From Comamonadaceae bacterium (GTDB taxonomy: Bacteria > Pseudomonadota > Gammaproteobacteria > Burkholderiales > Burkholderiaceae_C), in the NCBI GenBank assembly GCA_947453965.1, contig CANGIQ010000002.1, positions 186,001 to 250,000 on the forward strand: a DNA stretch of 64,000 bases, read 5' to 3'. The notes beneath the pieces were generated by a model. That model did no database searches. It was not told the origin of the DNA and saw only the letters and a list, made by a program, of their open reading frames with translations. Of the stretch, positions 1-64,000 are shown one piece after another. Within the stretch, counting starts at the first letter, position 1. Every line of letters starts with the position of its first letter. The position numbers were made by a program, and so were the translations under genes.

Positions 1-889
1 CGGGCGTGCCGCCACCCACTTCGTTGCCTTGGCTCAAGATTTTTTCTTTCATTTCGGCGGTTTGCAGGGCTTGGTTGCACACGGCGTTGAGCTGCTTGAC
101 CAGTTCGGGGGCCATGCCTTTGGGGCCAATCAGGCCTTGCCAGTTGAGCACTTCCACCTCGGGGAAGCCTTGCTCGGCCATGGTGGGAATGTTGGGCAGC
201 AGGGGCGAGCGTTTTTTGCTGGTGATGGCCAGTGCGCGCATGCGACCGCCTTGTATAGAGGGCATGGCGGCGTACATCTGCTCGAACATCATGTGGACTT
301 GGCCGCCCATCAAGTCGGTGGCGGCAGCTGAGCCGCTTTTGTAGGGGGCATGAATCATGTCAATGCCGGCTGCGTGCTCAAACAAAGCACCGCTCAAGTG
401 GTGTGAGCCGCCAATGCCGCCCGAGCCGTAGCTCAGTTTGCCGGGTGCTGCTTTGGCCGCAGCCACCAAATCTTTCACTGTTTTGTAGGGTGAGTCGTTG
501 CGCACCATCAAGATCAGCGGGCCTTTCTCGATCAGTGCGATGGGGGTGAGGTCGTTCAGCGGATCAAAGTTGAGTTTTTTGAACAAGGCTTGATTGACCG
601 CCAGTGGTGCAAAGTTACCCATGCCCAAGGTGTAGCCATCGGGCTTGGCGCGTGCAATGGCTTCGGTGCCGATGTTGCCGCCGGCACCCGCCTTGTTGTC
701 AATGATGATGGGCTGGCCAAGAAGGGTGCCCATGGCTTTGGCCACTTGGCGCGAACGGCTGTCGGCATTGCCACCGGCGGCATACGGGCAAACCCAGAGG
801 ATGGTTTTGCTAGGGTATTTGTCTTGCGCGAAGTTGGTGGTGGACACAAGGCTCAAGCTGGCGGCTTGCAGCAATTGACGGCGTTGCAT
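1..889 (-). CDS. Bug-family (TctC-like) periplasmic solute receptor, 3' end cut by window
   Basis: Translating the minus strand from the ATG at 889 gives an uninterrupted frame to the window edge. It starts MQRRQLLQAASLSLVSTT, a short secretion signal ending near FAQ, followed by YPSKTILWVCPYAAGGNADS, which matches the N-terminal ligand loop of Bug proteins. Later segments (DNKAGAGGNIGTEAIARAKP, YGSGGIGGSHHLSGALFEHA) are also typical of the tripartite tricarboxylate transporter receptor family. About 296 residues are visible, close to the usual 320, so only the C-terminal end is missing. These proteins bind carboxylates in the periplasm and are often encoded without membrane partners. The ligand cannot be told. 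It is divergent from the flavin monooxygenase, which may act on a related compound. Confidence 0.93.
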   Translation of the reverse strand, partial: MQRRQLLQAASLSLVSTTNFAQDKYPSKTILWVCPYAAGGNADSRSRQVAKAMGTLLGQPIIIDNKAGAGGNIGTEAIARAKPDGYTLGMGNFAPLAVNQALFKKLNFDPLNDLTPIALIEKGPLILMVRNDSPYKTVKDLVAAAKAAPGKLSYGSGGIGGSHHLSGALFEHAAGIDMIHAPYKSGSAAATDLMGGQVHMMFEQMYAAMPSIQGGRMRALAITSKKRSPLLPNIPTMAEQGFPEVEVLNWQGLIGPKGMAPELVKQLNAVCNQALQTAEMKEKILSQGNEVGGGTP

Positions 890-976
890 GAGAGGCTCCT
901 GGTTTTTGGGACGTGCCACAAATCATAGGCTGACCGTGACGCTTTATGGCATGTCAGGCATAGCACAATCACGTAT

Positions 977-2188
977 ATGAATCGGAACGTGTGTATTGCA
1001 GGTGGCGGAATTGCAGGCCTGGCCAGTGCCTTGGCGCTCGCGCGCGTGGGCTGGCAAGCGCAAGTGCATGAACGTGCGCCCGTGTTTGCCGAGGTTGGAG
1101 CTGGGGTTCAGTTGGGGCCCAATGTCACGCGCATCTTGCATGCCTGGGGTTTGCACACTGCGTTGCAGGCTGTGGCGGCGTTTCCCGATCAGCTGCAAGC
1201 GCGTAGTGCGCTCAGCGGTGAGGTCTTGGCCACCTTGCCCCTAGGGACGCAGATGCAGACCCGCTATGGCGCGCCTTACGTCACGCTTCATCGTGCCGAC
1301 TTGCATCAGCTGCTTCATGAAGGCGCATTGAGGCAAGGCGTTGAAGTTCTGGCGGGCAGCGCTGTGCAGTCGTTGCAAACGGATGGACGATGCGTGACAG
1401 CACAGCTTGAACATGCCACGCAGCACCTCGCGCATGAGGCCGATCTGGCCGTGGTGGCGGACGGTGTGTGGAGTCAGCTGCGGCAACAGGTGTTGACGGA
1501 TGGTGAGGTGCAACCCACCGGTCATCTGGCCTACCGCACGCTGCTGCGACAAAGCGATTTACCTGCGCATTTACGCACCAACGACGTGACGGTGTGGATG
1601 GGGCCGAATGTGCATGTGGTGCATTACCCGGTGCGAGGTGGCGAGTGGCTGAACTTGGTGGTGCTGACCGAAGGGCAGATGCCCGGCGTGAGTGCCGATG
1701 ACTTGCAAAGCTGGAACGCCCAACAAACGTCTGAGCAAACCGCGCATGATTTGCAGGCCGCCTTGCGTGGTAGCTGTTCGCGTTTGCAGGAGCTGGTGCA
1801 TGCGGCCGCCGCATGGCGTGCGTGGCCTTTGTGTGGACGCCCGGCCATGCAAGGCGTGCATCAGCACGGACAGGGCCGCGTGGCCTTGGTGGGCGATGCC
1901 GCCCACCCCATGCTGCCCTACCTGGCGCAAGGCGCTGGGATGGCAATCGAAGACGCCGCAGCACTGGGGCAACAACTCGCGCACGCTGGCGATGTGGCCG
2001 CACAGGTGCAAGCCTTTGCCGCACAACGTTGGCAACGCAATGCGCAGGTGCAACGTGCAGCGATGCGCAATGGGCAGGTGTTTCACGCCCACGGCCCCGT
2101 GCGCTGGGGGCGTGACTGGGCCTTGCGTTTAGCGGGCCCTGTCTTGATGGATCAACCTTGGTTGTACAGCCACAAGGTCTTGGGCTGA
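977..2188 (+). CDS. FAD-dependent aromatic monooxygenase (salicylate / 3-hydroxybenzoate hydroxylase-like)
   Basis: A 403-residue class A flavoprotein monooxygenase. It has the N-terminal Rossmann motif GGGIAGLASALALARVG (residues 9-25), an ERAP strand end near residue 35, the central DG motif in VVADGVWSQLR, and the second FAD motif VALVGDAAHPMLPYLAQGAG around residues 299-318. This family uses NAD(P)H and O2 to hydroxylate phenolic acids, sometimes with decarboxylation. The exact substrate is not readable. It starts at the ATG at 977, has no Shine-Dalgarno sequence, and has CACAAT seven bases upstream, so the mRNA may be leaderless. The divergent neighbour is a Bug solute receptor. Confidence 0.88.
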   Translation: MNRNVCIAGGGIAGLASALALARVGWQAQVHERAPVFAEVGAGVQLGPNVTRILHAWGLHTALQAVAAFPDQLQARSALSGEVLATLPLGTQMQTRYGAPYVTLHRADLHQLLHEGALRQGVEVLAGSAVQSLQTDGRCVTAQLEHATQHLAHEADLAVVADGVWSQLRQQVLTDGEVQPTGHLAYRTLLRQSDLPAHLRTNDVTVWMGPNVHVVHYPVRGGEWLNLVVLTEGQMPGVSADDLQSWNAQQTSEQTAHDLQAALRGSCSRLQELVHAAAAWRAWPLCGRPAMQGVHQHGQGRVALVGDAAHPMLPYLAQGAGMAIEDAAALGQQLAHAGDVAAQVQAFAAQRWQRNAQVQRAAMRNGQVFHAHGPVRWGRDWALRLAGPVLMDQPWLYSHKVLG

Positions 2189-2195
2189 TCGCGAC

Positions 2196-2501
2196 TTAAT
2201 TCAGTGCGGCTAGCCCATGGCGCAGGCGCGCACGCTGGCAGGCATCGCTGCCTTCTTCAAACTCTCGGCAAGGCGAGGGGCGCCATTCGTAAATGCCGCA
2301 AGTGGCCTTGACGCCCAATTGGCCGCTGAGTGCGCCGCAGCGTGGTGGCGAGTAATCGGTGCCACGCATGCGGCACATTGTGGCAGTCAGTTCTTGTCCT
2401 AAGCCCGTGGGTACCGAACCGCCATGCGTGTCCATTTCTTCCACGCTGAAATCGACCCGAAAACTGGCGCAGCAAGCGCCGCAGCTGGTGCAGGCCGACA
2501 T
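2196..2501 (-). CDS. YkgJ-family cysteine-cluster protein
   Basis: About 101 residues with nine cysteines, beginning SACTSCGACCASFRVDFS and ending with KATCGIYEWRPSPCREF, the layout of YkgJ/UPF0153 proteins that probably bind zinc or an Fe-S cluster. The biochemical role of the family is not settled. The ATG at 2501 shares its A with the argF stop (TGATG), and a GTG at 2504 overlaps it by four bases, so translation is probably coupled to argF. It is the last gene of an argD-argF-ykgJ unit. No involvement in arginine synthesis should be assumed from position alone. Confidence 0.85.
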   Translation of the reverse strand: MSACTSCGACCASFRVDFSVEEMDTHGGSVPTGLGQELTATMCRMRGTDYSPPRCGALSGQLGVKATCGIYEWRPSPCREFEEGSDACQRARLRHGLAALN

Positions 2502-3436
2502 CACTGACGTCCGAGCAGCAGGTACTCCATGAGTGCTTTTTGCACATGCATGCGGTTTTCGGCTTCGTCCCAGACCACGCTTTGCGGGCCGTCGATCACG
2601 TCTGCGGCCACTTCCTCACCACGGTGGGCGGGCAAGCAGTGCATGAACAATGCGTTGGGCTTGGCCATGGCCATCATTTCGGAGTCCACGCACCAATCGG
2701 CGAAGGCTTTTTTGCGCGCTTCGTTTTCGGCTTCGTAGCCCATGCTGGTCCACACATCGGTGGTGACCAAGTCGGCGCCTTCACAGGCTTGCATGGGATT
2801 GTCGAACACCTTGTAGCAGTTGGTGTTGCTCAAGCCTGCAATGGCGGGGTCGACTTCGTAGCCGCTGGGTGTGCTGACATGCACGGTAAAACCCAGCATG
2901 TCAGCCGCTTGCAACCAAGTGTTGGCCATGTTGTTGCCGTCACCCACCCAGGCCACGACCTTGCCTTTGAGGCATTCCAGCGGATGTGCCGTTAAGCCAC
3001 GATGCTCGATGAAGGTGAACAAGTCCGCCATGATTTGGCAGGGGTGGAACTCGTTGGTCAAGCCGTTGATCACAGGCACGCGCGAGTTGGCGGCAAAGCT
3101 GTTGATCTTGTCTTGGCCGTAGGTGCGAATCATCACCAAGTCGGTCATGCGGCTGATGACTTTGGCGCTGTCTTCAATTGGTTCGGATCGACCCAGCTGG
3201 CTGTCGCCTGTGGTCAAGTGAACCACCGAACCACCCAGTTGGTACATGCCCGCCTCAAAGCTCACCCGGGTGCGGGTGGAGGCTTTCTCGAAAATCATGG
3301 CCAGCGTGCGGTCGGCCAGCGTGTGGTGCTTTTCGTAGGCTTTGAACTTCTTTTTGATCAGCGCGGCACGGGTGAACAGGTAAGCGTATTCATCGGCCGT
3401 GAGGTCGGTGAATTGCAGGTAATGTTTGATCGTCAT
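2501..3436 (-). CDS. argF: Ornithine carbamoyltransferase
   Basis: A 311-residue cytosolic enzyme joining carbamoyl phosphate and ornithine to make citrulline in arginine synthesis. The carbamoyl-phosphate motif STRTR is at residues 53-57, the HPCQ motif is in EFHPCQIMADLFTFIEH, and the ornithine-binding HCLP is at residues 266-269, so all signature sites are intact. The length is normal for an anabolic enzyme. Its ATG overlaps the argD stop by four bases, indicating coupled translation. Together argD and argF supply two late steps of the pathway. Confidence 0.97.
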   Translation of the reverse strand: MTIKHYLQFTDLTADEYAYLFTRAALIKKKFKAYEKHHTLADRTLAMIFEKASTRTRVSFEAGMYQLGGSVVHLTTGDSQLGRSEPIEDSAKVISRMTDLVMIRTYGQDKINSFAANSRVPVINGLTNEFHPCQIMADLFTFIEHRGLTAHPLECLKGKVVAWVGDGNNMANTWLQAADMLGFTVHVSTPSGYEVDPAIAGLSNTNCYKVFDNPMQACEGADLVTTDVWTSMGYEAENEARKKAFADWCVDSEMMAMAKPNALFMHCLPAHRGEEVAADVIDGPQSVVWDEAENRMHVQKALMEYLLLGRQ

Positions 3437-4644
3437 GCTTTTTCAGCCAAGAAGGTTTTGATCAGGGGCACCAGAATCGAAATCAATTCATCGCACTCGG
3501 TTTGGGTGATGATGAGTGGGGGCAACAGGCGCACCACGCTGTCGGCGGTGACGCTGAGCATCAAGCCCGCATCCAAGGCGCGTTGCATGATGGCGCCGCA
3601 AGCGCGGTCGAGTTCAATGCCAATCATCAGGCCTTGGCCGCGAATGTCCTTCACACCTGCTTCGTTGGCAAACTCGCGCTTGAATGCGTCTGTCAGGTAT
3701 TGACCCATGCGTGAGGCATTGCCCATCAGATCGTCTTTTTCCATGATGCGGATGGTTTCTAAGCCCGCGCGCACCGCCAGCGGGTTGCCGCCGAAGGTGG
3801 AGCCGTGCGTGCCTGCCGTCAACACGCCTGCGGCTTTGGGGCCCGCCACGATGGCGCCGATTGGCACGCCAGAGGCCAGGCCTTTGGCCAGTGGCATCAC
3901 ATCAGGCACCACGCCCGCCCATTGGTGCGCAAACCATTTGCCGGTGCGGCCCATGCCGCTTTGCACTTCGTCGACCATCATCAACCAATCGCGTTGGTCG
4001 CACAGGGCGCGCACGTCACGCAGGTAGTCCATGTGCATGGGGTTGACGCCGCCTTCGCCTTGGATGGTCTCTAGGAACACCGCCACCACATTGGGGTTGC
4101 CTTCGGTGGCTTGTTTCAGTGCGTTGATGTTGTTCACGGGCACGCGGATGAAGCCTTCCAGCAAAGGCTCAAAGCCTTTTTGAATTTTGGGGTTGCCCGT
4201 GGCGCTGAGCGTGGCAATGCTGCGGCCGTGAAAGGCTTTCTCGTACACCACGATTTGTGGGTTGTGAATGCCTTTGTCGTGACCGTATTTACGTGCCAAC
4301 TTGATGGCGGCTTCGTTGGCTTCTAAGCCACTGTTGCAATAGAACACATTGCTCATGCCTGAGAACTCGACCAGCTTGGCTGCCAGTTTTTCGGCGTTGG
4401 GTGTGTAGTAATAGTTGCAGCAGTGAATCACTTCGGTAATTTGTTGCTGCAAGGCAGCCACAAACTCGGGGTGGTTGTGGCCCAAGGTGTTGACGGCAAT
4501 ACCTGCCAGCGCGTCCAAGTAGCTGCGACCTTCTGTGTCCCACACGCGGCAACCTTGACCGCGTGCAATGGCGATGGGCAAACGCCCAAAAGTCGGCATG
4601 ACATGAGGTTCAGAGGGAATCGTGCGTGTGGCAGAAACTGACAT
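3433..4644 (-). CDS. argD: Acetylornithine aminotransferase
   Basis: A class III PLP aminotransferase that converts N-acetylglutamate semialdehyde to N-acetylornithine (members may also serve succinyl-diaminopimelate). The start at 4644 (MSVSATRTIPSEPH) gives 403 residues and has GGAG about eight bases upstream. A longer frame to 4710 adds 22 residues without family likeness. Visible motifs are LDALAGIAVNTLGHNHP near the N-terminus, AFHGRS, MVDEVQSGMGRTG with the PLP-ring aspartate, and the Schiff-base lysine in PLAKGLASGVP near residue 253. It is first in the argD-argF-ykgJ unit. Confidence 0.96.
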   Translation of the reverse strand: MSVSATRTIPSEPHVMPTFGRLPIAIARGQGCRVWDTEGRSYLDALAGIAVNTLGHNHPEFVAALQQQITEVIHCCNYYYTPNAEKLAAKLVEFSGMSNVFYCNSGLEANEAAIKLARKYGHDKGIHNPQIVVYEKAFHGRSIATLSATGNPKIQKGFEPLLEGFIRVPVNNINALKQATEGNPNVVAVFLETIQGEGGVNPMHMDYLRDVRALCDQRDWLMMVDEVQSGMGRTGKWFAHQWAGVVPDVMPLAKGLASGVPIGAIVAGPKAAGVLTAGTHGSTFGGNPLAVRAGLETIRIMEKDDLMGNASRMGQYLTDAFKREFANEAGVKDIRGQGLMIGIELDRACGAIMQRALDAGLMLSVTADSVVRLLPPLIITQTECDELISILVPLIKTFLAEKA

Positions 4645-4759
4645 GTGAGGGGCTCCAAAAGAAAACGACCCAACGAAGGTTGAGCCGTTGAGATGCGATT
4701 TTAGAGGCATGGAAATGACAAAACGACGACTGCACGCCGTGGGATTTCAGGGGTTTAAG

Positions 4760-4777
4760 TCTTATATAAGATACAAT
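4760..4777 (+). promoter_or_regulatory. Palindrome TCTTATATAAGA abutting a -10 TACAAT
   Basis: A perfect 12-base palindrome, TCTTATATAAGA (4760-4771), directly abuts TACAAT (4772-4777), a plausible -10 for the DUF3579 gene starting at 4843. No good -35 is visible. AT-rich palindromes of this kind are common operators for GntR-family regulators in betaproteobacteria, but I cannot name the regulator. It could also affect argD, whose start at 4644 is divergent. The promoter call is an inference. Confidence 0.4.
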
Positions 4778-4842
4778 AGCTGTACCCTGTGCGACACGGG
4801 AAGATCCCCAGTCGCCATCCTCAAGCAATCAGCCTCTACCCG

Positions 4843-5163
4843 ATGGTTTCTCCCTCCGCCAAAGAAGTATTTATCCTGGGTGTCACCCAGGATGGACGTA
4901 CGTTCCGCCCCAGCGATTGGGCCGAGCGTTTGGCCGGCGTGATGAGCCAATTTCGTCCCGGCGGCGCAGTGCCCGGGAGCCACCTGAGTTATTCGCCTTG
5001 GTGTGTGCCCAACACGCTGGATGGCAAAAAGTGCGTCATTGTGCACACCGATTTGCGTGACGAAGAGCCGATGGCTTGGAGTTTTGTGATGAATTTCGCC
5101 AAAGACAATGGCTTGCAAGTGGTGGAAGCCTGTTTGCTGCCTGAGCACCCACCTGCGCCTTAA
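4843..5163 (+). CDS. DUF3579 family protein
   Basis: A 106-residue soluble protein of unknown function with the family-typical opening MVSPSAKEVFILGVTQDG, followed by TFRPSDWAERL and a C-terminal SFVMNFAKDNGLQVVEACL. The start at 4843 is chosen because residues upstream of it (from 4789) do not resemble the family. DUF3579 proteins occur almost only in betaproteobacteria and are often found between argD and rpsT, as here. There is no signal peptide and no membrane segment. A bidirectional terminator separates it from the convergent rpsT. Confidence 0.85.
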   Translation: MVSPSAKEVFILGVTQDGRTFRPSDWAERLAGVMSQFRPGGAVPGSHLSYSPWCVPNTLDGKKCVIVHTDLRDEEPMAWSFVMNFAKDNGLQVVEACLLPEHPPAP

Positions 5164-5203
5164 CGCCAAGCCAAGAGGCGAGGCCTCAAAACCCACAGGC
5201 AAC

Positions 5204-5231
5204 AAAAAACCCGCTCAAGAGCGGGTTTTTG
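5204..5231. terminator. Bidirectional intrinsic terminator between DUF3579 gene and rpsT
   Basis: The stem CCCGCTC (5210-5216) pairs with GAGCGGG (5219-5225), flanked by an A-run on the left and a T-run on the right, so it can end transcripts from both convergent genes. Confidence 0.85.
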
Positions 5232-5304
5232 CTTTTTTTTGCTGACAGCGCACCCGTTACAAACGGCGGGCTGAATGGTCAGCCCGGGCTGGTGGCCTAA
5301 TGAA

Positions 5305-5604
5305 TTAGGCGGCGTGTGCCAAGGCTTTGACCTTGGTTGACAGGCGGCTCTTGTCGCGAGCAGCTTTGTTCTTGTGGAAGATGCCTTTGTCGGCAATCGT
5401 GTCCACCACAGCTTGCATCTTGGCAAACAGTTCGGTGGCTTTGGTTTTGTCGCCAGCCAGAACGGCTTTCTCGACGTTCTTCACCGCGGTGCGGTACTTC
5501 GAGCGCAACGAGGTGTTGGCGGCGTTGATTTTGATGTCTTGGCGAACGCGTTTACGGCCTGAGGCCAGGCGCGGGTTCTTTTTCTTGGGTTTGGCTGATG
5601 CCAT
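5305..5604 (-). CDS. rpsT: 30S ribosomal protein S20
   Basis: A 99-residue, strongly basic protein beginning [20 protein letters not shown], the S20 signature; it binds 16S rRNA in the body of the small subunit. The length is slightly above the E. coli protein (87) because of a short C-terminal extension rich in Lys and Ala, normal for the group. AAGGA lies eight bases before the ATG. It is monocistronic, with its own promoter near 5650 and a terminator downstream. The promoter discriminator resembles those of rpsP and rplS in this window. Confidence 0.97.
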
Positions 5605-5637
5605 GGTAATTTCCTTAAGTGTCTGAGGATGTTGTCA

Positions 5638-5656
5638 GCAAAGCCGACGATTGTAG
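5638..5656 (-). promoter_or_regulatory. rpsT promoter with GGCTTT discriminator
   Basis: On the minus strand the segment reads CTACAATCGTCGGCTTTGC. The -10 is TACAAT (5655-5650), preceded by TGC as in extended -10 promoters. The following bases GTCGGCTTT match the discriminators before rpsP and rplS. No strong -35 is visible. The TSS is inferred near 5643. Confidence 0.55.
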
Positions 5657-5721
5657 CAAATTCAAACACTCGGGGCTCACCCTGCCTAACGCGGCTGCCA
5701 AGGCCTCGCTACACTGCGGAT

Positions 5722-7287
5722 GTGTCATTGTTTAAATCTGCTTCCATCGTCTCGGGTTTCACCCTGGTTTCCCGCATCACGGGCTTGATGCGCGAACTGC
5801 TGATTGCCTCGACTTTCGGGGCCAGCGCCCTGACCGACGCCTTCAATGTGGCATTTCGTATTCCCAATTTGTTCCGCCGCCTGTTTGCCGAAGGCGCATT
5901 CAGTCAAGCCTTTGTGCCCGTGCTGGCTGCCAGCCGCCAGCAGCAGGGCGACGAGGCCACCCATCAACTCATTAACCAAGTCGCCACCTTGCTGATTTGG
6001 GCTTTGCTCTTGACCTGCGTGCTCGGGGTGCTGGGCGCGCCGCTGTTGGTGTGGGCCATGGCCAGTGGCTTGCAGCAGTCCCCGCAAGGCTTTGAGGTGG
6101 CGGTGGTGATGACGCGCTTCATGTTCCCGTACATCGCCTTCATGTCGTTGGTTGCCTTGGCGGCTGGCGTGCTCAACACCTGGAAGCGTTTTGCGGTGCC
6201 CGCTGCCACACCCGTTCTGTTGAACGTGGCCATGATTGCCGCCGCATGGTGGGGTGGCCCGTGGTTGGGCACCTTGGGTGTGCCACCGATTTATGCCCTG
6301 GCCGTGGGTGTGATGTTGGGGGGCGTGGCACAGCTCAGCGTGCAGCTGTGGGCTTTGCGCCGGTTGGGCATGCTGCCTCGCGTGGGCCTGAGCTGGCGCG
6401 CGGTGCAAGAGGCTTGGCACGGCGAAGGCCCTAAGCGCATTTTGCAGCTCATGGCGCCGGCCTTGCTGGGTGTGAGTGTGGCGCAGATCTCTTTGCTGAT
6501 CAACACACAAATTGCCTCACAGCTCACCCCAGGCAGCGTGAGCTGGCTGAGTTATGCGGACCGTTTGATGGAGTTTCCTACGGCCTTGTTAGGTGTGGCG
6601 TTGGGCGTGGTGTTGATGCCCCAGCTCTCGGCAGCGAAAGCGGCCAACGACACCGCCAAATATTCAGACATGCTGGATTGGGGCTTGCGCTTGGTGCTGC
6701 TGCTGGCGCTGCCCTGTGCTTTGGCCTTGCTGGTGTTTTCCAAAGCGTTGGTGGCGGTGCTCTACAACTACGGCGCTTTCAGCGCCCACGATGTGCAGCA
6801 AACCACCGTGGCGCTGATGGGCTACGGCGTGGGTTTGTTGGGGCTGGTGGCCATCAAGGTGCTGGCGCCTGGCTACTACGCCAGCCAAGACATTCGCACG
6901 CCGGTGCGCATTGCGGTTGCGGTGCTCGTCATCACGCAGGTGTTCAACTTGGCCTTGGTGCCTTATTTGGCCCACGCGGGGCTGGCCCTGTCGATTGGCT
7001 TGGGGGCGCTGGTCAACGCCGCATGGTTGTTGCTGGGCTTGCGTCAAAAAGGCGCCTACATCGCCAGCGCAGGCTGGGGACGCTTCGTGCTGCAAGTGTT
7101 GGCGGCCTGTGTGGTGTTGGGCGCATGGCTCTGGTGGGCCGCTCAGTATTGGGATTGGACCGCCCTGCACGCCACGCCCTGGCTGCGTGTGGGATTGATG
7201 ACGGGCGTGTTGGTGGTGAGCGCTGTGTTGTACTTTGTGAGCCTGACGGTGTTGGGTTTGAAGCTGCGTGCATTGCTGCGGCGATAA
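5722..7287 (+). CDS. murJ: Lipid II flippase MurJ (MviN family)
   Basis: A polytopic membrane protein of 521 residues when started at the GTG at 5722 (VSLFKSASIVSGFTLVSRIT). The next ATG upstream (5629) would add 31 residues unlike the family. The conserved N-terminal block SRITGLMRELLIASTFGASA and FNVAFRIPNLFRRLFAEGAF contain the charged residues lining the MurJ cavity. About 14 hydrophobic segments follow. MurJ flips lipid-linked peptidoglycan precursor across the inner membrane and is normally essential. TACACT stands six bases before the GTG with no Shine-Dalgarno sequence, suggesting a leaderless mRNA. Confidence 0.95.
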   Translation: MSLFKSASIVSGFTLVSRITGLMRELLIASTFGASALTDAFNVAFRIPNLFRRLFAEGAFSQAFVPVLAASRQQQGDEATHQLINQVATLLIWALLLTCVLGVLGAPLLVWAMASGLQQSPQGFEVAVVMTRFMFPYIAFMSLVALAAGVLNTWKRFAVPAATPVLLNVAMIAAAWWGGPWLGTLGVPPIYALAVGVMLGGVAQLSVQLWALRRLGMLPRVGLSWRAVQEAWHGEGPKRILQLMAPALLGVSVAQISLLINTQIASQLTPGSVSWLSYADRLMEFPTALLGVALGVVLMPQLSAAKAANDTAKYSDMLDWGLRLVLLLALPCALALLVFSKALVAVLYNYGAFSAHDVQQTTVALMGYGVGLLGLVAIKVLAPGYYASQDIRTPVRIAVAVLVITQVFNLALVPYLAHAGLALSIGLGALVNAAWLLLGLRQKGAYIASAGWGRFVLQVLAACVVLGAWLWWAAQYWDWTALHATPWLRVGLMTGVLVVSAVLYFVSLTVLGLKLRALLRR

Positions 7288-7311
7288 AAAGGTCGTGAAG
7301 AGGCGAAAAAC

Positions 7312-8040
7312 ATGGATTTCAAATTAGAAGTTCCCACGGCCCTGGGCTACTTTGCCGCATTGGTGCAAAGCGATACCCATTTCCCCTTGCTGGAAGCCGC
7401 TGCGAGCTTGGCACAAGACGAGTACCCTGAGCTGGATATTCAACAAGTGCTGGACCAAGTGGACCAGTTCAGTAACAAACTCAAACGACGCTTGCCTGCA
7501 GATGCGGGTGCTTTGCACAAACTGCGTTTGCTCAACCAATTCTTTTTTGACGAACTGGGTTTTGCTGGCAACCTCAACAACTACTACGACCCAGACAACA
7601 GTTACCTGCATGTGATGCTGCGCACCCGTCGTGGCATTCCCATCAGCTTGGCCGTGCTGTGGTTGGAGTTGGCGGCTGGCCTCGGGCTGGACGCCAAAGG
7701 GGTGGGGTTTCCGGGCCACTTTTTGGTCAAGGTCCGCTTGCCATTTCCGCACGAAGGCCAGGTGGTGATCGACCCGTTCACTGGTCAATCCTTGGGCAAA
7801 GAAGACTTGATGGAGCGTTTGGCGCCCCTGCACGCCGAGTCAGGCTTGATCCGTGATGGTGCGGTGTCCGATGAGCTGTTGCAGCACTATTTACGCCCAG
7901 CCACACCGCGCGAAATCGTGGCGCGCATGCTGCGCAATTTGGAAGAGGTGTATGCCACCCACAACGATGTGGCGAGCGTGGCTTTGATCCAAAAACGCTT
8001 GGCCGTTTTGCTGCCGCAAGTCGAAGACGACGAGGCCTAA
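7312..8040 (+). CDS. SirB1-type transglutaminase-like / TPR protein
   Basis: A 242-residue soluble protein of the SirB1 family. The segments FFFDELGFAGNLNNYYDPDN and SYLHVMLRTRRGIPISLAVL match the transglutaminase-like SirB1 N-domain. RPATPREIVARMLRNLEEVY is the short C-terminal helical/TPR part of the same family. SirB1 proteins lack a firmly established reaction. It follows murJ by 24 bases on the same strand and may be cotranscribed. A terminator lies directly downstream. Confidence 0.85.
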   Translation: MDFKLEVPTALGYFAALVQSDTHFPLLEAAASLAQDEYPELDIQQVLDQVDQFSNKLKRRLPADAGALHKLRLLNQFFFDELGFAGNLNNYYDPDNSYLHVMLRTRRGIPISLAVLWLELAAGLGLDAKGVGFPGHFLVKVRLPFPHEGQVVIDPFTGQSLGKEDLMERLAPLHAESGLIRDGAVSDELLQHYLRPATPREIVARMLRNLEEVYATHNDVASVALIQKRLAVLLPQVEDDEA

Positions 8041-8066
8041 AAAAAGCACCCGCAGGTGCTTTTTTG
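8040..8066. terminator. Intrinsic terminator between SirB1-like gene and purM
   Basis: AAAGCACC pairs with GGTGCTTT around a CGCA loop, followed by a T-run; the A-run on the other side makes it usable by the convergent purM. Confidence 0.8.
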
Positions 8067-8086
8067 AGCGTGCGTGCAATGTCGCT

Positions 8087-9115
8087 TTAGGCGACCACCA
8101 CCGCAGATCCGTCGCCACGTTCGGCAATCACACCAATCGTGTGCACTTGTTCGCCGTGGGCGCGCAGCACCTCTGCACAAGCCGCAGCGTGGGCAGCGTC
8201 AATCACCACCACCATGCCAATGCCGTTGTTGAAGGTGCGGTTCATCTCGATGTCGTCAATACCGGCTGTGTTTTGCAGCCAGGCAAACAACTCGGTTTGT
8301 GGCCAGCTGCCTTTGGTCAGATGCGCAGCCATGCCTTCGGGCAACACGCGTGGGATGTTTTCGAGCAAACCGCCACCGGTGATGTGCGCGAGGGCCTTGA
8401 TCGGTGTTTCAGCCAACGCCGCCAGCACGCTCTTCACATACAAGCGGGTGGGCGCCATGATGGCTTCTTTGAACGGCTTGCCGTCCAAGGTGGCGGGTGC
8501 GTTGGAGCCAGCACGGTCGATGACCTTACGCACCAGCGAGAAACCGTTGGAGTGCACGCCGTTGGAGGCCAAGCCCAGCACCACATCACCCGGTTTGACG
8601 TTTTGGCCCGTCAAGATTTTGGATTTTTCCACCGCACCCACGGCAAAGCCTGCGAGGTCGTATTCGCCATCAGGGTACATGCCAGGCATTTCAGCGGTTT
8701 CGCCACCAATCAAGGCGCAGCCAGACAGCTCGCAGCCTTTGGCAATCCCGCCCACTACCGCGGCGGCGGTGTCCACATGCAACTTGCCGCAGGCAAAGTA
8801 GTCGAGGAAGAAGAGGGGTTCGGCGCCTTGCACCAACACATCGTTCACGCTCATGGCTACTAAGTCAATGCCCACGGTGTCGTGCATTTGCCATTCAAAC
8901 GCCAGTTTGAGCTTGGTGCCTACGCCATCGGTGCCGCTGACCAGTACGGGTTCCTTGTAGCGCTTGGGCACTTCAAACAAGGCGCCAAAACCCCCAATGC
9001 CGGCCAACACACCCTCGCGCATGGTTTTCTTGGCCAAGGGTTTGATGCGTTCGACCAAGGCATCGCCCGCGTCAATGTCGACACCGGCGTCTTTGTAGGA
9101 AAGGGGTTTGTTCAT
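8087..9115 (-). CDS. purM: Phosphoribosylformylglycinamidine cyclo-ligase (AIR synthetase)
   Basis: A 342-residue enzyme making aminoimidazole ribonucleotide from FGAM and ATP, step five of purine synthesis. The start at 9115 ([20 protein letters not shown]) fits the family, and the longer frame to 9226 does not. Family motifs include [36 protein letters not shown] and [18 protein letters not shown]. It is divergent from the perM-hda unit, a common betaproteobacterial order. A -10-like GCACAAT lies about 40 bases upstream of the start. Confidence 0.97.
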
Positions 9116-9209
9116 AGTGAAGAAGTGCTGGGGCGCAGCCAAGATTTGCGTGGATTGTGCGCCGATAGAATCAAGTCGTAATTTTAAAGCCAACCCCTTC
9201 ACAAGCTGT

Positions 9210-10283
9210 ATGCAATTCACCCCCACTCAACAACACGCCATGGCGTGGACGGCGCTCGCTGCCTTGGCGGCGCTGGTCTTGTGGTTGTTGGGCCCTGTCT
9301 TGATGCCCTTTGTGGTAGCCAGCGTTTTGGCTTATGCCTTGAGTCCTTTGGTGCAAACGGCTCAGCGTGCATGCGCCGGGCGCTTGCCGCGCCTGGTGGC
9401 CGTGGTGCTGGTGGAAGTGGTGTTTTTGCTGCTGTTGGTGGCCTTGTTTACTTTGTTGGTGCCCATCTTGGCCCATGAGTTGCCGCGCATGCGTGACCAA
9501 CTGCCGGTGCTGGTCGAACGGCTGCAAACCGAGGTAGTGCCTTGGTTGCGTGCCAAGGGCATCCATGTGGCATTGGACAGTGCCAACCTCAAAGCCCTGG
9601 TGCTGCAACTCTTCAACACCTCGTTTGACGACGGCTTCAAACAAGCGCTGACCTCGTTGCGCATTGGTGGCAGCGTGGCGCTGGCCGTGGTGGGCAATTT
9701 GGTGCTGATTCCGGTGGTGCTGTTTTATTTGTTGCTCGATTGGAAGCGCTTTGTGCGCCACGTCGAGGCCTTGGTGCCTGTGCCAGCACGCGCTGCCTAC
9801 GACAGCTTTGTGACCGAGTGCGACGACGTGCTGGGTCAATACCTGCGCGGGCAGTTGTCGGTGATGGCCTTGCTGGCGGTGTATTACAGCCTGGCCTTGT
9901 GGGCGTTTGGCTTGGAACTGGCGTTGCCAATTGGCGTGTTCACCGGCTTGGCCGTGTTTGTGCCGTACATCGGTTTTGGTTTTGGTTTGGTGTTGGCGCT
10001 GTTGGCCAGCGTGTTGCAGTTTGCCCCGAGCGAGGCTTTGGTGGTGGTGGCTGTGGTTTACGGTGCGGGCCAGTTGATTGAGAGTTTTGTGCTCACGCCC
10101 CGCTTGGTGGGAGAGCGCATTGGCTTGCACCCGCTGCATGTGATTTTTGCCCTGATGGCCTTTGGCCAGTTGTTTGGTTTTGTCGGTGTGTTGGTGGCTT
10201 TGCCGGTCAGTGCGGTGTTGCTGGTGGCCATTCGTCGCTTGCGCGCCCAGTACCAAGCCAGCGCTTTGTACCGTGGGGTGTGA
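9210..10283 (+). CDS. AI-2E family transporter (PerM-like inner-membrane permease)
   Basis: A 357-residue protein with about eight membrane segments: two near the N-terminus, a long soluble stretch with [19 protein letters not shown], then a C-terminal membrane bundle containing [16 protein letters not shown] and [20 protein letters not shown], as in the UPF0118/PerM family. The start is taken at 9210 ([13 protein letters not shown]), since upstream residues are not conserved. Family members have been linked to autoinducer export or Na+/H+ exchange, but the substrate here is unknown. hda follows at once, so the two are probably cotranscribed. Confidence 0.88.
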
Positions 10284-10289
10284 GTGCAG

Positions 10290-10976
10290 ATGAAGCAAAT
10301 CGCGCTCGACATCGGTTTAGCCCCGGGCCCGAGCCTGAGTAACTTCTTTGCGGGCCCGAATCAAGCGGCGTTGCAGCACCTGCAGCTGTGGACCGGCAAT
10401 GACAAACGCTCGCCTGTGCCCACCTATGTGTGGGGCGAGAGTGGCAGTGGCAAAACCCATTTGTTGCGCGCCGTGCAAGCGGCTTTGCGCGACCAAAGCT
10501 GTCCTGTCGGTTGGATGGACGCCGCTGTGGCGGAACCTGCTGCGTTTGATGACACCTGGCGGGTGGTCATCTTGGACGATGTGCATCTGTACACCGCGGT
10601 GCAGCAACACGCGGCCTTCAACTGGTTTGTCAACGCCACCGCCCCCAGCGATGGCCAGCAACGTTGGGTCTTGGCCGCTGGAAGCGTGCCTCCCAGCGAT
10701 TTGGTCTTGCGTGAAGATTTACGCACCCGTTTGGGCTGGGGCCATATTTTTCAATTGCAAGTGCTCAGCGAAGCCGAGCGGCGTGCGGTGCTGCGCCAAC
10801 ATGCAGACGAGCGCGGTATTTTTTTGAGCGATGAGGTGATGGACTTCATGCTCAACCGCTTCAGCCGCGACTTGAGCAGCCTCATTCAACTCCTGGATCA
10901 ACTCGATGGCTATGCCTTGCAAACGCAGCGCGCCATCACCATCCCGTTGATCAAAGCCATGCTAGAAAACATCTGA
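10290..10976 (+). CDS. hda: DnaA regulatory inactivator Hda
   Basis: About 228 residues from the ATG at 10290 (an in-frame GTG at 10284 directly follows the perM stop). The N-terminal QIALDIGL resembles the beta-clamp-binding motif of Hda. A Walker A GESGSGKTH lies near residue 47, a Walker B VVILDDVHLY follows, and LREDLRTRLGWG carries the AAA+ arginine region. Hda bound to the clamp stimulates DnaA-ATP hydrolysis and limits re-initiation of replication. It overlaps the next gene by one base. This is a DnaA paralogue without the DNA-binding domain IV. Confidence 0.92.
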   Translation: MKQIALDIGLAPGPSLSNFFAGPNQAALQHLQLWTGNDKRSPVPTYVWGESGSGKTHLLRAVQAALRDQSCPVGWMDAAVAEPAAFDDTWRVVILDDVHLYTAVQQHAAFNWFVNATAPSDGQQRWVLAAGSVPPSDLVLREDLRTRLGWGHIFQLQVLSEAERRAVLRQHADERGIFLSDEVMDFMLNRFSRDLSSLIQLLDQLDGYALQTQRAITIPLIKAMLENI

Positions 10977-11647
10977 TGAAACTTGCTTTATTCGACCTCG
11001 ACCACACCTTGCTGCCGATTGATTCAGACCAATCGTGGGGCGAGTTCACCGTGCGTTTGGGCTGGCATGAACGCGATGCCTTCATCCAACGCAACGATGC
11101 GTTTTATGCCCACTACCAAGCGGGTACGTTGGACATTCACGACTATGTGCGCTTTGCGGCCGAGGCGTTTTGTCAGCGTGGCCCCGAAGTTGCTGCCCAG
11201 GCGCATGCACAGTTCATGCGCGAGGTCATTCAGCCCGCGATTCGCCCTGAGGCGCAGGCCTTGGTGCAAAAACACCGCGATGCGGGCGCGCGCATCCTCA
11301 TCATCACCGCCACCAACGAGTTTGTGACCCGCCCGATTGCCAAAGCCTTTGGCGTGGATGACTTGATTGCGGTGGAGCTGGTGCGCGATGCCAACGGCTG
11401 GTTCACCAACGAAATCAGCGGCGTGCCCAGCTTGCGCGAAGGCAAAGTGCAACGTCTGCAACAATGGCTGCAACGCGAAGGCTTGGACTGGGCCGATGTG
11501 GAAGCCACCTTCTACAGCGATTCCCGCAACGATTTGCCCCTGTTGGAGCGCGTCAACCACCCCGTGGCGACCAATCCCGACGACACACTGCGCGCCGTGG
11601 CCCTGGACAAGGGCTGGCCGATTTTGGAACTCTTCCCAAAACAATGA
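10976..11647 (+). CDS. HAD-superfamily subfamily IB phosphatase (SerB-like)
   Basis: A 223-residue hydrolase. Motif I is FDLDHTLLPIDSDQSWGEF (nucleophile Asp8, acid Asp10), motif II is IITATN, and motif IV is YSDSRNDLPLLE. The cap sits between motifs I and II, as in phosphoserine-phosphatase-like class IB enzymes. The substrate is unknown; proteins at this position next to pcnB are usually annotated only as HAD hydrolases. Its ATG shares a base with the hda stop (TGATG), and its stop overlaps the pcnB ATG, so the three genes are tightly coupled. Confidence 0.9.
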   Translation: MKLALFDLDHTLLPIDSDQSWGEFTVRLGWHERDAFIQRNDAFYAHYQAGTLDIHDYVRFAAEAFCQRGPEVAAQAHAQFMREVIQPAIRPEAQALVQKHRDAGARILIITATNEFVTRPIAKAFGVDDLIAVELVRDANGWFTNEISGVPSLREGKVQRLQQWLQREGLDWADVEATFYSDSRNDLPLLERVNHPVATNPDDTLRAVALDKGWPILELFPKQ

Positions 11648-13200
11648 TCAAACAATTCATCAACAAGCTGATGGGCAAAGCCTCCACCAGCAGCAAGCCC
11701 AGCTTGGGCAAGCGCCAGGTGGTGCCTGCCAAAGTGCATGGCATCAATGTCGACTGGGTCGACGAACGCGCGCTCAACGTCGTGCGCACCTTGCAAGACC
11801 GCGGCTTTGAGGCCTACATCGTGGGCGGTGCCGTGCGCGATTTGTTGCTCGGCTTGAAACCCAAAGACTTTGATGTGGCCACCAACGCCACGCCCGAACA
11901 AGTCAAGGCCGCATTCCGACGTGCCTTCATCATTGGCCGACGTTTTCGCATCGTGCACGTGGTGTACGGACGCGGCCGTGAGCATGAAGTGATCGAGGTG
12001 TCGACCTTCCGTGCCCACCTGGACAATGCCGACGCTGAACAAGTCAAAGGCAACGAGCGCAGCAGCAAGCAAGAATTGGCAGGCATGAAGCATGCCGTGG
12101 ACGCCAGCGGTCGCGTACTGCGCGACAACGTGTGGGGCCCGCAAGACCAAGACGCGGCGCGCCGTGACTTCACCATCAATGCCATGTACTACGACCCTGA
12201 AACGGGCAACGTGATTGACTACCACGGTGGCATTGCCGACGCGAAGAAAAAAGTCATTCGCATGATTGGCGACCCGGCCTTGCGCTACCGCGAAGACCCG
12301 GTGCGCATCATCCGTGCGGTGCGCTTTGCTGCCAAGCTCTCGGCCTTGGGTTTTAAGATGGAAGCCAAAACTGCGGCTCCCTTGAAGCGTGCGGTCAAAC
12401 TGCTGGCCGATGTGCCGCAAAGCCGTTTGTTTGATGAAATGCTCAAGCTGTTGCAAACCGGCCATGCTTTGGCGAGCATTGAGCAACTCAAGCAACAAGG
12501 CTTGGCCAAAGGCATTTACCCCTTGCTCGACATCGTGGTCGAACGTTCGGATGAAGAGTTTGTCCAAACCGCTTTGAAGGACACCGACCGCCGTGTGGGC
12601 GAGGGCAAACCTGTGGCGCCGAGCTTTTTGCTGGCCTGTGTGCTGTGGTCGGATGTGCGCGAAACCTGGGCGCAACGACGCGTCAAACAACCGCCATTCC
12701 CAGCCTTGCAAGATGCGATTGACGAGGTGTTCGAGTCGCGCATTGGCGATGTGTCGGGTCGCGGCAAATTGGGCTCAGACATGCGCGAAATCTGGCTGAT
12801 GCAACCCCGCTTTGAAAAGCGCGTGGGCAGCGGCCCGTGGAGCTTGGTGGAGCAAGCCCGTTTTCGCGCCGGCTTTGACTTCATGCGTTTGCGCGCCGAT
12901 GTCGGTGAGGTGGACGAGGTCTTGGCCGATTGGTGGCAAGAATTCAGCTTGGCCGATGACGCGACCCGCGAAGACTTGCTGCAACAGGTTCGTCAGGAGC
13001 AGCAAAAAGCCCAGCGTGCCCCGCGCGTGCATGCGGTCCGCCGTGCCGAAAAACCGGCCGAAGATCCACGGTTTCGCGATGTCGAGCCTGCGGAAGGCTC
13101 AGCCGACGAGGAGGGCGGTGCAGGCCCGGCCAAGAAACGTCGCCGCCGTCGACGCAAGCCCAGTGGCGGAGCCACCGGTAGCGCGCCAGCTGCCGAGTAA
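11644..13200 (+). CDS. pcnB: Poly(A) polymerase I
   Basis: A 518-residue class II nucleotidyltransferase that adds 3' poly(A) tails, marking RNAs for decay. The head domain has YIVGGAVRDLLLGLKPKDFD with the GG and D-x-D catalytic features, then RRDFTINAMYYDPETGNVID and the RYREDPVRIIRAVRFAAKL neck motif. The C-terminus is a basic, disordered tail (KKRRRRRRKPSGG) typical of PcnB. The start at 11644 overlaps the HAD stop by four bases; a longer frame upstream lies inside the HAD gene in another phase and is not used. folK follows after 15 bases. Confidence 0.95.
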   Translation: MIKQFINKLMGKASTSSKPSLGKRQVVPAKVHGINVDWVDERALNVVRTLQDRGFEAYIVGGAVRDLLLGLKPKDFDVATNATPEQVKAAFRRAFIIGRRFRIVHVVYGRGREHEVIEVSTFRAHLDNADAEQVKGNERSSKQELAGMKHAVDASGRVLRDNVWGPQDQDAARRDFTINAMYYDPETGNVIDYHGGIADAKKKVIRMIGDPALRYREDPVRIIRAVRFAAKLSALGFKMEAKTAAPLKRAVKLLADVPQSRLFDEMLKLLQTGHALASIEQLKQQGLAKGIYPLLDIVVERSDEEFVQTALKDTDRRVGEGKPVAPSFLLACVLWSDVRETWAQRRVKQPPFPALQDAIDEVFESRIGDVSGRGKLGSDMREIWLMQPRFEKRVGSGPWSLVEQARFRAGFDFMRLRADVGEVDEVLADWWQEFSLADDATREDLLQQVRQEQQKAQRAPRVHAVRRAEKPAEDPRFRDVEPAEGSADEEGGAGPAKKRRRRRRKPSGGATGSAPAAE

Positions 13201-13215
13201 ACCCGGACATCGGCC

Positions 13216-13698
13216 ATGCTGACGCAAGCTGTGACGGCATGTGTGGCACTGGGTGCCAATTTAGGGGATGCGACCGCTGCCGTGGCGCAGGCCGCATCCG
13301 CGTTGGCTGCGTTGCCTGGCACGCAGCTGCTGCGCGTGTCGTCGCTCTACCGCAGCGCGCCGTTCGAGGCCCAAGGTCCTGACTTCATCAACGCCGTTGC
13401 CTTGCTGCAAACACATCTGGAACCCTTGGCGTTGCTGGATGCGCTGCAAGCGCTAGAGCAGGCAAGCGGCCGTGAACGACCGTATCACCATGCCCCACGA
13501 ACGCTGGATTTGGATGTGATTTTTCACGGAGACACCGTGTTGAACACGCCACGGCTGACGCTGCCGCATCCGCGCTGGTCTGAGCGTGCGTTTGTTTTGG
13601 TGCCTTTGGCGGAGGTGGCGCCCGAACGCGTCAACCTAGCCTTGCTTGAGGCGGTGAAAGATCAGCCGATTGAGCGATTGACCGGCTTGCGCCCATGA
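13216..13698 (+). CDS. folK: 2-amino-4-hydroxy-6-hydroxymethyldihydropteridine pyrophosphokinase
   Basis: A 160-residue HPPK that pyrophosphorylates the pterin alcohol before folP in folate synthesis. ACVALGANLGD opens the fold, SSLYRSAPFEAQGPDFINAV follows, and the signature RTLDLDVIFHGD carries the Mg-binding aspartates. Ends with LPHPRWSERAFVLVPLAEVAP. pcnB-folK adjacency is conserved in many proteobacteria. The gene ends 64 bases before the phosphate gene pair, which has its own regulatory site. Confidence 0.96.
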   Translation: MLTQAVTACVALGANLGDATAAVAQAASALAALPGTQLLRVSSLYRSAPFEAQGPDFINAVALLQTHLEPLALLDALQALEQASGRERPYHHAPRTLDLDVIFHGDTVLNTPRLTLPHPRWSERAFVLVPLAEVAPERVNLALLEAVKDQPIERLTGLRP

Positions 13699-13716
13699 GC
13701 TGCGATTACACTTCTC

Positions 13717-13737
13717 CTGTCATTAAAACGTCATAAA
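13717..13737 (+). promoter_or_regulatory. Pho box (PhoB operator) before the phosphate transport pair
   Basis: CTGTCAT (13717-13723), TAAA, then ACGTCAT (13728-13734) and AAA: two seven-base direct repeats spaced 11 bases apart, the layout of the PhoB-binding consensus CTGTCAT-N4-CTGTCAT. It lies 28 bases before the ATG of the PhoU-like gene. Induction by phosphate limitation is an inference from this match. Confidence 0.7.
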
Positions 13738-13761
13738 TTCGTTCGTTCACAGGAGAACCCC

Positions 13762-14409
13762 ATGCTATTTGGGAAATTGTTGCCCACAGAAGGCAATTTT
13801 TTTGTCATGTTCAACCAACATGCAGACCGCATCGTGGAAGCCGCACACGCGTTTTCTGAATTGGTGGCGAACTACAACGATCCGATCTTGCGTGACAAGT
13901 TCAACCAAGACGTGGACAACGCCGAGCGCGCCGCTGACCGCGTGACCCACGATGTCAACCGTGCGATTCACCAAACCTTCATCACACCGATCGACCGCGA
14001 GCAAATTCACTCCTTGATCAACACCATGGACGATGTGGCTGATTTGATCCAAGACTCGGCAGAAACCATGGCCTTGTATGACGTGCGCCACATGACCGAA
14101 GAAATCGTGCGTTTGACCGATTTGAGCGTCAAGTGCTGCGAGCGTCTGCGCGATGCCGTCAAGCTGCTGGACAAAATTGCCGATCAGTCCACTGCAGAAG
14201 CTGCGCTCAAGACCTGCGAAGAGATTGACCGCTTGGAGTCCGATGCCGACCGCGTGATGCGCAGCGCCATGAGCAAGCTGTTCCGCGAAGAGCCCGATGT
14301 GCGCGAAGTGATCAAGCTCAAAGCCATCTACGAATTGTTGGAAACCATCACCGACAAGTGCGAAGACGTGGCCAACTTGATCGAGGGCATCGTCCTCGAA
14401 AACTCTTAA
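13762..14409 (+). CDS. DUF47 / PhoU-like accessory protein of the Pit transporter
   Basis: A 215-residue, all-helical cytosolic protein (MLFGKLLPTEGNFFVMFNQH, later DREQIHSLINTMDDVADLIQ and CEEIDRLESDADRVMRSAM) of the TIGR00153/DUF47 family, distantly related to PhoU. Such proteins are nearly always encoded next to Pit-type phosphate transporters and probably regulate them. AGGAG lies seven bases upstream of the ATG. It is first in a two-gene unit behind the Pho box, with the transporter 13 bases downstream. Confidence 0.92.
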   Translation: MLFGKLLPTEGNFFVMFNQHADRIVEAAHAFSELVANYNDPILRDKFNQDVDNAERAADRVTHDVNRAIHQTFITPIDREQIHSLINTMDDVADLIQDSAETMALYDVRHMTEEIVRLTDLSVKCCERLRDAVKLLDKIADQSTAEAALKTCEEIDRLESDADRVMRSAMSKLFREEPDVREVIKLKAIYELLETITDKCEDVANLIEGIVLENS

Positions 14410-14422
14410 TCACGAGTCCCGT

Positions 14423-15433
14423 ATGGAAACCGTACAAACCGCCTTTTGGGTGGTCGCTCTGCTGGTTGTGTTGGCCTTGATGTTTGACTTCATGAATGGC
14501 TTTCACGATGCGGCGAACTCCATTGCCACGGTGGTCTCCACCGGGGTGCTCAAGCCTGCGCAAGCGGTGCTGTTTGCGGCCTTTTTCAACTTTGTGGCCA
14601 TCTTTATCTTCCACTTGAGTGTGGCAGCGACGGTGGGCAAGGGCATTGTGCAACCCGGCATCGTCGACACCCATGTGGTGTTTGGCGCCTTGCTCGGGGC
14701 CATCACTTGGAACGTGATCACCTGGTATTACGGCATTCCCAGCAGCTCTTCACATGCGCTGATTGGTGGCATTTCAGGTGCTGTGATTGCTAAAGCAGGC
14801 ACCAGTGCATTGATTGCTGCCGGTATCTTGAAAACCGTGGCGTTTATCTTTGTGTCGCCTTTGTTGGGTTTCACCTTAGGTTCATTGATGATGGTGGCCG
14901 TGGCCTGGATTTTTCGCAGTTTCAGACCGTCACGCGTGGACAAATGGTTCCGTCGTTTGCAGCTGGTTTCTGCGGGCGCCTACAGCTTGGGCCATGGTGG
15001 CAACGATGCACAAAAAACCATCGGCATCATTTGGATGTTGTTGCTGGCCACGGGCTATGCATCGGCAGAAGACAAGTCGCCCCCTAGCTGGACCATCGTC
15101 AGTTGCTACATGGCGATTGGCTTGGGCACCATGTTTGGCGGCTGGCGCATTGTGAAAACCATGGGCCAAAAAATCACCAAGCTCAAGCCTGTGGGTGGTT
15201 TTTGTGCTGAAACGGGCGGTGCCATGACCTTGTTCTTGGCCACGGCTTTGGGTATTCCGGTGTCCACTACCCACACCATCACGGGTGCGATTGTGGGTGT
15301 GGGCTCTACCCAGCGCGCCAGTGCCGTGCGTTGGGGCGTGGCAGGCGGCATTGTGTGGGCTTGGATCTTGACGATCCCAGCCAGCGCGTTTGTGGCTGGT
15401 GTGGCGTATTGGATCAGCCTGACCTTGTTCTAA
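14423..15433 (+). CDS. pit: Pit-family inorganic phosphate transporter
   Basis: A 336-residue inner-membrane protein with two inverted repeats. The N-repeat contains FDFMNGFHDAANSIATVVST and the C-repeat contains GAYSLGHGGNDAQKTIGIIW, both with the GxNDA-like phosphate-site signature. About ten membrane segments. Pit proteins bring in metal-phosphate complexes using the proton gradient. The DUF47 partner and the Pho box upstream support a phosphate role; a Pho box before a Pit gene suggests this is the phosphate-starvation-inducible form. Confidence 0.93.
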   Translation: METVQTAFWVVALLVVLALMFDFMNGFHDAANSIATVVSTGVLKPAQAVLFAAFFNFVAIFIFHLSVAATVGKGIVQPGIVDTHVVFGALLGAITWNVITWYYGIPSSSSHALIGGISGAVIAKAGTSALIAAGILKTVAFIFVSPLLGFTLGSLMMVAVAWIFRSFRPSRVDKWFRRLQLVSAGAYSLGHGGNDAQKTIGIIWMLLLATGYASAEDKSPPSWTIVSCYMAIGLGTMFGGWRIVKTMGQKITKLKPVGGFCAETGGAMTLFLATALGIPVSTTHTITGAIVGVGSTQRASAVRWGVAGGIVWAWILTIPASAFVAGVAYWISLTLF

Positions 15434-15460
15434 GGCCCTCGCAATGAGGTCAGCGCGGCC

Positions 15461-15907
15461 TTATTGCGAAATCTTTTGGGCTTCTTCGATCTGGTATTCG
15501 AAGTAGCGCTGAAAGCTGAACACGATGCTTGACATGAGCACGGTGGCGCCAATCAGCAACGACACCACGATGGCGCCAATGGTCAGCCAATTGGTTTGGC
15601 CGGCTTGGGCTTCTGGTTCTGCCGTGGGGTTGAACTTGGCATTCCATACCTCGGGCGTCATCAAGGCGTAGACGATGGCATTCAAGGCGCATGCGGCGAT
15701 GGTGAAGCCCAGCAGGGGAATCAACCACCAGCTGGTCATGTCATCCAAGCCGTGTTGTTTGACCCGTTCAATGCCGTAAAACCCCAAGGCGGTTGGGATC
15801 GGTAGTAGCCAGCCCAGCGTGTCCCAGAGCCCAAAAAGATAAAAACGATGCAGCCCCAAAGGGCCCCCGATGAAGGTCAACCAAGCTGCGGTAGTTTTGT
15901 TTTTCAT
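15461..15907 (-). CDS. TM2-domain-like membrane protein
   Basis: A 148-residue protein. The opening MKNKTTAAWLTFIGGPLGLH followed by RFYLFGLWDTLGW is the TM2/NINE motif with its GGxxGLHRFY turn. Further hydrophobic segments at about residues 60-80 and 110-130 suggest four membrane spans. Function unknown. It is convergent with pit, with only 27 bases between the stops, and divergent from rpsP. No operon partner. Confidence 0.8.
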   Translation of the reverse strand: MKNKTTAAWLTFIGGPLGLHRFYLFGLWDTLGWLLPIPTALGFYGIERVKQHGLDDMTSWWLIPLLGFTIAACALNAIVYALMTPEVWNAKFNPTAEPEAQAGQTNWLTIGAIVVSLLIGATVLMSSIVFSFQRYFEYQIEEAQKISQ

Positions 15908-15925
15908 AAGTTGCAGTGTAGACGG

Positions 15926-15944
15926 CTATAATGGAGAGCTTTTC
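15926..15944 (+). promoter_or_regulatory. rpsP-operon promoter
   Basis: CTATAATGGAGAGCTTTTC contains a perfect TATAAT (15927-15932). The discriminator after it is nearly identical to that of the rplS promoter (CTATAATGGTGGGCTTTTC) and similar to that of rpsT. The -35 is weak. This gives a leader of about 80 bases before the rpsP ATG at 16019. Confidence 0.65.
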
Positions 15945-16018
15945 AGCGTGTCGCAGGCCGGGTGGCCTTTAGCGCGTGTCTCAAACGTTGAAAACACCAA
16001 CCACCCGAAGGATTCATC

Positions 16019-16270
16019 ATGGTCGTTATCCGACTCTCCCGCGGCGGCTCTAAAGCCCGTCCGTTTTTTAACATTGTTGTGGCTGACAAGCGCGTTCGCC
16101 GCGATGGTCGCTTCATCGAGCGTATCGGTTTTTACAACCCCATCGCCAAAGGTGGCGAAGAGGGCCTGCGCATTGCGCAAGACCGTCTGACCCATTGGAC
16201 CGGCGTGGGCGCACAGTGCTCACCCACAGTGGTGCGTTTGATCAAGCAAGCTTCTAAAGCAGCTGCTTAA
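16019..16270 (+). CDS. rpsP: 30S ribosomal protein S16
   Basis: 83 residues beginning [20 protein letters not shown], the S16 signature; it binds 16S rRNA early in small-subunit assembly. It heads the classical rpsP-rimM-trmD-rplS operon, with rimM 14 bases downstream. AAGGA lies upstream of the ATG. Confidence 0.98.
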
Positions 16271-16284
16271 TTGACCCACACGGT

Positions 16285-16854
16285 ATGGCCATCACGCTAG
16301 GCTTGGATGCCGCAGAACTTCCTGCGGATGCAATCGAAGTCGGGCGTATTGCCGATGCCTGGGGCATCAAAGGCTGGTTCAAAGTCTTGCCCTACAGCGC
16401 TTCTCCGGAAGCGCTTTTTTCTTCCAAGCGTTGGTTTTTACAACCCGCTGAAAAAGGTGCTAAAACCTTCACCGGCACCGTGCTTCTGAAAATCATTGAA
16501 GCCAAAGATCATTCCGACACCGTGGTGGCACACGCACAAGATGTGCCAGACCGCAATGTCGCAGAGCTGCTCAAAGGCGCGCGTATCTTTGTGGCTCGCT
16601 CGAGTTTTCCAACCCCCGAAGCTGATGAGTACTACTGGGTCGATTTGATTGGCCTAGACGTGGTCAACCGCGAGGGTCTGGCCCTGGGACGCGTACATGA
16701 GCTATTGCACACAGGCCCTCAGACCGTGTTAGTACTTGCTTACGAAGAAGACGGCAAAGCCAAAGAGCGCATGATTCCGTTCGTCAATGCCTACATTGAC
16801 CAGGTGGATTTACCCGCTCGACGCATCACCGCCGATTGGCAAGCCGATTACTGA
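16285..16854 (+). CDS. rimM: Ribosome maturation factor RimM
   Basis: A 189-residue 16S rRNA processing factor that binds S19 during maturation of the 30S head. The N-domain carries VGRIADAWGIKGWFKVLPYS and the PRC-barrel C-domain carries YYWVDLIGLDVVNREGLALG and ends near MIPFVNAYIDQVDLPARRIT, all typical of the family. Second gene of the rpsP operon. trmD follows closely. Confidence 0.96.
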   Translation: MAITLGLDAAELPADAIEVGRIADAWGIKGWFKVLPYSASPEALFSSKRWFLQPAEKGAKTFTGTVLLKIIEAKDHSDTVVAHAQDVPDRNVAELLKGARIFVARSSFPTPEADEYYWVDLIGLDVVNREGLALGRVHELLHTGPQTVLVLAYEEDGKAKERMIPFVNAYIDQVDLPARRITADWQADY

Positions 16855-16876
16855 CGCGCACGCGAAAGGCCCAGCC

Positions 16877-17638
16877 GTGCGGTTTGACGTCATCACGCTT
16901 TTTCCCGAACTCTTTGAGCCTTTTCTCAAAAGTGGCGTGACACGCCGTGCCTATGAGGGCGGGTTGGTCGATGTTCGTCTGTGGAACCCCCGAGATTTTG
17001 CCGAAGGCAATTACCGCCGCGTTGACGACCGCTCGTTTGGTGGCGGCCCCGGCATGGTCATGATGGCGCAACCACTGGCGGCTTGCCTGGCCGTCATTCG
17101 GGCAGACCGAGGCCAAGCACGCGATGTGGCGCCTTTGGTCCTGTTCTCGCCTGTGGGAGAGACCTTGCGGCATGCCTCGGTTCAACAGTGGTCCGACAGC
17201 CAGGGCGCTGTGTTGCTGTGCGGACGCTACGAGGGGATCGACCAGCGGTTCATTGATGCCCATGTCGACATGCAAATCAGCTTAGGCGATTTTGTGCTGT
17301 CAGGCGGTGAATTGGCGGCCATGGCCTTGCTCGATGCGGTGGCCCGTTTACAGCCTGGCGTGCTCAATGACGAGGGCAGTCATCAACTCGACAGCTTCAA
17401 CCCCGCCTTGGATGGGTTGCTCGATTGCCCCCATTACACCCGGCCCGACATGTGGAACGGGCGGGGCGTACCGCCTGAGCTGATGTCTGGTCACCATGCG
17501 CAGATTGAGCGCTGGCGCCGCGACCAGCGTTTGCTGCTGACGGCTCGTCTGCGCCCAGAACTGATTGAGGCGGCGCGTGCCGCCCAGAAGCTCACGCGGC
17601 AAGATGAGGCTGTTTTGAAGACTCAAAACTCGCTATAA
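16877..17638 (+). CDS. trmD: tRNA (guanine-N1-)-methyltransferase
   Basis: A 253-residue SPOUT enzyme that methylates G37 of tRNAs using SAM, preventing frameshifts. The start is placed at the GTG at 16877 ([20 protein letters not shown]); a longer frame from 16787 would overlap rimM and lacks family similarity. Motifs are [20 protein letters not shown] and the trefoil-knot segments [19 protein letters not shown] and [20 protein letters not shown]. Third gene of the operon. The rplS promoter overlaps its 3' end. Confidence 0.97.
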
Positions 17639-17651
17639 TGGTGGGCTTTTC
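17633..17651 (+). promoter_or_regulatory. Internal rplS promoter
   Basis: CTATAATGGTGGGCTTTTC, with TATAAT at 17634-17639, overlaps the trmD stop. It shares core and discriminator with the rpsP promoter. It would let rplS be made in excess over rimM and trmD, as its product is needed one per ribosome. Confidence 0.6.
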
Positions 17652-17729
17652 GATCCTCTGGTCGGCCGCTTCGCGCCTTTGTTGCAAGAAGCCTTTTGTG
17701 TAGCGCGATCAAGATCTTTAGAGGAAAAC

Positions 17730-18128
17730 ATGAACCTGATCCAAACTCTTGAGGCAGAAGAAATTGCCCGCCTCGGCAAAACCATCCCCGAATTCGCACC
17801 TGGCGACACAGTCATTGTGAGCGTCAACGTGGTTGAAGGTACACGCAAGCGTGTGCAGGCCTACGAAGGTGTGGTGATCGCTAAGCGCAACCGTGGCCTC
17901 AACAGCGGCTTCACCGTGCGCAAGATCTCCAGCGGCGAAGGCGTGGAGCGTACGTTCCAAACCTACAGCCCACTGATCGCCAGCATCGAAGTCAAGCGTC
18001 GTGGTGATGTGCGTCGTGCCAAGTTGTACTACTTGCGTGACCGCAGCGGCAAGTCGGCTCGTATCAAAGAAAAATTGGTCAGCAAGTCGGCCGCCGCTTC
18101 CAAAGCAGCAGCTGCCGCCGCTCAGTAA
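17730..18128 (+). CDS. rplS: 50S ribosomal protein L19
   Basis: 132 residues from the ATG at 17730 ([20 protein letters not shown]), with GAGGAAA just upstream. The core [20 protein letters not shown] and [20 protein letters not shown] is diagnostic for L19, which sits at the 30S-50S interface. A C-terminal Ala/Lys extension ([13 protein letters not shown]) is common in the group. Last gene of the rpsP operon, followed by a terminator. Confidence 0.97.
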
Positions 18129-18155
18129 GCCCTACGCTCACTGTTGCGAACCAAG

Positions 18156-18190
18156 AAGCCACCCCAAGTGCCAACTTGCGGTGGCTTTTC
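18156..18190 (+). terminator. Intrinsic terminator of the rpsP-rplS operon
   Basis: AAGCCACC (18156-18163) pairs with GGTGGCTT (18180-18187) and is followed by TTT. The nudix gene starts three bases after it, so some read-through into it is possible. Confidence 0.7.
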
Positions 18191-18192
18191 TC

Positions 18193-18867
18193 ATGTCTAA
18201 ACTCCCTCTCTTCGACCCCCAGCAAGTCCCGGTTGTGCGGGTCGATCGGCATTTGGCGGCGGTGCCGCCAGAGGCCCTGAGCGCGGCTGCCTTGCAGGCG
18301 CGGTTCACACATCCTCCCCAGTGGACACCAGAGTTGATCCACGAACGTCGGTTTTTAGACCGCCAGCCTGCACACGCAGCCGTTTTGCTGGGCTTGGTCA
18401 TGCGTGATGAACCCCATGTGCTGCTGACCCAGCGCCCCTTCCACATGTCGACCCACGCAGGGCAAATTGCGTTTGCGGGCGGCAAGTGTGACCCACAAGA
18501 CCGAGACGCAGTCCACACGGCCTTGCGTGAAGCGCACGAAGAGGTGGGGCTGGACGCTTCGCATGTGACGGTCTTGGGCACCTTGCCCACGTACCACACC
18601 GGATCGGCGTTTCACGTCACGCCAGTGGTGGCCTTGATTTCGCCCCGTATGGAGTTGGTGCCCAATCCCCACGAAGTGGCCGAAGCGTTTGAGGTTCCCT
18701 TGTCGTTCTTGATGAACCCTGCGCATCACCGCTGGCATATGTTGGAACACGAAGGTGTACAACGCGAATGGCTGTCCATGCCTTACCAAGATGGGCCGCA
18801 CCTGCGCTTTATTTGGGGGGCAACAGCGGGTATGTTGCGAAATTTCTACCGTTTCTTGTCGGCATGA
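18193..18867 (+). CDS. Nudix hydrolase of the CoA-pyrophosphatase (NudL) type
   Basis: A 224-residue protein from the ATG at 18193 (MSKLPLFDPQQVPVVRVDRH). The Nudix box is in GGKCDPQDRDAVHTALREA continuing HEEVGLDA, preceded by LLTQRPFHMSTHAGQIAFAG, whose HAGQIAFPGG-like stretch marks the YeaB/NudL subgroup that cleaves coenzyme A or related pyrophosphates. The substrate is a family-level guess. It lies between the rplS terminator and the cobD-like gene. Confidence 0.88.
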   Translation: MSKLPLFDPQQVPVVRVDRHLAAVPPEALSAAALQARFTHPPQWTPELIHERRFLDRQPAHAAVLLGLVMRDEPHVLLTQRPFHMSTHAGQIAFAGGKCDPQDRDAVHTALREAHEEVGLDASHVTVLGTLPTYHTGSAFHVTPVVALISPRMELVPNPHEVAEAFEVPLSFLMNPAHHRWHMLEHEGVQREWLSMPYQDGPHLRFIWGATAGMLRNFYRFLSA

Positions 18868-18905
18868 CCGCCTGACGGCCCGAGACGTCCCGCTATCATC
18901 GGGCT

Positions 18906-19892
18906 ATGAGTTTTCTGGCCTTACTCTTTGCCTTGTTGATTGAACAAGCCCGCCCGTTGGCAAACGACAACTGGGTCCATCGCAGCTTGCGTGGCTGGAC
19001 CACCTGGTTGAGTCAAAACCTCGATGCGGGGCATCCACGTTTGGCTTGGACCACCTGGTCTTTGGCGGTGGGCACGCCCGCGTTGCTGGCCTTGCTGATG
19101 CATTGGGGGCTGATGTGGCTGTTTGGCTGGCCGATCGCCATGGTGTGGAGCGTTGGTGTGTTGTATGTCGCGCTCGGGTTTCGCCAATTCAGCCATCACT
19201 TCACCGATATTCGCGACGCCTTGGATGTGGGCGATGAGCGTTTGGCGCGCGAGCTCTTGGCTCAATGGCAGCATGTGTCCGTGGGCAGCTTGCCGCGTAG
19301 CGAGTTGTTGCGTCATGTGATTGAGCATTCGGTGTTGTCTGCACACCGCCACGTGTTTGGGGTGCTGGCATGGTTTTCTGTGTTGGCTGCTTTGGGCTTG
19401 GGCCCTGCGGGTGCGGTGCTCTACCGCATGAGCGAATTGGTCTCCCGTGCCTGGTCGGTGCCACCAGGAACGTCTGCAGCTTGGGTCAGCGACACTTTGC
19501 AGCAGACCGGGCGAGAAGCTTGGCGCAAAGTCGATTGGCTGCCCGCCCGCATCACCGCGGTGGCATTTGCCGTGGTGGGTAATTTTGAAGAAGCCATCGA
19601 TTGCTGGCGCAACCATGCGCAGCGCTTTCCGGATGACAACGATGGGGTCGTGCTGTCCGCCACATCAGGGGCCTTGGGTGTTCGCCTGGGCGGCGAAGCG
19701 CTGCGCTCCGATGTGGACATCGTGTCAGCCGCTCACGGGGCGGAACTGCACGAACCCCAAGACAGTGAAAGCACCCCTGGACGCGCCCCTGAATTGGCGC
19801 ATTTGGCCAGTGTGGTGGGCTTGGTGTGGCGCACCGTGGTGTTGTGGATGGTCTTGTTGGCACTGCTCACCTTGGCCCGCTTGCTGGGCTAA
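18906..19892 (+). CDS. CobD/CbiB-family integral membrane protein
   Basis: A 328-residue membrane protein starting MSFLALLFALLIEQARPLAN, with several hydrophobic spans and an interior motif LGPAGAVLYRMSELVSRAW, plus VGNFEEAIDCWRNHAQRFPD and LSATSGALGVRLGGEAL, which follow the pattern of CobD/CbiB (adenosylcobinamide-phosphate synthase) homologues. Betaproteobacterial members at this locus are not near other cobalamin genes, so the reaction is uncertain; AmpE-like signalling has also been proposed for relatives. TATCAT is six bases before the ATG and no Shine-Dalgarno sequence is seen. Confidence 0.78.
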   Translation: MSFLALLFALLIEQARPLANDNWVHRSLRGWTTWLSQNLDAGHPRLAWTTWSLAVGTPALLALLMHWGLMWLFGWPIAMVWSVGVLYVALGFRQFSHHFTDIRDALDVGDERLARELLAQWQHVSVGSLPRSELLRHVIEHSVLSAHRHVFGVLAWFSVLAALGLGPAGAVLYRMSELVSRAWSVPPGTSAAWVSDTLQQTGREAWRKVDWLPARITAVAFAVVGNFEEAIDCWRNHAQRFPDDNDGVVLSATSGALGVRLGGEALRSDVDIVSAAHGAELHEPQDSESTPGRAPELAHLASVVGLVWRTVVLWMVLLALLTLARLLG

Positions 19893-19935
19893 CGCAGGTG
19901 TGAGCCAGTGCAGACTGGGTTGATGCAGCCTGCGC

Positions 19936-20823
19936 TCAATAGTTGATTGGCTGGGTCAACTCAGCAAACAACAAACCATAGAGCTTGTAGCGCGACGGGC
20001 TGATTTCGCCCGACGCAACAGCCGCTTGCACACCGCAACCCGGCTCGTGCAAATGGGTGCAGTTGTAAAACTTGCAATGTGCCACATGCGGCTTGAAGTC
20101 GGGCATGTAAGCCGCCAATTGCATCACGTCAATGTGGTGCACACCAAACTCTTGAAATCCTGGTGAATCAATCAAGCCCGTGGTGCGCTGTGCATCCACC
20201 CAATGCCAAGTGGTCGATGTGGTGGTGTGCTTGCCCGAGTTCAATGCTTGCGAAATTTCGGCAGTGGCCACATTGGCATGCGGCACCAAGGCATTGATGA
20301 GGGTGCTTTTTCCAGTACCAGAAGGGCCTAGTACCAAAGTCGTTTTGTGTTTCAAACGTTCAGGCAAATCAGCCAACTCACCGGTTTTGAAGGCACCTTG
20401 CAGCACGGTGTAGCCCATCTTCACATAAGGCGCCAAGCGCGCCAGTGCGCGTGCAAAAGGCTCGGTTAAATCGCGTTTGTTGAGGGCGATGAGGGGTGTG
20501 ATGTGCTCGGCTTCTGCGGCAATCAAGGCGCGTGTGAGCTGCATTTCTGAGAATTCAGGCTCAGCCGCAATCAAGATCAACACCTGGTCTAGATTGGCCG
20601 CAAAGGACTTGGTGCGAATTTCGTCTTGTCGGTAAAACAAATTGCGGCGTGGCTCGACTTTTTCAATCGTGCCTTCGTCGGTGCTGGCCAACCACTGCAC
20701 ACGGTCACCCACCACCACTTGGCTTTTTTTGCCACGCGGGTGGCAAATGCGGCGTTCACCATCGGGCGTTTCCACCACGCAGTGGCGTCCGTGGCTGGCG
20801 ACCACCAAACCAGTTTGCTTCAT
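19936..20823 (-). CDS. rsgA: Ribosome small-subunit-dependent GTPase A
   Basis: A 295-residue circularly permuted GTPase that checks late 30S maturation. The OB domain is at the N-terminus (start at 20823, MKQTGLVVASHGRHCVVETP). G4 (ALNKRDL) precedes G1 (LGPSGTGKSTL) and G3 (DSPGF), as expected for permuted order. The C-terminal zinc site is CKFYNCTHLHEPGCGV. Its ATG overlaps the stop of the M48 protease gene by four bases, indicating translational coupling. Confidence 0.96.
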   Translation of the reverse strand: MKQTGLVVASHGRHCVVETPDGERRICHPRGKKSQVVVGDRVQWLASTDEGTIEKVEPRRNLFYRQDEIRTKSFAANLDQVLILIAAEPEFSEMQLTRALIAAEAEHITPLIALNKRDLTEPFARALARLAPYVKMGYTVLQGAFKTGELADLPERLKHKTTLVLGPSGTGKSTLINALVPHANVATAEISQALNSGKHTTTSTTWHWVDAQRTTGLIDSPGFQEFGVHHIDVMQLAAYMPDFKPHVAHCKFYNCTHLHEPGCGVQAAVASGEISPSRYKLYGLLFAELTQPINY

Positions 20824-22079
20824 GCGTTGATCCGTGCCAAGCGTTGCGACGCCGGCGGATGCGAATAATAAAACGCCACATACCAAGGGTCTGGCGTCAG
20901 CGTGGAAGCGTTGTCTTGGTAGAGCTTGAGCAGCGCGCTGCCCAAGGCTTGTCCGTTGCTGTTGGCCGCAGCGTATGCATCGGCTTCAAACTCGAATTTG
21001 CGCGAGCGTCGGGCTGACAGTGGCGACACAAAGAACGTGAACAAAGGCAGCACCAGCATGAACAGCAGCAAGGCCAAGGCATCGTTGCCGCCAGTTAAAT
21101 TGGGCATCACGCCCAAGCCGGTGTAAAACCAAATTTGTTGGGACAACCACCCCAGCAAGGCCAAACCCGCCAGGCTGACGGCGAAGCTGGTGACCATCAT
21201 TTTCAAAATATGGCGGTGTTTGAAATGTCCCAATTCGTGGGCCAACACGGCTTCCATTTCGTCGCCATTGAGTTGGGCCAGCAAGGTGTCAAAGAACACC
21301 ACCCGCTTGGCGGCACCAAAGCCAGTGAAGAAGGCGTTGGAGTGTGCCGAGCGGCGGCTACCGTCCATCACAAAAAAACCTTTGGCGGTAAAGCCTGCAC
21401 GTGTCATCAAGGCAGTGACGCGCTCTTTCAACGAAGCATCTTCCAAGGGCGTGAACTTGTTGAACAAGGGCATGATGACGTTGGGCGCGATCCACATCAC
21501 AAACAATTGGTAGACCACCAAGGCGCCCCATGCATAGAGCCACCACAGGCTGCCGCCGGCTTGCATGAGCCAGAGCACTAGCCACAAAATCGGCAGGCCC
21601 AGCACCAGTCCGACCAACAGGCCTTTGGCCAAGTCGCTCACCCACAGCTTGGGCGTGGTGTTGTTGAAGCCAAAACGCTGTTCAATGCCAAAGGTTTGGT
21701 ACAGCGACAAGGGCAGGCCGATCAATCCGCCCACCAAGGTAAAGCTGAGCACCAACACGATTTGTTGTGCCATGCCGGGGGCCATCCAACCCAGGGTGAG
21801 TTGGTTGAGTGCATCCAGGCCACCCAGCAAGGTCCAACCCAAAAGCGTGACCGCGTCCAAAGCCAAGTCGATCAGGTTGACGCGCGATTTGGCCAAAGTG
21901 TAGTCGGCCGCCTTTTGATGCGCTTCGAGGGTGATGGTGTGTGCAAACGCAGCAGGCACCTGTGCGCGATGCTGGGCCACATGGCGCGTTTGGCGGCCAC
22001 TGAGCCAGAGTTTGGTGAGCAAGTTGGCCACAAGGACCAAGGCCAACGCCAAGGTCATGGCAAGAGAAGGGTTCATCAT
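20820..22079 (-). CDS. M48 (Ste24/HtpX-type) membrane metalloprotease
   Basis: A 419-residue protein from 22079 (MMNPSLAMTLALALVLVANL). It has several membrane segments and the zinc motif HELGH in EAVLAHELGHFKHRHI, followed by FEFEADAYAA with the third zinc ligand, as in CAAX prenyl protease 1 homologues. It probably degrades or processes membrane proteins. TAAACT stands seven bases before the ATG with no Shine-Dalgarno sequence. It is divergent from orn and overlaps rsgA downstream. Confidence 0.93.
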   Translation of the reverse strand: MMNPSLAMTLALALVLVANLLTKLWLSGRQTRHVAQHRAQVPAAFAHTITLEAHQKAADYTLAKSRVNLIDLALDAVTLLGWTLLGGLDALNQLTLGWMAPGMAQQIVLVLSFTLVGGLIGLPLSLYQTFGIEQRFGFNNTTPKLWVSDLAKGLLVGLVLGLPILWLVLWLMQAGGSLWWLYAWGALVVYQLFVMWIAPNVIMPLFNKFTPLEDASLKERVTALMTRAGFTAKGFFVMDGSRRSAHSNAFFTGFGAAKRVVFFDTLLAQLNGDEMEAVLAHELGHFKHRHILKMMVTSFAVSLAGLALLGWLSQQIWFYTGLGVMPNLTGGNDALALLLFMLVLPLFTFFVSPLSARRSRKFEFEADAYAAANSNGQALGSALLKLYQDNASTLTPDPWYVAFYYSHPPASQRLARINA

Positions 22080-22130
22080 GGCGAGGAGTTTAGATGAAGC
22101 AGGGCACAGCGATGCGCGACAATGGGCCTC

Positions 22131-22715
22131 ATGTCTGAAGTCTCTATTGCCCCCGTTGTGCCTCACCTTGCCAAATCCGATTTGAATTTGGTTTGGTTGG
22201 ATTGCGAAATGTCTGGTCTCGATCCTGAGCGCGAGCGCTTGTTAGAGATTGCGGTGATTGTCACCAACCCTGATTTGTCGGTGCGTATCGAAGGCCCGGT
22301 GTTGGTGATCCATCAAAGCGATGAGCTCTTGAACAAGATGGACGCTTGGAACAAAGGCACGCACGGTCGCAGTGGCTTGATTGACAAAGTCAAGGCATCG
22401 ACCGTGACCGAGGAGCAAGCGCAAGAGCAACTCATTGCCTTCTTGAAGCCCTATGTGTCCAAAGGTGTGTCTCCCATGTGTGGCAACACCATCGGTCAGG
22501 ACCGCCGCTTTTTGAACAAATACATGCCCAAGTTGGAAGCCTGGTTCCACTACCGCAACGTGGATGTGAGCACCTTGAAAGAACTCTCGCGCCGCTGGAA
22601 GCCTGACGTGCTCAACGCGTTCAAGAAGGCCCAAAAGCACACCGCACTGGCGGATGTGCATGAGTCGATCGATGAAATGTTGCACTACCGCGAACACTTT
22701 TTGAAGCTCGATTGA
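22131..22715 (+). CDS. orn: Oligoribonuclease
   Basis: A 194-residue DEDD-type 3'-5' exonuclease that finishes RNA decay by cutting two-residue RNAs and also removes pGpG. Exo I is [20 protein letters not shown] (Asp, Glu), Exo II is in [18 protein letters not shown] (Asp), and Exo III is [20 protein letters not shown] (His, Asp). The start at 22131 is preferred; GACAAT lies seven bases upstream, suggesting a leaderless transcript back-to-back with that of the M48 gene. Confidence 0.96.
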
Positions 22716-22758
22716 GCCTTGGATTCAAAAGGTATTAGGTAAAAACCCGAATCCGTGC

Positions 22759-22951
22759 CATAATCACAGTCTTCGCTACAAAAACGTAGCGAGTTTGTAC
22801 ATCTCCCTTCATTCACCGGGCTCGCGAAATGAGCCCCAAGCACTGAATAAACCCCCAGCGGGTCAGAGCAGGTTCCGTTTGATGGTTGATGTTTTTTAAC
22901 CTAGAACGGAGCAGCCGCACAACTTGCGGCGCTCGCGTGCGAGAAAAAATC
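22759..22951 (+). promoter_or_regulatory. Promoter and structured leader of the RhlE-type helicase gene
   Basis: CATAAT (22759-22764) is a likely -10, leaving a leader of about 180 bases. The leader folds into consecutive hairpins: TCGCTAC/GTAGCGA (22773-22792), GGGCTC/GAGCCC (22818-22836), TCCGTT/AACGGA (22874-22910) enclosing GGTT/AACC, CCGCA/TGCGG (22915-22929), and CTCG/CGAG (22932-22943), ending just before the start codon. Long structured leaders are known for cold-shock genes such as cspA and for helicases; regulation here is inferred. Confidence 0.5.
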
Positions 22952-24826
22952 ATGACTGACACTTTGAATGTGACAGGCGAATTTGCGCCTGCCGAAACTA
23001 TTTCTATTTCCGCGCAAGACGCGGTGTCTACCGAAGGCGTTCACGCCGCGACGGTCGAACAAATCGACGTGCCCAACGGCTTCGTTGAACTGGGCTTGGC
23101 CCGCGAATTGGTGCAAGCGGTGGCCGATTTGGGTTACACCCAACCGACTACGGTGCAACAAAAAACCATTCCTTTGGCTTTGCCATCCAACAACGGCGAA
23201 GCCAAACAAGGCTTCATCGACTTGATGGTGTCGAGCCAAACCGGCAGCGGCAAAACCGCCGCCTTCTTGTTGCCCGTGTTGCACACACTGATTCAGCAGC
23301 AAGCCCAAGCCGAAGCGGCTGACAAAGCCGCCTGGGACAAGTTGGTGGCAGATGCCGCAGCCAAAGGCGAAGAGCCACCCAAGCGCGCCAAGCGCAAGGA
23401 CCCTACCAGCCCACGCAACTTCAAAGCCCCAACACCGGGCGCTTTGATTGTTTGCCCAACTCGCGAATTGGCACAACAGGTGGCGCATGACGCCATTGAC
23501 TTGGTCAAGCACTGCCGTGGCCTGCGCGTGGCCAACGTGGTCGGCGGCATGCCTTACCAGTTGCAAATTGCCAAGCTGCAAAACGCTGACTTGGTGGTGG
23601 CCACCCCCGGTCGTTTGCTCGACTTGCAACGTTCCATGCAAATCAAGTTGGACAAAGTTCAATTCTTGGTGGTGGACGAAGCTGACCGCATGTTGGATTT
23701 GGGCTTTGCCGATGACTTGGCTGAAATCAACCAACTCACCATCGACCGCAAGCAAACCATGATGTTCAGCGCCACCTTTGCGCCGCGCATTCAGCAGTTG
23801 GCTACACGCGTGATGCGTCAACCCCAACGCGTGCAAATTGACTCGCCACAAGAAAAACACAACAACATTCGCCAAGTGTTGCACTGGGCGGACAACGCGC
23901 AACACAAGCGCCGTTTGTTGGACCACCTCTTGCGCGACACCACCATCAACCAAGCCATCGTCTTTGCCAGCACCCAAATCGAGTGCGATGGCTTGGCCAA
24001 CGATTTGCAACAAGACGGCTTCTCGGCTGTCGCTTTGCACGGTGCGTTGAGCCAAGGCTTGCGCAACCGCCGCTTGATGGCTTTGCGTCAAGGTCAGGTG
24101 CAGTTCTTGGTGGCTACCGATGTGGCGGCTCGCGGCATCGACGTGCCCACCATCACCCACGTGTTCAACTTTGGCTTGCCCATGAAGTCGGAAGACTACA
24201 CCCACCGCATTGGCCGTACCGGTCGTGCCGGCCGTGATGGCTTGGCCGTGACCTTGGCTGAGTTCCGCGACAAGCGCAAGATTTATGACATCGAAGCCTA
24301 CACACGTCAGCAGTTCACCGCTGAAGTGATTCCTGGCATGGAACCCACACAGCGCCTTGAACAACGTGGCGGTGGCCGTGACTTTGCGCCTCGTAAAGGT
24401 GGCGGCAAATTCGGCGGCGGTGGCGGTGGTTTTGGTGGCCGTGGCCGCTTTGAAGGCCGTTCGGAAGGTCGTTTCGAAGGACGCTCAGACAACCGTGGTG
24501 ACGCCCGTTTTGAAGGTCGCTTTGATGACCGCCGTGGCGGTGGTCATTCCTTTGATGCCCCCCGCGGTGGCCAAGGCTTTGACGCCCGTCCAGCCGGTCC
24601 TCGTGGCGGGTTTGACGACCGTCGTGGCAACTTCGGTGGCGGCCAAAACTTTGGCCATCCTGCGGGCCCACGCAGCTTTGACGACCGTCCTGCACGCGGC
24701 CCACGCCCAGTGTTTGAGGCAGGTCGTACGCCCTTTGACAAAGCCCCACGTTCGGCCCCTGGTGGCAAATCGTTTGGTGGTTTTGACGCCAAGAAGCGCG
24801 CACCCAAGCCACGTGTGCCACGTTAA
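22952..24826 (+). CDS. DEAD-box RNA helicase, RhlE-like with RGG/FDxR tail
   Basis: A 624-residue ATP-dependent RNA helicase from 22952 (MTDTLNVTGEFAPAETISIS). It has Q motif FVELGLARELVQ, motif I SSQTGSGKTAAF, Ia PTRELAQQ, II VDEADRML, III FSATF, V VATDVAARGIDVP and VI HRIGRTGRAGRDG. A lysine-rich insert (GEEPPKRAKRKDPTSPRN) sits between motifs I and Ia. The last 160 residues are a low-complexity tail of GGG, FEGR and FDDRRGG repeats, expected to bind RNA and favour condensates. Such genes are commonly cold-induced. Assignment to RhlE rather than DeaD is by the core motifs and tail. Confidence 0.92.
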   Translation: MTDTLNVTGEFAPAETISISAQDAVSTEGVHAATVEQIDVPNGFVELGLARELVQAVADLGYTQPTTVQQKTIPLALPSNNGEAKQGFIDLMVSSQTGSGKTAAFLLPVLHTLIQQQAQAEAADKAAWDKLVADAAAKGEEPPKRAKRKDPTSPRNFKAPTPGALIVCPTRELAQQVAHDAIDLVKHCRGLRVANVVGGMPYQLQIAKLQNADLVVATPGRLLDLQRSMQIKLDKVQFLVVDEADRMLDLGFADDLAEINQLTIDRKQTMMFSATFAPRIQQLATRVMRQPQRVQIDSPQEKHNNIRQVLHWADNAQHKRRLLDHLLRDTTINQAIVFASTQIECDGLANDLQQDGFSAVALHGALSQGLRNRRLMALRQGQVQFLVATDVAARGIDVPTITHVFNFGLPMKSEDYTHRIGRTGRAGRDGLAVTLAEFRDKRKIYDIEAYTRQQFTAEVIPGMEPTQRLEQRGGGRDFAPRKGGGKFGGGGGGFGGRGRFEGRSEGRFEGRSDNRGDARFEGRFDDRRGGGHSFDAPRGGQGFDARPAGPRGGFDDRRGNFGGGQNFGHPAGPRSFDDRPARGPRPVFEAGRTPFDKAPRSAPGGKSFGGFDAKKRAPKPRVPR

Positions 24827-24877
24827 GAAGTCGCGTTCTTAACCCGACGTTCATCCAATTCGTTGCAAAATCAAGCA

Positions 24878-26221
24878 ATGCGTTGGATTGAACGTCTTTT
24901 TTTTGGCGCCTTGATCGCGTCTGCTGCTGGTTCTGCTGTCGCCTGGAGCCAGCACGCATTGGGTGCATGGCAGGCCCTGCATGCCATGCCCGAGGTGCGT
25001 GCGGAGCCAGCTGTCAAAGTCGAGCCCCTGGCTAAATTTCTCAAAGACCAAGGCCCTGCACTCGAAGGTTTGCTCCAGCACGAAGAGCAATGGGCCCGTG
25101 GCCATGTGCGCAACTACCCAGCGCGCCCCGAAATACTGGCCTACCGCCACGACAAAGACGCCGATGCCGCTGAGCTGCGTCAGCGGTTTTTAACCGCCTT
25201 GCGCGTCAACCCCAACATCCCCCTTGCGCTGTATTTGCAATTGCAGCCCACACCTGCGGCATGGGCCGAGAACCAACGCCCTGCCATGCCTTGGCAAGAG
25301 ATCACGTGGGTCAAAGATGCGGTCTCACCGCATCAAAAATTTGTCAGCTTGCGCGAGGGTGATACGGTCTCCGTGCTCGATGTGATTGCCAGCGCCGTGG
25401 ACGAACCCGACTATGGTTTGGACATTGGCTTGTGGGAAGACAACGACACCGAGTTTGGTCGTGTCTATGGCTTTGGTAAACAACCGTTTGGCAATCCCAA
25501 GCTCAGCTTTGGCAGTCAGGCTCCGTTTCACATGGGCTTCTTTCACGAGTCGCCCATCATCTACGCTGCTGCCGGATTTTTACGCCGCACCTATCCTGAA
25601 TACCGCATGCATTTGTGGCAGACCTTGGCGCGCCATGCCTTGCTCTCGGGCCATCCCTATTGGGGTTGGCGCTTTGCTGGATGGGCCATGCACTATGCCC
25701 AAGATTTGACCCAGCCCTACCATGCCAGCGTATTGCCGGGCACCAGCACGGCGGGCATGCTGTGGATCAATGCCTTGGACATGGCAGGCGCTTCCAAAGC
25801 CAAACAACATGCCGTCACGTTTGTGTCGAACCGCCACTTGGTGATGGAGAATTTTCACCAGCACAGCTTGCTCGTGCCGTTGGAAAAAGGTGAGCTGGAC
25901 CATCCCAACCTGACCGCCTTTGCTCAAGTTGCAAACGACAAAGACCGCATGGTGCTGACCGAATTTGGTTTGCGCGATGTGGTGACCAAGCGTTCACATG
26001 CCGTGGCGGATGAGATCGACGATTTATTGGTCAAGACTTTCCCTGCCACGTATGTGAGCGACCCGCAATGGGATGCCGGAGCGGGTGGACAAGCGCTGAA
26101 CTTTTACAGCGTGATGTCTCAATACAACCCCACCGCACGTGACACGCTGGACAAGCGCTTGCGCGATTTGTCGGGCGACTTTGGCAGCGTCACCCGGGCT
26201 GTGTGGCGGCGTTTGCGTTGA
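24878..26221 (+). CDS. P1-nuclease / zinc phospholipase-C-like exported protein
   Basis: A 447-residue protein from the ATG at 24878 (a TTG at 24863 is possible). The N-terminus WIERLFFGALIASAAGSAVA is a signal peptide or anchor. The segment WGWRFAGWAMHYAQDLTQPY followed by HAS carries an H-x3-D-x2-QP-x-H pattern, the metal-binding signature shared by P1 nucleases and zinc phospholipases C; more histidines (HALLSGH, HFxxF-like FHESP, NFHQHSLL) could complete a trinuclear zinc site. Substrate unknown: nucleic acid, phospholipid or neither. Convergent with the isomerase-like gene. CAAAAT lies six bases before the ATG. Confidence 0.7.
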   Translation: MRWIERLFFGALIASAAGSAVAWSQHALGAWQALHAMPEVRAEPAVKVEPLAKFLKDQGPALEGLLQHEEQWARGHVRNYPARPEILAYRHDKDADAAELRQRFLTALRVNPNIPLALYLQLQPTPAAWAENQRPAMPWQEITWVKDAVSPHQKFVSLREGDTVSVLDVIASAVDEPDYGLDIGLWEDNDTEFGRVYGFGKQPFGNPKLSFGSQAPFHMGFFHESPIIYAAAGFLRRTYPEYRMHLWQTLARHALLSGHPYWGWRFAGWAMHYAQDLTQPYHASVLPGTSTAGMLWINALDMAGASKAKQHAVTFVSNRHLVMENFHQHSLLVPLEKGELDHPNLTAFAQVANDKDRMVLTEFGLRDVVTKRSHAVADEIDDLLVKTFPATYVSDPQWDAGAGGQALNFYSVMSQYNPTARDTLDKRLRDLSGDFGSVTRAVWRRLR

Positions 26222-26259
26222 TGCCCAGAAGCGTCTGAGCGCTTCTTTGCCTGCCGCGT

Positions 26260-26865
26260 TCAAGCTTGCAAATGGCGCGCGACAAAATCGAGTCGGTCTT
26301 GTCCCCAGTACATCTGGTCTTCAATCACATAGGTCGGGGCACCAAACACCCCCACATCGATCGCACTTTGTGTGTACTGCGTGTAACGGGTTTGTACATC
26401 GGCCTGCGTGGCCTGCGCTAAGCAAGCGGCATCCAGATGTTGTTCGGCCAAGAGTTCGGCCAGCACTTGGGTGTCGGCAATGTTGCGTTCTTGAGCCCAG
26501 ACAGCTTTCAAAATCGCACCGGTGATGGCCATGGCCGCCTGTGTGCCATGGTGCAGATCCACTGCAATGATGACCCGCGCTGCATCATCTCCCGCCACAG
26601 GGAAGAATTTGGGTTGAAGGTGAATGGGCAAGTTCAGGTGCTGGCTGAAGCGCGTCATTTCCATCAAGCGGTAGGCCTGCCGCTGCGGGGCGCGTTTGCC
26701 CAGTGGCAAACCGCCTGAGACAGGAAAAACCTGACCTAAGTCCACAGGCATGACGCGAATGTGAGCTTGGGCTTGGGCTTGTTGAGCCAAATCCCACATG
26801 CGTTGGTGTCCCAAGTAAGTCCAAGGGCTTTGCGGGGCCAGGTAATAGTCGATCGTGCGTGACAT
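26260..26865 (-). CDS. 2-hydroxychromene-2-carboxylate isomerase-like DsbA-fold protein
   Basis: A 201-residue member of the HCCA isomerase/kappa-GST family: MSRTIDYYLAPQSPWTYLGH has the N-terminal S-P-W-x-Y-L motif that holds glutathione, and VGVFGAPTYVIEDQMYWGQD carries the conserved GxPT(Y/F) and W-G-x-D-R ending. True HCCA isomerases act in naphthalene breakdown, but many relatives have other unknown uses, and no aromatic pathway lies beside it. AAAGAGG precedes the start at 26865. Confidence 0.88.
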   Translation of the reverse strand: MSRTIDYYLAPQSPWTYLGHQRMWDLAQQAQAQAHIRVMPVDLGQVFPVSGGLPLGKRAPQRQAYRLMEMTRFSQHLNLPIHLQPKFFPVAGDDAARVIIAVDLHHGTQAAMAITGAILKAVWAQERNIADTQVLAELLAEQHLDAACLAQATQADVQTRYTQYTQSAIDVGVFGAPTYVIEDQMYWGQDRLDFVARHLQA

Positions 26866-27007
26866 CAAAAACCTCTTTATTTCAAACAAAAATCAGTGAC
26901 AGCATGGCTGCATCGTCGATCAAATTCAAGGTGGCGTAGGTCGCAAGCCGGTACACCGTCAAGGTGACCATCTCTGCCCACGACGGTATTTCAACAACGT
27001 CCATCAC

Positions 27008-27226
27008 TCAGTAGTGCGGTGGCAGTTCATCGCGCAAGCTACGAAACGAACCCGAACCACCATCGGGCAGTTGCTGGTGCAGCTGGCTGACCTGTCGTAT
27101 CAAGGCATCAATTTGTTGCTGTTGCTGAAAAATGGTTTGGTTGAGTTGCTCCACCAAATCTTCGGTGAAGCTGGCCTTGATCTCTAAGTCCATCAGGCGT
27201 TGTTCGATCGCTGGGGATGTGGTCAT
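27008..27226 (-). CDS. slyX: SlyX family protein
   Basis: A 72-residue coiled-coil protein: RLMDLEIKASFTEDLVEQLN followed by a glutamine-rich heptad stretch and the family-typical ending LRDELPPHY. Function of SlyX is not known. It overlaps the upstream 198-residue gene by four bases. Confidence 0.9.
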   Translation of the reverse strand: MTTSPAIEQRLMDLEIKASFTEDLVEQLNQTIFQQQQQIDALIRQVSQLHQQLPDGGSGSFRSLRDELPPHY

Positions 27227-27819
27227 TGGTCTGTGTCTAAATCGGCCAGTTTGGCGCGGATGTTTTCAAGTTCACGTTGGTAGCCTTGGGCATCCCCATA
27301 GTCTAAAAACCCCATGTAATGGGGGTGCGCTTGCATGACTTTGCGGGCGTGTTTGATGGGGCACCAATATTGTTCGGTTCGCCCCACCACCTCACGGGCG
27401 TAGGACATCAGCCCATTGCCATAAGAGCAATAGGCGCAGTTGATTTTCTCCAGCACGTTCAGGTAAGCGAGGTGGGTGCGGTCATAGACGAAATGCGATT
27501 TTCGTTTCACGCGAGGAATGCCGTACACCGGAAAACACACCCACTGGTAGACAGTGACAAACAGATCAAAGATCACCATGGGAAAAAAAACGGAATAAAT
27601 GACCGGTGCCGTCAACGCCACCAACCAATTGGCCGTGAGCACATATTTAAGCAAGCCAGTTTTGAAGCGACGCTGCTGGGCCAGCACCTCTTCTTCGAAG
27701 CGCACCCGTTTTTCTTCAAAGTCCGCTTGCAGCTCAGCCCGTCGTTTTTTGACCTCTTGCTCTATTTCAGACTCAATTTTTTGGATGCGATCGAGCAGTT
27801 CATTGATTTTGGGATTCAT
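27223..27819 (-). CDS. Conserved hypothetical protein with coiled coil, membrane segment and Cys pair
   Basis: A 198-residue protein I cannot assign. Residues 1-50 are a highly charged coiled coil (KINELLDRIQKIESEIEQEV then KKRRAEL). Residues 60-100 hold two hydrophobic stretches (YVLTANWLVALTAPVIYSVF; VIFDLFVTVYQWVCFPVYGI). The second half has INCAYCSYGNGLMSYAREVV and EQYWCPIKHARK, a CxxC plus a distant Cys/His that could bind metal, then a short C-terminal coil. It overlaps slyX by four bases, so the two are cotranslated. Confidence 0.72.
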   Translation of the reverse strand: MNPKINELLDRIQKIESEIEQEVKKRRAELQADFEEKRVRFEEEVLAQQRRFKTGLLKYVLTANWLVALTAPVIYSVFFPMVIFDLFVTVYQWVCFPVYGIPRVKRKSHFVYDRTHLAYLNVLEKINCAYCSYGNGLMSYAREVVGRTEQYWCPIKHARKVMQAHPHYMGFLDYGDAQGYQRELENIRAKLADLDTDQ

Positions 27820-27917
27820 AAACGCCTTTGTTTCGACAGATTATGCGGGGGGAGGGGGTGAAACTGGGGTCAACCTGTGGCCTAATTAGGGTTTTAACTC
27901 TTTGTCTGGAAAATTAA

Positions 27918-28088
27918 ATGGGCAACAAAATCGTCACCGAAGCCGACCGCAAACGCACTCCCGCACCTACCCCACTGCCTGGCACTGTGCTGCGCACAGG
28001 TGGCCGTGGACAACGCGTCAGTCTTGAGCGCGGTGTCGCCACTCGCAGCAAAAAGAATCCGGGCAAACGCTCGAACAAAGGCGGCTAA
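27918..28088 (+). CDS. Small basic protein (56 residues), function unknown
   Basis: The frame ATG at 27918 to TAA at 28086 encodes 56 residues beginning MGNKIVTEADRKRTPAPTPL, continuing with LRTGGRGQRVSLERG and ending SKKNPGKRSNKGG. It is rich in Lys, Arg, Gly and Pro, has no hydrophobic segment and uses codons like its neighbours. An intrinsic terminator starts 22 bases after the stop, supporting a real transcript. The upstream 70 bases are AT-rich with GGAAAA before the ATG. A nucleic-acid-binding role is a guess from composition only. Confidence 0.65.
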   Translation: MGNKIVTEADRKRTPAPTPLPGTVLRTGGRGQRVSLERGVATRSKKNPGKRSNKGG

Positions 28089-28110
28089 TTCGCTGCAGTC
28101 TGCGAAGACA

Positions 28111-28144
28111 AAAAATAAAGCGTCCCGAGGGACGCTTTATTTTT
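28111..28144. terminator. Bidirectional terminator between small basic protein gene and minE
   Basis: AAAGCGTCC (28117-28125) pairs with GGACGCTTT (28130-28138) around CGAG, with an A-rich left flank and a T-rich right flank. Confidence 0.85.
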
Positions 28145-28160
28145 GGCTGATGCGATTTGC

Positions 28161-28418
28161 TCAGGCCGCGTCTGGCAGCTCAATCTTGACTTCCAAGACT
28201 TCAAGATTGTCGTGACGCTCCAAGTTGACCTTGATGTCCTCTGGATTGATGTTCACGTATTTGGACAACACGGCCACCAAATCACGCTGCAACGCAGGCA
28301 AGTAGTCGGGTTGTGCGTTGCGACCTGTGCGTTCATGCGTCAGGATGAACTGCAAACGCTCTTTCGCCACGTTGGCAGTTTTCTTTTTCTCGCCGAGTAA
28401 AAAAGACAGCAATGACAT
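28161..28418 (-). CDS. minE: Cell division topological specificity factor MinE
   Basis: 85 residues. The N-terminal membrane-targeting stretch [20 protein letters not shown] precedes the contact helix [11 protein letters not shown] that displaces MinC and stimulates MinD, and the C-terminal dimer domain follows. It makes the Min oscillation that places the division ring mid-cell. Last gene of minC-minD-minE, three bases after minD. Confidence 0.97.
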
Positions 28419-28421
28419 GAT

Positions 28422-29237
28422 TTATTTCCCGCCAAAAATGCGCTTGAGCAAGCTTGGCTTGACGTGTTCGGTGAACCGCATGGGCACGTCTTCGCCCAAG
28501 AAGCGGCTGATCACGTCTTTGTAGGCTTCGGACACATCGGTGTTGTCCAGATGCACGGCTGGCAAACCTTGGTTCGAGGCGGTCAGCACCGTTTCTGATT
28601 CAGGAATCACACCGATCAAGGGAATGCGCAAGATGTCTTGGATGTCTTCCAACGACAGCATGTGGCCTTCTTCCACGCGGCTGGGGTTGTAGCGCGTGAT
28701 GAGCAGGTGTTCTTTGATGGGGGTGTCGCCGTCGATGGCACGTTGCGTTTTGCTGCTGAGCATGCCCAAGATACGGTCTGAGTCGCGCACCGAAGACACT
28801 TCAGGGTTCGTGACCACCAAGGCTTCGTCGGCGAAGTGCATGGCCATCATGGCGCCAATTTCAATGCCGGCTGGGGAGTCGCAGACGATGTAGTCGAACT
28901 TCATCTCTTTGAGTTCGTTCAACACACGCTCCACGCCTTCTTTGGTCAGTGCATCTTTGTCACGCGTTTGGGATGCGGCCAACACGAACAAGTTGTCGCA
29001 TTGCTTGTCTTTGATCAAGGCTTGGTTAAGGGTGGCTTCGCCGTTAATGACGTTGATGAAGTCATACACCACGCGACGCTCGCAACCCATGATCAGGTCC
29101 AAGTTACGCAAACCAACGTCAAAGTCGATCACAACAGTTTTGAAGCCACGCAGTGCCAAGCCTGAGGAAAAACTGGCGCTGGTGGTGGTCTTGCCCACGC
29201 CGCCTTTGCCAGAAGTCACCACAACGATTTTTGTCAT
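28422..29237 (-). CDS. minD: Septum-site-determining ATPase MinD
   Basis: A 271-residue ParA/MinD ATPase with the deviant Walker A VTSGKGGVGKTTTSASF, followed by VVIDFDVGLRNLDLIMGCER and YIVCDSPAGIE. The C-terminal amphipathic helix VKPSLLKRIFGGK provides ATP-dependent membrane binding. It recruits MinC to block polar FtsZ rings. Between minC and minE. Confidence 0.98.
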   Translation of the reverse strand: MTKIVVVTSGKGGVGKTTTSASFSSGLALRGFKTVVIDFDVGLRNLDLIMGCERRVVYDFINVINGEATLNQALIKDKQCDNLFVLAASQTRDKDALTKEGVERVLNELKEMKFDYIVCDSPAGIEIGAMMAMHFADEALVVTNPEVSSVRDSDRILGMLSSKTQRAIDGDTPIKEHLLITRYNPSRVEEGHMLSLEDIQDILRIPLIGVIPESETVLTASNQGLPAVHLDNTDVSEAYKDVISRFLGEDVPMRFTEHVKPSLLKRIFGGK

Positions 29238-29279
29238 GAAAAAAGCCCTAAGTTTTGTACTAAAAATTAACCGCCAAGT

Positions 29280-29993
29280 TTACAGCCGTTGCATCACCAA
29301 CTTATCACCCAGCAAAGAGATCTGTGCGGCTTTGCCGGCCACATCTGTCGGTAGCGGGGTGTCGCTGGTGCGGTAGGTACCGGCAATCGCCACCAGTTCG
29401 GCTTCTAGGCAAGAGGTGAAGATGCGCGCTTCTTCGTTGCCTCGCGCGCCTGCAATCGCTTTGCCACGCAGTGGCGCGTACACATGGATGTGGCCGTCGG
29501 CCATGATCTCGGCGCCTGGGTTGACCATGGCCAGCACAATCAAATCGCGCCCTTTGGCATACACGTGCTGGCCCGAGCGCAGCGGCTTGTCAATCACCAG
29601 CGCCGATTCGCCAGGGCTTGGGACTTCTCGCACCACCGTCTCTACACGCGGCGCGGCAGGGGTTTGCACGTTCACATCGCGGGCTTCAAACAGGCCCGCC
29701 TTCTTGGCATTAAGTAATTGGTGTTCATTGGCGCCGCGCACTGCCACAGGCACCATGCGGTGTGTGCGCAGCAACAAGCAAACTGAAGGCAGGTCGAGCA
29801 GTTGGTCCGGGTCCTCCAGGGCACTTAAATCGATCACCACGGGGTCGTTGTCAAAGAAGTCAGGGGTAGGGCCCAGGCGACGGCTTAAGTCGGCCTGCAA
29901 GGCGGATGAGTCCGGGTTTTTGAGCAAAAAAGCAACCAAAGGCAGCGAGGCGCTCTTGATTTCATAGGCATGTGGCGCGGCAGCGTGGCTCAT
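29280..29993 (-). CDS. minC: Septum-site-determining protein MinC
   Basis: A 237-residue FtsZ inhibitor. The N-terminal FtsZ-binding domain begins EIKSASLPLVAFLLKNPDSS, a proline-rich linker lies near residues 105-130, and the C-terminal beta-helix contains KPLRSGQHVYAKGRDLIVLA and VNPGAEIMADGHIHVYAPLR with GKAIAGARGNEEARIF, diagnostic for MinC. First gene of the minCDE unit, divergent from the TonB receptor. Confidence 0.96.
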   Translation of the reverse strand: MSHAAAPHAYEIKSASLPLVAFLLKNPDSSALQADLSRRLGPTPDFFDNDPVVIDLSALEDPDQLLDLPSVCLLLRTHRMVPVAVRGANEHQLLNAKKAGLFEARDVNVQTPAAPRVETVVREVPSPGESALVIDKPLRSGQHVYAKGRDLIVLAMVNPGAEIMADGHIHVYAPLRGKAIAGARGNEEARIFTSCLEAELVAIAGTYRTSDTPLPTDVAGKAAQISLLGDKLVMQRL

Positions 29994-30064
29994 GGGACGT
30001 GACTGAAAAATAAAACCCGAACTTTACACGGCAAGGGCTTTCATCCCCCGGTAAACTTTTTACG

Positions 30065-32215
30065 ATGAATTCTTCACACTTTGCGCGCCCCGTGTGCGCT
30101 GTTCTGTCTTTGCTGTGCGCCATGGACGCTGCATGGTCACAACAAGCGCCAACTGCGGACATGGGTCGGATCGAAATCACCAGTGGGCGTGACAACGACA
30201 CCCAACAACGACGTGAATCCACCGCCAGCAAAATCGTCATTGGCCGTGAGGAAATTGAACGCCAAGGCGATTCCACGGTAGGTGAAATTCTCAAGCGCAT
30301 GCCAGGCATCACCATGGACGGTGTCCCAGGTCGAGGTGGCAGCGTTCGCATGCGTGGACTGAGCCAGGGCTACACCCAGATCTTGTTAGACGGCCAACGC
30401 GTGCCGCCTGGCTTTTCGATCGAGTCGATCACACCTGAAATGGTTGAGCGCATTGAAATTTATCGCGCTCCCACCGCAGAAACTGGGGCACAGGCGATTG
30501 CCGGCACCATCAACATCATCACGCGCGAGGGGCGACGCGGCATGCCTTCTGAGCTGAAGGCTGGCTCGTCATGGCAGGGCGGTTATGCCTCGCCCAATGC
30601 GTCTTTGGTTCAGTACCACGACGCAGAAAACTGGAGTGCCAACTACACCCTGTCGGTGAACCGTTATGCCGCCCCCAATCACAGCGACACACAGATCACC
30701 AACACCACCAATGCCCTGGATCGTCATCGCGTGAGCGACAGCCATTACGACCGCGAAGGTGTCAACGCCACCGCACGCTTGCAATTCAAAGGTGATCCGG
30801 GCGAGAGCCTGACCTTGATGCCCTTTGTGGCTTACTCGCAGGGTCGTACACCGGGCCTGACTTTGCTGGACCAGAGCCTGGGCGGCGCACCACGCACCTT
30901 TGAGAGCGCCAACACGCTCACCAACAACCATTTTGCAGTGGCCCGCTTGAATGGCCAGTGGCGGCGCAAGCTCTCAGCCGACAGCAACATGGAGTGGAAG
31001 TTCAACCTCGGGGGCTGGAACAGCAACACCGACTTCAACCAAACCCCCATCACAACGCCTGGTGTGTTGCAAGCCATCACAGAAAACACACAAACCCAGG
31101 ACCGTTCCGCCACGGCCAGTGGCAAATACACCAACGTCATGGGGGGCGGTCATCAATGGGTCAGTGGCGGCGAAGTAGAGACCGTGCGTCGTACCCAATT
31201 GGCAACGGCCAGCTATGCGTTTGGCAGCGGCAGTGCCGATTTGCAAGCCAGTGCTCTGCGCTATGCCATCTACTCACAAGATGAATGGCAGCTCACGCCC
31301 CACTGGGCCACGCATGTGGGGGCACGCTACGAAGCGCTCACCACCGAAGGTACCACCACCACGGGTGATGTGAGCAACCGCAACAGTGTGTTCACACCGC
31401 TGCTGCATGCCATGTGGCGCCCCGATCCTGACAGCCGCGACCAGGTCCGCATGAGCCTGACGCGAAGCTTCAAGACCCCCGGCATGGCGACTTTGCTGGC
31501 GCGGCGTGCCTACACACGCGATAGCAACAGCGCGACCAACCCCGACACCTCGGGCAACCCCAACCTGCAACCTGAGATCGCGACTGGCTTGGATGTGGGT
31601 GTGGAGCGTTACTTGCCACAAGGCGGTGTGCTCAGTGCCAATGTCTTCCATCGTCGCGTGCAAAACCTGATTCGCAGTGTGGTGGTCCAAGAAAGCGGTG
31701 GCTTGCATCGCTGGGTGTCGACGCCGCAAAACATCAGCGAAGCTGTCACCGATGGCCTGGAATTAGAAGCCAAATTCCGTCTTGACCAATGGATCATCGA
31801 TGCCCCTGCGGTGGATGTGCGCAACAACCTGAGCTTTTTTCGCTCACGCGTGCTCAGTGTCATGGGACCGGACAACCGCCTGGACCAGCAGCCCAGCATG
31901 ACGGCCAACTTGGGCGCGGATTACCGCTTGCGTAGCATGCCGCTCACGGTGGGTGGTAACCTGAACTACAACCCGGGTTACACCACGCGCAGCAGCGATG
32001 TGCAGTGGCTCACGGTGTCGCAAAAACGGGTGATGGATGTGTATGGTCTGTGGCGTGTGGACAGCAGCACCTCTTGGCGCTTGACCTTGAGCAATCTCGA
32101 TCCGCGTTACTACAACACCGGCAGTCTTTACAGCAGTCCCAGCGTGGTGGAAAACAGCCAGACCCAAAACCGCAGCTGGACCAGTGTGCAAATTCGTTTG
32201 GAGAAAAAGTTATGA
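30065..32215 (+). CDS. TonB-dependent outer-membrane receptor
   Basis: A 716-residue protein with a signal peptide ending near AAWSQ. The plug domain carries STVGEILKRMPGITMDGVPG, SVRMRGLSQGYTQILLDGQR and IERIEIYRAPTAETGAQAIAG-like segments, followed by a beta-barrel with a terminal aromatic strand ending RLEKKL. The TonB box is not clear. It belongs to the FepA/CirA-like siderophore and cobalamin group; the ligand is unknown. The ATGA overlap with the hydrolase gene suggests coupled production. GTAAACTTTTTAC lies just before the start, giving a -10-like TAAACT seven bases from the ATG and an inverted repeat. Confidence 0.92.
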   Translation: MNSSHFARPVCAVLSLLCAMDAAWSQQAPTADMGRIEITSGRDNDTQQRRESTASKIVIGREEIERQGDSTVGEILKRMPGITMDGVPGRGGSVRMRGLSQGYTQILLDGQRVPPGFSIESITPEMVERIEIYRAPTAETGAQAIAGTINIITREGRRGMPSELKAGSSWQGGYASPNASLVQYHDAENWSANYTLSVNRYAAPNHSDTQITNTTNALDRHRVSDSHYDREGVNATARLQFKGDPGESLTLMPFVAYSQGRTPGLTLLDQSLGGAPRTFESANTLTNNHFAVARLNGQWRRKLSADSNMEWKFNLGGWNSNTDFNQTPITTPGVLQAITENTQTQDRSATASGKYTNVMGGGHQWVSGGEVETVRRTQLATASYAFGSGSADLQASALRYAIYSQDEWQLTPHWATHVGARYEALTTEGTTTTGDVSNRNSVFTPLLHAMWRPDPDSRDQVRMSLTRSFKTPGMATLLARRAYTRDSNSATNPDTSGNPNLQPEIATGLDVGVERYLPQGGVLSANVFHRRVQNLIRSVVVQESGGLHRWVSTPQNISEAVTDGLELEAKFRLDQWIIDAPAVDVRNNLSFFRSRVLSVMGPDNRLDQQPSMTANLGADYRLRSMPLTVGGNLNYNPGYTTRSSDVQWLTVSQKRVMDVYGLWRVDSSTSWRLTLSNLDPRYYNTGSLYSSPSVVENSQTQNRSWTSVQIRLEKKL

Positions 32216-33090
32216 CCCATCCCTTGAGCGTTCCTCAACAAGACGGTGCGTGGTTTGACCGCATGTACAACAACCGCGCCTTGGTGCCTGAGTTTGCCGA
32301 CCATTTTGCGCACTGGTGCGATGCTTCGGCGCAAGCGCGTGCCAGCCATCGTAATTTTCAGGATGTGGCGTATGGCCGTGGTCCAAATGAGTCCTTGGAT
32401 ATTTTTCCCAGTGCCACCTCAGCGCCCAAAGCGGGTGCACCGGTGCTGGTGTTCATCCACGGTGGCTATTGGCGTTCGTTGGATAAGTCGGAGCATTCGT
32501 TTGTGGCGCCTGCGTTCACAGCCGAAGGCGCCTGCGTGGTGGTGCCCAACTATGCCTTGTGCCCGGCCGTGACGGTGTCTGACATCAGCTTGCAAATGGT
32601 CAAGGCTGTGGCTTGGGTGTACCGCAACATCCACCGCTTTGGTGGCGACCCTAGTCGCATCAGCGTGCTGGGCCACTCGGCAGGCGGGCATCTGGCCACG
32701 ATGATGATGGCCTGCGACTGGCACGCTTACGGCAAAGACTTGCCCCAAGATTTGGGCAAACGCTTCATGTCGGTGTCTGGCTTGTACGAGCTCGAGTCGG
32801 TGCGCGCCACCCCGTTCTTGACCGACAGTCTGCGTCTGACCGAAGACGTGGCGGTGCGCAACAGCCCCGCGTGGATGCCCGCACCTGGGCAGGGCACGCT
32901 CTATACCGTGGCGGGCGCGTTAGAGAGCCCCGAGTTTGTACGCCACAACCAACTGATGCAACTGGCATGGGGCAAAAAGCGCGTGCCGGTGGCTGAAATC
33001 CAGCCCGGACTGCAGCACTTCAGCATCGTCGAAGCCCTGGCCACACCAGGCCATCGCGTGCACCAGTTGGCCTGTGAGTTGATTCGTTAA
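32212..33090 (+). CDS. Alpha/beta hydrolase (arylformamidase/esterase-like)
   Basis: A 292-residue enzyme from the ATG at 32212, which overlaps the receptor stop by four bases. It has the oxyanion motif VLVFIHGGYWRSLDKSEHSF, a nucleophile elbow GHSAGG in SVLGHSAGGHLATMMM and a C-terminal histidine in PGLQHFSIVEALA. HGGYW is typical of kynurenine formamidase-like and HSL-type hydrolases. No signal peptide is seen, so it is likely cytosolic. Coupling with a TonB receptor suggests it may act on the imported ligand; that is an inference. Confidence 0.87.
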   Translation: MTHPLSVPQQDGAWFDRMYNNRALVPEFADHFAHWCDASAQARASHRNFQDVAYGRGPNESLDIFPSATSAPKAGAPVLVFIHGGYWRSLDKSEHSFVAPAFTAEGACVVVPNYALCPAVTVSDISLQMVKAVAWVYRNIHRFGGDPSRISVLGHSAGGHLATMMMACDWHAYGKDLPQDLGKRFMSVSGLYELESVRATPFLTDSLRLTEDVAVRNSPAWMPAPGQGTLYTVAGALESPEFVRHNQLMQLAWGKKRVPVAEIQPGLQHFSIVEALATPGHRVHQLACELIR

Positions 33091-33095
33091 CTGCA

Positions 33096-33161
33096 AGGCC
33101 TGAGGTTTTTCAGGCCTCAAAAAAACAGCCTGTGGCGCATCAAGCGCACAGGCTGTTTTGT
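33096..33161. terminator. Tandem hairpins between the hydrolase gene and guaC
   Basis: The first hairpin pairs AGGCCTG (33096-33102) with CAGGCCT (33111-33117). The second pairs AACAGCCTGTG (33124-33134) with CACAGGCTGTT (33147-33157), with an A-run before and a T-run after, so it can terminate both convergent genes. Confidence 0.85.
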
Positions 33162-33177
33162 TGACGCCTACCGAGGT

Positions 33178-34155
33178 TTACATCAACAGATGTTCACCCG
33201 CGTTGTCGCCGCCCAAAATGACGTAGTTCACCTTGCGCACATCCATCAGCTTGGTGCCCCCGGCATAGCTGATCGAGCTTTGCACGTCTTGCTCCATCTC
33301 GATCAAGGTGTTGGCCAGCTTGCCCTTGATGGGTTCCAAAATGCGTTTGCCTTCCACGTGCTTGTACTCGCCCTTGTTGAAGTCAGACGCCGAGCCGTAG
33401 TATTCCTTGAACATCTCGCCATCGACTTCGACCGTCTTGCCGGGCGACTCTTCGTGGCCGGCAAACAACGAACCAATCATCACCATGCTGGCGCCAAAGC
33501 GAACGCTCTTGGCGATGTCGCCATGGCTGCGGATGCCACCGTCGGCAATGATGGGCTTGGTGGCCACGCGAGCGCACCACTTGAGGGCTGACAACTGCCA
33601 GCCGCCGGTGCCAAAACCGGTTTTGAGTTTGGTGATGCACACCTTGCCGGGGCCCACGCCCACTTTGGTCGCATCAGCACCCCAGTTTTCCAGGTCGATC
33701 ACCGCTTCGGGCGTAGCCACGTTGCCAGCGATCACGAAGCTCTTGGGCAACTTGGCCTTGATGTAGCCAATCATGTCGCGCACGCTGTCGGCGTGTCCAT
33801 GGGCGATGTCGATGGTGATGTATTCAGGGGTCAAACCAGCCGCTGCGAGCGTGTCCACGGTTTCGCGGTCTGGCGCTTTGACGCCCAAGGAGATCGAGGC
33901 GTACACGCCCTTGGCGTGCATGTCTTTGACGAATTGAACATTGTCCAAATCGAAACGGTGCATCACGTAGAAGTAGTTGTTTTGCGCCATCCACAGGCAG
34001 ATGTTTTCATCCACCACGGTTTTCATGTTGGCAGGCACAACAGGCAAGCGAAACTTGCGGCCACCGAGTTCAACACCTGCATCGCATTCAGAGCGGCTTT
34101 CCACACGGCACTTGCGTGGCAGCAACAAGATGTTGTCGTAATCAAAAATTTCCAT
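33178..34155 (-). CDS. guaC: GMP reductase (GuaC, short type)
   Basis: A 325-residue TIM-barrel enzyme that deaminates GMP to IMP using NADPH. The catalytic cysteine lies near residue 173 in [60 protein letters not shown] and [14 protein letters not shown] are typical, and no CBS domains are present, which separates it from IMP dehydrogenase. Length and motifs fit the shorter type known from Firmicutes rather than the 347-residue E. coli form. GGAG lies upstream of the start. The leader contains a terminator-like hairpin, so expression may be attenuated. Confidence 0.93.
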
Positions 34156-34232
34156 TTCCCAAGCTCCAGAAAATAACGTTCGAAGATTGAGCGCTTGGCT
34201 TGGCCGGTTTTTTCAGGTGCAAATGGCAGGCA

Positions 34233-34266
34233 TAAAAAAACCGAGCGCAAGAATCTTGGGCCCGGT
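34233..34266 (-). terminator. Terminator-like hairpin in the guaC leader
   Basis: On the minus strand ACCGGGC (34266-34260) pairs with GCTCGGT (34246-34240) and CAAGA with TCTTG around the centre, followed directly by seven Ts (34240-34234). No gene on this strand lies upstream, so it sits inside or at the start of the guaC leader. The U-run and 3' arm can alternatively pair with AAAAAACCG and AGCGC further downstream (minus-strand copies of 34205-34213 and 34191-34195). Confidence 0.6.
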
Positions 34267-34271
34267 GGCTG

Positions 34272-34293
34272 ATTCTAACAGCTTGTATACAGT
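34272..34293 (-). promoter_or_regulatory. guaC promoter region with TGTATACA palindrome
   Basis: TAGAAT (34277-34272) is a likely -10 on the minus strand. TTGTATACAG (34283-34292, + strand) just upstream contains the perfect palindrome TGTATACA, resembling GntR-type operators. The -35 is not clear. Confidence 0.4.
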
Positions 34294-34343
34294 TCGCACG
34301 AAAAGCGCTCGTTTGGGCTGCCAGCTAAACCTAAAATCTACGC

Positions 34344-36812
34344 ATGCACTCTATGAACGGGTTTGACACCCCAACCGCTTCGGTCACGCCTCACACATCC
34401 CCCTTGCTGCAAGGCCTGAACAACGAACAAACGGCGGCGGTGACGCTGCCGCAGGCCCACGCGCTCATCTTGGCGGGGGCGGGGTCGGGCAAGACGCGGG
34501 TGCTGACCACGCGCATTGCGTGGCTCATGCAAACCGGGCAGGTGTCACCCGGCGGCATTTTGGCGGTAACGTTCACCAACAAGGCCGCCAAAGAAATGCT
34601 CACACGTTTGTCGGCCATGTTGCCTGTGAACGTGCGCGGCATGTGGGTGGGCACCTTCCACGGGCTGTGCAACCGGTTTTTGCGCGCGCACTGGAAGCTG
34701 GCGAATTTGCCCCAGTCGTTCCAAATCTTGGACACCCAGGACCAGCTCAGCGCCATCAAGCGCTTGAGCAAGCAGTTCAATGTGGATGACGAGCGTTTTC
34801 CACCCAAAGAAACCATGCGCTTCATTGCCGGTTGCAAAGAAGACGGCTTGCGCCCCAAAGACGTGGTGGCGCGTGACCCCGATGACCGCAAGCGCGTGGA
34901 GCTGTACGAGCTGTACGAAGCCCAATGCCAACGCGAAGGTGTGGTGGACTTTGGCGAACTCATGCTGCGTTCGTACGAGCTGCTGCGTGACAACGATCCC
35001 TTGCGCGAGCACTACCGCCGCCGCTTTCAGCACATCTTGGTAGACGAATTTCAAGACACCAACAAGCTGCAATATGCGTGGCTCAAGCAACTCGCTGGCC
35101 CGGTGGACCAAGGCGGTGGAGCCATCTTGGCGGTGGGCGACGATGACCAAAGCATTTACGCCTTCCGTGGCGCACGCGTGGGCAATATGGCCGACTTTGT
35201 GCGTGAGTACCACGTGGCGCATCAAATCAAGCTCGAGCAAAACTACCGCAGCTTCAGCAACATCTTGGACAGCGCCAACCACCTGATCAGCCACAACAAA
35301 GGCCGCTTGGGCAAAAACCTGCACACCACCCAAGGCGCGGGCGAGCCGGTGCGTGTTTACGAATCCCCCACCGACTTGGCCGAGGCGCAATGGATGGTGG
35401 AAGAAATGAAGCAGTTGTTGCGTGACGGTCAGAATGGCGATGGCGCCAACGGCGTGCAACACCGCAGCGAAATTGCCGTGCTCTACCGCAGCAACGCACA
35501 AAGCCGCGTGATTGAAACCGCGCTGTTCAATGCCGCCATGCCCTACCGTGTGTACGGTGGTTTGCGCTTCTTCGAACGTGCAGAAATCAAACACGCGCTG
35601 GCGTATTTGCGCTTGCTCGAAAACCCACGCGACGACACCAGCTTCATGCGGGTCGTTAACTTCCCGCCACGCGGCATTGGTGCACGCAGCATCGAGCAAC
35701 TGCAAGACGCCGCACGTGCCATGGGCTGCGCCATGAGCGACGCCGTCACGGCCGTGGCCGGCAAAGCCGGTGCCAACCTCAGCGCTTTTGTGGCCAAGAT
35801 CGATGTGTTGCGCGAGCAAACGCAGGGCCAGAACCTGCGCCAGATCATCGAGCTGTTGCTGGACCACTCAGGTTTGATCACCCACTACCAAACCGAACGC
35901 GAAGGCCAGGACCGGATTGAGAACTTGCAAGAATTGGTCAACGCGGCCGAGAGCTTTGTCACGCAAGAAGGCTTTGGCCGCGACGCCGTGGCCCTGCCCG
36001 TTGACGAGCACGGCCAGCCCCTCGTTTTGGATGGCACCGCCAGTTCAAGTGCATCGACCGACACGCCAGCAGCGGGCAACGAACTCACGCGCCAAGTGGC
36101 GCCACAAACCATGATCAACGCCGACACCGGCGAAACCTTGTCACCCTTGGCAGCCTTTCTCACACATGCGGCTTTGGAGTCAGGCGACAACCAAGCGCAA
36201 GCGGGCCAAGACGCGATTCAGCTGATGACGGTGCATGCCTCGAAAGGTTTGGAGTTTGACTGCGTGTTCATCACCGGCATGGAAGAGGGCTTGTTCCCGC
36301 ACGAAAACTCCATGAACGACTTTGACGGCCTGGAAGAAGAGCGCCGTCTCATGTACGTGGCCATCACGCGTGCGCGCAAGCGCTTGTACCTGAGCCATTC
36401 GCAAACCCGCATGCTGCATGGTCAAACGCGTTACAACATCAAGAGTCGTTTCTTTGACGAGCTGCCTGAGCACACGCTGAAATGGATCACGCCTGCGCGT
36501 TCAGCCTTTGCCGACGCCATGCCCACACGCCGCGATGCCTGGCAGAACAGCAATGGTTGGCAAAACAACGCCTGGGGTGGCGGGGCTGCCACTGCGGCTG
36601 CACCCAAACCGGTGGCGCAACGCGCAGCCCCTGTGGCCAGCGGCCCAAACGCATGGGTGCGCAGCGGGGTCCAGGTGTTCCACACCAAGTTTGGTGAGGG
36701 CACGGTGTTGAGCATTGAAGGCGTGGGTGACGATGCCCGTGCGCAAGTGAACTTCCCACGTCACGGCACCAAGTGGTTGGCGCTGAGTGTGGCCAAACTC
36801 ACACAGGTCTGA
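34344..36812 (+). CDS. uvrD: UvrD/PcrA-type DNA helicase II
   Basis: An 822-residue superfamily 1A 3'-5' helicase of nucleotide excision and mismatch repair. Visible motifs are Q LNNEQTAAVT, I LAGAGSGKTRVLTTRIAWL, Ia VTFTNKAAKEM, II LVDEFQDTNKLQYAWL, III VGDDDQSIYAFRGARV, IV QNYRS, V MTVHASKGLEFD and VI RRLMYVAITRARKRLYLSH. The Ala-rich linker leads to a C-terminal Tudor-like domain (VQVFHTKFGEGTVLSIEGVG) that binds RNA polymerase in relatives. ATG at 34344 or 34353. TAAAAT six bases before 34344 suggests a leaderless mRNA. Confidence 0.96.
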   Translation: MHSMNGFDTPTASVTPHTSPLLQGLNNEQTAAVTLPQAHALILAGAGSGKTRVLTTRIAWLMQTGQVSPGGILAVTFTNKAAKEMLTRLSAMLPVNVRGMWVGTFHGLCNRFLRAHWKLANLPQSFQILDTQDQLSAIKRLSKQFNVDDERFPPKETMRFIAGCKEDGLRPKDVVARDPDDRKRVELYELYEAQCQREGVVDFGELMLRSYELLRDNDPLREHYRRRFQHILVDEFQDTNKLQYAWLKQLAGPVDQGGGAILAVGDDDQSIYAFRGARVGNMADFVREYHVAHQIKLEQNYRSFSNILDSANHLISHNKGRLGKNLHTTQGAGEPVRVYESPTDLAEAQWMVEEMKQLLRDGQNGDGANGVQHRSEIAVLYRSNAQSRVIETALFNAAMPYRVYGGLRFFERAEIKHALAYLRLLENPRDDTSFMRVVNFPPRGIGARSIEQLQDAARAMGCAMSDAVTAVAGKAGANLSAFVAKIDVLREQTQGQNLRQIIELLLDHSGLITHYQTEREGQDRIENLQELVNAAESFVTQEGFGRDAVALPVDEHGQPLVLDGTASSSASTDTPAAGNELTRQVAPQTMINADTGETLSPLAAFLTHAALESGDNQAQAGQDAIQLMTVHASKGLEFDCVFITGMEEGLFPHENSMNDFDGLEEERRLMYVAITRARKRLYLSHSQTRMLHGQTRYNIKSRFFDELPEHTLKWITPARSAFADAMPTRRDAWQNSNGWQNNAWGGGAATAAAPKPVAQRAAPVASGPNAWVRSGVQVFHTKFGEGTVLSIEGVGDDARAQVNFPRHGTKWLALSVAKLTQV

Positions 36813-36834
36813 GGCGCTTATTGTGTGATTCGAG

Positions 36835-36857
36835 CACTGCGCGTGCTGCGCAGTGCA
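36835..36857. terminator. Hairpin between uvrD and the BPSS1780-type gene
   Basis: GCACTGCGC (36835-36843) pairs perfectly with GCGCAGTGC (36849-36857) around GTGCT. It lacks a T-run, so intrinsic termination is uncertain, but it lies between convergent stops. Confidence 0.45.
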
Positions 36858-36866
36858 AAGGCTCAA

Positions 36867-37643
36867 TCAGGCGTACAGCGTGTCCGACACAAAGCAGTCG
36901 CGAAAGCTGAAGTAGCTGGAGCAAAAAAACATGGCAGCCAGCATGAGCATGGCTGGCAGCATGGCCAGAGATGCAAACGAGGCATCGCCCATCAGGCCCG
37001 ACACCAACATCAGCACCAAGGCGGTGGATAAAAAGATGAACGACCACATCAGGCCAAACACCAAAAACGCCCGCCAGTTGCTCAAACACGCCACGGTGCT
37101 GAAAAACAAACTCTTGATGGCGGGCACGCCATGCCAATGCACCAAGGCCGGTGCGTGCCAAAACACCGCCGACAAGGGGATGTAGAGCAGCAGTGACAGC
37201 CACATGGCGTTTTGAAATTCCGGTTTCATCAGCGTGTCGGTGTCCAACGCGCCACCCACCAAATACAGCTTGGCAAAGTCACCCCCGTCCACCAAGGCAG
37301 ACAAGCCCATCACGCCAATGAACCCGCAGGCGTAGAGCACCCCCAGCACCAGCATGTCGCGCTTGCGTTCCTTGCCCACACGAAAACCTGCGGCCAAGAT
37401 GATGGGCATCGGGAACTTGCCCAAATCCACCTCACGCGTGGCCGCCATCAAACCCAGGGTGGCAGCGGGCAGCAAAGCCAGTGCCGCAAAGCTCCCCACC
37501 ACGGGCACCAAGGAAGACACCGACATGATGGCCATGAACATGAAGAACAAGCCGCTCAGTGCAATCGGTTGTTTCCAAAATGTGCGAATGCCTTGGCGCA
37601 CCCATTCAGAGCCGGTTTTTGCGGGAACAACATTGAGTTTCAT
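36867..37643 (-). CDS. BPSS1780-type integral membrane protein
   Basis: A 258-residue protein beginning MKLNVVPAKTGSEWVRQGIR, the typical opening of the betaproteobacterial BPSS1780 membrane family, with six or so hydrophobic segments (for example LSGLFFMFMAIMSVSSLVPV and FLVFGLMWSFIFLSTALVLM). It ends in CSSYFSFRDCFVSD, a conserved feature of the family. Function unknown. It lies three bases after thrB on the same strand, a conserved pairing in the group. Confidence 0.85.
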   Translation of the reverse strand: MKLNVVPAKTGSEWVRQGIRTFWKQPIALSGLFFMFMAIMSVSSLVPVVGSFAALALLPAATLGLMAATREVDLGKFPMPIILAAGFRVGKERKRDMLVLGVLYACGFIGVMGLSALVDGGDFAKLYLVGGALDTDTLMKPEFQNAMWLSLLLYIPLSAVFWHAPALVHWHGVPAIKSLFFSTVACLSNWRAFLVFGLMWSFIFLSTALVLMLVSGLMGDASFASLAMLPAMLMLAAMFFCSSYFSFRDCFVSDTLYA

Positions 37644-37646
37644 AGG

Positions 37647-38609
37647 TCAGAGTGTGACAGGATGCGTCACACGTTCGCGCAACACGCGTTCGAAGTGGGT
37701 GGGGTCGTGGGGTTGCAACATGCTCGCTTCACGCGGCAAGTGAAAGTCCCACAGCCGTGAGGTCCAAAAACGCAAGGCACCGGCACGCAGCATGGGGTTG
37801 ATCAATTGGCGCTCAGCCGCTGTGAAGGGGCGCACGGCTTGGTAAGCCGCTATGAAGGCCTGCGCTTTGGTCGCATCGTGGTGGCCCTCGGCATGGGTGA
37901 TGCACCAGTCGTTCAAACACACGGCCACATCAAACAACCAAGTGTCCACCCCTGCAAAGTAAAAGTCGAAGAAGCCGCTCAGGGTGGGCGCGTCGGGCGG
38001 GCCATCAAACATCACGTTGTCGCGGAACAAGTCGGCATGAACCGGGCCACGGGGCAGGGCGGTGTACGCCGCCGAGGCCGCGATGTGGTTTTGGTAGGCC
38101 AGCTCGGTTTGAATCAGCGCGGTTTGCGATGCATCCAAATACGGCAACACCACGGGGACGGTTTCGTTCCACCAGGGCAGACCACGTAAATTGGGTTGCT
38201 GGCGGTTGAAGTCACGACCAGCCAAGTGCATGCGAGCCAGCATCTCGCCCACGGCTGCGCAATGCATAGGGGTGGGCGCGAGCTCACTTTTGCCCTTCAG
38301 GCGGTTTACCACGGCAGCGGGCTTGCCCTCGACGGTCAGCAAAATGTCGCCATGCACGTCAGACACCGGGTCGGGCACCGGGATGCCGCCTTGCGCTAAG
38401 TGTTTCATCAGGTACAGATAAAACGGCAGTTGTTCGTGGGTGAGGCGCTCAAACAGCGTGAGGACGTAGGGCCCTTCGCTGCTGGTGAGGAAGTAGTTGG
38501 TGTTTTCAATCCCGCCCTGGATGCCTTTGAGTTCAACCAACTCGCCGAGTTTGAGCTGGGTCAGCAGTTCTTGTGCGGTGGACTCGGAAACTTCGGTGAA
38601 AACTGCCAT
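37647..38609 (-). CDS. thrB: Homoserine kinase (APH-fold, ThrB type II)
   Basis: A 320-residue kinase of the aminoglycoside-phosphotransferase fold that phosphorylates homoserine in threonine synthesis. It starts MAVFTEVSESTAQELLTQLK at 38609. Motifs are IQGGIENTNYFL near the N-terminus, the catalytic loop GPVHADLFRDNVMFDG (H-x-D-x4-N) and the metal-binding GFFDFYFAGVDTWLFDVAV. This form replaces the GHMP-type ThrB in many beta- and alphaproteobacteria. Its promoter must lie in the repeat-filled gap shared with polA. Confidence 0.92.
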   Translation of the reverse strand: MAVFTEVSESTAQELLTQLKLGELVELKGIQGGIENTNYFLTSSEGPYVLTLFERLTHEQLPFYLYLMKHLAQGGIPVPDPVSDVHGDILLTVEGKPAAVVNRLKGKSELAPTPMHCAAVGEMLARMHLAGRDFNRQQPNLRGLPWWNETVPVVLPYLDASQTALIQTELAYQNHIAASAAYTALPRGPVHADLFRDNVMFDGPPDAPTLSGFFDFYFAGVDTWLFDVAVCLNDWCITHAEGHHDATKAQAFIAAYQAVRPFTAAERQLINPMLRAGALRFWTSRLWDFHLPREASMLQPHDPTHFERVLRERVTHPVTL

Positions 38610-38654
38610 GAGGACCAGGGGGTTAAAAGTTGTTGCCATTGTAGTTGGGGCTAT

Positions 38655-38789
38655 TTGGCTGGCTTTTGTGCTCTTTTGCTTTTTTGCTGGGCTCGCTTGG
38701 GGGCAGGGGTATGAGCGGGTTCCTCATACTGGTCCAGAAATCGTCACCCGCTCATACCCCTTCCCCCAAGACTACGGCCTGCGTTTTTG
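38655..38789 (-). repeat. Hairpin repeat unit, inverted copy A
   Basis: Read on the minus strand: CACAAAAACGCAG, then GGCCGTAGTCT (38779-38769), then a hairpin whose arms CTTGGGGGAAGGGGTATGAG and onward (38770-38746) pair with 38720-38696 (23 of 25 positions) around a 25-base loop containing GATTTCTGGACCAGTATGA, then AGCGAGCCCAGC (38697-38686) and an A-rich tail with AGCACAAAA and AGCCAA. Copy B (38889-39034) has the same order on the plus strand. I know of no named family with this sequence. Confidence 0.8.
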
Positions 38790-38888
38790 TGGCTCCGCTG
38801 TTATGAACGCCACAAAGCTTCGTAGGTGCGGCAGTAGTTCTGGCTGTGCATGGCAATGTGCCAACGGCACGAGCATGCTGCAGGCGTG
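38786..38888. other. Spacer between the two inverted hairpin units
   Basis: About 100 bases between the copies. It holds TTTGTGGC (38786-38793) pairing with GCCACAAA (38809-38816), which slightly overlaps the end of copy A, and GTGCC-AAC-GGCAC (38859-38871 region). No credible coding frame or ribosome-binding site is seen. Confidence 0.5.
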
Positions 38889-39034
38889 CACAAATGTGGG
38901 CCGTAGTCTGGGCGTGGCTGGTGGGCGTCGCAATGATTTCTGGTACAGCATGAAGCAGCGACGCCCACCAGCCGCGCACAGCGAGCCCAGCACAAAAAGC
39001 AGCACAAAACAACACAGGAAGCACAAAAAGCCAA
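38889..39034 (+). repeat. Hairpin repeat unit, inverted copy B
   Basis: CACAAATGTG, then GGCCGTAGTCT (38899-38909), then a 20-base-pair stem (38912-38931 with 38958-38977, one G-T pair) around a 26-base loop with GATTTCTGGTACAGCATGA, then AGCGAGCCCAGC (38980-38991), AGCACAAAA (39001-39009) and AGCCAA (39029-39034). Loop and flanks match copy A in inverted orientation; the stem sequence does not, yet it is fully self-complementary. The unit ends 27 bases before the polA ATG, so the polA -10 (CACAAT, 39048-39053) is just outside it. Confidence 0.8.
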
Positions 39035-39061
39035 CAACAACCCACGGCACAATCCACAGTT

Positions 39062-41854
39062 ATGAGTGAATCCAAAACCCTGCTGCTGGTCGACGGCTCC
39101 AGCTACCTTTACCGCGCTTTTCATGCCATGCCCGACCTGCGTGCCGTGCCCGGAGACCCCAGCAGCGCGGCCACGGGGGCTATTCGCGGCATGATCAACA
39201 TGATGCAGGCCTTGCGCAAGGAAGTGCCCACCCAGCTTGCCGCGTGCGTGTTTGACGCCAAAGGCCCCACCTTCCGCGACGAGATGTACCCCGCGTACAA
39301 AGCCAACCGTTCGCCCATGCCCGACGACTTGCGTTCGCAAATTGAGCCCATCCACGCCATGGTGCGCATGCTGGGTTGGACGGTGTTGGATGTGCCAGGC
39401 GTTGAGGCCGACGATGTGATTGCCACCTTGGCCGTGACCGCTGCCAAGCAAGGCGTGACGGTGGTGGTGTCGAGTGGCGACAAGGACTTGAGCCAGTTGG
39501 TGAACGAACACATCACCATCATGGACACCATGAACGGCAAAAAGCGCGATGTGGCGGGTGTGACCGCCGAGTTTGGTGTGCCACCGCATTTGATGATCGA
39601 TTACCAAACCTTGGTCGGCGATACGGTGGACAACGTGCCTGGTGTGCAAAAAGTGGGCCCCAAGACGGCCGCCAAGTGGCTGATGGAATACGGCTCGCTC
39701 GACAACTTGCTGCAAAACGCTGATGCCATCAAAGGCGTGGCAGGAGAGAACTTGCGCCAAGCGCTGGATTGGCTGCCCACAGGTCGCCAGTTGGTGACCA
39801 TGAAAACCGATTGCGATTTGTCGGCCTATGTGCCCAACTTGCCCGCACTCGATGCGCTGCACTTGGCCGAGCCCGACAAAGCGGGCTTGAAAACCTTTTA
39901 CGAAACCTATGGCTTCAAAGGTTTGGCCCGTGCTATCAGCGAGGGCGGCGATGCACTGTCATCGGCATTACCGGGCGCTTCACCCAAACCTAAGTTCGAG
40001 CCCAATCCGGGTTTGTTTGACGAACCCGCACCTGTGGTCTCGCAAGTCAGCAACAAAGCCTACGACTGCGTGCTGACGTGGGAGGCGTTCGATCAATGGC
40101 TGGCCAAGCTACAAGCAGCTGAACTGGTGGCCTTTGACACCGAGACCACGTCGTTGGACGCCATGCGTGCCGAAATTGTGGGCTTGAGCTTTTCGGTCCA
40201 ACCCGGTGAGGCGTGTTACATCCCGTTGGCGCACAGCTATGGCGATGCGCCCACTCAGTTGCCCATCCACGAGGTGCTGGCCAAACTCAAGCCTTGGTTT
40301 GAAAACCCTGCTATTCATAAGCTGGGCCAGCACATCAAATACGACCGCCACGTGATGGCCAACCATGGCATTGAGGTCAAAGGCTACGCCCATGACACCA
40401 TGCTGCAAAGTTATGTGTTGGAAGTGCACAAGCCGCATGGCCTGGCCAGCTTGGCCGAGCGCCATGTGGGCCGCAAGGGACTGAGCTACGAAGACCTGTG
40501 CGGCAAGGGCGCACACCAAATTCCGTTCGCGCAAGTGGATGTGGCGCGTGCCACCGAGTATTCGTGCGAAGACTCGGACATGACCTTGGACGTGCACCAG
40601 GTGCTGTGGCCCCGATTGCAAGCCGACGACAAACTGCGTTTCATCTACCAACTGGAAATTGAAAGCAGCGAAGCGCTGTACCGCATCGAGCGCAACGGCG
40701 TGTTGATTGACGCGCCCACATTGGCCGCGCAAAGTCACGCCTTAGGCCAACGCATTGTCCAGCTCGAAACCGAGGCGTATGAGATTGCAGGCCAGCCGTT
40801 TAACTTGGCCAGTCCCAAGCAATTGGGCGAAATCTTCTTTGACAAACTGGGCTTGCCCGTCATCAAAAAAACCGCCACAGGCGCACGCAGCACCGATGAA
40901 GAGGTGCTGGAGAAGTTGGCGGAGGACTACCCGCTGCCTGCCAAAATTTTGGAGCACCGTTCGCTCAGCAAGCTCAAAGGTACCTACACCGACAAGCTGG
41001 CGCTGATGGCCTTGCCACGCACGGGCCGCGTGCACACGCACTACGCGCAAGCGGTGGCGGTGACGGGGCGTTTGTCGAGCAACGATCCCAATTTGCAAAA
41101 CATCCCGATTCGCACGGCGGAAGGTCGCAAAGTGCGCGAGGCGTTTGTGGCCCCTGCGGGCAGCGTGATTGCCAGCGCCGACTACAGCCAGATTGAGCTG
41201 CGCATCATGGCCCACATCAGCGGTGACGAGGCCTTGGTGAAAGCCTTTCACGATGGTTTGGATGTGCACCGTGCCACCGCAGCTGAAGTGTTTGGTGTGG
41301 CTGTGAGCGAGGTCAGCACCGAGCAACGCCGCTATGCCAAGGTGATTAACTTTGGCCTCATCTATGGCATGAGCGCCTTTGGTTTGGCCAAAGCGCTGGG
41401 CATCGACAACACGGCGGCCAAGAACTACATCACCCGCTACTTTGAACGCTTTGCAGGCGTCAAACGCTACATGGACGACACCCGCGAACAAGCCAAAGCC
41501 CAAGGCTATGTCGAGACCGTGTTTGGCCGCCGCTTGTACCTGCCCGAAATCAACAGCCCCAACGGCCCGCGCCGTGCAGGTGCAGAGCGTGCAGCGATCA
41601 ACGCACCCATGCAAGGCACTGCCGCTGATTTGATCAAGATGAGCATGGTCAAGGTACAGCAAGCGATTGATGACCAACAGCGTCAAACCAAGGTCATCAT
41701 GCAAGTACACGATGAACTGGTGTTTGAAGTGCCCGAGTCAGAAGTTGAATGGGTGCGCACCGAAGTGCCACGCCTGATGGCCGAAGTGGCGCAGCTCAAA
41801 GTGCCGTTGCTGGCTGAGGTCGGGGTGGGGCCGAACTGGGACAAGGCGCATTGA
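39062..41854 (+). CDS. polA: DNA polymerase I
   Basis: A 930-residue repair and Okazaki-processing polymerase with three domains: 5'-3' exonuclease (VFDAKGPTFRDEMYPAYKAN; GVEADDVIATLA), an intact 3'-5' proofreading domain (AFDTETTSLDAMRAEIVGLS near residue 358; YDRHVMANHG; YSCEDSDMTLDVH), and the family A polymerase core (SADYSQIELRIMAHISGDEA; motif B RRYAKVINFGLIYGMSAFGL; motif C MQVHDELVFEVPE). The start ATG at 39062 has CACAAT eight bases upstream and no Shine-Dalgarno sequence. It is divergent from thrB across the inverted hairpin units. Confidence 0.97.
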   Translation: MSESKTLLLVDGSSYLYRAFHAMPDLRAVPGDPSSAATGAIRGMINMMQALRKEVPTQLAACVFDAKGPTFRDEMYPAYKANRSPMPDDLRSQIEPIHAMVRMLGWTVLDVPGVEADDVIATLAVTAAKQGVTVVVSSGDKDLSQLVNEHITIMDTMNGKKRDVAGVTAEFGVPPHLMIDYQTLVGDTVDNVPGVQKVGPKTAAKWLMEYGSLDNLLQNADAIKGVAGENLRQALDWLPTGRQLVTMKTDCDLSAYVPNLPALDALHLAEPDKAGLKTFYETYGFKGLARAISEGGDALSSALPGASPKPKFEPNPGLFDEPAPVVSQVSNKAYDCVLTWEAFDQWLAKLQAAELVAFDTETTSLDAMRAEIVGLSFSVQPGEACYIPLAHSYGDAPTQLPIHEVLAKLKPWFENPAIHKLGQHIKYDRHVMANHGIEVKGYAHDTMLQSYVLEVHKPHGLASLAERHVGRKGLSYEDLCGKGAHQIPFAQVDVARATEYSCEDSDMTLDVHQVLWPRLQADDKLRFIYQLEIESSEALYRIERNGVLIDAPTLAAQSHALGQRIVQLETEAYEIAGQPFNLASPKQLGEIFFDKLGLPVIKKTATGARSTDEEVLEKLAEDYPLPAKILEHRSLSKLKGTYTDKLALMALPRTGRVHTHYAQAVAVTGRLSSNDPNLQNIPIRTAEGRKVREAFVAPAGSVIASADYSQIELRIMAHISGDEALVKAFHDGLDVHRATAAEVFGVAVSEVSTEQRRYAKVINFGLIYGMSAFGLAKALGIDNTAAKNYITRYFERFAGVKRYMDDTREQAKAQGYVETVFGRRLYLPEINSPNGPRRAGAERAAINAPMQGTAADLIKMSMVKVQQAIDDQQRQTKVIMQVHDELVFEVPESEVEWVRTEVPRLMAEVAQLKVPLLAEVGVGPNWDKAH

Positions 41855-41866
41855 TCGCACCCATAT

Positions 41867-41896
41867 AAAAAAAGCCAGCACAGGTGCTGGCTTTTT
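41867..41896. terminator. Bidirectional terminator between polA and the RRM gene
   Basis: GCCAGCA (41874-41880) pairs with TGCTGGC (41885-41891) around CAGG, with A-run and T-run flanks. Confidence 0.9.
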
Positions 41897-41913
41897 CAAT
41901 GCTTGTTCAGGCT

Positions 41914-42225
41914 TTAGTAGCTGCGGTTGTTACCTTCGTAACCTCCGCCGAAGCCACCGCTGCGAGGTGGGCGTGCTTCCATGGGGCGGGCGATGTTGAC
42001 GGTGAGGTCACGTCCGCCCATGTTCTTGCCGTGCAAGCCTTGGATGGCTGCCTCGGCTTCTTGGCTGTTGGACATTTCCACAAAGCCAAAGCCTTTGGAG
42101 CGACCGGTGTCGCGTTCCATCATCACTTTGGCCGATTGCACTTGGCCAAAGGCGGAGAATTGTTGATGCAGATCGTCATCACGTACCGAGTAGGTCAGAT
42201 TGCCGACATAAAGTTTGCTGCTCAT
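41914..42225 (-). CDS. Glycine-tailed RRM RNA-binding protein
   Basis: A 103-residue protein of the bacterial Rbp group. The single RRM has RNP2 KLYVGNLTY at residues 4-12 and RNP1 KGFGFVEM, with the ribonucleoprotein aromatic residues intact, and a short tail PPRSGGFGGGYEGNNRSY. Such proteins are RNA chaperones often induced by cold. The start at 42225 (MSSKLYVGNLTYSVRDDDLH) is chosen by the domain boundary. A promoter TTGACT-17-TAACCT lies at 42299-42271, giving a leader of about 40 bases. Confidence 0.92.
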   Translation of the reverse strand: MSSKLYVGNLTYSVRDDDLHQQFSAFGQVQSAKVMMERDTGRSKGFGFVEMSNSQEAEAAIQGLHGKNMGGRDLTVNIARPMEARPPRSGGFGGGYEGNNRSY

Positions 42226-42238
42226 TGGGGAGCCTTTC

Positions 42239-42271
42239 AAAAAATTGCGCCCTGCGATTGAATCGGGCGCA
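42239..42271 (-). terminator. Terminator-like hairpin just before the RRM gene
   Basis: On the minus strand TGCGCCC (42271-42265) pairs with GGGCGCA (42252-42246), followed two bases later by six Ts (42244-42239). The predicted RRM promoter's TSS (about 42264) lies inside it, so transcripts from that promoter would not form the hairpin; it would act only on transcripts arriving from further upstream. Confidence 0.6.
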
Positions 42272-42299
42272 GGTTAAAAACAGAGTGTTAGGGAGTCAA
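42271..42299 (-). promoter_or_regulatory. Promoter of the RRM gene
   Basis: TTGACT (42299-42294), a 17-base spacer and TAACCT (42276-42271) on the minus strand. This is the best -35/-10 pair I see in the window. Confidence 0.6.
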
Positions 42300-42764
42300 G
42301 CCAAAGAGCTTGGATTGATCAACCAGTTGCGAGCTTGCGCCGCTGCATACATCAGCGCGCTGTCCTGACAGGTGAATTCAGGTGTGAAGGTGTAGACGCG
42401 GTCATTCGTCTGCGAGCCTTGACCCCTGCAGATGGAGAGAACAGCGGTGTGATGACCCGCAGCGTGTGACCGGCTGAGCGGTGTGATCCGAAATTTGCCA
42501 ACGGCAAATGGATGTGAAGAAACAAATGACATGAAAACCAGTGATATAGGGCTCTAGAGCCCGGACTCATGCTGTTGAAAACTACAACAGAACATGATCG
42601 TTGGTGACGGCGTAAAGGTCACCAGAAAAAGCTTGCCTAGGGAAGAAGTCAGACCACCAGTGGGATCCTGCAGCGTGCAGGGTGGTGGAGGTGTGCGGTG
42701 TTGGGAGTACCGCTGCTCAAATCGAACTTGGTTGCAACACGAGGAAGCAAAAATTTGCTGCAAC
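42300..42764 (-). ncRNA. Candidate structured RNA between the RRM and ZIP genes
   Basis: No credible protein is encoded in this stretch. It carries a run of hairpins: ATTTGCC/GGCAAAT (42493-42509), the palindrome GGGCTCTAGAGCCC (42549-42562), CTGTTG/CAACAG (42572-42590), TGGTGAC/GTCACCA (42602-42624), CCACC plus CCTGCA/TGCAGG plus GGTGG (42654-42688), GCGGT/ACCGC (42695-42713) and GTTGC/GCAAC (42731-42764). A minus-strand promoter-like TTGCCA-17-TACATT (42799-42771) would start just at 42764, and the hairpin at 42271-42239 could end the RNA. It does not look like 6S, tmRNA, RNase P or SRP RNA by eye. An 11-base direct repeat AGCGGTGTGAT is at 42443 and 42477. Confidence 0.4.
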
Positions 42765-42770
42765 GTTCTT

Positions 42771-42799
42771 AATGTAACCTAGTTATGAAGATCTGGCAA
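42771..42799 (-). promoter_or_regulatory. Promoter-like pair TTGCCA-17-TACATT
   Basis: On the minus strand TTGCCA (42799-42794) and TACATT (42776-42771) are 17 bases apart. It points into the hairpin-rich gap, away from the ZIP gene. Confidence 0.4.
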
Positions 42800-42906
42800 C
42801 ATATATTTAAACAGCTTCAAGCAAGTCAGATAAAAGACAAAAACACAGGTCTATGCAAAGTTGCAGAAGCAGTTTTTGTCCCAGAGCCTCAGTCGATAAT
42901 CCCCCC

Positions 42907-43782
42907 ATGACCTTGATTTCTATTCTTGTCGGCACCTTGGTTGCTGGCATGGGCAGTGTGTGGCTGGCCGCCTTGTTGGCTTATGCCTTGCTGTCGCGCT
43001 TCACCCAGCATTTGCTCAGTCTGGCGGCTGGCGCCTTGTTGGCCACAGCGTTTACACGTTTGCTACCAGAAGCATTTGAACTGTCTGTGAGTGCGGGTGT
43101 TTCAGCCCAAGCGTTGTTTGCCGCCCTGTTGGTGGGCTTGGTGTTTTTCTTTTTGCTCGACAAAGCCGAGCTGTGGCACCACGGGCATGAACATGGCCAT
43201 GACCCTCAGCATGACCATAGGCCTGCGCCTCACATTCACACGCATGACGCATCTCATGATCATGAGGCGCACGCGCAACACGCACATGAGGCTCATCATC
43301 ACGGGCATGATGCGCATCACCACGATCACCACCACAGCGGTGGTTGGGCCGTATTGTTGGGCGACAGCGTGCATGCTTTTGGCGATGGTATTTTGATCGC
43401 CGCTGCGTTTGTGGCCGATGCACGTTTAGGGGTTGCTGCTGCACTGGCTGTGATGGCGCACGAAGTTCCCCACCATGTGGGCGACTTGGTAGTGCTGCGC
43501 CAAACCCTGAGCAACCCGCGTGCTGCTTTGCTCAAGCTCACCCTAGCGGGTAGCGTGACGGCGGTGGGTGGATTGATGGGCTATCTGTTGGTCGGTGCGC
43601 TGCACGAGTACCTGCCGTTTTTCTTGGTCGTGGCTGCGAGCAGTTTTATTTATGTCGCCCTGGCCGACTTGATTCCGCAATTGCAAAAACGCTTGTCACC
43701 GCGCGAAACCGCGGCGCAGGTGGCTTGGTTGTTCGCAGGCATTGCCTTGGTCGCCGCTTTGGGCGAGTGGGCACAGCACTGA
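42907..43782 (+). CDS. ZIP-family metal transporter with histidine-rich loop
   Basis: A 291-residue inner-membrane protein with about eight spans. Between spans 3 and 4 lies a cytosolic-type loop in which 25 of 53 residues are histidine (for example HHGHEHGHDPQHDH). Span 4 has LGDSVHAFGDGILIAAAF and span 5 VMAHEVPHHVGDLVVL, the HSxxDG-like and HExPHxxGD metal-site motifs of ZIP carriers. Expected to move zinc or another divalent metal into the cytosol, the loop sensing or buffering it. The start at 42907 has GATAAT six bases upstream; residues before it (from 42853) are not family-like. Confidence 0.9.
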   Translation: MTLISILVGTLVAGMGSVWLAALLAYALLSRFTQHLLSLAAGALLATAFTRLLPEAFELSVSAGVSAQALFAALLVGLVFFFLLDKAELWHHGHEHGHDPQHDHRPAPHIHTHDASHDHEAHAQHAHEAHHHGHDAHHHDHHHSGGWAVLLGDSVHAFGDGILIAAAFVADARLGVAAALAVMAHEVPHHVGDLVVLRQTLSNPRAALLKLTLAGSVTAVGGLMGYLLVGALHEYLPFFLVVAASSFIYVALADLIPQLQKRLSPRETAAQVAWLFAGIALVAALGEWAQH

Positions 43783-43783
43783 A

Positions 43784-44653
43784 TCAGGATTTTTCGCAGG
43801 GCAAGCCCGGTGTGTTGCACCACTCGCTCCAGCTGCCTGGATACAGTGCAGTGCGACCCAGACCCGCGACTTCCATCGCCAGCACATTGGGCACGGCACT
43901 CACGCCACTGCCACAGTGGTGCACCACGGTTTCAGCGTTCGCGTCGCCGAGCAAGGCCGCAAATTCCGCCCACAACTCGGCAGGGCTTTTGAAGAAACCT
44001 TGTTCGTTGAGGTTGGTGTTGAACGGACGATTCAAGGCACCTGGAATATGCCCTGCCACAGGATCGAGTGGTTCGACTTCGCCGCGGTAACGTGGCGCAC
44101 CCCGCGCATCGATGATGGTTTGTTGACCCTGCGTTAACCCACGTGCCACGGTCGCTGTGTCGACCCACTTGACCAAAGGCTCGCGCAAGGCAAAGTTACC
44201 TTCGGGCAAGGCGTGTGCGGACAAGGCCTCATCACCTGCTGACACAGCCCCGCCTGCTGCCACCCAGGCTTGAAAGCCACCGTCGAGTACCGCCACCGCC
44301 TCGTGGCCGCACCACTTGAGCATCCACCACAAGCGTCCGCAGTAGTTCATGCCATTGCGGTCGTACACCACCACTTGGGTGTCCTGGTTCAAACCTCTGC
44401 GGGTGAGCCAAGCGGCAAACACCTCGCGTTGGGGCAGAGGGTGTCGCCCGCCATTGACGCGTTGGGTCGCATCGTGTGTGGCCAGATGTTGGTCGAGGTC
44501 GGCATGCACGGCACCTGCGATGTGTTGCTCGCTGTACTGTGCGTGGCCTGCTGGCGGGTTCATCAAGTCAAAGGTGCAATCAAAGATGCGAACTGGTGTG
44601 CCACTGGCTTGCAAAGCTTGCAGTTGCGCAACGCTGATGAGGGTGGTGTACAT
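43784..44653 (-). CDS. Two-domain rhodanese sulfurtransferase (SseA-like)
   Basis: A 289-residue tandem rhodanese. The N-domain is inactive (VVVYDRNGMNYCGRLWWMLK), the C-domain has the active loop HHCGSGVSA. CGSGV-x-A is the pattern of 3-mercaptopyruvate sulfurtransferases rather than thiosulfate sulfurtransferases (CRKGVT). It moves sulfur to thiol acceptors or cyanide. AGGAG lies nine bases upstream of the ATG. Its stop nearly touches that of the ZIP gene. Confidence 0.92.
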   Translation of the reverse strand: MYTTLISVAQLQALQASGTPVRIFDCTFDLMNPPAGHAQYSEQHIAGAVHADLDQHLATHDATQRVNGGRHPLPQREVFAAWLTRRGLNQDTQVVVYDRNGMNYCGRLWWMLKWCGHEAVAVLDGGFQAWVAAGGAVSAGDEALSAHALPEGNFALREPLVKWVDTATVARGLTQGQQTIIDARGAPRYRGEVEPLDPVAGHIPGALNRPFNTNLNEQGFFKSPAELWAEFAALLGDANAETVVHHCGSGVSAVPNVLAMEVAGLGRTALYPGSWSEWCNTPGLPCEKS

Positions 44654-44699
44654 GCAAAGCTCCTAAACGGTCGAGGGGGTGTGAGTCAGCGGTCAAGCG

Positions 44700-45596
44700 T
44701 CAATGTTCTTCCGCTGGGGCATTCGGCGCCGCGCGTGCGCGCAGCAAGGTAGCGACCATGCCACTGGCCACAATCAAGGCCATGCCCAGCCAGCCGATGA
44801 GGGGAATGTCATCGCCAAACAGCAGCAAGCTGTAGAGCGCTGCAAACACAATGCCGGAGTACTGCAAGTTGGCCACCACCAAGGTGGCGCCCTTGCTGTA
44901 GGCGCGTGTCATGCACAGCTGGCCGAGCGAGGCAAACACGCCCACGGGCAGCAGCCAAACGGCGTAATCCCAGTGCCATTCGGACACGCCAGCAAAGCCC
45001 ATGCCGATGGCACCCGCCACGGCGGTGCCAATGGCAAAGTAAAACACGGTGCGGGTTTCGGGTTCACCCAAGCGTCCCAAGGCCATGACCTGCATGTAGG
45101 CAAAGGCGGCGACAAAGCCAGACATGAGGCCAATCAAGCCGGCAAAAATTTGGTTTTGTTCTACCGTGGGGCGTAACATCATCACCACACCGGCAAAGCC
45201 GGCAATGACCGTCAAGGCCAAGGGGCCTTGCGACCAGGCGCTGCGCCCGTCTTGTGGGTTCCAGTTGATCAGCGAGCCGCCGACCAAGAAAGCGGCCACC
45301 CAGACGCTGCTCATGTAATTGAGTGTCATGGCGGTCGCCAGTGGCAGGTTGGCAATGGCATAAAACCAGGCGCTGAGCGAGAGCACGCCGATGGTCGATC
45401 GCCACAGATGCATGCCTGGGTATTGGGTGCGCAGCGAGACCTTTTTTTGACGTGCGATCACGAACAAAAACACCATGCCCACCAAACCGCGGTAGAGCAC
45501 CAACTCCGCTGGGTTGAAATGGGCCGAGGCAAATTTGACGCACACGCCCATGGTGGCGAAAAAGGCTGCGCCCAGCAGCATCCAAAGCGCTTGCAT
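44700..45596 (-). CDS. EamA/RhaT-family (DMT superfamily) permease
   Basis: A 298-residue protein with ten hydrophobic segments in two EamA repeats (MQALWMLLGAAFFATMGVCV; later YSKGATLVVANLQYSGIVFA and LLLFGDDIPLIGWLGMALIV). DMT carriers export metabolites or drugs; the substrate is unknown. It starts nine bases after the Rieske oxygenase stop on the same strand, so the two may be cotranscribed and the permease may carry its substrate or product. Confidence 0.88.
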   Translation of the reverse strand: MQALWMLLGAAFFATMGVCVKFASAHFNPAELVLYRGLVGMVFLFVIARQKKVSLRTQYPGMHLWRSTIGVLSLSAWFYAIANLPLATAMTLNYMSSVWVAAFLVGGSLINWNPQDGRSAWSQGPLALTVIAGFAGVVMMLRPTVEQNQIFAGLIGLMSGFVAAFAYMQVMALGRLGEPETRTVFYFAIGTAVAGAIGMGFAGVSEWHWDYAVWLLPVGVFASLGQLCMTRAYSKGATLVVANLQYSGIVFAALYSLLLFGDDIPLIGWLGMALIVASGMVATLLRARAAPNAPAEEH

Positions 45597-45605
45597 CGTG
45601 GGGAA

Positions 45606-46727
45606 TTAGAAGTTCAGTTTGCCGCGGTACCACTCGTGGAAGTGCTGCATGCCGTCTTCCATCGGGCTTTGGTAGGGGCCGACTTCGTTGTCACCGCGCT
45701 GCATCAGGGCTTTGCGGCCAGCGTCCATGCGCTCGCCGATTTCGTCGTCTTCGATACAGGTCTCCATGTAGGCCGCTTGTTGGGCCTCCACGAATTCGCG
45801 CTCGAAGGCCACGATTTCTTCGGGGTAATAAAACTCCACCATGTTCAGCGTTTGGGTGGGGCTGATGGGGTGCAGGGTGGACACCGTCAACACATGCGGG
45901 TACCACTCCACCATGATGTGGGGATAGTAGGTGAGCCAAATCGCGCCGCGCTCAGGCAGTTCGCCGTTGCGGTACTTCAGCAGCATCTCGTGCCAGGTTT
46001 GATAGGTCGGCGAGCCAGGCTTGCCAAAACCATCGGAGACGCCCACGGTTTGCACCGAGTAGTTGTCTTTGAATTCCCAGCTCAGGTCGTCACAGGTCAC
46101 AAACTGGCCCAGGCCTGGGTGGAAGGGGCCGACGTGGTAGTCCTCGAGGTAGACCTCGATGAAGGTTTTCCAGTTGTAGTTGCAGGTGTGCAATTCAACA
46201 CGGTCAAGGGCAAAACCTTTGAAATCCAAGGCGGCACGGGGGCCCATATCGGCCAAGTCGGCCTCGATGTCGACGCCGTTGTCTTCAAACAGCAAGCCGT
46301 TCCATTCGCGCAACTTGTAATTGTTGAGGTTCAAGCAGGGGTCGTGCGAGAAGTGGGGGGCGCCCAGCAATTCACCCGACGGTGCATAGGTCCAGCGGTG
46401 CAAGGGGCACACGATGTTGCCACCGGCCGAGCCTGGGGCTTGGTTTTGCAAAGAGCCGCGGCCTTTGAGCATCACCGCTTGGCGGTGGCGGCACACATTG
46501 GAGATCAACTCCACGCCTTGGGCTGAGCGCACAAGCGCACGCCCTTCGCCTTCATGGGGCAAAGCGTAGTAGTCACCCACGTTGGGGACGGCGAGTTGGT
46601 GGCCCACATACCGTGGGCCGCGCTGAAAGATGGTCTCCAGTTCGCGCTGAAACAGCGCCTCGTCAAAGTAACTGGTAACTGGTAGTTGGCTGTGCGCCTG
46701 CTGCAGTTGAAGACTTAAATCAGACAT
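45606..46727 (-). CDS. Rieske non-heme iron oxygenase, alpha subunit
   Basis: A 373-residue oxygenase. The Rieske 2Fe-2S site is CRHRQAVML ... CPLHRWTYAP (C-x-H and C-x2-H) near residues 79-112. The catalytic-domain site EVYLEDYHVGPFHPGLGQF near residues 190-210 provides the two His, with a later Asp expected. It belongs to the ring-hydroxylating dioxygenase/choline- or carnitine-type group and needs a reductase, none of which is nearby. Substrate unknown. It is divergent from xseB, a conserved neighbourhood in Comamonadaceae as far as I recall. Confidence 0.9.
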   Translation of the reverse strand: MSDLSLQLQQAHSQLPVTSYFDEALFQRELETIFQRGPRYVGHQLAVPNVGDYYALPHEGEGRALVRSAQGVELISNVCRHRQAVMLKGRGSLQNQAPGSAGGNIVCPLHRWTYAPSGELLGAPHFSHDPCLNLNNYKLREWNGLLFEDNGVDIEADLADMGPRAALDFKGFALDRVELHTCNYNWKTFIEVYLEDYHVGPFHPGLGQFVTCDDLSWEFKDNYSVQTVGVSDGFGKPGSPTYQTWHEMLLKYRNGELPERGAIWLTYYPHIMVEWYPHVLTVSTLHPISPTQTLNMVEFYYPEEIVAFEREFVEAQQAAYMETCIEDDEIGERMDAGRKALMQRGDNEVGPYQSPMEDGMQHFHEWYRGKLNF

Positions 46728-46894
46728 GGGTGACCTGACCTAAAGACTCCCCACAGGGAGGTGAGTGAACAAAATAAATGGCCCTGAGGCCAATTGAAGG
46801 ATGCCCATTGTACCCAAGGGGGCGAAACGTCAAGCACCGGAGCGACCTAAAATACTTGGCTCATTGATCATTCAACCTCGGATTCCGAACAGAC

Positions 46895-47140
46895 ATGCCC
46901 AAAGCCAAATCATCTACCAGTGCCACAGACGCTGCGCCCGTCAGCTACGAGGCGGCTTTGCAAGAGCTGGAGAGCCTGGTCGCAGGGATGGAGTCAGGTC
47001 AACTGCCGTTGGCGCAGTTGTTATCGGGTTATGAGCGCGGCGCCGAACTTTTGGCTTACTGTCGCGCCCAACTGGATGCGGTGGAACAACAAATCAAAGT
47101 GCTCGACAACGGTGCACTCAAACCTTGGACACCCACGTGA
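46895..47140 (+). CDS. xseB: Exodeoxyribonuclease VII small subunit
   Basis: 81 residues: [20 protein letters not shown]-like core and [20 protein letters not shown], diagnostic of XseB, followed by a coiled C-terminal helix. It pairs with XseA to degrade single-stranded DNA; xseA is not in this window. Heads the common xseB-ispA-dxs unit and overlaps ispA by four bases. Confidence 0.95.
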
Positions 47141-48066
47141 ACGCCTTGACGAAGCGCATGAACCCGAGCGAACTCGATCAATGGAGCAACCGCTGGCTAG
47201 ACCATGTTGAACAAGCCTTGTCGCGTTGGATCAGTCCTGATGCGCCGGCCGGTTTGGGTGAGGCCATGCGCTATTCCGTCTTGGATGGTGGCAAACGTTT
47301 GCGGCCCTTGTTGGTGTTGGCGGCGCGCGAGGCCGTGGCCAACGGTGTGCCCAATCCCGCGCTGGATGAAGCCGCGTTGCGTGCGGCGTGTGCTGCAGAG
47401 TTGATCCATGCCTACTCGCTGGTGCATGACGACATGCCCTGCATGGACAACGATGTATTGCGTCGAGGCAAACCCACGGTCCATGTGAAGTTTGGCGAAG
47501 CCCAAGCTTTGTTGGCAGGGGACGCCTTGCAAGCCCTGGCCTTTGAAATACTCACACCCGATGCCTCGGCCATTCCCGAGGGGGTGCAAGCGCGCCTGTG
47601 TCGTTTGCTGGCCCAGGCTGCGGGCCATGCCGGCATGGCTGGTGGTCAAGCGATTGATTTGGCCAGCGTGGGCGTCGCCTTGAACGAAGACCAATTGCGC
47701 CACATGCATCGCCTCAAAACCGGCGCCTTGTTGGAGGCCAGTGTGATGATGGGTGCCGCCTGTGGTGCAGCTTCTGAGCAGGCTTTGCAGGGCCTGCAGG
47801 CTTATGGCCGTGCCTTGGGCTTGGCTTTCCAGGTGGTGGATGATATTTTGGATGTCATCGCCGATTCAGCCACCCTGGGTAAAACCGCGGGCAAAGATGC
47901 TGCCAACGACAAACCCACTTATGTGTCGTTGTTGGGTTTGGATGAAGCCACGTCTTATGCGCAGTCCTTGTTGCGCGAAGCCTTGAACGCTTTGCACGAT
48001 ACAGGCTTGACGCACACCCACACCTTGGCCGCGTTGGCCGAGCGTGTGGTGAACCGGAATACTTAA
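47137..48066 (+). CDS. ispA: Farnesyl (polyprenyl) diphosphate synthase
   Basis: A 309-residue trans-prenyltransferase making geranyl and farnesyl diphosphate. The start is the GTG at 47137, overlapping the xseB stop (GTGA). The first Asp-rich motif is in [20 protein letters not shown] and the second in [16 protein letters not shown], with [13 protein letters not shown] upstream. Supplies precursors for ubiquinone and undecaprenyl carriers. Followed by dxs after two bases. Confidence 0.96.
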
Positions 48067-48068
48067 AG

Positions 48069-49925
48069 ATGTCTGATTTGTTGTCCTCTATCCATTCGCC
48101 CGCAGACTTGCGTGCGTTGCCGCGTCACCAACTCGGCATCTTGGCCGATGAGTTGCGCTCTGAGTTATTGCACAGTGTGGCCAAAACAGGCGGCCACTTG
48201 AGCTCCAACTTGGGCACCGTCGAGTTGACCGTCGCCTTGCACTATGTGTTCAACACCCCGCATGACCGCATCGTGTGGGACGTGGGGCATCAAACCTATC
48301 CCCACAAAATGCTGACCGGTCGTCGCGCTCAGATGAGCACGCTGCGCCAACGTCACGGTTTGAGCGGCTTTCCGCGCCGTGACGAAAGCGCGTACGACGC
48401 CTTTGGCACGGCCCACTCGTCCACCAGCATTTCTGCCGCCTTGGGCATGGCCTTGGCCGCGCAGCAAAAAGGTGAGCAGCGTCATGCGATTGCGGTCATT
48501 GGCGATGGCGCCATGACGGCCGGCATGGCGTTTGAGGCGCTTAACAACGCAGGCGTGACCAACGCCCGTTTGCTGGTGATCTTGAACGACAACGACATGT
48601 CCATCAGCCCGCCGGTGGGCGCGCTCAATCGCTATTTGGCGCAGCTGATGAGTGGCAAGTTTTATGCGACGGCCAAAGAGGTGGGCAAGCAAGTGCTCAA
48701 AGGCGCGCCACCTCTGTTTGAATTGGCCAAACGGTTCGAAGAGCATGCCAAAGGCATGGTGGTGCCTGCCACCTTGTTTGAAAAATTTGGTTTCAACTAC
48801 ATCGGCCCGATTGATGGCCACGACTTGGATTCCTTGATCCCGACTTTGGAGAACATCAAGCACTTGGAAGGGCCGCAGTTCCTTCATGTGGTGACCAAAA
48901 AGGGCCAAGGCTACAAATTGGCCGAGGCAGATCCGGTGGCTTATCACGGCCCCGGCAAGTTCGACCCTGCGGTGGGTTTGGTGCCTGCCACGACGGCCCC
49001 GAAAACCACTTTTACCCAAGTGTTTGGCAGTTGGCTGTGCGACATGGCCGAGCACGATCCTTTGCTGGTGGGCATCACGCCTGCCATGCGCGAGGGCTCT
49101 GGCATGGTTGAGTTCCACAAACGCTTCCCTGATCGTTATTACGACGTAGGCATTGCGGAGCAGCACGCGCTCACGTTTGCAGCTGGTTTGGCGTGTGAAG
49201 GTGTCAAGCCTGTGGTGGCGATTTACTCCACCTTCTTGCAGCGTGCCTATGACCAAGTGATTCACGATGTGGCGCTGCAAAAGCTACCCATGGTGTTGGC
49301 TTTGGATCGTGCAGGCATCGTCGGTGCCGATGGCGCCACGCATGCGGGCGTGTACGACATTCCATTTATGCGCTGCATCCCCAACGTCAGCATCGCCTGT
49401 CCGGCCGATGAAAACGAATGTCGCCAGCTCCTGACCACGGCATACCAACAAGACCACTGTGTGGCGGTGCGTTATCCCCGGGGCGCCGGTGTGGGTGTGC
49501 CAGTGCAAGCGGGCTTGAGCGCGTTGCCCTTTGGCAAAGGAGAAGTCCGACGCCGAGGCCAACACATCGCCATTCTTGCTTTTGGCACCTTGCTCTATCC
49601 CGCCTTGCAGGTGGGGGAGGCGCTCAACACCACGGTCGTCAACATGCGTTGGGCCAAACCCTTGGATGTTGAGTTGCTGGCGCAGATCGCTGCATCGCAC
49701 GATGCCTTGGTCACGGTGGAGGAGGGGGCTGTGATGGGCGGCGCAGGCTCTGCCGTGCTCGAAGCCTTGCAGGCGCTGGCGTTGCCCAAGCCCGTGTTGA
49801 CCTTGGGCGTGCCCGATGTGTTCACCGAGCATGGCGACCCCGCCAAGCTGCTGGCCGAGTTGGGCCTCGATGCTGCGGGCATTCAAGCGGCCATTGCCAA
49901 GCGTTTTGCCTCGTTTTTAAATTGA
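48069..49925 (+). CDS. dxs: 1-deoxy-D-xylulose-5-phosphate synthase
   Basis: A 618-residue thiamine-diphosphate enzyme joining pyruvate and glyceraldehyde phosphate, the entry step of the MEP isoprenoid pathway. Motifs are [39 protein letters not shown] with downstream NDNDMS (ThDP/Mg site), the catalytic glutamate in [16 protein letters not shown], and [19 protein letters not shown]. Same unit as xseB and ispA, so isoprenoid entry and chain elongation are coexpressed. Confidence 0.97.
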
Positions 49926-50087
49926 AGTCATTTCACGCCATGTGAATTGTTTTGCATTCGTATTTCTTCGGGGGAAAACCCGTGAAATTACGTTTGAAAG
50001 CCTGCATACAATCTCGCCACGTCGCTTGTCATGCGTGCGTCACACCACCCATTGACATCACTGTTTTTAAACTCAAGGGAGTCTTCT

Positions 50088-51167
50088 ATGGACCGTCGTT
50101 CCGTTATTAAAAATGCAGGTATTGCAGGTATCTTGGCTGCTGGTGCAGCACCCGCGGTGCATGCACAAGCTGCGATCCGTTGGCGCTTGGCATCGAGCTT
50201 TCCTAAGTCGCTCGACACCATCCATGGCGCTGCCGATGTGTTTGCCAAACAGGTCAAAGCCATGTCGGGTGGCAAATTTGAAATTTCAGTCCATGCTGCC
50301 GGTGAAATCATGCCCGCGTTCGGCGTGGTCGACGGTGTGCAACAGGGCTCCGTTGAAATGGCCCACACAGCGCCTTACTACTTCTTTGGTAAGGATGAAA
50401 CGTTTGCCTTGGGATGCGCCATTCCTTTTGGTTTGAACAGCCGTCAAATGTCGGCTTGGATGTATGAAGGCAACGGCATGAAACTCATGCGCGAGTTCTA
50501 TGCCAAGTACAACATCGTCAACTTCCCAGGCGGTAACACGGGCGCCCAAATGGGTGGCTGGTTCCGCAAAGAGATCAAGTCGCTGCAAGACATCAAAGGC
50601 CTGAAGTTCCGTATCGGCGGCTTTGGCGGCAAGGTGTTGGAGCGTTTGGGTGCGGTTCCTCAAAACATTCCTGGTGGCGATATTTACCCCGCCCTGGAAA
50701 AAGGCACCATCGACTCGGCCGAGTGGATCGGACCTTACGACGATTTGAAATTGGGCTTCAGCAAAGTGGCGCCTTTCTACTACTACCCAGGTTTCTGGGA
50801 AGGTGGTCCTCAGCTCGATTTCTTCATCAACGACAAAGCCTTCAACAGCTTGTCGCCTGAGTACAAAGCCATTGTCGAAGCTGCTGCTGCACAAGCGCAC
50901 TCAGACATGCAGGCCAAGTACGACGCACGCAACCCCGCTGCACTGAAGCAGTTGGTGGGCTCTGGCACCAAGTTGCGCGAGTTCCCCAAAGACGTGATGG
51001 CTGCATCGTTCAAAGAAGCCATGGCGTTTTACGACGAAATCTCGGCTAAGAATGAAAACTGGAAAAAGGTGTACGCCGATTACTCCAAGTTCCGCGCAGA
51101 CCAAAACCTGTGGTTCCGCTTCACCGAAGCCAAGTTCGACTCGTTCATGCAAGCGCAAAAGCTGTAA
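50088..51167 (+). CDS. dctP: TRAP transporter periplasmic receptor (DctP family)
   Basis: A 359-residue receptor. The N-terminus MDRRSVIKNAGIAGILAAGA ending in HAQ resembles a twin-arginine signal. The core RWRLASSFPKSLDTIHGAAD and GEIMPAFGVVDGVQQGSVEM, FRIGGFGGKVLERLGAVPQN and GTIDSAEWIGPYDDLKLGF match the TakP-like branch that binds alpha-keto or related organic acids; the ligand is not certain. The start at 50088 has AAGGGAG upstream. The likely membrane partners dctQ and dctM lie 0.6-2.7 kb away on the opposite strand. Confidence 0.92.
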   Translation: MDRRSVIKNAGIAGILAAGAAPAVHAQAAIRWRLASSFPKSLDTIHGAADVFAKQVKAMSGGKFEISVHAAGEIMPAFGVVDGVQQGSVEMAHTAPYYFFGKDETFALGCAIPFGLNSRQMSAWMYEGNGMKLMREFYAKYNIVNFPGGNTGAQMGGWFRKEIKSLQDIKGLKFRIGGFGGKVLERLGAVPQNIPGGDIYPALEKGTIDSAEWIGPYDDLKLGFSKVAPFYYYPGFWEGGPQLDFFINDKAFNSLSPEYKAIVEAAAAQAHSDMQAKYDARNPAALKQLVGSGTKLREFPKDVMAASFKEAMAFYDEISAKNENWKKVYADYSKFRADQNLWFRFTEAKFDSFMQAQKL

Positions 51168-51189
51168 TTCAGCTCCGGGTCTTGCCCAC

Positions 51190-51221
51190 AAAAAACCGCG
51201 CCTTCGGGCGCGGTTTTTTTA
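51190..51221. terminator. Bidirectional terminator after dctP
   Basis: AACCGCGCC pairs with GGGCGCGGTT around a TTC loop with A-run and T-run flanks. Confidence 0.9.
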
Positions 51222-51235
51222 TGTGCGTGCCGGTT

Positions 51236-51739
51236 TCACAGCTGTCGAAAGGCTTGGAGCTCTTGGGACAGGCGTTCACATTCCGCCATCACAACCGGGT
51301 CAGTCACATAAAACACCGCGAACTTGCCCATGAGCGTGCGCACGTAAAAACGTGGCGCCATGAACCACTCCAGGCCGCGCACACGAATCAGCTTGGCATA
51401 CGCCAGCTCCTCGTAGGCCATGTGTTTGTCCCAGATCCATGTTTGATGCAAGCCTGAAGCGTCCAGGCAGGCGCGGCTTTGCATCACATGCCAAGCTGTC
51501 CATGCCAATAAAAACCAACCGAGGATGAACCATCCTGCCGCACGCAAACCTTCGAGACCGGCGCTGCCTCCAAACTTGCCTTGTTGCCACAGACTCAGCA
51601 GCCAGTACCCAGACCCCACCACGGTGAGCAAGGTGATGGCCTGAAACGTGCGCGAAAAAGCCGGGCCTTCGACCATGTCGCTCGCCGGTTGAAAGCGAAA
51701 AGGCGCAGGGCCGAGGTGGGGTGTGGAGGTGTTGTCCAT
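51236..51739 (-). CDS. Hypothetical membrane protein
   Basis: A 167-residue protein with two likely membrane helices (TLLTVVGSGYWLLSLW near 36-51 and AAGWFILGWFLLAWTAWHVM near 67-86) and a C-terminal soluble part (YEELAYAKLIRVRGLEWFMA). I do not recognise a named family. It lies between dctM and dctP, 78 bases after the dctM stop on the same strand. Confidence 0.7.
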   Translation of the reverse strand: MDNTSTPHLGPAPFRFQPASDMVEGPAFSRTFQAITLLTVVGSGYWLLSLWQQGKFGGSAGLEGLRAAGWFILGWFLLAWTAWHVMQSRACLDASGLHQTWIWDKHMAYEELAYAKLIRVRGLEWFMAPRFYVRTLMGKFAVFYVTDPVVMAECERLSQELQAFRQL

Positions 51740-51817
51740 GGTGTTTGGATGTGTCGTGTGCTCAAGAAAAAGCCCCTCACGGACAGGCCGGAGGGGCAGC
51801 GAGGTTCAAGCGACGCG

Positions 51818-53338
51818 TTACTTCTTGAACAAGTCGTCGATCTTCTTTTGCTCGTCGGCAGCGTTTTGAGCCGCTGTCGGTGGCGGGCCGTCGAGTTTGA
51901 GCTCGGCGTCGGGCACTTCTTGCTCGGATGGCATTTCAATCACCACCTTGTCGAGGTCGACCTTTTCTTCTTTGTCCAAGAACATGGTCACGGTCTCAGG
52001 CACAAAGATCACGATCACCACCAACACCAGCTGCATGATCACCCAAGGAATGGCGCCCATGTAAATGTCGTTGGACTTGACGGGTTTTTCAATACGACCT
52101 TCTTTGAACAGCGTATCCGCAATGCCGCGCAAGTAAAACAGCGCAAAACCAAACGGTGGATGCATGAAGCTGGTTTGCATGTTCACGCACAGCAGCACGC
52201 CAAACCACACCATGTCGATGCCCATTTTGTCGGCGACGGGGCCGAGCATGGGCAAGATGATGAAGGCGATTTCAAAGAAGTCGAGGAAGAAGGCCAAGAA
52301 GAAGATGAAGATGTTCACCACAATCAAGAAGCCCACTTGACCGCCAGGCAAGCCCGACAGCAAATGCTCCACCCATTTCGCACCGTCCACGCCTTGGAAC
52401 ACCATCGAGAACACGCGTGAACCGATCAGGATGAACACCACCATGGCGGTCAAACGCATGGTGCTGTGCATCGCTTCCCAGATCAAGTCTTTGTCTAAAC
52501 GGTTGTGCATGGCCGCCAAAATCAACGCGCCCACGCAACCCATGGCACCGGCTTCGGTGGGGGTGGCGATGGCGGTGTTGATGCCAGGCAAGCCGCCCAT
52601 GGAGCCCAGCACGGCGAAGATCAAAAAGGCCGAGGGAATGATGCCGCGCAAGCATTTGCTCCACAGCGCCCAACCGTTCAAGGTGCGGGCTTCTTTGGGC
52701 ACGCCGGGCACATGGTCTGGCTTGATCAAGCTCAGGCCAAAGGTGTAGAGCGCGAAGATGCCGACTTGCAACATCGATGGGCCCCAAGCGCCTTTGTACA
52801 TGTCGCCCACTGAGCGACCGAGTTGGTCAGCCATCACCACCAACACCAACGACGGTGGCACCAATTGCGTGATGGTGCCTGAGGCAGCCAGCACGCCTGT
52901 GGCGTAGCGCATGTTGTAGCCGTAGCGGATCATCACAGGCAGGGAGATCAAGGCCATGGCAATCACTTGGCCTGCCACGGTGCCTGTGATGGCGCCCAAG
53001 ATAAAGCCCACGATGATGACCGAGTAGCCCAAGCCGCCTTTGACGGGGCCGAACAGTTGGCCCATCGAATCCAGCATGTCTTCGGCCAGGCCACACTTTT
53101 CCAGAATGGCGCCCATGAAGGTGAAGAAGGGAATGGCCAGCAGCAAGTCGTTGCTGAGAATGCCAAAAATATTCAGTGGCAAGTTGGCCATGAAGCTGGC
53201 GGGAAACCAGTCCATGCTGATGGCAAAGAAGCCACAGGCCAAACCCAAAAATGCCAGCGAGAAAGCGACGGGGAAACCAATCAACATCGTCAGCACAAGG
53301 CCGCCGAACATGATGGGTGCGAAGTTTTGCATTTCCAT
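51818..53338 (-). CDS. dctM: TRAP transporter large permease (DctM)
   Basis: A 506-residue protein with about 12 spans, including FTFMGAILEKCGLAEDMLDS, VGFILGAITGTVAGQVIAMA, ASGTITQLVPPSLVLVVMAD and TPTEAGAMGCVGALILAAMH, all DctM signatures. The C-terminal 60 residues are a charged cytosolic tail ending KKIDDLFKK, longer than in many DctM proteins. It drives Na+-coupled uptake of the compound delivered by DctP. It starts 12 bases after the dctQ stop. Confidence 0.94.
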   Translation of the reverse strand: MEMQNFAPIMFGGLVLTMLIGFPVAFSLAFLGLACGFFAISMDWFPASFMANLPLNIFGILSNDLLLAIPFFTFMGAILEKCGLAEDMLDSMGQLFGPVKGGLGYSVIIVGFILGAITGTVAGQVIAMALISLPVMIRYGYNMRYATGVLAASGTITQLVPPSLVLVVMADQLGRSVGDMYKGAWGPSMLQVGIFALYTFGLSLIKPDHVPGVPKEARTLNGWALWSKCLRGIIPSAFLIFAVLGSMGGLPGINTAIATPTEAGAMGCVGALILAAMHNRLDKDLIWEAMHSTMRLTAMVVFILIGSRVFSMVFQGVDGAKWVEHLLSGLPGGQVGFLIVVNIFIFFLAFFLDFFEIAFIILPMLGPVADKMGIDMVWFGVLLCVNMQTSFMHPPFGFALFYLRGIADTLFKEGRIEKPVKSNDIYMGAIPWVIMQLVLVVIVIFVPETVTMFLDKEEKVDLDKVVIEMPSEQEVPDAELKLDGPPPTAAQNAADEQKKIDDLFKK

Positions 53339-53350
53339 GGTGGTGGGTCC

Positions 53351-53890
53351 TTATTGCACGGGCTTTTCGTAGTGCGTGTCCATTTCAAACTTGCCTTGCA
53401 AGTAAGCCACGCGCTTGATGATTTCGCTCAAGCCTTGCAGGAACATCCATGCAAAACCCAGGGGCAGCAACAGCATGGCAGGCCAGCGGATCAGCCCCCC
53501 TGCGTTGCTCGACATTTCGTTGGTCACCAGCATCTTGACGAAGAGCGGAAAGCTCAACCAAGTCAACATGGCCATCACCGGTAACAAAAACACCACCAAG
53601 CCGAACAAATCGACATAGACAGGGGCTTTGTCTTTGAGCTTGCCGTAGAGCAGGTCCACCCGCACATGTTCATTGAGTTTAAGCACCAAAGGGGCACCCA
53701 GCATGACGGTGGCCGCGAACAAGTACCACTGAATTTCCAACCAGCCGTTGGAGCTGACGTCAAAGCCGTAGCGAATGAACGCATTGCCTGCAGAGATCAT
53801 GGCGGCAGCCAGCACAGTGAATGCTGCCATGTGACCAAATTGTTCGCTGATGCGATCAACGCCTAATGCAAATTTAAGAAGTTTTGACAC
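53351..53890 (-). CDS. dctQ: TRAP transporter small permease (DctQ)
   Basis: A 179-residue four-span protein (FTVLAAAMISAGNAFIRYGF, EIQWYLFAATVMLGAPLVLK and EHVRVDLLYGKLKDKAPVYV carry DctQ motifs). The start is taken as the GTG at 53890, with GGAGG seven bases upstream; a TTG at 53914 would put that Shine-Dalgarno sequence inside the gene. Forms the membrane unit with DctM. The upstream selD gene is on the same strand, 94 bases away. Confidence 0.92.
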   Translation of the reverse strand: MSKLLKFALGVDRISEQFGHMAAFTVLAAAMISAGNAFIRYGFDVSSNGWLEIQWYLFAATVMLGAPLVLKLNEHVRVDLLYGKLKDKAPVYVDLFGLVVFLLPVMAMLTWLSFPLFVKMLVTNEMSSNAGGLIRWPAMLLLPLGFAWMFLQGLSEIIKRVAYLQGKFEMDTHYEKPVQ

Positions 53891-53984
53891 TGCGTGCCTC
53901 CATTTTTTTGCCAACCCGTGATCCTACCAACTCAGAGGCCTTTCCCTCTGGATTGGGGATGAACTTTCGCCTGTGCGCTTGAAA

Positions 53985-55049
53985 TTACTTCACATGCAAG
54001 CCCGATCCAGCTTCTACCGACCCGATGACCGCAGCTTGCTCAAACCCCTCAGCGTGGAAGATGTCTAGTACCTTTTGCACACGCTCGGGGGAGCACGTGA
54101 CCAACAAACCACCTGAGGTTTGAGGGTCGCTGAGCAAGGCTTGATCGGCTGCCGCAAAACCAGCCGGCAGCACAATGTCATCGCCATAGCTGGCCCAGTT
54201 GCGCCCGGAGGCGCCGGTGACAAAGCCATGTTCGGCCAGGGTCCGCACCCCATCCACCAAGGGCACGTTCGCCCAATCGATGGTCACTTGCACCTGGGCA
54301 CCACGCGCCAGTTCCAGGGTATGGCCGCCCAAACCAAACCCTGTCACATCGGTCAAGGCATGGACCCCGTCCAGCGCTGCCAATGCGATGCCCGGGCGGT
54401 TGAGTTGGGTGGTGTAGCGAATCATGGCTTGGTAGCCCGCATCACTGAGTTGCTCTTTCTTGAGTGCGGCAGACAGCACCCCCATGCCGAGGGGCTTGCC
54501 CAAGACCAGCACATCGCCGGGCTTCGCCCCGTTGTTGCGTTTGATGCGCGAGGGATGCACCAAACCGAGCACCACCAGGCCGTAAATGGGTTCGACCGAA
54601 TCAATCGTGTGGCCACCGGCAATGGGGATGCCCGCATCGCGGCACACGTCTTGACCGCCTTGCAAAATGCGGGCAATCGTGGGCATGGGCAACACGTTGA
54701 CAGGCATGCCCACAATGCCGAGCGCCATGATGGGGGTGCCGCCCATGGCATACACATCGCTGATGGCGTTGGTCGCTGCGATGCGGCCAAAGTCGTAGGG
54801 ATCGTCCACGATGGGCATGAAGAAATCGGTGGTGGCAATGAGGGCTTGGTGGTCGTTGAGTTGGTACACCGCCGCGTCATCTGCGGTTTCAATGCCGACC
54901 AGCAATTGATCGGGGATGGCCATGCCGTGTGTGCTTTGCAAGATTTCACGCAAAACGCCGGGTGCAATTTTGCAGCCGCAGCCACCGCCGTGTGACAGCG
55001 AGGTCAGACGAGGGGGCGCCGATGTGGGAGACGAAATAGAAGAAGCCAT
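53985..55049 (-). CDS. selD: Selenide, water dikinase (selenophosphate synthase)
   Basis: A 354-residue enzyme making selenophosphate from selenide and ATP. The active site HGGGCGCK gives Cys24 (catalytic, not selenocysteine), Cys26 and Lys27, in register with E. coli Cys17, Cys19 and Lys20. DDAAVYQL, ATTDFFMPIVDDPYDFGRIA and IAGGHTIDSVEP are typical. No selA, selB or mnmH is visible in the window, so whether it feeds selenoproteins or tRNA selenouridine cannot be told. GATAAT sits six bases before the ATG. Confidence 0.96.
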   Translation of the reverse strand: MASSISSPTSAPPRLTSLSHGGGCGCKIAPGVLREILQSTHGMAIPDQLLVGIETADDAAVYQLNDHQALIATTDFFMPIVDDPYDFGRIAATNAISDVYAMGGTPIMALGIVGMPVNVLPMPTIARILQGGQDVCRDAGIPIAGGHTIDSVEPIYGLVVLGLVHPSRIKRNNGAKPGDVLVLGKPLGMGVLSAALKKEQLSDAGYQAMIRYTTQLNRPGIALAALDGVHALTDVTGFGLGGHTLELARGAQVQVTIDWANVPLVDGVRTLAEHGFVTGASGRNWASYGDDIVLPAGFAAADQALLSDPQTSGGLLVTCSPERVQKVLDIFHAEGFEQAAVIGSVEAGSGLHVK

Positions 55050-55119
55050 GCTCCGATTATCGGCGGCAGCGCCTGGTCAAACCCTGTGATTACCCGGGCT
55101 TGAAAGAGATGCCGTTGGA

Positions 55120-56238
55120 TTAAGCCGTTTTTTTGACCCGTTTGAAGGTCCACCAAGGCAGCAAGGCGTTCAGCGACTGGACCTCTCCGCTGTGGTCACT
55201 GTGGTAGCCGGGCAAGGCCTGCAGGGCTTGGGCCCAGGCCGCGTCTTGCAGCACCTGACGCAGGGCCTGGGTAGCGGGGCTCTCGAGCGCCGATTTCAAA
55301 CATACCAAATGGAAGTGTTCATGCATCAAGGGCACGAAGCCCAGCCCTTTAGATTTGGCGGTGCTCTCAATACCCAAGCCCACATCGCAACGGCCGGAGG
55401 CAATGGCTTCGGCCAGGGCCACGTGTGAGGGTTCGTCGTCGGGCCAGTTGTTCAGGTCGGCGAGTGCGAGCTTTTCTTGCGCCAGCAAATCATCCAGCAA
55501 GACGCGTGTGCCGGTGCCTAGGCTGCGCTGCACAAAGCGCGCGCGGGTGCGCGCGGCATCATGCAAATTGCGCAGTTGCAACGGGTTGCCAGGTGCCACG
55601 ATCAAGCCTTGGGTGCGGGTCGCAAAACCCAGCACCTTGTGCAAACCAGGCTTGAGCAAGTCTCGGTAAGCCAGGGCTGTGTGTGAGGTGGCCAGCGGGC
55701 GTGTTTGGGTATGAAAACCTGCCAGCGTGCAGCGCCCTTCGTTCAAGGCGCGAATCGCGTCCACGCTGCCGCAAAAGCGGATGTCCAGGTGCAAGCCCGA
55801 TTCGGCAGCGTGTTCGCGCAGGCGCGGCAAGGCATCGTCGTGGCTGGCGTACAGGGTGAGCACATGGGCGTGCGTGTCAAAGGCGACGGCAAATGTGCGT
55901 TCCAGGTCGGCACGCAAGGCTTCGAGTTGAGGCGCCAAGCGCGCCTGCGTTTGGCGTTCGGCCCACATCAGCTTGTCGCCAAACTCGGTCAAGCGGGCCG
56001 ATTGGCCTTTTTCCCACACGATCAATTCGTGCCCCATCACGTCTTCCCAACGCTTGAGTTCGCCCCACACATGGCGGTAAGACAAACCGAGTTCACGTGC
56101 AGCGGCAGAGATCGAGCCATGTTGTGCTACCGCTTGCAGTAACTCCATCAAGGGATGGCGCAGCAGCGGTGCGTCTGCGCCGAGGCTGTCTTTGTCGTCG
56201 CGATGGCTCAGGGTGTAGTGAAGTTTGATGCTATGCAC
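55120..56238 (-). CDS. ModE-type regulator with substrate-binding-like C-terminal domain
   Basis: A 372-residue protein. Residues 30-95 form a LysR/ModE-type winged helix (QAVAQHGSISAAARELGLSY, RHVWGELKRWEDVMG). ModE usually carries molbindin domains after this; instead residues 130-350 resemble a periplasmic-binding-protein fold (VLTLYASHDDALPRLREHAA, RFVQRSLGTGTRVLLDDLLA, GRCDVGLGIESTAKSKGLGF). Divergent from tupBCA, 60 bases apart, so it very likely controls tungstate or molybdate uptake, sensing the oxyanion or the cofactor. The operator is not clear to me. Confidence 0.82.
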   Translation of the reverse strand: MHSIKLHYTLSHRDDKDSLGADAPLLRHPLMELLQAVAQHGSISAAARELGLSYRHVWGELKRWEDVMGHELIVWEKGQSARLTEFGDKLMWAERQTQARLAPQLEALRADLERTFAVAFDTHAHVLTLYASHDDALPRLREHAAESGLHLDIRFCGSVDAIRALNEGRCTLAGFHTQTRPLATSHTALAYRDLLKPGLHKVLGFATRTQGLIVAPGNPLQLRNLHDAARTRARFVQRSLGTGTRVLLDDLLAQEKLALADLNNWPDDEPSHVALAEAIASGRCDVGLGIESTAKSKGLGFVPLMHEHFHLVCLKSALESPATQALRQVLQDAAWAQALQALPGYHSDHSGEVQSLNALLPWWTFKRVKKTA

Positions 56239-56298
56239 GCAGTTACATATGGTGGGGTTTTTAGGTGATGGCTACGATAACCGAAGCTCTATTGTCTT

Positions 56299-57036
56299 AT
56301 GTCCTTTTTATCTGACAGCGCGCAGTCTGCGCTCCAACTCCTGTTCCAGTGCGATCCCGTCTTGTGGTCCATCGTGGGCCGTTCGCTGTGGGTGAGTGTG
56401 CTCGCCAGTGCCATCGCTTGTAGCGTGGGCATGGCTTTGGGTGCTTGGCTGGGGGTGGCGCGTTTCACAGGGCGAGGGGTGTTGTTGACGGTGCTCAACA
56501 CCTTGCTGGCTTTGCCTTCGGTGGTGGTGGGTTTGCTGGTGTACCTGCTGCTGTCGCGTACGGGCCCTTTGGGTTTTTTGGGCTGGCTGTTCAGCATCAA
56601 GGCCATGGTGTTGGCACAAGCGGTGTTGGTGCTGCCCGTGGTCACTGCGCTGACACGCCAGTGTGTGGAAGACGCCGAGCGTCAGCACGGCGAACAGCTG
56701 CAGTCGCTGGGCGCCTCGCCTTGGATGCGCAGCATTTTGTTGGCCTGGGATGAGCGCTATGCCTTGCTGACCGTGGTGATTGCCGCTTTTGGACGCGCCG
56801 TGTCCGAGGTGGGGGCCGTCATGGTGGTGGGCGGCAACATCGAAGGTTTTACCCGCGTCATGACCACCGCCATTGCGCTAGAAACCAGCAAGGGCGATTT
56901 GCCTTTGGCGCTTGCTTTGGGCGCTGTGCTGTTGGGCGTGGTGCTGTGTTTGAACATGGGCATTGCCGCCTTGCGTCGCTGGCGCACACGCCAAGATGGT
57001 GTGGCCTCTGCGGCTTCGCGTGAGGTGTTGGCATGA
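56299..57036 (+). CDS. tupB: Tungstate ABC transporter permease
   Basis: A 245-residue inner-membrane protein with five to six spans and the ABC-permease EAA loop (EQLQSLGASPWMRSILLAWD). NTLLALPSVVVGLLVYLLLS and GRAVSEVGAVMVVGGNIEGF are typical of TupB/WtpB-like permeases. Four-base overlap with tupC. The three-gene order permease-ATPase-receptor next to a tungsten AOR supports tungstate over molybdate. Confidence 0.9.
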   Translation: MSFLSDSAQSALQLLFQCDPVLWSIVGRSLWVSVLASAIACSVGMALGAWLGVARFTGRGVLLTVLNTLLALPSVVVGLLVYLLLSRTGPLGFLGWLFSIKAMVLAQAVLVLPVVTALTRQCVEDAERQHGEQLQSLGASPWMRSILLAWDERYALLTVVIAAFGRAVSEVGAVMVVGGNIEGFTRVMTTAIALETSKGDLPLALALGAVLLGVVLCLNMGIAALRRWRTRQDGVASAASREVLA

Positions 57037-57734
57037 GCGAGGTGTTGCGCTTGCAGCACGCCAGTGTGCAATTTGGCTCGCATCAGGCCTTGCGAGAAGT
57101 GAGCTTGTCCATTCACGCCGGTGAGCGCGTGGCCTTGGTTGGCGCCAATGGCTGCGGCAAAAGTACCTTGCTGCGGGTGGCGCATGGCTTGCTGCCACTG
57201 TCGCAAGGGCAGGTCACACGGGCCAGTGCGGTGCGGCAAGCCATGGTCTTTCAACGCCCCCACATGTTGCGCACCACGGCCTTGCGTGGCGTGGCCTTAG
57301 GCATTTGGTTGCAAGGTGTGCCATGGCGTGCTGCTCTGGACCAAGCCATGCACGCCATCGCCCATGTGGGCTTGCAAGACTTGGCACACCGCTCAGCCCG
57401 CCATCTGTCGGGCGGGCAACAGCAGCGTCTGGCCTTGGCCCGTGCTTGGGCTTTGCAGCCGCAATGTTTGATGCTGGATGAACCCACGTCGAGCTTGGAC
57501 CCGCATGCCAAACGCGAGGTCGAGCGTTTGTTGCACGAATGGGTGCAAACCACGGACCTCACCTTGCTGTTCAGCAGCCACAACCTCGGCCAAGTCAAAC
57601 GTTTGGCGACCCGTGTGATTTATCTGGAAGCTGGTCGCGTGCTGGCTGATTTACCCGTGGCTGATTTTTTTGGACAGCCCTTGGCGCACAGCCACCCAGA
57701 GGCTCATTTGTTTCTCAAAGGAGAGTTGGTATGA
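57033..57734 (+). CDS. tupC: Tungstate ABC transporter ATP-binding protein
   Basis: A 233-residue ABC ATPase: Walker A LVGANGCGKSTLLRVAHG, Q-loop VFQRPHMLRTTALRG, signature ARHLSGGQQQRLALARAWAL, Walker B LMLDEPTSSLDP, H-loop LLFSSHNLGQVKRLA. Overlaps both tupB and tupA by four bases, so the three are cotranslated. Confidence 0.92.
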   Translation: MSEVLRLQHASVQFGSHQALREVSLSIHAGERVALVGANGCGKSTLLRVAHGLLPLSQGQVTRASAVRQAMVFQRPHMLRTTALRGVALGIWLQGVPWRAALDQAMHAIAHVGLQDLAHRSARHLSGGQQQRLALARAWALQPQCLMLDEPTSSLDPHAKREVERLLHEWVQTTDLTLLFSSHNLGQVKRLATRVIYLEAGRVLADLPVADFFGQPLAHSHPEAHLFLKGELV

Positions 57735-58552
57735 CACGTCGTTCGCATCTTGTGGCATGGGCTCGCGTGACGGCCCTCACTTGGGCCTTGAGCACAGGGA
57801 CCGTTCAGGCGCAAGTGCCTAGCCTCGTGATGGCGTCCACCACCTCGACCGAGCAATCGGGTTTGTTCTCGCATCTCTTGCCTACTTTCAAACAAGCCAG
57901 CGGCATCGACATCAAGGTGGTGGCCTTGGGCACTGGTCAAGCACTCGACATGGGCCGTCGAGGCGATGCCGATGTGTTGTTTGTGCATGACCAAGCGGCG
58001 GAAGAAAAATTTGTCGCCGATGGCTTTGGCGTCAAACGTTTTGCAGTGATGTACAACGACTTTGTGCTGGTTGGCCTCGCCAACGACCCGGCCAAAACAC
58101 GCGGCAAAGACATTGTGGCAGCCTTGCAAAAAGTGGCCCATGCACAAGCCAACTTCATCTCACGCGGTGATAAAAGCGGCACCCATGCGGCCGAGCTGCG
58201 CTATTGGAAGTTGGCGGGTGTCGACAACAAAGGCAGCGGCTACAAAGAATGTGGTTGCGGCATGGGACCTGCATTGAACATTGCGTCATCGACCGGCGCC
58301 TACGCCTTGACCGACCGAGGCACGTGGCTGAATTTCAAAAATCGCCAAGACCTGCAAGTGCTGGTGGAAGGGGACAACCGTTTGTTCAACCAGTACGGCG
58401 TGATGGTGGTCAACCCCGCCAAACACCCCCATGTCAAAGCTGACCTGGCACAGAAGTTTGTCGATTGGGTGGTGTCGCCCGCTGGGCAAACCAGCATCGC
58501 GGCCTACAAGGTGGGCGGCGAAGTGCTTTTCTTTCCAAACGCAGGCAAATAA
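57731..58552 (+). CDS. tupA: Tungstate-binding periplasmic protein
   Basis: A 273-residue receptor with a signal peptide ending in GTVQAQ. The N-terminal oxyanion loop ASTTSTEQSGLFSHLLPTF fits the TupA TTSTxxSG motif, and SRGDKSGTHAAELRYWKLAG is the second ligand loop. TupA proteins bind tungstate very tightly and discriminate against molybdate. Last gene of tupBCA; convergent with the GAF/Fis regulator. Confidence 0.93.
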   Translation: MTRRSHLVAWARVTALTWALSTGTVQAQVPSLVMASTTSTEQSGLFSHLLPTFKQASGIDIKVVALGTGQALDMGRRGDADVLFVHDQAAEEKFVADGFGVKRFAVMYNDFVLVGLANDPAKTRGKDIVAALQKVAHAQANFISRGDKSGTHAAELRYWKLAGVDNKGSGYKECGCGMGPALNIASSTGAYALTDRGTWLNFKNRQDLQVLVEGDNRLFNQYGVMVVNPAKHPHVKADLAQKFVDWVVSPAGQTSIAAYKVGGEVLFFPNAGK

Positions 58553-58621
58553 ACGCAACGGGGTCCTCGCGCCACGCACCCAATGGGAGGGCGCGCAAGG
58601 CCAATCTCGCGTCTCTGTTTT

Positions 58622-59710
58622 TTAACCCCGCTTGCTAGGCGACAGCTTGCGGTACAGCGTGGCGCGGCTGATGCCCAGGCGTTGCGCCGCTTCGGCCACA
58701 TTGCCGCGGGCTTGCTGCATGGCCCGGCGAATCAAGTCAGATTCCACCGCCTTGAGGGGGGCTGCGGCGGCAGTGGGCATCGGGTGGGGCAGTGATGAAG
58801 AAGCGGCTTGGGCTTGCAGCCGCAAGCCTGACCACAGCGGGGCCTCCATGCTGTGGCCGTGTTGGGGCAAGTCAAACAAGGATTGCCAGGCCACGGCAAA
58901 CACATCGCTGGCATGCAGTGTTGTTTGTGTTTGCAAACCCAGCATGTGACGCGCTTGCACATTGGCACCCACGATCACGCCCTCTGCATCTAAGCCAATC
59001 AAGCCATCGTTGTCGCTGCCTTGTAGGTTGCCGGGCCAGTTCAGGTGCAGCAGCAAAGCAGGTTTGCAGCTGCGCAGCAAGGCGTTTTCAATGCTGCGTG
59101 CCGATTGCGCCGCCAAATGTTTGAGCTCGGGGCGCTCCGCCACATCCACACCTGTCAGGTCGAGCATGCCCACACACTGGCCTTGCGGGTCAAACACGGG
59201 AGCACCTGCGCAGCTGTACACATGGGTGTTTTGAAAAAAGTGTTCACCCCGGTGCAACCAAATCGGCTGGTGCTCTGCCAGTGCCGCGCCAATGGCCGTG
59301 GTGCCCACGCTGCGCTCTGACAAATCCAGCCCGAGACGCGCAATGTCTTTGGCGGCGCGGTCCAGCGCATCAATGTCGCCTCGACGGTCAATCACCGTGC
59401 CCTGTGCATCTGTGAGGAGTGCGAAATAGCGTGTGCCCGCAATGGCGCGGCTGAGCCGGTCCAACTCAGCGCTGGCGGCTTGCACTAGGTGTTGGTTTTG
59501 CTCTTGCACGCGGCGCACTTGGGCATGGCTGACGGCGTCAAACGCGACCGAAGTTTGGGGCTGATGCCCCCATGACAAACAGCGCTGCCAGGAGCGCTCG
59601 ATCCAGCCCTCCACCCAAGGTGATGTCAACGCGCGGCCTTCGCCAAGCACCCATTCGCGGGCTTGCGCGATGCGGCTCAATCGGTCTTGGGTGGCGCTCA
59701 AACTTTGCAT
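58622..59710 (-). CDS. GAF-domain regulator with Fis-type HTH and no AAA+ domain (AcoR-like, shortened)
   Basis: Taken from the ATG at 59710 (MQSLSATQDRLSRIAQAREW), 362 residues; a longer form from 59791, with AAGGA upstream, is possible. It has an AcoR-like N-terminal region (WIERSWQRCLSWGH), a GAF domain (LLTDAQGTVIDRRGDIDAL to ERSVGTTAIGAALAEHQPIW), a PAS-like segment and a C-terminal Fis HTH (AMQQARGNVAEAAQRLGISR followed by ATLYRKL). The central sigma-54 ATPase found in AcoR proper is absent. It is divergent from the aldehyde oxidoreductase genes and probably regulates them in response to a small molecule. Confidence 0.85.
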   Translation of the reverse strand: MQSLSATQDRLSRIAQAREWVLGEGRALTSPWVEGWIERSWQRCLSWGHQPQTSVAFDAVSHAQVRRVQEQNQHLVQAASAELDRLSRAIAGTRYFALLTDAQGTVIDRRGDIDALDRAAKDIARLGLDLSERSVGTTAIGAALAEHQPIWLHRGEHFFQNTHVYSCAGAPVFDPQGQCVGMLDLTGVDVAERPELKHLAAQSARSIENALLRSCKPALLLHLNWPGNLQGSDNDGLIGLDAEGVIVGANVQARHMLGLQTQTTLHASDVFAVAWQSLFDLPQHGHSMEAPLWSGLRLQAQAASSSLPHPMPTAAAAPLKAVESDLIRRAMQQARGNVAEAAQRLGISRATLYRKLSPSKRG

Positions 59711-59754
59711 GGGACTGATTTTGTCGGGATTCTTGATGCGTGGCTGACGCTTTG

Positions 59755-59767
59755 TCTCAAGTTGAGA
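59755..59767. promoter_or_regulatory. Palindrome TCTCAAGTTGAGA in the regulator/aor intergenic region
   Basis: TCTCAA-G-TTGAGA is a perfect inverted repeat around one base, between the regulator start (59710) and aorA (59875). A possible operator for the GAF/Fis regulator. Confidence 0.35.
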
Positions 59768-59874
59768 AATTCTATGGAAAAACCTAGTCATTCAAGGGTT
59801 ATTCCTTAGGCAGGGGCGTGCATGGGGTTCTCAAAATCTTATGCAAATACATTCATAGCCAACTGGAGACCCAG

Positions 59875-60351
59875 ATGCAAAAAATCCTGCACATCAACCC
59901 AGACAAATGCACGGGCTGCCTGCAATGCGAAATGGCCTGTTCGTTTGAGAACTACGGCACTTTTGCCACTGCCAAGTCACGCATCAAAGTGTTTGATTTC
60001 CACGAGACCGGCAAAAAAGTCCCCTACACCTGCACCCAGTGCGATGAAGCATGGTGCTTGCACGCCTGCCCTGTGGAGGCGATCACCAAAGACAAAGTCA
60101 CCGGCGCCATGGTGGTGAATGAAACCACCTGCGTGGGTTGCAAGGTCTGCACCATTGCCTGCCCCTTTGGCACCATCAACTATGTGCAAGAGACCGGCAA
60201 GGTCCAAAAGTGCGACCTGTGTGGCGGTGACCCTGCTTGCGCATCGGCCTGCCCAACAGGCGCGATCACTTTTGTGGACGCCAACTGGAGCGGCCTCGAC
60301 AAAATGAAACAGTGGGCCGACAAACTCGGCAATCAACCCTCCGCCTCTTAA
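59875..60351 (+). CDS. aorA: Polyferredoxin subunit of the tungsten aldehyde oxidoreductase
   Basis: A 158-residue electron-transfer protein with four cysteine clusters: CTGCLQCEMAC, CTQCDEAWCLHACP, CVGCKVCTIACP and CDLCGGDPACASACP, enough for four 4Fe-4S centres as in the DMSO-reductase beta-subunit family. It starts MQKILHINPDKCTGCLQCEM at 59875, with GGAG upstream. In the Aromatoleum AOR complex a similar subunit links the catalytic subunit to the FAD subunit; that role is assigned here by gene order. Confidence 0.9.
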   Translation: MQKILHINPDKCTGCLQCEMACSFENYGTFATAKSRIKVFDFHETGKKVPYTCTQCDEAWCLHACPVEAITKDKVTGAMVVNETTCVGCKVCTIACPFGTINYVQETGKVQKCDLCGGDPACASACPTGAITFVDANWSGLDKMKQWADKLGNQPSAS

Positions 60352-60373
60352 TCCATCGCAAGGAGAACACATC

Positions 60374-62221
60374 ATGACTTGGGCTGGAAAAATCCTCCGC
60401 ATCAACCTGACCACAGGCAGCATCAAAACCGAACCTCTGAACATGCAATGGGCCCGCGACTACGTCGGCTCGCGTGGTTTGGGCTCGAAGTACCTCATCA
60501 GCGAAATCGACCCCAAAGTCGATCCGCTGTCCCCTGAGAACAAGCTGATTTGGGCAACCGGTCCTTTGACCGGCACCATGGCCTCCACCGGTGGCCGCTA
60601 CACCGTCATCACCAAAGGTCCGCTCACAGGCGCAATTGCGTGTTCGAACTCGGGTGGCTACTTTGGCGCCGAGCTCAAGATGGCAGGCTGGGACATGGTG
60701 ATTTGCGAGGGCAAGTCACCCAAGCCGGTCTACCTCTACATCAACGACGGCACGGTCGAGTTGCGTGACGCGACAGGCCTGTGGGGCAAGAGCGTGTGGG
60801 AAACCGAAGCTGAGTTGAAGAAAACCTTACAAGACCCGCTCACGCGCGTGTCGTCGATCGGCAAAGCCGGTGAGAACCACGTGTTGTACGCCGCTGTGGT
60901 GAACGATTTGCACCGTGCCGCAGGCCGCTCAGGCGTGGGCGCTGTGATGGGCAGCAAAAACCTCAAGGCCGTCGCTGTGCGCGGCACCTTGGGCGTGGGC
61001 AATGTGCGTGACCCCAAGGCCTTCATGCAGGTCACGGCCGAGAAGAAAAAAATCTTGGCCGACAACGCCGTGACAGGCCAAGGCTTGCCCGCCTATGGCA
61101 CGCAAGTGCTGATGAACGTGATCAACGAAGTGGGTGCCTTGCCGACCCGCAACCACCGCGATGTGCAGTTCGAAGGCGCCAAAGACATTTCAGCTGAAGC
61201 CATGGCCACACCCCGTGAGACCGATGGCAAAAAGCACCTGGTGACTAACCAAGCCTGTTTTGGCTGCACCATCGCGTGCGGTCGCATCAGCAAGATGGAC
61301 GAAACCCACTTCACGGTGCAAAACAAACCCCAGTACTGGGGTGCATCCGGTGGCTTGGAGTACGAAGCCGCGTGGGCTTTGGGCGCAGCCAACGGCGTGA
61401 ACGATTTGGAAGCCCTGCAATACGCCAACTTGCTGTGCAACGAAGAAGGCATTGACCCCATCAGCTTTGGCGCCACCGTGGGCGCGGTGATGGAGTTGTA
61501 TGAAATGGGCGTCTTGACCCAAGAGCAACTCGGCATTGATGCCAAGTTTGGCTCGGCCCAAGCGCTGGCCTTCTTTGCCGAAGAAACGGTCAATGGCCGT
61601 GGCTTTGGTGTTGAAATTGGCCAAGGCTCCAAGCGTTTGACCGAGAAATACGGCCACCCTGACTTGAGCATGAGCGTCAAGGGCCAAGAGTTCCCGGCCT
61701 ACGACGGCCGTTCGATCCAGGGCATTGGCTTGGCTTATGCCACCTCGAACCGCGGTGCTTGCCATTTGCGTGGTTACACCATCGCGTCTGAAGTGTTGGG
61801 TATTCCCGTCAAAACCGATCCGCTGGAACACGAAGGCAAGCCTGAATTGGTCAAGGCCTTCCAAGACGCGACCGCTGCGTTTGACTCGTCGGGTCTGTGC
61901 ATCTTCACCACCTTCGCTTGGGGCTTGGCCGACTTGGCGCCACAAATGCAAGCCGCCTGCAACGAGGACTACACCACCGAAGAGCTGGAAAAAATTGGCG
62001 AACGCATCTGGAACATGGAGCGCGAGTTCAACAACGCTGCAGGCTTCACCGCCAAAGACGACAGCTTGCCGAAGCGCTTGTTGACCGAGGCTGCCAAAAC
62101 GGGCCCCGCCAAAGGCAAGGTCAGCATGTTGCCCACCATGTTGCCCAAGTACTACGACGTGCGCGGTTGGGACAAAGAAGGTCGTCCAACGGCTGAAACC
62201 AAAAAGCGCCTCGGTCTCTAA
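60374..62221 (+). CDS. aorB: Tungsten-dependent aldehyde:ferredoxin oxidoreductase, catalytic subunit
   Basis: A 615-residue AOR-family protein binding a tungstopterin and one 4Fe-4S cluster. It starts MTWAGKILRINLTTGSIKTE. Cluster cysteines are in ACFGCTIACGR (near residues 295, 298, 302) and a fourth near residue 509 in SSGLCIFTTF, matching the spacing in Pyrococcus AOR. GPLTGTMASTGGRYTVITKG and ATSNRGACHLRGYTIASEVL are pterin-site motifs. It oxidises aldehydes to acids and can run in reverse. Presence with TupABC argues strongly for tungsten. Confidence 0.95.
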   Translation: MTWAGKILRINLTTGSIKTEPLNMQWARDYVGSRGLGSKYLISEIDPKVDPLSPENKLIWATGPLTGTMASTGGRYTVITKGPLTGAIACSNSGGYFGAELKMAGWDMVICEGKSPKPVYLYINDGTVELRDATGLWGKSVWETEAELKKTLQDPLTRVSSIGKAGENHVLYAAVVNDLHRAAGRSGVGAVMGSKNLKAVAVRGTLGVGNVRDPKAFMQVTAEKKKILADNAVTGQGLPAYGTQVLMNVINEVGALPTRNHRDVQFEGAKDISAEAMATPRETDGKKHLVTNQACFGCTIACGRISKMDETHFTVQNKPQYWGASGGLEYEAAWALGAANGVNDLEALQYANLLCNEEGIDPISFGATVGAVMELYEMGVLTQEQLGIDAKFGSAQALAFFAEETVNGRGFGVEIGQGSKRLTEKYGHPDLSMSVKGQEFPAYDGRSIQGIGLAYATSNRGACHLRGYTIASEVLGIPVKTDPLEHEGKPELVKAFQDATAAFDSSGLCIFTTFAWGLADLAPQMQAACNEDYTTEELEKIGERIWNMEREFNNAAGFTAKDDSLPKRLLTEAAKTGPAKGKVSMLPTMLPKYYDVRGWDKEGRPTAETKKRLGL

Positions 62222-62232
62222 GGCCTTTGACC

Positions 62233-63573
62233 ATGACCCATCACGTCATTCTTGGCGCCGGCCCGGCTGGCGTGATCGCTGCTGAAACCATCCGCAAACA
62301 CGCGCCCCACGACCGCATCACTCTGGTGGGTGATGAGGCCGAGCCGCCGTATTCGCGCATGGCCATTCCCTATTTGCTCATTGGCAACATCGATGAGCGT
62401 GGCACCTACTTGCGTAAAAACGCGGCGCACTTTGACCTGCTCCAAGTGACGCAAGTGCATGCCCGTGCCACGTCGGTGAATGCCAAAGGCAAACAAGTGC
62501 AACTCGACAACGGCGAGGTGCTGGCGTTTGACAAACTCTTGATTGCCACCGGCTCACGCCCTGTGCGTTTGCCAATTCCCGGCATCGACAGCCCGCAGGT
62601 GCATCCTTGCTGGACTTTGGAGGACGCTCGCGCCATCATGGCCTTGGCCAAACCGGGTGCGCGCGTGATTCAAATGGGGGCAGGCTTCATTGGCTGCATC
62701 ATCATGGAAGCACTGGCCGCACGTGGTGTGGACCTCACCGTGGTGGAAATGGGCGACCGCATGGTGCCCCGCATGATGGGCCCTGTCGCAGGCGGCATGA
62801 TTCGCGACTGGTGTGAAGCCAAGGGCGTGCGTGTGTTCACGGGCGCCAAGGTCGAAGCCATCGTGCCCAATGGCAGCGAATCTCCGGGCTTGTTGTCTCA
62901 GTTGGCAAAAGCAGTGGGTCTTCAAGATGCACCGACCGATGCGCCTTTGACCGTGCGTTTGTCGAATGGACAAAAAATTCCGGCCGATTTGGTGATCAGC
63001 GCCACTGGCGTGAAGCCCTGCATTGATTTCTTGAAAGGCTCTGACATCACCTGCTTGCAAGGCGTGTTGACCGACGAGCATTTGCAAACCCATGTGCCTG
63101 GCATTTATGCCGCCGGCGATTGCGCCGAAGCCTTTGACAAGGTCAGCGGCACCACCATCGTCAGCGCCATCCAACCCAACGCGGCTGAACAAGCGCGTGT
63201 GGCCGCACTCAATATGGTGGGACAGCACGCCACGCTCAAGGGCGTGACGCAAATCAACGTGTTGGACACCCTGGGCTTGATTTCGACCAGCTTTGGCAAT
63301 TGGCAAGGTGTGCCAGGTGGTGACCAGGTGTCGCTCACTGGTGATGGCCGTCATTTGAGCTTGCAATTCAAAGACGATGTACTGGTGGGCTGCAACAGCG
63401 TGGGCTGGACCGAGCACGTGGGTGTGATGCGTGGTTTGGTCGAAGGGCAGGTGCATTTGGGCGATTGGAAAGAAAAGCTCAAACAAGATCCCACCCGACT
63501 CATGGATGCCTACCTCGCCACCGCACAAGCGCAAGGCGCGTGGACAGGCGCAGGCGATACGCGCAGACGCTGA
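62233..63573 (+). CDS. aorC: FAD/NAD(P)-dependent oxidoreductase subunit of the AOR complex
   Basis: A 446-residue pyridine nucleotide-disulfide reductase-type flavoprotein. FAD motif HHVILGAGPAGVIAAETIRK at the N-terminus, NAD(P) motif VIQMGAGFIGCIIMEALAAR near residue 150, and FAD motif GIYAAGDCAEAFD near 300. No redox CxxxxC pair, so it belongs to the NADH:rubredoxin/nitrite reductase-like group. In the homologous complex this subunit reduces NAD+. Start at the ATG at 62233; a TTG at 62227 is possible. Confidence 0.92.
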   Translation: MTHHVILGAGPAGVIAAETIRKHAPHDRITLVGDEAEPPYSRMAIPYLLIGNIDERGTYLRKNAAHFDLLQVTQVHARATSVNAKGKQVQLDNGEVLAFDKLLIATGSRPVRLPIPGIDSPQVHPCWTLEDARAIMALAKPGARVIQMGAGFIGCIIMEALAARGVDLTVVEMGDRMVPRMMGPVAGGMIRDWCEAKGVRVFTGAKVEAIVPNGSESPGLLSQLAKAVGLQDAPTDAPLTVRLSNGQKIPADLVISATGVKPCIDFLKGSDITCLQGVLTDEHLQTHVPGIYAAGDCAEAFDKVSGTTIVSAIQPNAAEQARVAALNMVGQHATLKGVTQINVLDTLGLISTSFGNWQGVPGGDQVSLTGDGRHLSLQFKDDVLVGCNSVGWTEHVGVMRGLVEGQVHLGDWKEKLKQDPTRLMDAYLATAQAQGAWTGAGDTRRR

Positions 63574-63590
63574 TCGTGTTACCTTGCCTC

Positions 63591-63845
63591 ATGCAGATCA
63601 CGTTCAAGCTTTTCGCCACCCTCACCGATTACTTGCCACCCGATGCCCGTCGCAGCAATGTGATGGGCTTGGAGGTGGCGGCAGACGCCACCATCGCCCA
63701 AATCATTGAACCGTTTGGCATGCCCGACAAGTTGGTGCATTTGGTCTTGGTCAATGGCACCTTCATTCCCCCCGAAGACCGCGCGACCAAAACCCTGGTC
63801 GATGGCGATGTGCTGGCCATTTGGCCGCCGATTGCGGGCGGTTGA
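63591..63845 (+). CDS. aorD: MoaD/ThiS-like small sulfur-carrier protein
   Basis: An 84-residue ubiquitin-fold protein from the ATG at 63591 (MQITFKLFATLTDYLPPDAR), ending in PPIAGG. The Gly-Gly C-terminus is the site of thiocarboxylation in MoaD, so it may supply sulfur for the tungstopterin of the AOR. It is the fourth gene after aorA-aorB-aorC. The upstream in-frame extension (from 63465) overlaps aorC and is not family-like. Confidence 0.9.
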   Translation: MQITFKLFATLTDYLPPDARRSNVMGLEVAADATIAQIIEPFGMPDKLVHLVLVNGTFIPPEDRATKTLVDGDVLAIWPPIAGG

Positions 63846-63855
63846 GCACGCCACT

Positions 63856-64000
63856 GTGCAGTCGCATTACAGCGCTACTTTTTCACGTGAGATGGGATGC
63901 ACTGAGCCCGAGTGGCTGGGTTGGTTGCCCGCTGCCATTGGCGCGCACCCATGGACCCAAACCACCAACGCGGTGGATGTGGCGATTCAAGCCGACGCGC
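63856..64000 (+). CDS. Partial gene of unknown function downstream of the AOR cluster
   Basis: The frame stays open to the window edge from the GTG at 63856 (VQSHYSATFSREMGCTEPEW continuing LGWLPAAIGAHPW). I do not recognise the family. It begins 10 bases after the MoaD-like stop, so it is probably in the same transcript and may help mature or regulate the oxidoreductase. Only 48 residues are visible. Confidence 0.6.
   Translation, partial: MQSHYSATFSREMGCTEPEWLGWLPAAIGAHPWTQTTNAVDVAIQADA

Follow-up and report, generated by a model that had tools for sequence, protein, structure and literature searches.

A low-copy hairpin family of Comamonadaceae with REP-like features, site-specific stems and a preferred folding strand

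The gap between thrB (minus strand) and polA (plus strand, start at 39062) of a Comamonadaceae bacterium holds two inverted hairpins, copies A and B, that belong to one hairpin family. The gap, which measures 422 or 452 bases depending on the thrB start, lies in a stretch of 64,000 nucleotides that was analyzed as a whole (the window; Table 1). On balance, we lean towards the view that these hairpins represent a low-copy, REP-like palindromic family of the Comamonadaceae, whose members inserted as whole hairpins and were moved as single-stranded DNA by a factor acting in trans.

Table 1. Positions in the window of the two thrB–polA hairpins, their parts and the motifs on either side.
Feature	Position	Strand	Basis
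Copy A hairpin, R1 full span (type I)	38673..38790	-	138.5 bits, G000:C2:224673-224790(-); R1 training sequence
Copy A foot GGCCGTAGTCT (GTAG tag)	38769..38779	-	pattern match
Copy A 5′ stem arm	38746..38770	-	inverted repeat I1
Copy A loop GACGATTT - CTGGACCAG - TATGAGGA, internal loop and apical hairpin	38721..38745	-	read in sequence
Copy A 3′ stem arm	38696..38720	-	inverted repeat I1
Copy A AGCGAGCCCAGC (38686-38697) and A-rich tail	38655..38697	-	sequence, pattern match
Copy B hairpin, R1 full span (type I)	38889..39003	+	R1 training sequence
Copy B foot GGCCGTAGTCT	38899..38909	+	pattern match
Copy B 5′ stem arm	38908..38931	+	inverted repeat I2
Copy B loop AATGATTT - CTGGTACAG - CATGAAGC and one base	38932..38957	+	read in sequence
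Copy B 3′ stem arm	38958..38981	+	inverted repeat I2
Copy B AGCGAGCCCAGC (38980-38991) and A-rich tail	38980..39034	+	sequence, pattern match
ATTGTAG, thrB side; putative -10-like motif on minus strand	38638..38644	+	ATTGTA in 30/30 occupied and empty gaps
GCACAAT, polA side; putative -10-like motif	39047..39053	+	kept in 30/30 gaps

An earlier note, made from the letters of the window, had described two inverted copies of one hairpin unit at this place, and we located GGCCGTAGTCT, AGCGAGCCCAGC and paired stems in both copies. By eye, the order of parts that it gave (CACAAA, foot, hairpin, AGCGAGCCCAGC, and an A-rich tail with AGCACAAAA and AGCCAA) is also the same in each. The stems are 96% complementary over 25 nt in copy A and 92% over 24 nt in copy B, and their RNA fold z-scores are -6.2 and -5.7, respectively, with 0 of 200 shuffles equally stable. 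While the stems differ between the two copies, both loops, which are 25-26 bases long, share GATTTCTGGNNCAGNATGA, a common feature absent from the earlier note that occurs twice in the window at ≤2 mismatches (shuffle mean, 0.05).

The hairpin pair sits between two promoter-like motifs, a placement based upon the retention of ATTGTA beside thrB and GCACAAT beside polA in all 30 gaps compared. A consensus promoter scan of the thrB–polA gap gave no promoter and did not pick up either motif. The pair probably spaces or insulates the control regions of both genes; no result supports a regulatory role for the hairpins at thrB–polA. An Rfam scan of the whole window returned no match at gathering score, and a permissive scan of the gap returned 24 matches (23 microRNA families and one snoRNA), all below their gathering scores. 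Two terminator-like sites were also predicted in the gap, a number that is near chance (mean 1.0), and they do not use the long stem pairing.

Two covariance models were made: R1 from copies A and B, and R2, a model of the hairpin core, from 37 chosen copies. In the host genome, R1 matched 23 times at E ≤ 10 when mirror matches are counted, with further full-length places among them (best E 3e-31). R2, with mirror matches left out, located the hairpin at 20 distinct places in the host and at 12-26 in each of five other genomes. The supposition that the unit belongs to a dispersed family is therefore borne out, and the suggested search with a model built on both copies found further host-genome places, so the likeness is not due to chance. 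The other suggested search, by exact pattern, was less informative: it gave two hits in the host's own genome, both at thrB–polA, and none in 83 other genomes of the genus. As the exact foot-plus-loop pattern hits thrB–polA only, an exact search alone would wrongly have refuted a dispersed family.

Searches over more than 40 genomes used stricter filters, under which weak matches are lost. With these filters, R1 matched 34 of 84 genomes of the genus and R2 matched 69 of 399 genomes of the family (the host being counted in each), the latter covering 38 of 141 genera. In a draw of 399 genomes from the order, R2 matched four, namely the host and three others, all of the host family. A scan of named genomes yielded, among the matches listed, hairpin loci titled Rhodoferax, Limnohabitans, Polaromonas, Malikia, and “Comamonadaceae bacterium”. 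At least 116 loci were involved, of which 38 lacked paired arms under a strict filter and 18 did so after offsets were allowed; these 18 include unrelated phyla, which are chance hits, as well as one Limnohabitans and one Comamonas locus. We rejected viral contigs as hairpin carriers, since their eight pattern hits are, by eye, chance coding matches without a stem. Plasmids and phages searched with the window gap gave no match, and plasmids searched with another hairpin copy gave only four short, weak hits.

Three parts make up the core of the hairpin: a 21-26 bp stem, the internal loop GAYGATTT/YATGARGA, and a small hairpin at the apex. The internal loop, which is symmetric (8 by 8 bases) and lies between the main stem and the apical hairpin, is the best conserved part of the hairpin. 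In the middle of this loop there is a pair, C-G in 30 of the 37 aligned cores and U-A in the other seven, that could be flanked on both sides by tandem G.A mismatches. Standard pairs occupy 93.6% of the 1110 pair cells of these 37 cores, compared to 60.7% in shuffled and 37-46% in slid alignments, although the figure leans upward because the cores were picked out of 58 with paired arms. Two-sided changes were found in 325 cells of the 37 copies (shuffled mean, 90), including the change from C-G to U-A within the internal loop, and affect 25 of the 26 pairs of the main helix.

Copies that we refer to as type I possess a GYAG-W-CT foot and an AGCGAGC-CAG tail, and the remaining copies have other flanks. 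Both window copies do carry the GTAG foot that had been likened to the tetranucleotide of REP elements, but it is not the general foot of the family: among 101 copies, a set without copy B and its orthologues, seven have GTAG, 37 have GCAG, and 57 have neither. Directly beyond the tail of one hairpin (L051 1501-1616 (-)) there is a short tandem repeat of AAAGGC.

The stems also reveal which strand folds. Copies entering these counts had passed a loop filter in which the stem must start directly at the loop, with at least 13 of 20 positions in Watson-Crick pairs for the strand counts and at least 16 of 22 paired for the context and identity counts; copy B and its orthologues are missing from the sets of 66, 101, and 290 copies because their stem is offset by one base. 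Read in the sense of the loop, the stems of 290 distinct copies contain 382 G.T and 19 A.C pairs. The excess was likewise seen in 84 dissimilar stems (109 vs. 8) and in 334 copies once base-offset stems of the copy B type were allowed (411 vs. 23). Since a G.T becomes an A.C in the complementary strand, it is one strand that folds, and the wobble pairs identify this strand as that reading GAYGATTT. Copies within open frames gave the same picture, whether sense (34 vs. 1, n = 23) or antisense to the containing frame (46 vs. 4 in 31 copies; 22 vs. 3 in 13 dissimilar stems); these frames, of at least 400 codons, were detected mechanically and some may not be genes. Given the same excess in antisense copies, the polarity seems to be a property of the element and not of a transcript, and because the mRNA carries the other strand in those copies, we consider single-stranded DNA more likely to be the folded form, with RNA as a serious rival.

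Folded as RNA, the loop-sense strand is the more stable of the two in 98 of the 101 copies; with DNA parameters, it is the more stable in 88 but the less stable in 11. A functional RNA would give the G.T excess equally, and a one-strand C-to-T mutation bias may be an alternative source of it. A mechanism based upon single-stranded DNA might leave an orientation relative to the replication fork. Single copies share one fork orientation in 11 of 12 cases in one genome (p = 0.006), and in seven of nine and seven of ten cases in two others; many of the sites are orthologous and the count is significant in one genome only, such that the bias is suggestive there and weak in the other two.

The stem and the apical part of the hairpin have different histories. 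In a comparison of 101 copies from nine genomes, with orthology assigned from the 3′ flank and not from the stem, identity of the 5′ arm was 0.85 over 162 orthologous pairs versus 0.48 over 692 pairs from the same genome. After insertion, each site thus passes on a stem of its own, in which both partners of a pair have changed. The apical part was compared at 16 sites common to the host and up to five relatives. At 15 of these, the host has T immediately ahead of ATGA where most relatives have C, with no case of the reverse (sign test, 6e-5), and at nine sites the host has a shorter apical hairpin than the relatives, at none a longer one. The host's own loops are not uniform (mean apical identity 0.66). 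We infer that this genome-wide change in one direction reflects coevolution with a trans-acting reader. Since the host branches off first within the hairpin clade, the apical change may be that of one branch, at dispersed sites whose stems are largely unchanged. Were exchange between copies the source of the change, it would need tracts of ~25 bases. Avoidance of a restriction site was rejected as the reason for the coordinated C/T change, as the observed/expected ratio of CATG in the window is 1.00.

In four genomes, apical loops are shared more often between the members of a pair than with other copies (host, 3/4 vs. 8/167; G029, 3/3 vs. 29/102; G001, 2/4 vs. 22/62; G002, 1/3 vs. 0/18), and higher sharing within pairs was not seen in G006, G027, G028, and G046. 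Pairing itself is common, in keeping with the BIME-like arrangement that had been proposed from the window: 14 of 26 copies in G027, 10 of 19 in G029, and 12 of 22 in G001 are in inverted pairs. One hairpin, between aroB and dgt in G027 (L095 9305-9379), has its loop inverted relative to L093, L094, and L096 while the orientation of foot and tail is kept, and looks as if the loop had been flipped inside its palindrome.

Whole hairpins have been inserted both between genes and, in frame, inside genes. Relatives that lack the insertion, which the earlier note had named as a check, are frequent at thrB–polA: among 30 loci, the best 30 of 77 genomes with a polA match, 20 have no hairpin, nine have the pair, and one (G024) has a shortened hybrid. 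The G024 gap (L170) contains a single hairpin in which copy A is fused to the end of the 3′ side of copy B, as if by deletion between the two inverted copies. In a midpoint-rooted polA–thrB tree, the nine pair-bearing genomes, the hybrid, and the empty G060 and G002 fall into one 12-member clade in which the host branches first (support 0.98). Several inner nodes are weak, and the simplest reading is one gain, one loss, and one deletion, in which the inverted pair, with its feet facing, entered thrB–polA once, in the ancestor of the 12 sampled genomes. Empty sites were also found between aroB and dgt (G028, G003, G006, G002, and G005) and, in G029, in leuS and at uvrA site 2. Snap-back copying, in which the stem would be templated from the target, was rejected because the leuS empty site of G029 has, by eye, neither arm. 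No target-site duplication was established at the hairpin insertions.

The context of 66 copies was recorded in four genomes, with orthologues counted separately and G001 represented by six stretches only. Of these, 11 are inside genes, and the rest are flanked by convergent (26), codirectional (26), or divergent (three, all at thrB–polA) genes; with 55 of 66 copies between genes, the family is a mostly intergenic dispersed palindrome, as expected of REPs. The 11 intragenic copies are all antisense to the gene and represent five sites, namely two in uvrA and one each in leuS, hrpA, and a formate dehydrogenase-like gene, and the inserts in these leuS, uvrA, hrpA, and formate dehydrogenase-like open frames are in frame. 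In LeuS, residues 377-406 hold the hairpin and have no counterpart in PDB chain 6q89. The host uvrA frame (L355) has at least 1640 codons and two hairpins, and in other genera, hairpin pairs with one copy in each sense lie within uvrA-like frames of up to 2329 codons. Such long frames in the Malikia group and other genera contain up to three in-frame hairpin pairs (L149 2842-9831 (-), L150, L151, L153-L155). In other genera, what had looked like a series of cassettes flanked by hairpins at intervals of 1.6-2 kb was rejected as such, being these hairpin pairs inside the long uvrA frame. We also set attC sites aside as a reading, because the loop is conserved in the hairpins.

With regard to how the hairpins might move, the unit would be recognized and moved as single-stranded DNA of the GAYGATTT strand, by a factor acting in trans that would recognize not the stem but the internal loop together with the apical hairpin. 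Coevolution of the apical part with the factor would give the one-direction change across the genome. A candidate for the factor is the genome's single-copy RAYT-type HuH protein. The earlier note had looked to a RAYT transposase, and the host does have a single-copy gene named REP-associated tyrosine transposase; what R2 did not confirm is a hairpin within flanks of up to 1.5 kb around the Y1 loci. Genes with PF01797 are present in 65 of 84 genomes of the genus. The host Y1 protein just passes the NCBIfam threshold for REP_Tyr_transpos (81.8, cut-off 80) and shows weak similarity to the solved TnpA-REP (E 0.0003). It contains the motifs NHLH, WE, and YIDLNP, and in length and motifs it comes closest to subclass 2.1, without being an exact fit. 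That RAYT subclass was reported without REPs (Quentin et al.; PMC6006769). It is conceivable, albeit unlikely, that subclass 2.1 RAYT-type proteins, acting in trans from an unlinked gene, have in these hairpins their missing single-stranded substrates. In that case, an enzyme that senses the internal loop and apical hairpin alone would let each stem diverge at its own site, with the loops of all copies tracking shifts in its preference together.

R2 confirmed no hairpin in flanks of up to 1.5 kb around 70 Y1-transposase loci, 50 of which are from hairpin-bearing genomes (flanks were shorter in 19 of 60 loci). In only five of these loci did R2 find a hairpin, that of aroB–dgt, 4-5 kb away, and a weak R1 match ~1 kb from the G029 Y1 gene (18.5 bits, E 0.0096) was not confirmed by R2. 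One genome (G338; 99% complete, one contig) has three hairpin matches and no Y1 gene, and of 25 chosen hairpin-bearing genomes elsewhere in the family, 23 have a Y1 domain match and two have none. Overall, the presence of hairpin and Y1 gene showed no clear association (15/16 vs. 18/24 good genomes by hand count; Fisher p = 0.21). The ends of the host RAYT-type gene (L093 4817-5614) carry a candidate terminal repeat of the GGGG type (inverted, 18 nt, 83%) that starts with ATTAATTGGGG, which is one of three inverted pairs found, taken without a chance control. Nearby, upstream of a long frame (5610-6536, minus strand) that ends beside the RAYT gene, there is an inverted repeat with a 26 bp stem and a 37-base loop (L093 6570-6658), which by sequence is outside the hairpin family.

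How do other explanations compare? The hairpins could form a structured RNA family (a 3′ end stabilizer, attenuator, or small RNA) in which an RNA-binding protein would bind the internal loop with its possible tandem G.A mismatches. The wobble excess, the covariation in the stems, the better loop-sense RNA folds, and the location of 52 of 66 copies between convergent or codirectional genes would all fit such a family, as would the position of BRE, a possible relative, in a transcribed region of Bordetella (PMC3110155). However, the excess is also present in the antisense copies, where, if the frames are genes, the mRNA is not the folded strand; the thrB–polA hairpins lie between the promoter-like motifs and not downstream of them; and no family in the window reached its Rfam gathering score. 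We therefore assign the RNA reading a small, though by no means trivial, probability. At the other extreme, a chance resemblance between unrelated inverted repeats or terminators is hardly credible. While the stemless coding matches in viral contigs are an example of chance likeness, the E-values of the model matches and the covariation refute such an origin for the hairpins, and the terminator-like sites of the gap make no use of the long stem.

Two explanations by known elements appear improbable to a similar degree. One is the reading of the earlier note, in which these are canonical REP/BIME elements moved by a resident RAYT. It is favored by the GYAG foot in 44 of 101 copies, the inverted pairs, the single-copy REP_Tyr_transpos protein with its weak TnpA-REP similarity, and the strand specificity, as published for TnpA-REP (PMC8266576); intragenic REPs in uvrA have been published as well (PMC3733652). 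It is disfavored by the lack of R2-confirmed hairpins in the flanks of the Y1 loci, by the closeness of the host protein to a subclass reported without REPs (PMC6006769), by the absence of a clear association between hairpin and Y1 gene, and by a copy number of ~20, not hundreds. The other equates the hairpins with BRE, the Beta-proteobacterial repeat element published by Hot et al. (2011), now in new hosts. BRE is 75-91 bp long in Bordetella, is usually intergenic with some copies inside genes, and was counted in 12 listed strains of Bordetella, Azoarcus, and Comamonadaceae, with 29 copies in Polaromonas sp. JS666 and four in Rhodoferax ferrireducens (PMC3110155); the present hairpin, too, occurs in loci titled Rhodoferax and Polaromonas. 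Yet BRE was collected at >70% identity and described as tandem repeats, whereas the hairpins have variable stems and inverted pairs; the main text of that report has “hairpin” zero times and “palindrom” and “stem” once each (PMC3110155); and all four matches of our hairpin in the order draw are in the host family.

The family that we favor, a REP-like one moved in trans, resembles REP/BIME elements in being made up of dispersed palindromes with inverted pairs, a foot tag in part of the copies, and one special strand, and in its gene-end and intragenic positions, uvrA included. It differs in the rarity of GTAG (7 of 101 copies), in its site-specific stems, and in that no REPtron was found; its stems are 21-26 bp long, compared to 6-13 bp in REPs (PMC3733652), and six genomes have 12-26 copies each, where REPs usually exceed 100 (PMC2817692). 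The host Y1 gene, with its candidate GGGG-type terminal repeat, is reminiscent of TIRYTs, for which some dispersed and self-complementary TIR families have been described (PMC3733652), but the repeat beside the gene is not the hairpin. Rickettsia palindromic elements are also palindromic units that lie in frame in housekeeping genes, a likeness and not a kinship, and are set apart by description, being ~150 bp long and found in Rickettsia (PMC10969869). BRE is similar to our hairpins in size, overlap of host genera, copies per genome, and some intragenic copies, and differs, by description, in being sequence-conserved and tandem, with no palindrome described in that account; it was reported as not co-oriented with the replication fork (PMC3110155). 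At the level of titles and abstract openings, with most subscription journals outside the scope, the literature offered no published candidate for the hairpin besides BRE, and under the name of BRE, PMC3110155 alone.

The hairpin thus separates, within one small element, a part inherited with its site (the stem) from a part that changes genome-wide (the apical loop), and since wobble counts reveal the folding strand, the question of DNA or RNA, and of the reader of a REP-like hairpin, becomes directly testable. Should an orphan RAYT-type class read the hairpin, a substrate would have been found for that class; subclass 2.1 is large, and accounts of it to date are without REPs (PMC6006769). In comparison with these known systems, we infer that the hairpins are a REP-like variant that folds as single-stranded DNA, which we read as new and which differs by description from BRE, the one published element with which it might be identical.
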